Shown: positions 1 through 26,276 of the stretch, piece by piece
Layout of the letters: each line of letters begins with the position of its first letter
Numbering within the stretch: position 1 is the first letter of the stretch
Origin: a virus
Length of the DNA: 26,276 nt
Reading direction: 5' to 3' (one strand)
IMG/VR virus record: IMGVR_UViG_3300042541_000066
Coordinates: 1 to 26,276 of that record
Made by a program: the position numbers and the translations under genes
Notes under the pieces: model-generated
Told to the model about the DNA's origin: nothing
The model's input: only the letters and a program-made list of their open reading frames with translations
Databases searched by the model: none

Positions 1-1
1 G

Positions 2-133
2 GAAGTTGCTACAATTGTGGCGCTTCTGGAATCCCAAAGAGACTTTGCAATGGGACATGCCGCCAAACTTGCTAAAGAAAATGCTGAGTTAATAGCAAAG
101 ATTAGCGGACTTGAGGCATCTAAACCGGCGTAG
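2..133 (+). CDS. C-terminal end of an upstream gene, unknown function (partial)
   Basis: The frame is open from the window edge and stops with TAG at 131-133, leaving 43 residues. The visible end is helical in character, with a run of Leu, Ile and Ala at heptad-like spacing (LLESQRD, then KLAKENAELIAKISGLE), which suggests a short coiled coil. The start lies outside the window. It is followed after 27 nt by the next gene on the same strand, so it probably belongs to the same transcript. It could be the end of a scaffold or another virion protein, but nothing here decides that. Confidence 0.6.
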   Translation, partial: EVATIVALLESQRDFAMGHAAKLAKENAELIAKISGLEASKPA

Positions 134-148
134 TCTTACCCTACATTT

Positions 149-155
149 AGGAGAG
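149..155 (+). promoter_or_regulatory. Shine-Dalgarno site for the 161-649 gene
   Basis: AGGAGAG lies 5 nt before the ATG at 161. The next codon is also ATG, and the spacing favours the first. This is one of the stronger ribosome binding sites in the window, at a gene that does not overlap its predecessor. Confidence 0.7.
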
Positions 156-160
156 CAGTT

Positions 161-649
161 ATGATGCAGTATGACGTACTGTCATATCACAATACGGCTA
201 CTGGTGTGGCTGTGCCGTATAGGACCCGTTTGAAGGGGGTCATAGTTTCCCCAACAAGTTCAAGTGCGCTAAACGTATCACTTTGCGATAACAATCTGAA
301 GACGGGGACATACAACATTCCGGGTACTACTGTATGTACAGTGACCTTGGTTAATCACGGCTTGACCGCAGGCCAAAGTCGTGTTGTTTTAAACTTCACT
401 TCTGGCTCCGCAGTACCTGATACTTATTTAGTTAAGACAACACCAACAGCAGATACATTTACTGTAACTACTGCAGTGTTAACTACAAGTGGAAATGTAA
501 GCATATACACTGATATTTTGATTGAGATTGATTGCTTTACAGCAACAGCGTTTTATACGTTAATCCCCGGTGAGGGTGTAATAGCAACAAATGGAGTTTA
601 TGTATTTCTCCCGTCTACAACAGTTTCAACCACTATTTTCTACGGATAA
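161..649 (+). CDS. Beta-rich virion-associated protein, copy 1 of a tandem pair
   Basis: This 162-aa protein has no Cys-His site, signal peptide or membrane segment that I can see. It is rich in Thr, Val, Ser and Gly in alternating patterns, as expected for beta structure. Its layout is an RTRLKG motif near residue 22, a KTGTY segment followed by a T-V-x-HGLTAGQ module in the middle, then SGNVSIYTDILIEID and an IPGEGV...NGVYV...FYG ending. The middle HGL-x-x-GQ module is a type I recognise from phage tail and baseplate proteins. The next gene has the same length and the same landmarks in the same order, so the two are paralogues. A decoration, fibre-tip or baseplate role is an inference. Confidence 0.75.
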   Translation: MMQYDVLSYHNTATGVAVPYRTRLKGVIVSPTSSSALNVSLCDNNLKTGTYNIPGTTVCTVTLVNHGLTAGQSRVVLNFTSGSAVPDTYLVKTTPTADTFTVTTAVLTTSGNVSIYTDILIEIDCFTATAFYTLIPGEGVIATNGVYVFLPSTTVSTTIFYG

Positions 650-652
650 GTC

Positions 653-1141
653 ATGGGTATGCAAACTGATGTAACAGCAGGCTACGCTACTGGCCCAGGT
701 GCATTGATTACATCTAACAGAACGCGCCTTAAAGGGCTTACTGTTACATCTGGTACGGTATCAGCTAGAAATATGGCGGTGTGTAATCCATCTACCAAGA
801 AGTCAGGTACATATAGCCAATCAGTAGGTACTGTAACTGTAACTATGACGGCGCATGGGCTGATTAATGGGCAGCGGGTGTTTATAGAAATACTGACAGG
901 CACAACTCGTGCTGGTATGTATAACATTACTTATATCAACGCAAATTCATTTTCATTCACAGCAATACCCAATGCAACTACATCAGGTAGCGTGAATATG
1001 TACCCTGACATACATGTTGAGATTGATACGTTCACTACGGTTGGCTTACCTGTTAAAATTCCAGGTGAAGGTATTCTTTGCCCAAATGGACTTTTTGTTG
1101 GCGTAGGTGCTTCTGTTACTTGCAGTGTATTTTACGGATAA
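653..1141 (+). CDS. Beta-rich virion-associated protein, copy 2 of a tandem pair
   Basis: This protein is also exactly 162 aa and starts 3 nt after the stop of copy 1. It shares RTRLKG, KSGTY, the T-V-T-x-x-AHGLxNGQ module, SG-[NS]-V-x-x-Y-x-DI-x-x-EID-x-FT, IPGEGI, NGLFV and the final FYG. The core between these landmarks has diverged strongly, especially the segments after GQ, so the duplication is old or the two copies have different partners. The two proteins may form a hetero-oligomer or be alternative surface proteins. The start ATG at 653 gives MGMQTDV. A second ATG two codons later is possible, but it would shorten the match to copy 1. Confidence 0.75.
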   Translation: MGMQTDVTAGYATGPGALITSNRTRLKGLTVTSGTVSARNMAVCNPSTKKSGTYSQSVGTVTVTMTAHGLINGQRVFIEILTGTTRAGMYNITYINANSFSFTAIPNATTSGSVNMYPDIHVEIDTFTTVGLPVKIPGEGILCPNGLFVGVGASVTCSVFYG

Positions 1142-1144
1142 ATC

Positions 1145-1738
1145 ATGAAAACTAAGAAAATGGCAGATGGTGGAGATACGGGATATCCAACTCCCCCTAC
1201 ATATCCTTTCTATGGCAATGAGCAAAAGCCAGCTACTACTACACCTAATGGCAATATCCAGCCAGCATCACAGCCTATGCAGCCTTTAGCAGCCCCACAG
1301 CCTACCCAGATGAATAAGGGTGGCAAGGTTGGTAATAGTATGCTGAAAACAGAAATGGCTAAGCTGGACAAGGCTTCAGATACAGCTCCGCTTGGAAGGC
1401 GTGATTACAAAGAAACAATGCGTGATCTAGCTATAGATAAGCGTAGAGCAGCTATGGATAAGGGTGATAATAGTGAGGCATTTAGCTTAATGGGTGATTC
1501 CATTAGCAAGCGCAAAGATATAGAGGGTGGTAAGTACCGCAGGGAGCTATCTACTGGAGAGCGCGAATCACTGCAAAATGCTGAAGATGCAAAGATCAGA
1601 GCCAAAGAAAATGCTGGCATGAAGAAAGCTAAGGGCGGCACTGTTAAGATGGCTAAGGGTGGATCTGTAAGGTCATCAGCCTCACGCAGAGGAGATGGAA
1701 TAGCTCAGCGCGGCAAGACTAAAGGACGGATGGTGTAA
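1145..1738 (+). CDS. Basic small protein with a KGG and SRRGDG C-terminal tag (tag protein 1)
   Basis: A 197-aa Lys/Gly/Pro-rich protein. The N-terminus has MADGGDTGYP, followed by a Pro/Gln/Thr-rich disordered stretch to about residue 55. A first KGGKVG patch comes next, then a charged helical region (KLDKASDTAPLGRRDYKE and on to about residue 155). The C-terminus carries two KGG patches and then SRRGDGIAQRGKTKGRMV. It starts 3 nt after the upstream stop and overlaps the next ATG by 1 nt. I do not recognise an enzymatic domain. The tag recurs in the next four genes. I infer a virion-associated or DNA-binding protein with a sorting or docking end, but the function is unknown. Confidence 0.8.
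   Translation: MKTKKMADGGDTGYPTPPTYPFYGNEQKPATTTPNGNIQPASQPMQPLAAPQPTQMNKGGKVGNSMLKTEMAKLDKASDTAPLGRRDYKETMRDLAIDKRRAAMDKGDNSEAFSLMGDSISKRKDIEGGKYRRELSTGERESLQNAEDAKIRAKENAGMKKAKGGTVKMAKGGSVRSSASRRGDGIAQRGKTKGRMV
1631..1735 (+). repeat. C-terminal tag, copy 1
   Basis: This encodes two K-GG-x-V patches followed by ASRRGDGIAQRGKTKGRMV. The codons for the closing KGR contain AAGGA at 1722-1726, about 11 nt before the next ATG at 1738. Confidence 0.8.
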
Positions 1739-2286
1739 TGGGCTGGTTTACGAGTCTTGTTACAGGCTGTAATTCTGCCTGTGAGGCGGCTAAGAGAGAA
1801 GAGGTAAGGCAGTTTAATTGTCAGACTGCTTACAAGATGTCATGTGAGGCATGGGCTGCTAAGCAGGCAGCCATAAAAAAAGAAAATGAAAAGATTGAGG
1901 CTGCAAATAAGGCGGCTAAGGAAAAGTACGAAGCAGATAAGGAAAAGTACGAAGCAGATAAAAGGGTAAAAATATCTGAGAGTGGGTCGGCAAATTTAAA
2001 ATCTAGAAGTAAATTTAAGGCAATCCACACATCTTCAGGGGATAGGGCATCTAGGAGTATTCGCAGATCTGAAATAAATGTACCAAAGATAGCTACACCT
2101 ATAGCTATGTATGCAAATGCTGCAGCCGCCCCAAAAAGAAAAAGATTGAAGATGTTTAGTGCTGATGACTCTGATTTTGGCAACGTAAATGATCTGTATG
2201 GAATGAAGCGTGGTGGAGTTACTATGGCATCTAGGCGCGGTGATGGAGCTGCTATTAGAGGCAAAACTAGGGCGGGGATGAAATAA
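1738..2286 (+). CDS. Cys-containing coiled-coil protein with the shared C-terminal tag (tag protein 2)
   Basis: A 182-aa protein whose ATG overlaps the preceding TAA (TAATG). The N-terminus has four Cys within about 40 residues (TGCNSACEAA, then FNCQTAYKMSCEAW). A long Lys/Glu/Ala helix follows, about residues 40-75, and contains a duplicated 7-residue unit KEKYEAD that is also repeated in the DNA at 1921-1962. The central part is basic. The end is a divergent tag, KRGGVTMASRRGDGAAIRGKTRAGMK. The N-terminus does not resemble the other tagged proteins. The paired Cys could form disulfides or bind metal. Function unknown; a virion-associated role is inferred from the tag and location. Confidence 0.78.
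   Translation: MGWFTSLVTGCNSACEAAKREEVRQFNCQTAYKMSCEAWAAKQAAIKKENEKIEAANKAAKEKYEADKEKYEADKRVKISESGSANLKSRSKFKAIHTSSGDRASRSIRRSEINVPKIATPIAMYANAAAAPKRKRLKMFSADDSDFGNVNDLYGMKRGGVTMASRRGDGAAIRGKTRAGMK
2206..2283 (+). repeat. C-terminal tag, copy 2
   Basis: This encodes K-R-GG-V-T-M then ASRRGDGAAIRGKTRAGMK. It is the most divergent of the five adjacent tags: A replaces I after DG, and the order is AGM at the end. It runs to the codon before the TAATG overlap at 2286. Confidence 0.75.
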
Positions 2287-2558
2287 TGATTAATAATGCA
2301 GCTAGATATAGAAACTACATGGATACTAATAATGCAGCTAAGGCAGCTGCTTATCAGAATGCGCCTAAGATTAACCCATACATGCAGGCACAAGCTCCAC
2401 AAGCTACTGGAGCCCCACAAGCTCCACGCCCTCCTGTAGCAGGTGGTCCACTGGGCGGTCCTTCATGGAAGAAGGGTGGCAAGGTTAAGCGCAGCCAAGC
2501 ATCTAAGAGGGCAGATGGAATTGCTCAAAAAGGCAAGACTAAAGGGAGATTTGTATAA
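2286..2558 (+). CDS. Short Ala/Pro/Gln-rich protein with the shared C-terminal tag (tag protein 3)
   Basis: A 90-aa protein translated from an ATG that overlaps the previous stop. The N-terminal 35 residues are Asn/Ala/Tyr-rich (MINNAARYRNYMDTNNAAK). The middle is a disordered PQAP stretch to about residue 60, followed by WKKGGKVKRSQASKRADGIAQKGKTKGRFV. About a third of the protein is tag, so it is close to a minimal member of this set. No catalytic motif is visible. It overlaps the next gene by 1 nt. Confidence 0.78.
   Translation: MINNAARYRNYMDTNNAAKAAAYQNAPKINPYMQAQAPQATGAPQAPRPPVAGGPLGGPSWKKGGKVKRSQASKRADGIAQKGKTKGRFV
2469..2555 (+). repeat. C-terminal tag, copy 3
   Basis: This encodes KKGGKV then ASKRADGIAQKGKTKGRFV. 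It is the only copy with RADG in place of RGDG. Confidence 0.78.
2544..2548 (+). promoter_or_regulatory. Shine-Dalgarno site embedded in the tag codons
   Basis: GGGAG lies 9 nt before the ATG at 2558. These bases are the Gly-Arg codons of the tag's KGR, so the end of one protein and the ribosome binding site of the next share sequence. Confidence 0.6.
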
Positions 2559-3289
2559 TGGCTAAACCAAAACCAGTAGCTAAAGCACCTGTTAAGGCAG
2601 CTCCAGCCCCTGTTAAGGCTGCACCTGTTCCTGTTAAAGCACCTGTTAAGGCTGCACCTGCTCCTGTTAAGGCTGCACCTACTCCTGTTAAGGCACCTGT
2701 TAAGGCAGCTCCAGCCCCAATCGCACCTAAGCAAGCGCTGAATCCTACGCAGCAGTTGCGGGCACCAATGCAGGAAATGGCTCCGCAGCAAAGTGCCGGG
2801 GCTCAGCGGCGGCTCTCCGACACCTCTCAGCAATCTATGCCAGCTTTGCGCCCTTATCCAGGTCAGGGCAATGATATGCCTCAACAAGATCCATCATGGA
2901 TGAGGCAGGGGGCTGCAGATGGGTTGAGACAGCCTCCAAATAGTACGCAAGGTGGATCACAGCAGCCTTACGCTCAGCAACAACGGGGCGGTGGATCACA
3001 ACAGCCTCAGGGTTCTAACCTTACTCAGCAGTCATCTGCTCCTGCATGGGGTGGTGGATCTCAAGCAGCTCCATCATTGGGTGCTCAGGCAAATACAACA
3101 GGTGGTGCAGGACTTGCCGCTCTTGGAAACAATGCATCAAAAGCTAGAGGTGGTGTAATCAGAATGGCTAAAGGTGGGATTGTTAAGATGGCTAAAGGTG
3201 GTAAAGTATCAGCACCTAAAGTTTCTGTAGCATCTAGGCGCGGTGATGGTATCGCTCAGCGCGGTAAAACTAAAGGGAGGATTGTATAA
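2558..3289 (+). CDS. Repeat-rich Pro/Ala/Lys then Gln/Gly protein with the shared C-terminal tag (tag protein 4)
   Basis: A 243-aa low-complexity protein. Residues 1-55 are tandem PVKAAPA or PVKAPVK units, similar to the Lys/Ala/Pro-rich tails of histone-like proteins. Residues 60-190 are Gln/Ser/Gly-rich with repeated GGSQQP. The C-terminus carries three successive GG patches (RGGVIRMAKGGIVKMAKGGKV) and the tag VASRRGDGIAQRGKTKGRIV. The basic N-terminus could bind nucleic acid, but that is only inferred from composition. The ATG overlaps the upstream TAA, and the stop overlaps the next ATG (TAATG). Confidence 0.78.
   Translation: MAKPKPVAKAPVKAAPAPVKAAPVPVKAPVKAAPAPVKAAPTPVKAPVKAAPAPIAPKQALNPTQQLRAPMQEMAPQQSAGAQRRLSDTSQQSMPALRPYPGQGNDMPQQDPSWMRQGAADGLRQPPNSTQGGSQQPYAQQQRGGGSQQPQGSNLTQQSSAPAWGGGSQAAPSLGAQANTTGGAGLAALGNNASKARGGVIRMAKGGIVKMAKGGKVSAPKVSVASRRGDGIAQRGKTKGRIV
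2591..2717 (+). repeat. PVKAA/PVKAP coding repeats
   Basis: Imperfect in-frame repeats of a CCTGTTAAGG-type unit encode alternating PVKAA and PVKAP segments. Near identity at the DNA level suggests expansion by slippage or unequal recombination. The reading frame is kept throughout. Confidence 0.75.
3149..3286 (+). repeat. C-terminal tag, copy 4
   Basis: This encodes three GG patches followed by ASRRGDGIAQRGKTKGRIV. The core matches copy 1 except for the penultimate residue (I for M). Confidence 0.8.
3275..3280 (+). promoter_or_regulatory. Shine-Dalgarno site embedded in the tag codons
   Basis: GGGAGG, formed by the Gly-Arg codons of the tag, lies 8 nt before the ATG at 3289. This is the best example of the tag DNA doubling as a ribosome binding site. 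Confidence 0.65.
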
Positions 3290-3789
3290 TGAGCATGTTT
3301 TCAACTTTAATGTCAAAGCTACCAACAAAGGGGCCTGCATTGGATGCACTGAAAGGTGGTGTAAAGGGGGGTATTAATCCTGGAGGCATGTTTGGCGCTA
3401 TACAACGTGCGGCACAGGAAGCGGCAGCCAAAGCGGCAGCAGCTAAGGCGCAGCAAGCGGCAGCAGCTAAGGCGCAGCAAGCGGCAGCAGCTAAGGCGCA
3501 GCAAGCGGCAGCAGCTAAGGCAGCGGAAGCAGCCAAATTAAAAGCACAGCAGGATGCAGCAGCTAAGGTAGCAGCAGCAGCTAAGGCGGCAGCAGCAGCT
3601 AAGGCTCCAGTATTGCCGCCTAAGCCTATGCCTTTCACCCCACCTAAGCAAAGTATTCGGAATATTATTCAAGCTGCTGTGTCTAGAGCGCCAGCTACTG
3701 CACCTGTTAAGATGGCTAAAGGCGGTTCAGCATCTAGCAGGGGTGATGGCATTGCTAGGAAGGGTAAGACACGCGGGAAAATAATTTGA
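3289..3789 (+). CDS. Ala/Lys/Gln helical-repeat protein with the shared C-terminal tag (tag protein 5)
   Basis: A 166-aa protein. Residues 1-40 are MSMFSTLMSKLPTKGPALDALKGG followed by a glycine-rich stretch. About residues 41-105 are an almost pure Ala/Lys/Gln helix built on an 8-residue AAAAKAQQ unit. A Pro-rich linker follows. The end is KMAKGGSASSRGDGIARKGKTRGKII. The long Ala-rich helix could act as a rod or coiled-coil spacer between the N-terminus and the tag. It overlaps the next gene by 3 nt as TTGA, with a TTG start. No enzymatic motif is visible. Confidence 0.78.
   Translation: MSMFSTLMSKLPTKGPALDALKGGVKGGINPGGMFGAIQRAAQEAAAKAAAAKAQQAAAAKAQQAAAAKAQQAAAAKAAEAAKLKAQQDAAAKVAAAAKAAAAAKAPVLPPKPMPFTPPKQSIRNIIQAAVSRAPATAPVKMAKGGSASSRGDGIARKGKTRGKII
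3433..3520 (+). repeat. 24-nt tandem repeat, three perfect copies plus a partial copy
   Basis: Units at 3433-3456, 3457-3480 and 3481-3504 are identical. A 16-nt partial copy follows. Each unit encodes AAAAKAQQ in frame. Perfect identity points to very recent expansion. Confidence 0.9.
3709..3786 (+). repeat. C-terminal tag, copy 5
   Basis: This encodes KMAKGGS then ASSRGDGIARKGKTRGKII. The core DG-I-A and GKT are retained. Confidence 0.78.
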
Positions 3790-4442
3790 AGAAGTCTAAA
3801 GTTGGTGTAGTAATGCATGAGTTTAAAACTGGGTCACTGAAGTCCTCATCAGGGCAGAAGGTGACTAACCCTAAACAGGGAATAGCTATAGCACTTAGCG
3901 AAGCCCGTAGAGCAAATAGAGGTGGTGAGATGGCTAGTAAACTATTCAAAGGCAAAGAGACATTTAAAGAAGAGTTAGCTGAAGGTAAGGCTGTTGCTAA
4001 GAAGCGCCTAACGCCTGCTCAGTTTGCAAGGGGTGAGAAGTCTGAAGGGCATAAAGAAGAGAATGCTATGCAGATTGGTAACAAGCTGCGCTCTGGCAAG
4101 ATGTCTCCTCAGGCTTATGCTAAGGCTGAGGCAGCTGAGCCCAAGGGAATGAGATTAGGTGGAAAGACTCTTGTAAAGATTAAGATACCAATTAACCGCC
4201 CCACATCATCACGCCGTATTCCAATAAGTGATAAGATGGCTGCAATGGTTCCAGGTCAGCCAGCAGTGAACAAAGCTTATAAGGAAGGTGGAGTTGTTCG
4301 CGCATCTAAAATGGGCAAGGTAGTATCTGGTGGGAATAAGCCTCATGGTGAGCACACAATCCAGAAGAAAGGTCGTACCCAAGCCGCTCAAATCAAGATG
4401 ACTGGTAGTAAAAAAATGAAGAGTGGTGGACGTATCATATGA
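3786..4442 (+). CDS. Conserved small phage protein with a DUF6496-like N-terminus
   Basis: A 218-aa basic protein. The N-terminal KKSKVGVVMHEFKTGSLKSSSG, then KVTNPKQGIAIALSEARRA, matches from memory the DUF6496 family, small proteins of unknown function in phages and bacteria. The middle (SKLFKGKETFKEELAEGK...LTPAQFARGEK...MSPQAYAKAEA) is helical and charged. The C-terminus has a KEGGVVRASKMG patch and HTIQKKGRTQAAQIKM, which resembles the upstream tag only loosely. The chosen TTG start overlaps the preceding TGA (TTGA) and keeps the conserved KKSKVG segment. The ATG at 3813 would cut into the conserved domain. It overlaps the next gene by 4 nt. Confidence 0.75.
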   Translation: MKKSKVGVVMHEFKTGSLKSSSGQKVTNPKQGIAIALSEARRANRGGEMASKLFKGKETFKEELAEGKAVAKKRLTPAQFARGEKSEGHKEENAMQIGNKLRSGKMSPQAYAKAEAAEPKGMRLGGKTLVKIKIPINRPTSSRRIPISDKMAAMVPGQPAVNKAYKEGGVVRASKMGKVVSGGNKPHGEHTIQKKGRTQAAQIKMTGSKKMKSGGRII

Positions 4443-4618
4443 TGGCCTCACGCGGCATGGGTGATATCAGCCCTGCTAAGATCAAGAAGATCAAGAAGCG
4501 TGATGGAAACTTGCCTGTTACGCTCTATAAGAAGGGCGGCAGGGTTGGGTTATTTGCTAACATGCATGCTAAGCGTAAGCGCATAGCATCAGGTTCTGGC
4601 GAGAAGATGGGTAAGTAA
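4439..4618 (+). CDS. 59-aa basic protein, MASRGMGDI type
   Basis: The ATG at 4439 overlaps the previous TGA as ATGA. A second ATG directly follows at 4442 and could equally be the start. The protein begins MMASRGMGDISPAKIKKIKKRDG and continues with LYKKGGRVGLFANMHAKRK. It has a single KGG patch like the tagged proteins but lacks the DG-I-A-x-RGKT core. I have seen this MASRGMGDISP start in other phage small proteins, with no known function. The stop overlaps the next ATG (TAATG). Confidence 0.72.
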   Translation: MMASRGMGDISPAKIKKIKKRDGNLPVTLYKKGGRVGLFANMHAKRKRIASGSGEKMGK

Positions 4619-4797
4619 TGGCTAAAACCAAAGTTAATGCTGCCGGTAATTACACAAAGCCTACTCTACGCAAGAAGATTGTGGCTCAGGTAAAAGCAGC
4701 TGCAACTCAGGGTACTGGCGCTGGGGAATGGTCAGCTAGAAAGGCTCAACTTGTAGCCAAGAAATATAAGGCTGCAGGTGGAGGCTATAAAGATTGA
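4618..4797 (+). CDS. 59-aa conserved phage protein, WSARKAQ...GGGY type
   Basis: The protein starts MAKTKVNAAGNYTKPTLRKK and ends GEWSARKAQLVAKKY, then KAAGGGYKD. The pattern KP-x-LR-x-x-I ... G-x-WSARK-x-Q-L-x-x-x-Y ... GGGY is one I recall from a family of unknown function in phages and large viruses, possibly DUF5872. The name is from memory and needs checking. Its ATG overlaps the preceding TAA, and its TGA overlaps the next TTG start. Confidence 0.72.
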   Translation: MAKTKVNAAGNYTKPTLRKKIVAQVKAAATQGTGAGEWSARKAQLVAKKYKAAGGGYKD

Positions 4798-5027
4798 AAG
4801 CCCCACAGAAATCACTGAAAGATTGGGGTGATCAGAAATGGAGCACCAAGTCAGGGAAGCCCTCCTCTAAAACAGGAGAGCGTTATTTACCAGAAGCAGC
4901 AATAAAGGCTTTAAGCCCAGCAGAGTATGCAGCTACTACCCGTGCAAAACGTGCAGGCAAGGCAGCAGGTAAGCAGTTTGTAGCACAGCCCAAGACTATT
5001 GCAAAGAAAACAGCAAGGTACAGATAA
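4794..5027 (+). CDS. 77-aa conserved basic phage protein, KSLKDWGDQKW type
   Basis: The protein reads KAPQKSLKDWGDQKWSTKSG, then KPSSKTGERYLPEAAIKAL, and ends in KKTARYR. The pattern KSLK-x-W ... KW-x-TKSGKPS ... TGERYLP-x-x-AIKAL-x-x-x-EYAATT-x-AKRAG is conserved in phage and some large-virus small proteins that I recognise but cannot name. The TTG start at 4794 sits in a TTGA overlap with the previous stop. No ATG occurs before the conserved region, so the rare start is well supported. Its TAA overlaps the next ATG. Confidence 0.75.
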   Translation: MKAPQKSLKDWGDQKWSTKSGKPSSKTGERYLPEAAIKALSPAEYAATTRAKRAGKAAGKQFVAQPKTIAKKTARYR

Positions 5028-5281
5028 TGGCTAAGACTGAAGCGTGGCAGCGCAAGGAAGGCAAGTCTGAGAGTGGCGGCTTAAACGCTAAGGGTAGGGC
5101 CTCTTACAATAAGGCTAACCCAGGAAAGCCAGGGCTAAAGGCCCCGCAGCCAGAAGGCGGTAGCCGTAAGAAGTCATTCTGCGCTAGGATGTCAGGAATG
5201 AAGAAGAAGCTAACTTCTGCTAAGACGGCAAATGATCCAGATAGCCGCATTAACAAAAGTCTAAAAAAATGGAAATGTTAA
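5027..5281 (+). CDS. 84-aa conserved protein, DUF6321-like
   Basis: The protein has SGGLNAKGRASYNKANPG, PQPEGGSRKKSFCARMSG and MKKKLTSAKTANDPDSRINK, and ends in SLKKWKC. This is a strongly conserved layout that I recall as DUF6321 or a close relative, found in phages and also in giant viruses. Its function is unknown. The two Cys (in SFCARM and the final KWKC) are part of the conserved pattern. It is the last gene of the overlapping chain. Its stop directly abuts the ATG of the connector-like gene at 5282. Confidence 0.75.
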   Translation: MAKTEAWQRKEGKSESGGLNAKGRASYNKANPGKPGLKAPQPEGGSRKKSFCARMSGMKKKLTSAKTANDPDSRINKSLKKWKC

Positions 5282-6022
5282 ATGCCATATACAGTAGCCA
5301 CATCAACATTCAATCCAGCCCTCAATGAGCTTATAGAAGAAGCCTTTGAGAGATGCGGCCTTGAGCTGCGTAGTGGATATGACTTTAGAACAGCTAGGAG
5401 AAGTCTTAACTTCTTGCTAACTGAGTGGGCTAATCGTGGGATAAACCTGTGGACTATAGAGCAGGGAACAATCCCATTGGAGCAGGGCGTATATGTATAT
5501 GACCTCCCAGATAACACTATAGATTTGGTTGAGCATGTAATCAGGACTAATCCTGGAATTATGAACAACCAGACAGATTTGAATATTAATAGGATTAGTG
5601 TATCTACATACGCCACTATTCCTAATAAGCTAACGCAAGGCCGCCCTATCCAGGTGTGGATAAACCGCAGATCTGGGCAGACCACAAATTTGCTTGGAGC
5701 TGAGCAACAGAATCCACAGATCAATATCTGGCCTGCGCCTAGTCAGGGGACCTTAGCAGCTCCTTATTATTACTTTGTTTACTGGCGGCTAGTAAGAATG
5801 CCAGATGCAGGTAATGGTGCTAATGTAGAAGGAATTCCTTTTAGGTTCCAGAACGCCATTGTTTCTGGGCTGGCATACATGTTAGCTATTAAGTTGCCCA
5901 ATGCAATTGACCGTGTGCCAATGCTTAAAGCACAGTATGATGAGGCTTGGCAGTTAGCAGCTGAAGAGGATAGAGAGAAGGCTCCACTGCGGTTTGTACC
6001 GCGCATGATCTCTTACAGGTAG
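5282..6022 (+). CDS. Head-to-tail adaptor-like protein (P22 gp4 / T7 gp11 type)
   Basis: A 246-aa protein. The N-terminal helical region (FNPALNELIEEAFERCGLEL, then the ARRSLNFLLTEWANRG segment) and the following LWTIEQGTIPLEQGVYVYDL are typical of a family of podovirus neck proteins that I believe are related to the P22 gp4 or T7 tail tubular A adaptors. The C-terminal helices (AIVSGLAYMLAIKLP, AQYDEAWQLAAEEDREKAPLR) are also typical. Such proteins form a ring under the portal that joins head to tail. Family assignment is by pattern recognition. The Shine-Dalgarno site is weak, and translation may be coupled to the abutting upstream gene. Confidence 0.75.
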   Translation: MPYTVATSTFNPALNELIEEAFERCGLELRSGYDFRTARRSLNFLLTEWANRGINLWTIEQGTIPLEQGVYVYDLPDNTIDLVEHVIRTNPGIMNNQTDLNINRISVSTYATIPNKLTQGRPIQVWINRRSGQTTNLLGAEQQNPQINIWPAPSQGTLAAPYYYFVYWRLVRMPDAGNGANVEGIPFRFQNAIVSGLAYMLAIKLPNAIDRVPMLKAQYDEAWQLAAEEDREKAPLRFVPRMISYR

Positions 6023-6026
6023 AATC

Positions 6027-6455
6027 ATGGCATCTAAGTATGCATCAGCCAAGAATAGTATTGCTGAGTGTGATAGGTGTGGCTTTAGGTATATGCTTAA
6101 AGAACTAAAGCGCCTAACTATCAAGACAAAGATTACCAATATTAAGGTATGTAAGAACTGCTGGGAACCAGATCAGCCTCAGTTGTCACTAGGTATGTAT
6201 CCTGTAAATGATCCACAGGCAGTAAGAGAGCCAAGGCCAGATGTAAGTTATTACCAGTCAGGCTTTAGTGGGCTGCAGTTGATTCTTAATCCGAATCCAA
6301 CGCCCCAATCAGACGGTACACCAGAGGGTGGCAGTAGAGTATTCCAATGGGGCTGGGGGCCAGTAGGCGGAGCAAGAGATAATGATAATAGGTTAACGCC
6401 AAATTATTTAGTTGCACCTGGAGTTGTCAGCAATGTAACAGTTCAAAATACATAG
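6027..6455 (+). CDS. Zinc-ribbon protein conserved next to the connector genes
   Basis: A 142-aa protein with C15-x2-C18 and C42-x2-C45, a classic four-Cys zinc-ribbon arrangement (ECDRCGFRY, then KVCKNCWEPDQPQLSLGMYP). The second half is Gly/Pro/Asn-rich and probably flexible. I recall the same N-terminus (ASAKNSIAECDRCGFRY) from other phages, always near structural genes. A virion or assembly role is possible, as is DNA binding, and neither is proven. It lies 4 nt downstream of the adaptor-like gene. Confidence 0.75.
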   Translation: MASKYASAKNSIAECDRCGFRYMLKELKRLTIKTKITNIKVCKNCWEPDQPQLSLGMYPVNDPQAVREPRPDVSYYQSGFSGLQLILNPNPTPQSDGTPEGGSRVFQWGWGPVGGARDNDNRLTPNYLVAPGVVSNVTVQNT

Positions 6456-6464
6456 GAGCATGAA

Positions 6465-6604
6465 ATGGAAAATACCAAGACAGTACCAACAAATGGCAAG
6501 GTCTGCGTTAAAGCCCCCAAGGGTAAGAAGGGTGGAGTAACTACAGAAGCTATGAAGAAGTATGGACGTAATCTAGCCCGTGCTATGTATCAGGAGGGTA
6601 AATA
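6465..6604 (+). CDS. 46-aa small basic protein, GGVTTEAMKKYGRNLARAM type
   Basis: A short gene with the start ATG at 6465, preceded by AGGAG at 6454-6458 (6 nt spacing). The frame runs to a TAA whose last base is shared with the next ATG at 6605, so the stop codon is 6603-6605. The product is MENTKTVPTNGKVCVKAPKG followed by KKGGVTTEAMKKYGRNLARAMYQEGK. The KKGGVTTEAMKKYGRN-[LM]-AR motif recurs in phage small proteins that I recall. The strong ribosome binding site and the TAATG overlap support it as real despite its length. Confidence 0.72.
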
Positions 6605-6868
6605 ATGGCTAAGGCATGCGGTTGCGCTAAATCCAATGGCCCAGCATCTGAGTATGCAAAGCCACATACAATGTCTGGTGGTCCTTACATCCCTAAGAAG
6701 ATGAGAGATCCTAACCTTCTCAAAGCCACTGAATTGGGTCCACGCGAAGCAGTGCCCCGTGTTAGTATGGGTGATCCTGGCAGGAATGATACAAAGACCA
6801 GTGGAATCAAGATGCGTGGGTATGGTGCCGCCACTAAGGGCATAACTTCCAGAGGTCCAATGGGCTAA
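6605..6868 (+). CDS. 87-aa basic protein with a divergent form of the shared C-terminal tag
   Basis: The N-terminus is Cys-rich (MAKACGCAKSNGPASEY), followed by YIPKKMRDPNLLKATELG. The end is KTSGIKMRGYGAATKGITSRGPMG. This aligns with the tag of the gene at 1738-2286: RG-x-GAA-x-[RK]-G-x-T-x-x-x-x-M. It therefore looks like a distant sixth member of the tagged set, though the KGG patch is absent. Function unknown. It is followed by the longest gene-free gap in this region, containing a palindrome. Confidence 0.75.
   Translation: MAKACGCAKSNGPASEYAKPHTMSGGPYIPKKMRDPNLLKATELGPREAVPRVSMGDPGRNDTKTSGIKMRGYGAATKGITSRGPMG
6794..6865 (+). repeat. Divergent C-terminal tag, copy 6
   Basis: This encodes KTSGIKMRGYGAATKGITSRGPMG. 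The spacing of RG, GAA, [RK]G and T matches copy 2. The link is suggestive rather than certain. Confidence 0.5.
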
Positions 6869-6873
6869 AAGCT

Positions 6874-6893
6874 TCCTTGTCGATCGACAAGGA
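6874..6893. promoter_or_regulatory. Perfect 20-bp palindrome in the gap before the ATT-start gene
   Basis: TCCTTGTCGATCGACAAGGA equals its own reverse complement. As RNA it could form an 8-bp stem with a GATC loop. The right arm includes AAGGA, which with the next G makes an AAGGAG ribosome-binding-like sequence that the stem would hide. There is no T-run after it, so an intrinsic terminator is unlikely. It lies 22 nt before the start at 6916. It could be a translational control element, a processing site or a protein binding site. Confidence 0.7.
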
Positions 6894-6903
6894 GCAATCT
6901 GAC

Positions 6904-6911
6904 AAGGTGAG
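6904..6911 (+). promoter_or_regulatory. Shine-Dalgarno site that supports the ATT start at 6916
   Basis: AAGGTGAG ends 4 nt before the ATT at 6916 (about 5-6 nt from the AGGTGA core). The reading frame has a TAA at 6913, so the frame cannot extend further upstream. The start must lie between 6916 and the first ATG at 6994. Confidence 0.6.
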
Positions 6912-6915
6912 ATAA

Positions 6916-7590
6916 ATTACTTATACAGAGCTAACTGCCGCAATTCAAGCTTACACAGAGAACTATGAGACTGAGTTTGTCTCTTATATTCCTATGTTTG
7001 TTAATCAGACTGAAACGCGGGTATATAACACTGTGCAGATACCTGCGCTGCGTAAGAACCAGACTGGTACTCTTACCACTGATAATAAGTATCTATCATC
7101 GCCAAGTGACTTCCTATCAGTGTATTCGCTGGCAGTAATAGACGCAGATGGCGCATATCAGTACCTATTAGATAAAGATGTGAACTTCATTAGGGCAGCA
7201 TTTCCAGATCCAACGGATACTGGAATCCCCCAATACTATGCAATCTTTGGGTCAACAACTACAAATACTAACCCTCCTGTTATAACCAATGAGTTGAGTT
7301 TTATACTTGGCCCAACACCAGATGCACAGTATGAAGTTGAGATGCACTACTACTATTATCCTGAGTCTATAGTTACAGCAGAGACTACTTGGCTAGGGGA
7401 TAACTTTGATCCTATTCTTCTTTATGGCGCTTTGAGAGAGGCCTATTTGTTTATGAAGGGTGAGCCGGATCTAATTGCAAATGTGGAGGCTAAGTATGGA
7501 GAAGCTATGGGTCAGCTTAAACGTCTGGGTGATGGTCTGGAAAGACAGGATGCTTATAGGTCTGGGCAAGTTAGGGTGTCGGTCACATGA
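6916..7590 (+). CDS. Conserved podovirus virion protein (neck or tail-tube-like), probable ATT start
   Basis: A 224-aa protein if it starts at ATT 6916. The frame upstream of the first ATG (6994) reads TYTELTAAIQAYTENYETEF, then VSYIPMFVNQTETRVYNTVQ. This matches the N-terminus I recall for a conserved phage virion protein family (M-TYTEL...IPALRKN-x-TGTLT). Family members begin M-[TA]-YTEL, and the ATT falls exactly at the M position. The rest (SDFLSVYSLAVIDADG, NELSFILGPTPDAQYEVEMH, LLYGALREAYLFMKGE, AYRSGQVRV) is also characteristic. The family is probably a neck or tail ring, near the T7 gp11-like neighbourhood, but the precise role is inferred. It overlaps the next gene by ATGA. Confidence 0.75.
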   Translation: MTYTELTAAIQAYTENYETEFVSYIPMFVNQTETRVYNTVQIPALRKNQTGTLTTDNKYLSSPSDFLSVYSLAVIDADGAYQYLLDKDVNFIRAAFPDPTDTGIPQYYAIFGSTTTNTNPPVITNELSFILGPTPDAQYEVEMHYYYYPESIVTAETTWLGDNFDPILLYGALREAYLFMKGEPDLIANVEAKYGEAMGQLKRLGDGLERQDAYRSGQVRVSVT

Positions 7591-8000
7591 TAAATCAGGG
7601 ACTGACAACAAGCTTTAAGGATCAGATCCTGCATGGTGTGCATGATCTAACCACAGATTCATTGTATATATCTTTATATACCGCGTTTGCATCCTTAGAT
7701 GAGGCTACAACTGTATATACGTCTGTTAGTGAGATTACTGGTACTGGGTATGTAGCGGGTGGGGAGCTCTTATTGAATGTAACTGTGCAGGCTGTTGATG
7801 GAGTAGCCTATGTTAACTTTGATGATCCAACATGGAGTCCAGCAACCCTCACAGCTAGGGGCGCTTTGATTTATAATTCTAGTCAGGGAAACAAGTCTAT
7901 AGCTGTACTGGATTTTGGGTCTGATAAGACTATGAGTCCGGCATTTGTTATTGTATTGCCAGCAAACGCAGCCACAAGTGCTGTTATCAGAATAACTTAA
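7587..8000 (+). CDS. Small phage virion structural protein
   Basis: A 137-aa protein starting at an ATG inside the ATGA overlap. Its landmarks are LTTSFKDQILHGVHD, LYISLYTAFASLDEATT, ITGTGYVAGGELL, and DPTWSPATLTARGALIYN with AVLDFGSDK. I recall this layout as a common phage structural protein of about this size, often next to the family at 8012-8590. The beta-rich composition fits a tail or fibre-attachment subunit. No catalytic residues are visible. The exact position in the virion is unknown. Confidence 0.75.
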   Translation: MINQGLTTSFKDQILHGVHDLTTDSLYISLYTAFASLDEATTVYTSVSEITGTGYVAGGELLLNVTVQAVDGVAYVNFDDPTWSPATLTARGALIYNSSQGNKSIAVLDFGSDKTMSPAFVIVLPANAATSAVIRIT

Positions 8001-8005
8001 AGGAG
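7999..8005 (+). promoter_or_regulatory. Shine-Dalgarno site for the GTG start at 8012
   Basis: AAAGGAG lies 6 nt before the GTG at 8012. Its first two bases are the end of the upstream stop codon. The strength and spacing justify the GTG start. Confidence 0.7.
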
Positions 8006-8011
8006 ATTCAA

Positions 8012-8590
8012 GTGATTACTAACAAAGCAACCTCTGTAGATAAAGTAATGGCTAACGTAAATGTTGGCGGTGAGCTGGATTCTAGGGCTTTGGCTGCAGG
8101 CAGATTTACAATTCAATGTCTGGACAAAGATGGCAACCTAAAGTGGGAAGAAAAGAATCCCAACTTGGTTGTTAATCAAGGTCTGAAGGACATGAATGAC
8201 AAGTACTTCTCAGGCGTTACATATAGCGCCGTATGGTACATTGGGCTGATTACTGGTCCCGGTTCAGGTACAACTATTGCTGCAGCAGATACCTTAGCTT
8301 CGCATACAGGCTGGACTGAGTACACAGACTACGCTGGAAACCGTAAGCCAGTAACTTTTGGTGCGGCAACTCTTGCTGATCCATCTGTTATTAGCAACGT
8401 ATTGGCCCCAAATGCCTTTGCTGTTACCGCCCCAGGCGGAACAGTTGCAGGTGCATTCTTGGCTTCAGTAGCTTCAGGATCTTCTGGCATTCTGTTCTCA
8501 GCATCAGACTTCCAATCCCCTGGTGATCGCGCTGTAGTTGCTGGTGATACATTGAATGTTACTTACCAATTTACCTTAGACGCAGTATAA
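8012..8590 (+). CDS. Phage virion structural protein, GTG start
   Basis: A 192-aa protein. The landmarks are GRFTIQCLDKDGNLKWEE, NLVVNQGLKDMNDKYFSG, YSAVWYIGLITGPGSGTT, HTGWTEYTDYAGNRKPVTF and ASDFQSPGDRAVVAGDTLNV, ending TYQFTLDA. I recall this as a widespread phage structural family whose members sit beside tail genes. The beta-sandwich-like pattern fits a tail-tip or fibre-base protein. The GTG start is supported by AAAGGAG at 7999-8005. The gene lies 11 nt after the previous stop. Confidence 0.75.
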   Translation: MITNKATSVDKVMANVNVGGELDSRALAAGRFTIQCLDKDGNLKWEEKNPNLVVNQGLKDMNDKYFSGVTYSAVWYIGLITGPGSGTTIAAADTLASHTGWTEYTDYAGNRKPVTFGAATLADPSVISNVLAPNAFAVTAPGGTVAGAFLASVASGSSGILFSASDFQSPGDRAVVAGDTLNVTYQFTLDAV

Positions 8591-8600
8591 GGAGAGACAA

Positions 8601-8780
8601 ATGGCTACTAAATTTACTAAAGGGCAGGCTGTTAAAGTTCTTGCCACTATTCCACAAGGCCCAGTACAAGCTCTCCGCATGACTGAAGATGGAGAATTCT
8701 TCTATCAAATAGAGTGGACAGATGAAAATGGTGTAACGCAGAACAGGTGGTTTACGGAAACCGCCCTGACAGAAGCGTAA
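8601..8780 (+). CDS. 59-aa SH3-like small protein
   Basis: The ATG at 8601 has AAGGAG at 8589-8594 (6 nt spacing). The product begins MATKFTKGQAVKVLATIPQG, then PVQALRMTEDGEFFYQIEWT and DENGVTQNRWFTETALTEA. The pattern of a short basic loop, then VKV, then Y-x-I-x-W, then RWF-x-x-x-x-L resembles small SH3-like or KOW-like barrels found as minor phage genes. That fold is an inference from the pattern. It is 3 codons short of the usual 60-odd residues and stands between two structural genes. Confidence 0.75.
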   Translation: MATKFTKGQAVKVLATIPQGPVQALRMTEDGEFFYQIEWTDENGVTQNRWFTETALTEA

Positions 8781-8781
8781 T

Positions 8782-9627
8782 GTGTTTGGATTTGCACCGT
8801 TTGCAGGAGTACCGTTTGCAACAAATGTAGGAGCTATGCTCAATGGATTGGTGATTGAGCAAGCTACCGCTTCTGTTGAGGTTATTGCTGGCTCTCAATT
8901 TGATTCATATGACTATGAGACTGCGCTATGCTCTGATCCAATCAGCTCTAATGTGGTGGTATGGTCTTCTGTAGAAGAGCTGATATCAGTAGATGATCTA
9001 ATTATAGGTAGGGTTATATACCCAGTCCTAATTGAAGAAAGTACAACTGGCGCAGATGAAGTTGTTGCTCAGGATATAACTCCTAATGCAGTAATAGAGG
9101 AGTCAGCAGAGATCTCAGATCAGGTATTTGTATCCTCTGATGATGTGGTCTTTATAGCAGAAGGTGCCTTAGCTAGTGACACTATCATAGCTGCTAGCTT
9201 GCCAGAGTGCCTGATATTAGAGGGAGCTGCTGTATCAGAAATAATGATAGCGGTATTTGGTCTGGCTAGTGTTATAGCTGAAGATGCGACAGCAAGTGAT
9301 ATTTATTCCTCACTTATAGATTATGGTGCTGCTGTACAGGAAAGAGCAAAGGGCACGGTGGTATCAACAAGTAGAATAGACTTTAGCGTTCTAATCAGAG
9401 AGCGGTGCCTAGCATCAGCTATAGAAAATTCAACAGACATCTTTGTACCATTTGTTAGTGAAGGTGTTTCCATATCAGATGCCATTATTGGCAGACCGCT
9501 GTGGGAGATAATAAATACATTTGAAACAACTGATTGGGGTAACATAGATAACTCCCAGCCGCCCACTTGGGATAACGTAGATACAGCAGCTGAAAGCGAT
9601 TGGCAATTGATTAAAACCCTATCATAA
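8782..9627 (+). CDS. Tail protein built of eleven 20-residue repeats
   Basis: A 281-aa protein starting at GTG 8782. The ATG at 8780 is in another frame and stops quickly. The N-terminus is MFGFAPFAGVPFATNVGAML, a start I recall from phage tail proteins. About residues 24-244 are eleven tandem units of 20 residues (one of 21) with consensus [VI]-x-E-x-A-x-x-S-D. The E falls at residues 26, 46, 66, 86, 107, 127, 147, 167, 187, 207 and 227. The C-terminus has three 11-residue W repeats (W252, W263 and W274). Regular repeats with a conserved acidic residue suggest a beta-helix or beta-solenoid, possibly binding metal. A fibre or spike role is inferred. Confidence 0.75.
   Translation: MFGFAPFAGVPFATNVGAMLNGLVIEQATASVEVIAGSQFDSYDYETALCSDPISSNVVVWSSVEELISVDDLIIGRVIYPVLIEESTTGADEVVAQDITPNAVIEESAEISDQVFVSSDDVVFIAEGALASDTIIAASLPECLILEGAAVSEIMIAVFGLASVIAEDATASDIYSSLIDYGAAVQERAKGTVVSTSRIDFSVLIRERCLASAIENSTDIFVPFVSEGVSISDAIIGRPLWEIINTFETTDWGNIDNSQPPTWDNVDTAAESDWQLIKTLS
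8851..9513 (+). repeat. Eleven degenerate 60-nt coding repeats
   Basis: The repeats are clear in protein (20-residue period, residues 24-244) but have diverged at the DNA level. One unit, residues 84-104, is 21 residues long. Confidence 0.75.
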
Positions 9628-9636
9628 TAGGTCTAT

Positions 9637-12102
9637 ATGGCACTCACATTAGCTGACAGAGTTAAGGAAACAACAACCACTTCAGGTGGTGGCACTGTCA
9701 CCCTTTTAGGTGCTTCCACTGGGTATCAGTCCTTTGCTATTGTTGGCAATGGAAATACCACCTACTACTGCATAGCTAACCAAGGAACAGATGAGTGGGA
9801 AGTTGGTATTGGCACCTATACTGCTTCTGGTACTACACTAGCAAGAACCACAGTTCTATCAAATAGCTCTGCCACAGAACCATCAGCACTGGTCTTTTCC
9901 GCTGGGATTAAGGATGTATTTGTAACTTATCCTTCAGAGAAGTCAGTAAACCTTGATGCCGCAGGTGATGCAGTGGCATTTAATGGTCCATATATAACTG
10001 GGCTGCCTCTAGCAAGTCTGGCAACGGTAGATATAACATCTCCAGCAGTTAACCAGTTGCTTGGGTATAACGGCACTGCTTGGGTTAATGTTGCGCCAAA
10101 CCCAGCATCAGCAGGCACAGGGGTTGTATTTTATAACGCTACTCCAGTCATAACTGCGGCAGGAGCTAACAGCGATGTAGCCATTCTTACCTTTGCATCC
10201 ATCCCAGTAACAACGGCAGAACAGGTCATTACAGGTACGGCAGTTAGTAACACAGTGCTTTTCTCTGCCTTTATTACTGTTGCTCTGAATAGGCTTATAT
10301 TTGATGCTGGGATATATGACTTCACAATATGGGCTGGCGTAGACAGCATTGCTAGTAGCTCTGTTACAACCATTACTAGGCAGATATATACAGCTACTCC
10401 ATTTGTAGTTGGCACTGTAACTACTACAGGGACAGGATCAAGCCGCACAGCTACAGCATCATCAGGAACGCCCTTTGCTACTTCGGTGATAGATGCTTCT
10501 GCTACGAATACAACTGCATCATACTTACAGACCCCCCAAGGTCTATATCAGATAACAGCTAGAACCTCTGACACGGTAGTAACTATTACCACACCTAGTG
10601 GGTATACCAATGAGTCAGCAGTAGCTGGTACTGTATGGAAGAAACTATTTGGGATTACTACTCCAGAAATAACATCTATATCCCCTAACTACACTGACTT
10701 TGGTGTAATTACAACTCAGCCATCAACGGTAGTAACTACTGCAACAAAGATGGGTATTCTTGGCTTTGTTACTTCAGATGCCACTAGGACTATATCGCTA
10801 ACCTACAATGGCGAAGATAGAAATACCCACGTTAATACGCCTCTGGCTAATCTACACAATGACTTGGCTGGGTTACAGGGCGGGTCTGCTACAGAGTATT
10901 TTCACTCTACCTCTGCTGAATACACAGGAACAGGTACTGGAGTCTTTGTAAGAAAGACTAATGCTGCATTGATAACCCCAAATTTAGGCACTCCAAGTGC
11001 ATTAGTAGGTACTAACATAACTGGCACTGCTACTGCTTTCACTGCGAGTAACGTAACTACCAACGCGAATTTAACTGGCCCAATAACTTCTGTAGGTAAC
11101 GCTACAAGCATTGCTTCTCAGACGGGGTCTGGGTCTACGTTTGTTGTAAATACTTCTCCTACTCTCATCACTCCAGCATTAGGCGCAGCAACTGCAACGA
11201 CTATTACCATGTCTGGTTTAATTACAGGTCAGCCAAGCACCGCAACGGACGTAAATACAGCCAATGATTTGGGTGCGCTTTCTTGCAGAAACAATGGTGG
11301 AGCTACAACAGTAGCATCAATGTCGTTTCATAGGACAGGGTCTTTTGGAACAAATATGGGTCTTGGGGCGGATAATATATTCCGTCTTGGCGGCTGGTCT
11401 GCACCTAGTAACTGTCTTCAAGTTAATATGAACACTGGGGCTGCCACATTTTTAGGATCTGTTACATCTCCCCAGTACTTCTCTTTAGCAGGTACAGCTT
11501 CCGTAGCACCACAACGGTTTACTGCTGGCACGAACTTATCAACAATAGTATCTGGTGCTGCTGAGTATGATGGAACAAATTTATACTTTACGCAGAATAG
11601 TGCTGGGAAAAGAGGGGTAATAAATTCCTCCCCACAGTATGTATTGAGTGCGGCTGGCGCTGCTATTGGTCCTACCATCGCTCCATTTTTTACCAGTGCA
11701 TCAACAATACCTTTGTTAGCAAGTTCTAATTACTTTATAGAGGCGTTCTGTTACTTCTTGAAGGGTGCTGCGGGTACAGCTATTTGGACGCACACTCTTA
11801 CTGCAGCAGCAGAGTTAATGCACACAACTCTTGAGATTACGCCAATTACAGGATTTAATGCTGCATTGATTACTGGTGCTATGCTTACAACAGAGGCAAC
11901 ACAAAGAACAGTAACAACTATGGCTTTAGTTGCAACAGGAAGCTTGACCCTTAATGTGTATCATCTAGCTAAGATTAAATTAAATATTAGAACAACTGGC
12001 GCGGTTAACTATACATTGAATCTGACGCAGAGCTTGGGGACCGCAACTCCACAGGCAGGAAGTTGGTTGAAAGTAACTTTGGTAACAGGAAGTACCTATT
12101 AG
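9637..12102 (+). CDS. Large tail fibre or receptor-binding protein
   Basis: An 821-aa protein. Residues 1-110 (MALTLADRVKETTTTSGGGT, then WEVGIGTYTASGTTL and KDVFVTYPSEK) are the virion-attachment module I recall at the start of many phage fibres. A Thr/Ser/Gly-rich beta domain follows to about residue 410. HNDLAGLQGGSATEYFHSTS comes next. A module at about residues 446-516 (GTPSALVGTNITGTA, TNANLTG, SVGNATSIASQTG, SPTLITP) is shared with the next gene. The C-terminus (EYDGTNLYFTQNSAGKRGVI, then a hydrophobic beta domain) is probably the trimerising or receptor-binding tip. There is no endosialidase or pectate lyase motif that I can see. Confidence 0.8.
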   Translation: MALTLADRVKETTTTSGGGTVTLLGASTGYQSFAIVGNGNTTYYCIANQGTDEWEVGIGTYTASGTTLARTTVLSNSSATEPSALVFSAGIKDVFVTYPSEKSVNLDAAGDAVAFNGPYITGLPLASLATVDITSPAVNQLLGYNGTAWVNVAPNPASAGTGVVFYNATPVITAAGANSDVAILTFASIPVTTAEQVITGTAVSNTVLFSAFITVALNRLIFDAGIYDFTIWAGVDSIASSSVTTITRQIYTATPFVVGTVTTTGTGSSRTATASSGTPFATSVIDASATNTTASYLQTPQGLYQITARTSDTVVTITTPSGYTNESAVAGTVWKKLFGITTPEITSISPNYTDFGVITTQPSTVVTTATKMGILGFVTSDATRTISLTYNGEDRNTHVNTPLANLHNDLAGLQGGSATEYFHSTSAEYTGTGTGVFVRKTNAALITPNLGTPSALVGTNITGTATAFTASNVTTNANLTGPITSVGNATSIASQTGSGSTFVVNTSPTLITPALGAATATTITMSGLITGQPSTATDVNTANDLGALSCRNNGGATTVASMSFHRTGSFGTNMGLGADNIFRLGGWSAPSNCLQVNMNTGAATFLGSVTSPQYFSLAGTASVAPQRFTAGTNLSTIVSGAAEYDGTNLYFTQNSAGKRGVINSSPQYVLSAAGAAIGPTIAPFFTSASTIPLLASSNYFIEAFCYFLKGAAGTAIWTHTLTAAAELMHTTLEITPITGFNAALITGAMLTTEATQRTVTTMALVATGSLTLNVYHLAKIKLNIRTTGAVNYTLNLTQSLGTATPQAGSWLKVTLVTGSTY

Positions 12103-12132
12103 TATTGTTACATAATAAATTACGGAGTTAAC

Positions 12133-13470
12133 ATGGCATCAACTTATTCAACAGACCTAAGATTAGAACTCATAGGAACAGGGGAACAGCAAGGAGCTTG
12201 GGGCTTTACTACTAATAAGAATATTGGAACTCTAATTGAACAAGCCATTGCTGGTGGGATAAACAAAAATATAACTGGTTTGTCTACTTATACCCTAACT
12301 GCATATGATGGGATAACAGATGAGGCACGGGCAGCAGTTCTTAGGTTTACAGGAACCCTAACAGGAACCTGTGACATTGTTGCGCCATCAGTTAGCAAGC
12401 AATATATCATCAGAAATGACACTACTGGCGGATATCCAATACAGATAAAGACTGCCACTGGAGCTGTGATAATAGTCCCAGCAGGGGAGTCATCAATTGT
12501 AGCGTGTAATGGACTAGACTTCTACTCAGCACTTACCTGTATTAATGATGATGCAAGGATAACAGGAGATCTGACAGTAGATGGAGCTTTGTCTGCCGCC
12601 TCTTTTACTCTAGCTTCTCCATTGCCAGTATTATCAGGTGGAACAGGAGTAACTACTTCAACAGGAACTACTAATGTTGTTTTAAGTAATTCCCCAACTC
12701 TTGTTACACCTGATCTTGGCACTCCTTCTGCACTGATCGGAACAAACATAACTGGGACCGCAGCCTCATTTACTGCTGGAACTGTTACCACCAATGCAAA
12801 TCTTACAGGCGGGGTGACAAGTGTAGGTAATGCAGCCACCGTGATTACCAACGCAAATCTTACAGGCGGCGTAACCTCTGTAGGTAATGCAGCCACCGTG
12901 ATTACCAACGCAAATCTTACAGGCGGCGTAACCTCTGTAGGTAATGCAGCCACAGTAATCACTAATGCTAACCTAACAGGTGTTATAACCTCAGTTGGAA
13001 ATGCTACCAGTATTGCTTCTCAGACAGGAACGGGAAGCAAGTTTGTAGTAGATACATCTCCAACTTTAATTACTCCACTACTAGGAACACCTAATTCTGG
13101 TGTAATGTCTAACTGTACAGTGGATGGTACTAATTTAGTTGGGTTCAGAAACGTGCCGTTTAATTCCCAATCTGCCGCATATACAACAGTATTGGCAGAT
13201 TCAGGCAAGGTGATATTCCACCCATCAACAGATGCAACCATTAGAACATTTACTATAGACTCTAATGCCAATGTGCCTTATATAATAGGAACTGCTATTA
13301 CTTTTATTAATATGACTACGCAAGTTGTTACAATTGCTATTACTTCCGATACAATGTATTTATCTGGCGCAGGAACTACAGGAAGCAGATCACTAGCTCT
13401 TTATGGTTCTGCAACAGCAATCAAAATGACTAGTACAACTTGGCTAATCTCAGGGACTAACTTAACATGA
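12133..13470 (+). CDS. Second tail fibre protein with an expanded 19-residue repeat
   Basis: A 445-aa protein. The N-terminus (MASTYSTDLRLELIGTGEQQ, then GAWGFTTNKNIGTLIEQAIA) is a different virion-attachment module that I recall from phage fibres. The domain to about residue 150 includes ILRFTG-type beta strands. GTPSALIGTNITGTA, TTNANLTGG and the SVGNATSIASQTGTG...SPTLITP module match the upstream fibre. Residues 219-294 repeat a 19-residue unit TNANLTGGVTSVGNAATV four times. The C-terminal domain (residues 325-445) is a different beta domain. AGG/CGGAG at 12123-12127 precedes the ATG by 5 nt. It overlaps the next gene as ATGA. Confidence 0.8.
   Translation: MASTYSTDLRLELIGTGEQQGAWGFTTNKNIGTLIEQAIAGGINKNITGLSTYTLTAYDGITDEARAAVLRFTGTLTGTCDIVAPSVSKQYIIRNDTTGGYPIQIKTATGAVIIVPAGESSIVACNGLDFYSALTCINDDARITGDLTVDGALSAASFTLASPLPVLSGGTGVTTSTGTTNVVLSNSPTLVTPDLGTPSALIGTNITGTAASFTAGTVTTNANLTGGVTSVGNAATVITNANLTGGVTSVGNAATVITNANLTGGVTSVGNAATVITNANLTGVITSVGNATSIASQTGTGSKFVVDTSPTLITPLLGTPNSGVMSNCTVDGTNLVGFRNVPFNSQSAAYTTVLADSGKVIFHPSTDATIRTFTIDSNANVPYIIGTAITFINMTTQVVTIAITSDTMYLSGAGTTGSRSLALYGSATAIKMTSTTWLISGTNLT
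12787..13014 (+). repeat. Four 57-nt tandem units in the second fibre gene
   Basis: Units lie at 12787-12843, 12844-12900, 12901-12957 and 12958-13014. The second and third are almost identical, differing only at the last bases. The first and fourth have diverged. All keep the frame. The upstream fibre has one copy of this unit, at about 11056-11112. Confidence 0.9.
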
Positions 13471-14372
13471 CAGGAATTCTGCAGTCAGTGTATGCAAACT
13501 TTAGAATTTTTGCAGACATAAGGGCAATTTTTAGTTATGGTACTAATGGTGGTCCCGTATCAACAACTAACTTAGTATCAAATACTGGTGTTGTTGGTGC
13601 TGATGTTGCTGGTGTTGGTACTGCCAGACAAACACTTGCTGCTGCTGGTTATGGCAAAGACAAGGCAATCTTTGGGTATGGTTATGATGGTACCAATACT
13701 TTATCAATGACTAACCTAGTATCAAATACTGGTGTTGTTGGTACTGATGTTACTGGTGTTGGTACTGCTAGATATTATCTTGCTGCTGCTGGTTATGGGC
13801 TAGATAAGGCAATCTTTGGGTATGGTCTTACTGGTGTCAATGTATCATTGACTAACCTAGTAAGTAATACAGGTGTTGTTGGTAATAATGTTACTGGTGT
13901 TGGTACTGCTAGATATGCACTTGCTGCTGCTGGATATGGTACTGATAAGGCAATCTTTGGATATGGTTTTGATGGTGGCAATGCAGCAATGACTAACTTA
14001 GTATCAAATACTGGTGTTGTTGGTAATGATGTTACTGGTGTTGGTACTGCTAGATATGGACTTGCTGCTGCTGGATATGGCAAAGACAAGGCAATCTTTG
14101 GATATGGTTTTTATGATGTCTTCAACGTATCAATGACTAACCTAGTGAGTAATACTGGTGTTGTTGGTACTGATGTTACTGGTGTTGGTACTGCTAGACG
14201 ATATATTGCTGCTGCTGGATATGGTACTGATAAGGCAATCTTTGGATATGGTTATGATGGTGCCTTTTTATCAATGACTAACCTAGTAAGTAATACAGGT
14301 GTTGTTGGTAATAATGTTACTGGTGTTGGTACTGCTAGATATGGTGCTGGTGCTGCTAGTTATGGCAGCTAA
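13467..14372 (+). CDS. Six-repeat kelch-like propeller protein
   Basis: A 301-aa protein starting at an ATG inside the ATGA overlap. After an 18-residue lead it consists of six units of about 47 residues. Each has DKAIFGYG (RAIFSYG in the first), a variable loop of about 8 residues, TNLVSNTGVVG, D-V-[TA]-GVGTAR and a short variable spot before the LAAAGYG-like end. The R, A-x-A-x-YG and KA-[IV]-F-GYG pattern resembles kelch repeats, which form beta-propellers. A six-bladed propeller displayed on the fibre is the inferred model. The two variable spots per blade look like ligand-contact positions. The last unit is slightly changed (YGAGAASYGS). Confidence 0.75.
   Translation: MTGILQSVYANFRIFADIRAIFSYGTNGGPVSTTNLVSNTGVVGADVAGVGTARQTLAAAGYGKDKAIFGYGYDGTNTLSMTNLVSNTGVVGTDVTGVGTARYYLAAAGYGLDKAIFGYGLTGVNVSLTNLVSNTGVVGNNVTGVGTARYALAAAGYGTDKAIFGYGFDGGNAAMTNLVSNTGVVGNDVTGVGTARYGLAAAGYGKDKAIFGYGFYDVFNVSMTNLVSNTGVVGTDVTGVGTARRYIAAAGYGTDKAIFGYGYDGAFLSMTNLVSNTGVVGNNVTGVGTARYGAGAASYGS
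13518..14363 (+). repeat. Six coding repeats of 141-144 nt
   Basis: The AAGGCAATCTTT landmark recurs at 13662, 13806, 13947, 14088 and 14232, a spacing of 144, 141, 141 and 144 nt. The first unit starts earlier and has AGGGCAATTTTT. The units are very similar in DNA as well as protein. Confidence 0.9.
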
Positions 14373-14374
14373 TT

Positions 14375-14986
14375 ATGGCATCTAACTTAAATTCAGAGTT
14401 TAACTACCGCTACCAAGTAATTGGTAGTACTCCTTGGGAGAAGCTAAAGACGCTCCAAGGATTTATGAATGGACGTAAACGTGCGGCAGCCTTAGAGAAA
14501 TGTGCAGAGCTAAAATACCAATCAAAACTTTCTGAGCTGGACCATCTTAAAAATAATGGGGGATTGCCGCATATTATTCTGAACTTACAGGCAGATATCC
14601 TTGAAGCAGAGTCTTTCCATGATGATCAGAAGCATGCCTTTGAGTTAAACCGTAATGAGATTAAAGTTCTAGAAAAGCTAATGGCAGAATTATATGTAGA
14701 GCTAGAGCCAACCCGTATTGCTGGTTACACAGATGATATGATGTTTGAAGCTAATGCTAACTATGAATTTACAGTTACTGTTGGGCGTGAGCTACAGTCT
14801 GAGATAATTGCCTATGGTAGACCTAGCCCAGCTAAGTTACTTAATGCCATGAGTAATCCACAAACACTTAAAGCATTAATAGCAATTGGAATTGTACCTA
14901 AAGAAACATTTTTATTGGGTGGAAAAGAGGTCCCTCTTCAACTTACCTACAAAGAACAGTCACCCCTTTATTTAGCAGAGAGTTAA
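14375..14986 (+). CDS. Helical protein next to the fibres, probable fibre-associated or assembly factor
   Basis: A 203-aa protein starting 2 nt after the previous stop. The N-terminus is LNSEFNYRYQVIGSTPWEKL, then KTLQGFMNGRKRAAALEKCA, a pattern I recall next to phage fibre genes. Residues 30-115 are strongly helical and probably coiled-coil. The C-terminal 80 residues are mixed (EFTVTVGRELQSEIIAYGRP and then LLGGKEVPLQLTYKEQ). A tail-fibre assembly or accessory role is an inference from position. Confidence 0.7.
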   Translation: MASNLNSEFNYRYQVIGSTPWEKLKTLQGFMNGRKRAAALEKCAELKYQSKLSELDHLKNNGGLPHIILNLQADILEAESFHDDQKHAFELNRNEIKVLEKLMAELYVELEPTRIAGYTDDMMFEANANYEFTVTVGRELQSEIIAYGRPSPAKLLNAMSNPQTLKALIAIGIVPKETFLLGGKEVPLQLTYKEQSPLYLAES

Positions 14987-14990
14987 TCTA

Positions 14991-17363
14991 ATGCCACTTC
15001 AGAGACTAGAGCTACGGCCAGGAGTAAATAGGGAGGGGACAACCTTATCTAATGAAGGTGGCTGGTTTGATTGTGACAAGATTAGGTTTAGATCAGGTTA
15101 TCCACAGAAGATAGGTGGCTGGCAGATATTGAGTCCAAGAACGTATATAGGTCTAGCAACCAATATGTGGAACTATGTCACATTGAAGGGTTATGATCTT
15201 TTGTCTGTAGGTACAAACTCAAAATACTACATTGAAAATGGCGGAATTTACTATGATATAACGCCCATTAGACTTACAACCGCAGCAGGTGATGTAACTT
15301 TTGCAGCAACAGATGGCTCTGACACTATCCTTGTCAATTGCGCCAATCATGGTGCCGTTACTGGTGACTTTGTAACTTTTTATGATGCAGCATCACTTGG
15401 TGGGAATGTAACTGCGGCAATATTAAATCAAGAATATGAGATTATTTACTACTCATCAAATACATTTGGGATAGTTTTATTAGTAACCGCAAATGCAAGC
15501 GATACCGGGGATGGGGGCCCTTCTACTTATGGTCAATTTCAGCTAAATATTGGCATTACTAATGTAGATAGCACTGTAGGTTGGGGCGCTGGGCTTTGGG
15601 GTGGTTATGTAAATAATCAGCCGTCTACAGTTCTGAATGGAGCAATCAATTCTAGTGTTACCACTATAGCTGTAAGTAGTGTTACTGGATTTCCAGCAGC
15701 GGCCCAGCAGATAATACTAATAGATGAAGAGCTAATTCAGTATGCGGCAATTGCTGGCAATACATTTACAGGGTGTGTTCGTGGATATAGTGGCACAAAT
15801 GCTGTATCACATTTAACCGTTGCCCCCGTTATTCTGGCTAATGCCTTTACATCTTGGGGCACTTCAATTGGCGCAAGCGGAACTTCGCTTAGATTGTGGA
15901 CTGGAGACAATTTTGGTGATTACCTAATGTTTAGTCCTCGTAACTATGGGATATACCTGTGGATACCTGAGTATGATAACCAGGGAGTAATTTCTACATT
16001 CTTCACTAGGGGTGTTTTATTATCCCCAACCAGCGGCCCATACAATACCCTTAATGAGACTCTTAGTTCTACAGATTTAACAATTACAGTGCTAAGCACC
16101 ACAGGATTCCCTGCATCAGGAACTATTAGGATTGAGCAAGAGCTAATAAGTTATACCGCTACAACTGCTACTGATTTTACTGGATGCATTAGAGGGATCA
16201 GCCCAACAGCTGCAACCACACATGCAAGCGGGGTAACTGTATATGGGACTGATGTCTACCAAACAGATGAAAATTGCCCATCAATAACAACTCAAATGTT
16301 GATATCAGATCAATCTAGATTTGTTATTGCACTTGGCTGCAATGATTATGGCTCTACAGAGCAGAGCAGAATGCTGGTTAGATGGTCTGATCAAGAAGAC
16401 TATAAGACTTGGACCTCAACAATTACTAATCAGGCTGGAAGCTACTTGTTAAGCAGTGGATCTGGAATAGTTACAGCCATTCAGACGCGGCAAGAAATCT
16501 TCATCCTGACCGATTCAGCAGCCTACTCTATGCAGTATATTGGGCCACCATATGTGTGGGGCTTTAATATTCTGTCCTATAACATTTCCATAATAGGTCC
16601 AAACACAGTATCTACTGCCAGTGATATTGTTTACTGGATGGGTAAGGACAAGTTCTACTGCTATACAGGTCGCGTTGAGACTCTACCTTGCTCTGTCAGA
16701 CAGTATGTATTTGGGAATATAAATAGCACTCAGGCAACTAAGTTTTTCTCTGGAACAAATGAGGGCTACAGTGAGGTATGGTGGTTCTACTGCTCAGCAG
16801 ACTCAGATACTATTGATAAGTATGTGATCTACAACTATCTGGATAAGGTCTGGTATTACGGCACAATGGCTAGAACAGCATGGCTAGACAGCGCCATAAG
16901 AGACTATCCAATAGCAGCAACCTACGCTAACACGCTTGTGTACCATGAACTTGGGACAGATGCACAAGAGGTAGAAGAGGTAATAGAGCCTATAGATTCA
17001 TTTATTCAGTCATCAGACTTTGATATTGGTGATGGTCATAATTATGGATTTGTGTGGAGAATTATCCCAGATCTGACCTTTGATGGATCTACTACTCCAG
17101 CTCCTAACAAGCCTGAAGTAACTCTAAGTGTAAGACCAAGGCAGAACCCAGGTGCGCCCTATGGCGCAGCTGATACGCCAACTGTAGAGTCAGCACAGTC
17201 TTATGCAACGCAAAGGAACTACACGGTTCAAGAATTTACACAGATTGTTTATACAAGATTGCGTGGAAGGCAGATGGCTTTAAAGGTAGGGTCTGACACA
17301 CTAGGAACGCAGTGGCAGCTAGGGGTTCCTAGAATTGATATCAGATCAGATGGGAGAAGGTAG
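14991..17363 (+). CDS. Tail nozzle or tubular-like protein with inserted beta modules
   Basis: A 790-aa protein. The N-terminus (MPLQRLELRPGVNREGTTLS, then EGGWFDCDKIRFRSGYPQKIGG, with WNYVTLKGYDLLSVGTNSKYY and YYDITPIR) and the C-terminal half (RMLVRWSDQEDY, NQAGSYLLSSGSGIVTAIQT, YWMGKDKFYCYTGRVETLPC, EVWWFYCSADSDTIDKYVIY and YGTMARTAWLD) match a podovirus nozzle or packaged-DNA stabiliser family, near the T7 gp12 or P22 gp10 class. That link is from memory. Three modules are inserted: one at about residues 93-190, and a pair of similar modules at 212-285 and 351-421. These carry TGFPA...E-E-LI-x-Y...FTGC-[VI]-RG. They are likely surface-exposed additions. Confidence 0.8.
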   Translation: MPLQRLELRPGVNREGTTLSNEGGWFDCDKIRFRSGYPQKIGGWQILSPRTYIGLATNMWNYVTLKGYDLLSVGTNSKYYIENGGIYYDITPIRLTTAAGDVTFAATDGSDTILVNCANHGAVTGDFVTFYDAASLGGNVTAAILNQEYEIIYYSSNTFGIVLLVTANASDTGDGGPSTYGQFQLNIGITNVDSTVGWGAGLWGGYVNNQPSTVLNGAINSSVTTIAVSSVTGFPAAAQQIILIDEELIQYAAIAGNTFTGCVRGYSGTNAVSHLTVAPVILANAFTSWGTSIGASGTSLRLWTGDNFGDYLMFSPRNYGIYLWIPEYDNQGVISTFFTRGVLLSPTSGPYNTLNETLSSTDLTITVLSTTGFPASGTIRIEQELISYTATTATDFTGCIRGISPTAATTHASGVTVYGTDVYQTDENCPSITTQMLISDQSRFVIALGCNDYGSTEQSRMLVRWSDQEDYKTWTSTITNQAGSYLLSSGSGIVTAIQTRQEIFILTDSAAYSMQYIGPPYVWGFNILSYNISIIGPNTVSTASDIVYWMGKDKFYCYTGRVETLPCSVRQYVFGNINSTQATKFFSGTNEGYSEVWWFYCSADSDTIDKYVIYNYLDKVWYYGTMARTAWLDSAIRDYPIAATYANTLVYHELGTDAQEVEEVIEPIDSFIQSSDFDIGDGHNYGFVWRIIPDLTFDGSTTPAPNKPEVTLSVRPRQNPGAPYGAADTPTVESAQSYATQRNYTVQEFTQIVYTRLRGRQMALKVGSDTLGTQWQLGVPRIDIRSDGRR

Positions 17364-18244
17364 TGGCAACAGCAAATAAGTTACTACCATCTAAAGCTGC
17401 AGTGCTCCCACTGGGACCTGTGTTGTATAGCCGTCAGTATCAAGATCAGTTAAATAATATCCTTAGACTGTATTTTAATCAGATTGATAGCGTAACTCAG
17501 ACGCTTGCAGCAAATGTAGGTGGGAGATTTCTTGGGTTTCCATATGGGGAATACTTAGATACAACAAACCAAGTGGCTGGATCTGATACCTCCGCATATG
17601 CAATGAGGCTAAATACGTCTGTATCTTTTTCTGGCATATCAATTGGAAACAGAATAGCCTCTTTTGCTGCAACCATAACTAATGGGGCGGCATCAGCAGG
17701 CACCACATTAACGGTTACTGTAATAATACCGGGAGATGTAATTTATCTTGGTATGGAGCTTACTGGTACAGGGATTGCTGCTGGAACAAGGATATTATCA
17801 TTTATATCAGGCACTGGTGGGATTGGGACATATACAGTAAATATATCTCAGTTGATTCCAAGTCCTTTGGTAGGTACAGTCCAAATGACTGGGAGCCTTC
17901 CTTCTCAAATAAGAGCTGAGTTTCCTGGAATATATAATGTTCAGCTAGCAGCGCAGTTTGTTAACGCATCTGCATCTACAGTAGATGTTGATGTATGGTT
18001 CAGAAAAAATGAAGCCAATATATCAAACAGTAATTGTATATTTACTGTTCCGCCAAATGGGCAACTTGTGGCGGCATTCAGTTTCATTATAGAGATTAGG
18101 GCTGCTGATTCAGTAGAGATAATGTGGCATACAGCCAGCACAGATACTTATCTTGGATACACTGGTCCTGCAGTATCTCCAGTCCGTCCAGCTACTCCAT
18201 CAGTAATAGCTTCTATGAACTTTGTATCTTCTCTACCAGCATGA
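17363..18244 (+). CDS. Beta-sandwich virion protein with an inserted GTG-rich module, GTG start
   Basis: A 293-aa protein. The GTG start at 17363 overlaps the previous TAG by 1 nt, and GGGAGAAGG lies just upstream. The N-terminus is helical (QYQDQLNNILRLYFNQIDSV). The second half (AEFPGIYNVQLAAQFVNASA, then VDVWFRKNEANISNSNCIFTV and ADSVEIMWHTA) matches a phage virion family that I recall as an uninterrupted beta-sandwich. Between them, about residues 101-172, sits a module with ITNG, TLTVTV, LTGTGIAAGT and SGTGGIGTYTVN-SQ, a common mobile phage insert. A neck or tail role is inferred. Confidence 0.75.
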   Translation: MATANKLLPSKAAVLPLGPVLYSRQYQDQLNNILRLYFNQIDSVTQTLAANVGGRFLGFPYGEYLDTTNQVAGSDTSAYAMRLNTSVSFSGISIGNRIASFAATITNGAASAGTTLTVTVIIPGDVIYLGMELTGTGIAAGTRILSFISGTGGIGTYTVNISQLIPSPLVGTVQMTGSLPSQIRAEFPGIYNVQLAAQFVNASASTVDVDVWFRKNEANISNSNCIFTVPPNGQLVAAFSFIIEIRAADSVEIMWHTASTDTYLGYTGPAVSPVRPATPSVIASMNFVSSLPA

Positions 18245-18277
18245 TATTATTATGAAAATTCCAATTGGGAGTATAAA

Positions 18278-19540
18278 ATGAGTCTGCATGCGCTAGCTAG
18301 GAATTTGGCATCAGAAGGAAGAGGGCCTGACACTGAGCTTGTCCATATGGCAAGGGATGAGATCAGCGGTCTACAGGCGCTAGCTGTTGCACAAGGCGGA
18401 TCATTAACTATAAACCCACACACAGGGCTAGTAGAGGCAGGCTTTTTTAGCAAAGTAGGTGACTTCTTTACAGGACCAGTAGGTCAAACTCTAGGAGGAC
18501 TTGCATTAACAGTGGTAACTCGTGGGGCCATTAAGCCTTGGCAGGCTGGTGCTATAATTGGAGGGGCAACCGCAATATCCTCAGGAAGTATCACTGAGGG
18601 ATTGACAGCTGGCCTTGGAGCGTGGGCTGGTGGAAGCATTGGCAAGGGACTAATGGGTGCCGCCACTTCAGCAGAGATGACAGGCGCTAGGGCAGCAGCA
18701 GCAGAGGCAGAGGCTGGGTCTTTGAGCAGAGGCTTTACACAGTCTGGATCGGCTGCGCCAGGACAGGCGCTGACCCGCACAATGCCTATGACTCCAGGAG
18801 AGGCCGCTATATTTGGTCCTAGTGCTGGCACTGGTGCTGTTTCTGGTGCTGGAGCTAGCTTTGGCACAAGGGCTGCAAATGCCGCAACTGGAGCATTTGA
18901 CACAGCTGTGTCTGGTGGAAAAGAATTGATGAGTGGCGCAGGCAACCTACTTAAAAGTGGAGCTGAGGCAGATAAGGCTAGAGAATCATTCTGGTCTGCA
19001 TATAGTATCCCAGCAATAACCGCAGGAACTACGCTGGCTATGGGCGCAATGGGGGGCGAAGATCAGGCTCAACAAGCTGGAGCCTCTAAAAGTATGGAAG
19101 AGATGATGAACCCAGACATTCCATCATTTGATCCAAACTGGACAGTTAATCGCGTATATGGAGATCCATCCTTTAGGGCTCCATCAAGTACAGAAGAGCG
19201 TAGATATTTTGGTGACCCTACAGGCGGCAATGTATTTGAAGGTGAAAATGTTCTTGCTAAAGCTGGCGGATTAATGGGCCTTGCTGATGGTGGACCAGTA
19301 GAGAATATGTCAGCTTTAAATACTGTAGGAGCTAACACAGGATACCCAATGGCAAATCAAATGTCTCCCACATATGCACAGTCAGGCTCACGCCCAATTG
19401 CGGAAGATGTTATTAGGCCACAAGGTGATTCAAATATAGATGCATATACTGGAGCAGAGAAGTTTGCTGCAGGTGGGCAGGCCGGTGAAATGCTGCGTAA
19501 TTTAAGTGGAATGTATGGCAATGCCATGCAGCCATACTAA
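18278..19540 (+). CDS. Putative internal virion protein (LHALAR...MVHM type), Ala/Gly-rich
   Basis: A 420-aa protein. The ATG at 18278 has GGGAG at 18267-18271 (6 nt spacing). The N-terminus (SLHALARNLASEGRGPDTEL, then VHMARDEISGLQALA, GGSLTINPHTGLVEAGF) is one I recall in podovirus ejection or internal proteins. About residues 55-110 are a hydrophobic Gly/Ala-rich stretch (TLGGLALTVV, GAIIGGATAISSG, LTAGLGAWAGGSIGKG) that could enter a membrane. The rest is Ala/Ser/Gly-rich and helical. Near the end are AKAGGLMGLADGGPVENMSAL and FAAGGQAGEM. Ejection through the cell envelope is the inferred role. Confidence 0.7.
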   Translation: MSLHALARNLASEGRGPDTELVHMARDEISGLQALAVAQGGSLTINPHTGLVEAGFFSKVGDFFTGPVGQTLGGLALTVVTRGAIKPWQAGAIIGGATAISSGSITEGLTAGLGAWAGGSIGKGLMGAATSAEMTGARAAAAEAEAGSLSRGFTQSGSAAPGQALTRTMPMTPGEAAIFGPSAGTGAVSGAGASFGTRAANAATGAFDTAVSGGKELMSGAGNLLKSGAEADKARESFWSAYSIPAITAGTTLAMGAMGGEDQAQQAGASKSMEEMMNPDIPSFDPNWTVNRVYGDPSFRAPSSTEERRYFGDPTGGNVFEGENVLAKAGGLMGLADGGPVENMSALNTVGANTGYPMANQMSPTYAQSGSRPIAEDVIRPQGDSNIDAYTGAEKFAAGGQAGEMLRNLSGMYGNAMQPY

Positions 19541-19550
19541 GGAGTAAGCT

Positions 19551-20816
19551 ATGAGCTATGTGCCACAATATAGTAGTTATAACGCAACCACAGGAAAGTT
19601 TGGCAATCAAGTTCCTGATGTTCCAACAACCACCAATTTAAGCACTTCACAGGGCATTGTTACTCCAGCATATGCAAAATCTCTATACCAGCAATTGCTT
19701 GGTAGAGATCCAACTGCAGCAGAACTCACTGCCGCAACAGCTACCACCACATCTCCCAGTTCAGTTGCTGCTGTTATTAAGGCATTGCCAGCGTATACCA
19801 CCACAAAAGCTACCGCAAATGATGTTAATTATTTAATCAAAAATTTACTTGGCAGGCCTGCAACGGCTGCAGAAGTAACTGCTTATGGGGCGGGGACAAA
19901 AACTCTTGCTGATATACAGGGCTATTTAACTACCCAATCCACCAGTGCTGCACCAGCTGCAGGTTCAAGAGTTGTAGCTACGCCAGTGGCGGTAGCATCT
20001 ACCTACCAAGATATACTTGGAAGGCCACCTACTGCGGCTGAGTTGGCATCAGCAAAGGCTGCAGCGCCAAGTGTACCTGAGCTAAAAGCTTCACTACAGG
20101 GTGGCCCTGAATATTCAGACAATTTAACAAAGTCATTTGTTCCTGCGCTAACTTATGACAATAAAGGAATTGCATCTGTACGGGGAGCTCAGCCGCAAGC
20201 CGCCCAGTCAGCTGGATTAGCCGCTCTTAACACAGCAATAAATACACAAGTAGGGAATAAATTATCAGCTCCATCTAAATTTAACTTTTCAGCCCCAGTA
20301 TCTGTTCAACCAATTTCGCCACTGGTAGCTCCTCCAGCATCTACGGTTACAAAATCTGATCCTGTTGCGGCACAGTTGGCTGCACTACAAATGAAGAAAG
20401 ATCTGGCTGCTAGGGCTGAAGCTCAAGGATTAGGTTCATTTGTTCCGCAATCAGCAGATCCTACAAGCCCCTACAGTGCAGGATCTCCACAGTTTGCACA
20501 AGGTGGTCTGTCCTCTATCAATGGACGGTATAATCTTGGCGGATACTCTGATGGCGGAAGACTTTTAAGGGGTCCTGGAGATGGAGTATCTGATTCCATT
20601 CCAGCGCAGATAGGTAATAGACAGCCTGCCAGATTAGCAGACGGTGAGTTTGTTATTCCAGCAAGAATAGTGTCAGAGCTAGGTAATGGATCTACTGATG
20701 CGGGGGCTAGAAGGCTTTATGCAATGATGGATAGAATTCAGAAGGCGCGTAGGAAGACAATAGGAAAGCGCAAGATAGCGGTTAATAGTAGAGCAGATAA
20801 GTACTTGCCAGCTTAA
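19551..20816 (+). CDS. Putative virion protein with three DUF4214-like repeats and a DGEFV end
   Basis: A 421-aa protein. AAGGAG overlaps the upstream stop and precedes the ATG by about 7 nt. About residues 41-83, 91-127 and 148-192 hold three repeats of the type [LY]-Y-x-x-[IL]-LGR-x-[PA]-TAAE-[LV]. These resemble DUF4214, a repeat found in surface and adhesion proteins. The centre is Ala/Ser-rich. Near residue 310 there are FAQGG and LGGYSDGGRLL patches. The end GPGDGVSDSIPAQI, then ARLADGEFVIPARIVSELGNGS, then DAGARRLYAMMDRIQKAR is a phage virion signature that I recall. The last 25 residues are basic. Confidence 0.72.
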   Translation: MSYVPQYSSYNATTGKFGNQVPDVPTTTNLSTSQGIVTPAYAKSLYQQLLGRDPTAAELTAATATTTSPSSVAAVIKALPAYTTTKATANDVNYLIKNLLGRPATAAEVTAYGAGTKTLADIQGYLTTQSTSAAPAAGSRVVATPVAVASTYQDILGRPPTAAELASAKAAAPSVPELKASLQGGPEYSDNLTKSFVPALTYDNKGIASVRGAQPQAAQSAGLAALNTAINTQVGNKLSAPSKFNFSAPVSVQPISPLVAPPASTVTKSDPVAAQLAALQMKKDLAARAEAQGLGSFVPQSADPTSPYSAGSPQFAQGGLSSINGRYNLGGYSDGGRLLRGPGDGVSDSIPAQIGNRQPARLADGEFVIPARIVSELGNGSTDAGARRLYAMMDRIQKARRKTIGKRKIAVNSRADKYLPA

Positions 20817-20831
20817 TCAATGGAGTAAGAC

Positions 20832-22106
20832 ATGAGTCATATCAACTTTGAGTTTTATGAGTTACCGCTAGAAGCTTTTAAACCAGTTGGCAAGCGGATG
20901 AGTCTGCACAATACTGTATCAAGTGCAACTCAGACAAATCTTAGCTACGGACCAGATGCGGCACCCGTAGCAAAAGAGGTTCTCAATAGGGCTGTCACCC
21001 TAGCTAGTACCCCATATCAGCAGTATACGGGTCAGCAAGTAGCGGGTCCAGACGCTCTGCAGCTGCAAGCGCAGCAGGGGGCGGCTAATCTTAGAACATC
21101 TCAAGGTCTGGAGCAGGCTCAGCAATTAACTGGGATGGCAGCTCTTAATGCCATGAATACCCAGTATGATCCAATGAATTATGCTGGTCAGCAGGTAAGT
21201 GCGCCAAATCTGCAGAACTATCAAATGACTGGTCCAGCTAATGTCACTACTGGGCAATTTACTGATCCTGGAACAGCTAGTCAGTACATGTCTCCGTATC
21301 AGCAGCAGGTTATTGATAATCAAAAGTATCAAGCTCAAAGACAATCAAACATGCAGCAGGCCGCAATACAGGGCCAAGCAACGCAGCAAGGTGCATTTGG
21401 TGGGTCTAGACAAGCTATTATGCAGGCAGAGCAGAACCGTAATAATGCTCTCAACCTACAGCAAATACAGGCTACAGGAAACCAAACTGCTTTTGAGCAG
21501 GCAATGTCTCAATACAATGCTGATCAGGCAAGGAGGCTAGCTGCAGGACAATCTAATCAATCTACAGGTCTTGCTACAGGGCAGCAGAATCTGACAGCAA
21601 TGTTAGGAGTTCAGCAGTTGGGAGCGGGACAAAGCCTAGCTGCACAACAGGCTAACCAGCAAACTGCACTAGCAGCACAACAGGCTAATGAGCAGTCAAG
21701 ACAGTATGGTTCAGGCTTTATGCAGGCAGCAAATCAGCAGGCTCTAGGGGCGGCGGCACAATTAGGTAGCTTAGGTCAGGCAGAGTTTGGGCAACAACAA
21801 AATATAATCACTGGTCAAGCTGCGGCTGGAGCAGAGCGTCAGGCACTTAATCAGCAAAAACTATCAACAGACTATAATAACTACTTGCAACAGCAGCAGC
21901 ACCCATACCAGCAGGCTGCTTGGTTAAATGAAATGCTCAAGAGCGCACCTACCCAAACTACGCAAGCAATATACGCACCACCACCCTCAATGGCTGGACA
22001 GTTGGCAGGTGTTGGAGCGGCAGCTATAGGTGGCTCAAAGGCTGGATACTGGGCAAATGGCGGCTTAACAGGGCTAAGCTTATATAACCTAAGCAGGGGA
22101 AGATAA
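20832..22106 (+). CDS. Gln-rich putative internal virion protein
   Basis: A 424-aa protein. GGAGT at 20822-20826 lies 5-6 nt before the ATG. A later ATG at 20898 is less likely. The whole protein is Gln/Ala/Asn-rich and helical, with YMSPYQQQVIDNQK, then AAIQGQATQQGAFGGSRQAI and MQAEQNRNNAL, a segment I recall from phage ejection or structural proteins. The end has YWANGGLTGLSLYNLSRGR. The next ATG overlaps its stop (TAATG). The role is inferred from composition and order, not from a catalytic motif. Confidence 0.72.
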   Translation: MSHINFEFYELPLEAFKPVGKRMSLHNTVSSATQTNLSYGPDAAPVAKEVLNRAVTLASTPYQQYTGQQVAGPDALQLQAQQGAANLRTSQGLEQAQQLTGMAALNAMNTQYDPMNYAGQQVSAPNLQNYQMTGPANVTTGQFTDPGTASQYMSPYQQQVIDNQKYQAQRQSNMQQAAIQGQATQQGAFGGSRQAIMQAEQNRNNALNLQQIQATGNQTAFEQAMSQYNADQARRLAAGQSNQSTGLATGQQNLTAMLGVQQLGAGQSLAAQQANQQTALAAQQANEQSRQYGSGFMQAANQQALGAAAQLGSLGQAEFGQQQNIITGQAAAGAERQALNQQKLSTDYNNYLQQQQHPYQQAAWLNEMLKSAPTQTTQAIYAPPPSMAGQLAGVGAAAIGGSKAGYWANGGLTGLSLYNLSRGR

Positions 22107-23515
22107 TGAGTTTAAAAACTCTTAATGGTGAGATGGATAAGGTAAGGGAATACGCCACCAAGTATAGTAAGCAGCAGATGGCAGCTCTAGTTCAGAACCA
22201 GGAGATGAGTCTGGAAGATGCAACTATGGCTGGTGCCATGATAGATAGGATTGCAGCTACTGCAAATAAGCCACCTATTCAAGATGTGGCCCATGATATT
22301 AACCCTGATCTTCCAGGTGGTGCACCCCCACCCCCACCACAGGGGCCGCCACAAGGGATGCCCCCCCCTCAAGAACAGCCTCCAGCCCCACCTCAAGAGA
22401 TGCCACCACAGCAACCACCAATGGCTGCTGCTGAAGGTGGGTTAATGCACTTGAATCATGGCGGATATCATGCACCTTCAGGTCTAGCAGGTCTGCAGTC
22501 AAACATCCCAGAGATGGCGGGTGGCGGGATAGTTGCGTTTAGTGGTGAAGATGGAAGTCTTGTGCCTGGGCCACAGTCAATGCTTCAGGCACCAGGATCA
22601 ATGCAGGGTGGATCCAGAGTCCCAGGGTATGCCTCTAGGCTTCCTTTTGGCCCAGTACCTCAGCAGCCTCTTCAAATTCCACAAGAGGAAACGCTGGCTG
22701 ATATTACTGCAAAAAGGAAAATAGCTGATGAAATGGCTGGGGTTGATCCTAACTTCTTTGCACAGCAGCAAGAAGAGAACGCCAAGCAGAAGGCATCCCT
22801 ATCTAAAGAGAAGGATGTTGCTTTGGGTGAGGGATTGATGTTATTTGGCGTAAAGCTAATGGGCGCTAGAAAGGGATTTGAATGGGCGGCTGCTAGTGAA
22901 GGAGCGCAGCAAGCACTTCTTTCTATTCAAGGTGCGAACAGGGAAATTAAGGCGCAAGAACGTGAGTACAACAAAGCTTCCCAAGCATTAAAGGCGGCTG
23001 AGCAGCAGCTCAAGCATAACCACTCAAGTGATATGATGGAGAAGGTTCAGGCCAGCAAAGATAGGAAGATGAATGCAGAGAACGCTCAAACAGCTGCTGA
23101 TAACACGCTGCAAAAGGGATACTTTGATGCATACGTTGACCTGAAGAAGCATGATTCAAAGCTGGCAAATGAGTGGGCCATTGCAGAGATGAAGAAAGCC
23201 AGTCCAGACTCAACTGCTGAAGAGCGCAATAGGGTAATATTGGAGAAGATAAGAAGCGCAGATGGATGGAAGAATCCAGTAACTGGTCAGATTGAACAGG
23301 GTGAAGCGGCAGAAGCTAATTTCATTGCAAGGTTAGCTGTAGCAGCAAATAAAGGTAAGAGGGATACACATTCCTCAGCATCTTTAACTTCACTGATTAG
23401 TTCAGATAGAAATATTTACAATGATCAGTCTGAAAAGTTGACTGCTAATAAAAAACTTTATGAATCCCAATTTGCCCCTACAGGTTCTGTAGTAGACTTT
23501 AGCAGTCTTAAATAG
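22106..23515 (+). CDS. Putative internal virion protein with a Pro-rich linker and helical C-terminus
   Basis: A 469-aa protein. Residues 1-65 are helical (MSLKTLNGEMDKVREYATKY, QEMSLEDATMAGAMIDRIAA). A Pro-rich linker runs from about residue 70 to 108. A-EGGLMHLNHGGYHAPSG and MAGGGIVAFSGEDG patches follow at about residues 110-150. Residues 200-330 are a long, charged, probably coiled-coil helix (ANREIKAQEREYNKASQALK, then AAEQQLKHNHSSDMM). The C-terminal part has mixed helices. The A-x-GG patches link it to the other proteins here. No lytic transglycosylase motif is visible. Confidence 0.7.
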   Translation: MSLKTLNGEMDKVREYATKYSKQQMAALVQNQEMSLEDATMAGAMIDRIAATANKPPIQDVAHDINPDLPGGAPPPPPQGPPQGMPPPQEQPPAPPQEMPPQQPPMAAAEGGLMHLNHGGYHAPSGLAGLQSNIPEMAGGGIVAFSGEDGSLVPGPQSMLQAPGSMQGGSRVPGYASRLPFGPVPQQPLQIPQEETLADITAKRKIADEMAGVDPNFFAQQQEENAKQKASLSKEKDVALGEGLMLFGVKLMGARKGFEWAAASEGAQQALLSIQGANREIKAQEREYNKASQALKAAEQQLKHNHSSDMMEKVQASKDRKMNAENAQTAADNTLQKGYFDAYVDLKKHDSKLANEWAIAEMKKASPDSTAEERNRVILEKIRSADGWKNPVTGQIEQGEAAEANFIARLAVAANKGKRDTHSSASLTSLISSDRNIYNDQSEKLTANKKLYESQFAPTGSVVDFSSLK

Positions 23516-23523
23516 GAGCTGCA

Positions 23524-26276
23524 ATGGATGTAAGGATGCCAGATGGGACGGTTGTTACTGGTGTCCCTGAGGATATAACCAAGGCAGAACTTCTTGCTCG
23601 TTATACCAGAAATCAAGTTGCGGCACCTGTTGAGCCACAGCCAGATAGAACAATTGGACAGGCAGCTACAGATATAGGTGCCGGTGTACTTACAGGTCTT
23701 GGCAAGGTTGGGCAGATACCAGGTCAGCTCTATGGGCTGGCTACGGGTGACTTTAAGCCTGGAGTTCTAACTCAGAATGCTAAGGCATTAGAGACAGCTG
23801 GCGCATATCTAGAGTCTCCACAGCTAAAGGCTGCTAGAGCAGACCGCGCTGCAGCTGAGAAAATAGCCTCACAAGAAGGCGTGTGGGAAGAGTTCAAGAC
23901 TACATTCCAGAAGACCATTTCAAATCCAGCTCTGCTAACTAATTTCTTGGCAGAGACTGCACCTCAATTACTCCCCAGCTTTCTTGCTGCTAGAGCGTTT
24001 TCTGCTAGTACTATGGCAGGCAAAGAGCTATTCACAGGCGCAGCTAGGGAAGCAGCGTTGAAGAGTGCTGGAGCTGCTGGAACAAGGGCAGCTATCTACA
24101 CAGGAGCTGTCCAACAGGGTGCTGATATTGGGGCGCAGACATACAAGGATATCAGTGACCACCTAGTAAAAGAGGGGATGAGCCAGCTGGAGGCAGATGG
24201 GGTTGCTCTTGGATACGCTCAAGCCACTGGTGCTACTGCTGCAGTTATCTCAAGAGTTGCTCAAATGCTTCCAGGCGCTAGCAAGATGGAAGAGGCTTTT
24301 GCTGGTATTAAGGGTACTAGCAAAGGCGCTGCTGGAAGGATGTTATCAGCAGCTAAGACTGCTACTGGTGAAATAATTGGTGAAGTCCCAGAAGAAGTTG
24401 GCGGCAAGTTTGCCCAGAATGTAGCTATGCAGCAAGTTAACCCTGAGACTAGCTTGAAAGAGGGCCTAGGAACAGCAGCTGCAATGGCAATGATTGGTGG
24501 TGGTGGTGCTGGTGCAGCTACTGGCGCACTGAGCCCACAAGGTGCAGCGCCTATTCCTGGAGCTGAGCCTGTTATTCCAGAAGCACCCAAAGAAGCTCCT
24601 CCAGAAGTGGCTCCAGTAACTCCTCCAGAAGCGGCTCCAGTGACTACGCCACCAGTTGAGCCAACTCAGGAAGCTAAGGTCCCATCTATCCAACAGATGC
24701 AAGCAATAGCAGCAAAACCTGACTATAACCAAGTCAGTATCTCCAATACATTGGATAGCGGGGCTCCAGTAGTTGTCGCTGATACGCCTATCCCAGAAAA
24801 TAGAATGGGTAAGGTAAGCAATGTATCTGCTGGTGAGGGAAAGGAAATACCAATCCAGTATGCGGTTGTAGAGGCTGCAGATCTAACCCCCTCACATGAT
24901 GCATCAGGTAGCCCTATTGCTAACTTTGCTAATAATGATGTGGAAGGTATACGCCCTGTAGTGGGCAATGGGCGTGTTGCAGGATTACAACAGGCTTACA
25001 TAAATGATACAGCTACAGATTACAAGGCAAAGTTACTCAGAGATGATGATCATGGGATAGATCCTGTTGCTATATACACAATGGATAATCCTATCTTAGT
25101 TAGAGTAATGCCTAAGAATGCTATCACTTCAGATATGGTAGCCACGCCTAAGCAAGAGGCAGCTCCGGCAGAAGAAAAGATAGTGGAGCCTATTAAGCCA
25201 GAGGTAGTAGAGCCACCCAAGCAGGAAGAGCTAGGCACAAGCCGCATTGGAATGGGGCATAAAGAGGCAGCTAAGCGCATTCCAGAGCTAGAGGCTGGCG
25301 CTAAGAAGGTTGCAGCTGGTGAGATGACTAAACCAGAATATGAAGTTTTGGTTAATAAGTACAAGAAAATAGAACCATATGAAGATGTCCCAGTTCCAGC
25401 TACACCTGAAAAGGCAGTTGAGATTCTTAAAGAACCACAAAAGGCAAAGTTTGGAATACCTTCTGCCACCTTAAAAGATGGTGATAGCGTTGGAATTAGA
25501 TTAGATATTCCAGCCTACACAAATCATGGCGTTTGGATATCAACAGTACACAATGAAGGAAAGGGAGTTAAGCCTGGAACAGTAATTGGCTATGAGGGTT
25601 CTACTGCCATTACAAATCCAAAGTTTGTTATGTCTGAGAAGGGCGCACTTTCAATAGCTGAAGGTGGGAATAAGGGTGTACTGGCAACCATAAATGGGTC
25701 ATGGAATCCACTGTCTAAAGAGGAAATAGCGGCTCAAGCTAAGGCTCACTTGAAAGATCCTGAGTGGGCTCAAGTTGGGATGGACCCAGAAAGGCACAGC
25801 TACTACTATGACAAGACTACTCTAGAGCCAATTGTAAGTGGCTCTGAAATGCTGCAAGTTGGGCCACTAATCCTAGTAAAGAATCCTGTATACGCCCCTA
25901 AGGAAAACTTTCTATTTTCTCTAAGCAATATAACAAGAGCTGAGGCTGAATCTTTGGCAGTTAGCCCCATAGTTAAGGTGAACGCACTTTACAAGCTAAA
26001 GAAAGCAAGAAAGCTAAAGGAAGCAAATAAGATTAATGATGCTCAATTTGAGGGTCAGATATCAGATGTTATTAGTCTTCTAGAACAAGCAAAAGAAAGA
26101 GGCAGATACAGAGGTAAGGTGCGTGGTCCAAACTGGATAAGAGCTAAGCTCCGCATAGGTGTGCACAATGGAACCATATCAGATGGAGAGGCTAGATTTG
26201 TAGAGTGGTTATTAGATCAGAATCCTAACTTGGCTCATGATCTAGCTATAAGGATTACAACAAAGGAAGGTAAGGG
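23524..26276 (+). CDS. Large polyvalent-type virion protein with a DdrB-like domain, cut by the window end
   Basis: The frame is open from ATG 23524 to the window end (917 complete codons). AGGAG lies at 23514-23518, 5 nt from the ATG. The N-terminus is MDVRMPDGTVVTGVPEDITK, a start I recall in phage internal proteins. Hydrophobic Gly/Ala stretches sit at about residues 41-70, 140-165 and 315-335. A Pro/Ala linker spans about 340-390. About residues 435-530 (YAVVEAADLTPSHDASGS, then PVVGNGRVAGLQQAY) resemble the DdrB-like domain of polyvalent proteins. About 640-800 (DSVGIRLDIPAYTNHGVWIS, GYEGSTAITNP, SEKGALSIAEGGNKGVLATI and MDPERHSYYYDKTTLEPIVS) resemble a polyvalent-associated domain. Enzymatic domains may lie beyond the window. 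The protein is probably packaged and ejected. Confidence 0.75.
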   Translation, partial: MDVRMPDGTVVTGVPEDITKAELLARYTRNQVAAPVEPQPDRTIGQAATDIGAGVLTGLGKVGQIPGQLYGLATGDFKPGVLTQNAKALETAGAYLESPQLKAARADRAAAEKIASQEGVWEEFKTTFQKTISNPALLTNFLAETAPQLLPSFLAARAFSASTMAGKELFTGAAREAALKSAGAAGTRAAIYTGAVQQGADIGAQTYKDISDHLVKEGMSQLEADGVALGYAQATGATAAVISRVAQMLPGASKMEEAFAGIKGTSKGAAGRMLSAAKTATGEIIGEVPEEVGGKFAQNVAMQQVNPETSLKEGLGTAAAMAMIGGGGAGAATGALSPQGAAPIPGAEPVIPEAPKEAPPEVAPVTPPEAAPVTTPPVEPTQEAKVPSIQQMQAIAAKPDYNQVSISNTLDSGAPVVVADTPIPENRMGKVSNVSAGEGKEIPIQYAVVEAADLTPSHDASGSPIANFANNDVEGIRPVVGNGRVAGLQQAYINDTATDYKAKLLRDDDHGIDPVAIYTMDNPILVRVMPKNAITSDMVATPKQEAAPAEEKIVEPIKPEVVEPPKQEELGTSRIGMGHKEAAKRIPELEAGAKKVAAGEMTKPEYEVLVNKYKKIEPYEDVPVPATPEKAVEILKEPQKAKFGIPSATLKDGDSVGIRLDIPAYTNHGVWISTVHNEGKGVKPGTVIGYEGSTAITNPKFVMSEKGALSIAEGGNKGVLATINGSWNPLSKEEIAAQAKAHLKDPEWAQVGMDPERHSYYYDKTTLEPIVSGSEMLQVGPLILVKNPVYAPKENFLFSLSNITRAEAESLAVSPIVKVNALYKLKKARKLKEANKINDAQFEGQISDVISLLEQAKERGRYRGKVRGPNWIRAKLRIGVHNGTISDGEARFVEWLLDQNPNLAHDLAIRITTKEGK

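Follow-up and report, generated by a model that had tools for sequence, protein, structure and literature searches.

The adaptor gene and its start codon

The window, that is, the whole stretch of DNA that was analysed, is a virus record of 26,276 bases. At positions 6916-7590 it carries an SU10-type head-to-tail adaptor gene of 224 amino acids, which begins with an ATT codon (6916-6918; all window features given here lie on the + strand). A small conserved gene of 87 amino acids is found upstream (6605-6868). In most relatives the stop of this gene either overlaps the adaptor start or lies shortly before it (GGC-ATG-A), and the 47-nt leader that separates this stop from the ATT in the window (6869-6915) is absent from most of them. 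The last 12 nt of the leader, AAGGTGAGATAA (6904-6915), combine a Shine-Dalgarno sequence (AGGTGA) with an in-frame TAA (6913-6915) immediately 5' of the ATT. The first in-frame ATG (6994-6996) is codon 27, where a standard ORF call begins; because gene callers restricted to ATG, GTG and TTG would trim 26 conserved residues in this way, the phenomenon is easily overlooked. A sequence-only reading of this DNA had reported the TAA, the ATT and the ATG at these positions and AAGGTGAG at 6904-6911, and all of them proved to be correctly placed. Its statement that the TAA bars any longer frame also holds, the codon being in frame, abutting the ATT and followed by no in-frame ATG, GTG or TTG before 6994.

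The adaptor product belongs to the Pfam family SU10_adaptor (PF24175), which it matches with 81.2 bits against a cut-off of 27 (E 1.8e-22). It also matches phrog_2941 and, from the first query residue, the SU10 adaptor gp11 (PDB 7z47; E 1e-5, ~180 residues). The conserved virion protein for which a rare ATT start had been proposed has thereby been assigned to a family; it resembles gp11 in sequence over about 180 residues, and the window gene is unusual only in its start codon and leader. The SU10 adaptor is a dodecamer placed between the portal and the nozzle (PMC9509320), and by analogy with SU10 about 12 copies per virion would be needed. Elsewhere in the window, a weak match to SU10_adaptor (PF24175, E 1.6e-7; phrog_12985) is given by the protein encoded at 5282-6022, and a second adaptor-related gene may thus be present. 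A very large ORF (23524-26274), which runs off the window, partially matches families of virion RNA polymerase and of DarB-like phage proteins.

It was found that all of the 80 closest IMG/VR relatives align from adaptor residue 1, and the codon in their start column is ATG in 66, GTG in 6, TTG in 4, ATT in 3 and ATC in 1. The ATT thus occupies the family's start position, as had been claimed, and the ATG, GTG or TTG of most relatives lies in this same column rather than elsewhere. Codons 2-26 are under purifying selection, with a dN/dS of about 0.06 against the 91%-identical relatives and with pN of 0.11-0.21 and pS of 0.73-0.95 against a sister clade (clade B). The region 5' of ATG 6994 is therefore translated, and it was rightly taken for the conserved N-terminus. 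Between 6916 and 6994 there is no in-frame ATG, GTG, TTG, CTG or ATA, and the sole in-frame near-cognate codons are the ATTs at 6916, 6943 and 6988. Because the TAA blocks any extension and translation begins 5' of ATG 6994, ATT 6916 is the only sensible start. With no usable canonical in-frame start and with conserved coding 5' of the first ATG, the gene has a genuine ATH start (ATC, ATT or ATA), and its translation from ATT 6916 is confirmed at the level of comparative sequence analysis. A start at ATG 6994, with the preceding 78 nt untranslated or vestigial, is what a standard start-codon ORF scan returns; it is very improbable given the strong constraint on codons 2-26, which relatives translate from a start in the same column, and given that the SU10 adaptor structure aligns from query residue 1.

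A sequencing or assembly error for a true ATG would take only one base, and the window is a single assembled virus record. However, TAA-ATT is identical in two independent contigs (L175 and L191; 91% nucleotide identity to the window over ~4 kb), and the same ATT is carried by L160, which has 1 mismatch in 4 kb to the window. ATT is likewise present in every member seen of clade B, although synonymous sites are saturated between this clade and clade A, to which the window belongs. Because L175, L191 and the diverged clade B all read ATT, a base error, which the sequence-only reading had named as its own possible undoing, is excluded in practice. Clades A and B are joined in the DNA tree with a support of 97/97; the protein tree does not support them as one clade (p-AU 0.08).

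Homing endonucleases at the adaptor start of relatives

IMG/VR was scanned for ATH at the start column within the N-terminal motif of the family, with a complete listing. The scan yielded clade A, clade B, a set with an ATG two codons upstream (L163, L166, L179, L181, L183 and L194), which was set aside as canonical, and a scattered set with an upstream frame ending in TAA before ATC or ATT. In the scattered set this frame represents either a GIY-YIG endonuclease gene or what is left of one. A first search with a single endonuclease gave 26 loci, 25 of them with TAA-ATH. In a search with an endonuclease alignment, which was blind to the start codon, a free-standing GIY-YIG homing endonuclease gene was found directly upstream of the adaptor at all of the distinct junctions (45/45). 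The GIY-YIG domain (PF01541) was detected in three members with an E of about 1e-7.

At these 45 junctions the adaptor starts with ATH in 33, TTG in 10, GTG in 1 and ATG in 1, four ATH junctions and one TTG junction having been missed by the script motif, read from the script output and included. Of the ATH junctions, 27 were scored as abutting by script and 4 more were read from the output; in the other 2 (L497 and L498) the genes overlap by 11 nt, the adaptor ATC lying inside the endonuclease 3' end and not after its stop. ATG is the start at 182 of the 223 distinct loci that are endonuclease-free (95 of 117, about 80%, in the start-blind sample), as against 1 of 45 at the endonuclease junctions (Fisher p about 1e-25, with related loci taken as independent). 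On the tree, the start class changes 23 times. In a 183-row tree all independent pairs agree (15/15), with the scar label partly defined by ATH and the sample partly chosen by ATH or NTG; in a smaller start-blind tree 3 of 6 independent pairs are informative, and all 3 are in the expected direction. The main weight is placed on the start-blind junction counts and on the paired junctions described below.

In the usual junction, the endonuclease stop abuts the adaptor start (GGTGGCT-TAA-ATC). The endonuclease 3' end (for instance GGTGGCTTAAATC) usually contains a Shine-Dalgarno-like GGTG, giving the form GGTG-N3-TAA-ATH with ATH as adaptor codon 1. In a second form the adaptor TTG overlaps the endonuclease TGA; because this kind of endonuclease is also found at some TTG junctions, non-ATG, rather than ATH alone, is the rule.

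The endonuclease reads from the former start place of the adaptor, often from the very ATG or GTG. Occupied junctions could be paired with empty ones (L318 with L213; L164 with L225 and L233, which read GGC-ATG-AA). In L193 the endonuclease sits on the GTG that starts the adaptor in L312, and in L351, compared with L300, the endonuclease N-terminus is now encoded by what were the first four adaptor codons. Occupied and empty alleles of one site and the lack of an intron by Rfam, in the window and in five endonuclease loci, mark the endonuclease as free-standing. A self-splicing intron, or a frameshift, that would bring back an AUG or join the adaptor to coding sequence upstream is most unlikely. 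An ATG does often stand just before the inserted gene in endonuclease-bearing relatives, and excision would restore it, but besides the Rfam result the endonuclease ORF fills the insertion and so leaves no room for a ribozyme, and the window has no insert to excise. Frameshifting or read-through from the upstream gene is ruled out in the window by the TAA at 6913.

The endonucleases fall into subgroups that differ in their N-terminal nuclease halves and have a common C-terminal part (YCxEL..SF..KxAAEYL..KGKV..YTLxxVA). For example, L357, L371 and L410 differ from L167 and L164 in the GIY-YIG N-terminal half and have the same C-terminal part and TAA-ATH junction. This suggests that domains have been swapped and that the target goes with the C-terminus.

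When the scan was reversed to look for this junction with an ATG in place, no endonuclease of the adaptor-junction type emerged; the ATG cases had either a different GIY-YIG-like gene (L426, L427, L431) or an ordinary upstream gene (L428, L430). In the former three, the other gene is inserted after adaptor codon 6 (MNYTEL), and the adaptor start is duplicated with ATG kept; this insert is a second, apparently independent invader of the same hot spot. No close relative of the endonuclease was found among INPHARED isolates, and the genome contigs scanned gave chance matches only, without an adaptor, which serve as background. Short 'partial endonuclease' matches before ATG in L295, L262, L267 and L288 were discounted, as they stop 3 nt into the adaptor start; most likely they arose where endonuclease query frames extend backwards into the gene upstream.

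Endonuclease-free alleles and the leader of the window

The same adaptor was found with the endonuclease (L370, L400) and without it (L350, L391, L368). The endonuclease-free allele retains only the last 12 nt of the endonuclease and the ATT: L350, L391 and L368 keep GATGGCATAA-CCAATCC-AAGGTGGCG-TAA-ATT (or ACG before the TAA), and AAGGTGACGTAA is present both in L327, where the endonuclease is there, and in L368, where it has been lost. Further reduced forms were observed (L408, L347/L397, L165/L184/L188, L342, L343, L398/L401). Near-complete deletion of the endonuclease has occurred in several lineages and has left GGTG-N3-TAA-ATH and the odd start behind as a scar.

The layout of the window, AAGGTGAGA-TAA-ATT, is the same, with GGTG-N3-TAA directly before the ATH. 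Because AAGGTGAGATAA-ATT has the form of the endonuclease-free alleles, it is read as the likely scar of a lost endonuclease; the 12 nt would be the last of its gene (K V R stop), and the 47-nt leader is proposed to be what remains of it. On a matrix of endonuclease 3' ends the last 12 nt of the window leader score 6.5 bits, which only 1 of 188 NTG leaders attains (mean -19); shuffled leaders reach this score with a p of 0.0003, or of 0.01 when the stop codon is left out. Only about 12 nt of the leader resemble the endonuclease end, and the scar-like form can arise otherwise, because the ordinary upstream genes of the ATG relatives L428 and L430 also end in AAGGTGCGC-TAA. Among the IMG/VR loci retrieved, none was a close relative of the window's clade with the endonuclease still in place; such an occupied relative exists for another scar (L370 for L350).

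The alternative is a point mutation from ATG to ATT, without any link to an endonuclease, which was kept as a translational damper giving a low, IF3-sensitive adaptor dose; TAA and GGTG would then be a coincidence plus ordinary Shine-Dalgarno selection. Clade B is in its favour, as it keeps ATT without a recognisable endonuclease end (no GGTG-N3-TAA), and so is the ATT itself, which is unchanged between clades A and B despite saturated synonymous sites. Yield-lowering non-canonical starts are also documented for pcnB, infC and S. aureus cvfC1 (PMC13009471) and for sigR (PMC5472188). However, nearly all other lineages with an ATH start have the endonuclease or its 3' end, and the window shares their GGTG-N3-TAA-ATT layout and has a leader of 47 nt that resembles an insertion. 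The point mutation is hence regarded as rather unlikely, and the loss of an endonuclease is preferred.

The leader contains a hairpin (6871-6895; -14.5 kcal/mol, z -5) built on the palindrome CCTTGTCGATCGACAAGG at 6875-6892. In L175 (about 6063-6087) the stem reads CCTTGAAGATCTTCAAGG, the pairing being kept via several paired changes between genomes that are 91% identical, which suggests selection on pairing or a template-switch event. A second hairpin was predicted at 6898-6929, with UCUG/CAGA enclosing AGGUGA/UUACUU, in a stretch that is identical in L175; as predicted, it would mask the Shine-Dalgarno and cover part of the AUU start. The Shine-Dalgarno is slightly stronger in ATH than in ATG leaders as a group (p 0.0005), and that of the window is not stronger.

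Proposed mechanism and relation to known systems

Taken as a whole, the explanation that the ATT start traces to the insertion and loss of a homing endonuclease at the adaptor start appears probable from these sequence comparisons. A GIY-YIG gene would insert at the adaptor start codon and leave the adaptor with ATC, ATT, ATA or TTG; the endonuclease would later be lost and the odd start would stay. While the endonuclease is present, ribosomes ending at its UAA may re-initiate on the adjacent AUH, aided by the Shine-Dalgarno. Termination-reinitiation coupling is local (PMC10666635), and re-initiation is helped by a Shine-Dalgarno and lowered by excess IF3 (PMC2268962). Once the endonuclease is gone, the same Shine-Dalgarno could support weak de novo initiation, sufficing for the about 12 copies per virion. 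For the window, de novo initiation on AGGTGA is likelier because 47 nt separate the ATT from the end of the nearest long gene upstream. The activity of ATT was about 0.3% of that of ATG in an E. coli reporter (Hecht 2017, as cited in PMC10666635), so the adaptor yield may be low.

ATG may be avoided since it is part of the DNA target of the endonuclease, since a weaker start suits the new arrangement, or for both reasons; target-site immunity and dose tuning both fit the near-absence of ATG beside the endonuclease. It is tentatively suggested, at rather less than even odds, that the target includes the adaptor ATG, that non-ATG marks the occupied allele as self and that the scar stays immune to re-invasion.

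E. coli infC resembles the window in having an AUU start near a UAA stop and a Shine-Dalgarno (GGAGGAATAAGGT-ATT), and the ATT start that the sequence-only reading had ascribed to it is correct. The parallel that was drawn with IF3-dependent autoregulation is not supported, because infC is regulated by its own product, IF3, whereas the adaptor is a virion protein without a feedback link to IF3, and no feedback logic is visible. An internal AUU start occurs in T4 gene 26. Yield-limiting non-canonical starts similar to that of the window are those of pcnB, Streptomyces sigR (GTC), S. aureus cvfC1 (AUU) and ccpN (AUA) (PMC13009471, PMC5472188); these are cellular genes in which the start limits dose, whereas here the odd start tracks a mobile element.

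The T4 seg genes are likewise intron-less GIY-YIG nuclease genes between conserved phage genes, and several of them overlap their upstream neighbour, translation by coupling being assumed for these (PMC2988022). In contrast to them, the family described here is found at one site, the adaptor start codon, and often takes that codon over; the adaptor is left with AUC, AUU, AUA or UUG, whereas PMC2988022 describes no rewriting of the start codons of neighbours. Endonucleases near essential phage genes are already known (PMC10448857), and free-standing GIY-YIG endonucleases (PMC2988022) and non-canonical starts (PMC13009471, PMC5472188) are each known singly. A search of largely open-access literature gave no account of a homing endonuclease altering the start codon of its neighbour.

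Non-AUG starts in bacteria and phages are usually taken to be devices of regulation or mistakes of annotation. In this case, it appears to be a mobile element that gives rise to them, repeatedly and at a single structural gene, and the natural series of empty site, occupied site and scar makes start-codon choice, termination-reinitiation and homing immunity directly testable. If the target of the endonuclease does include the ATG, a selfish element would be forcing a structural gene of the virion off AUG initiation.
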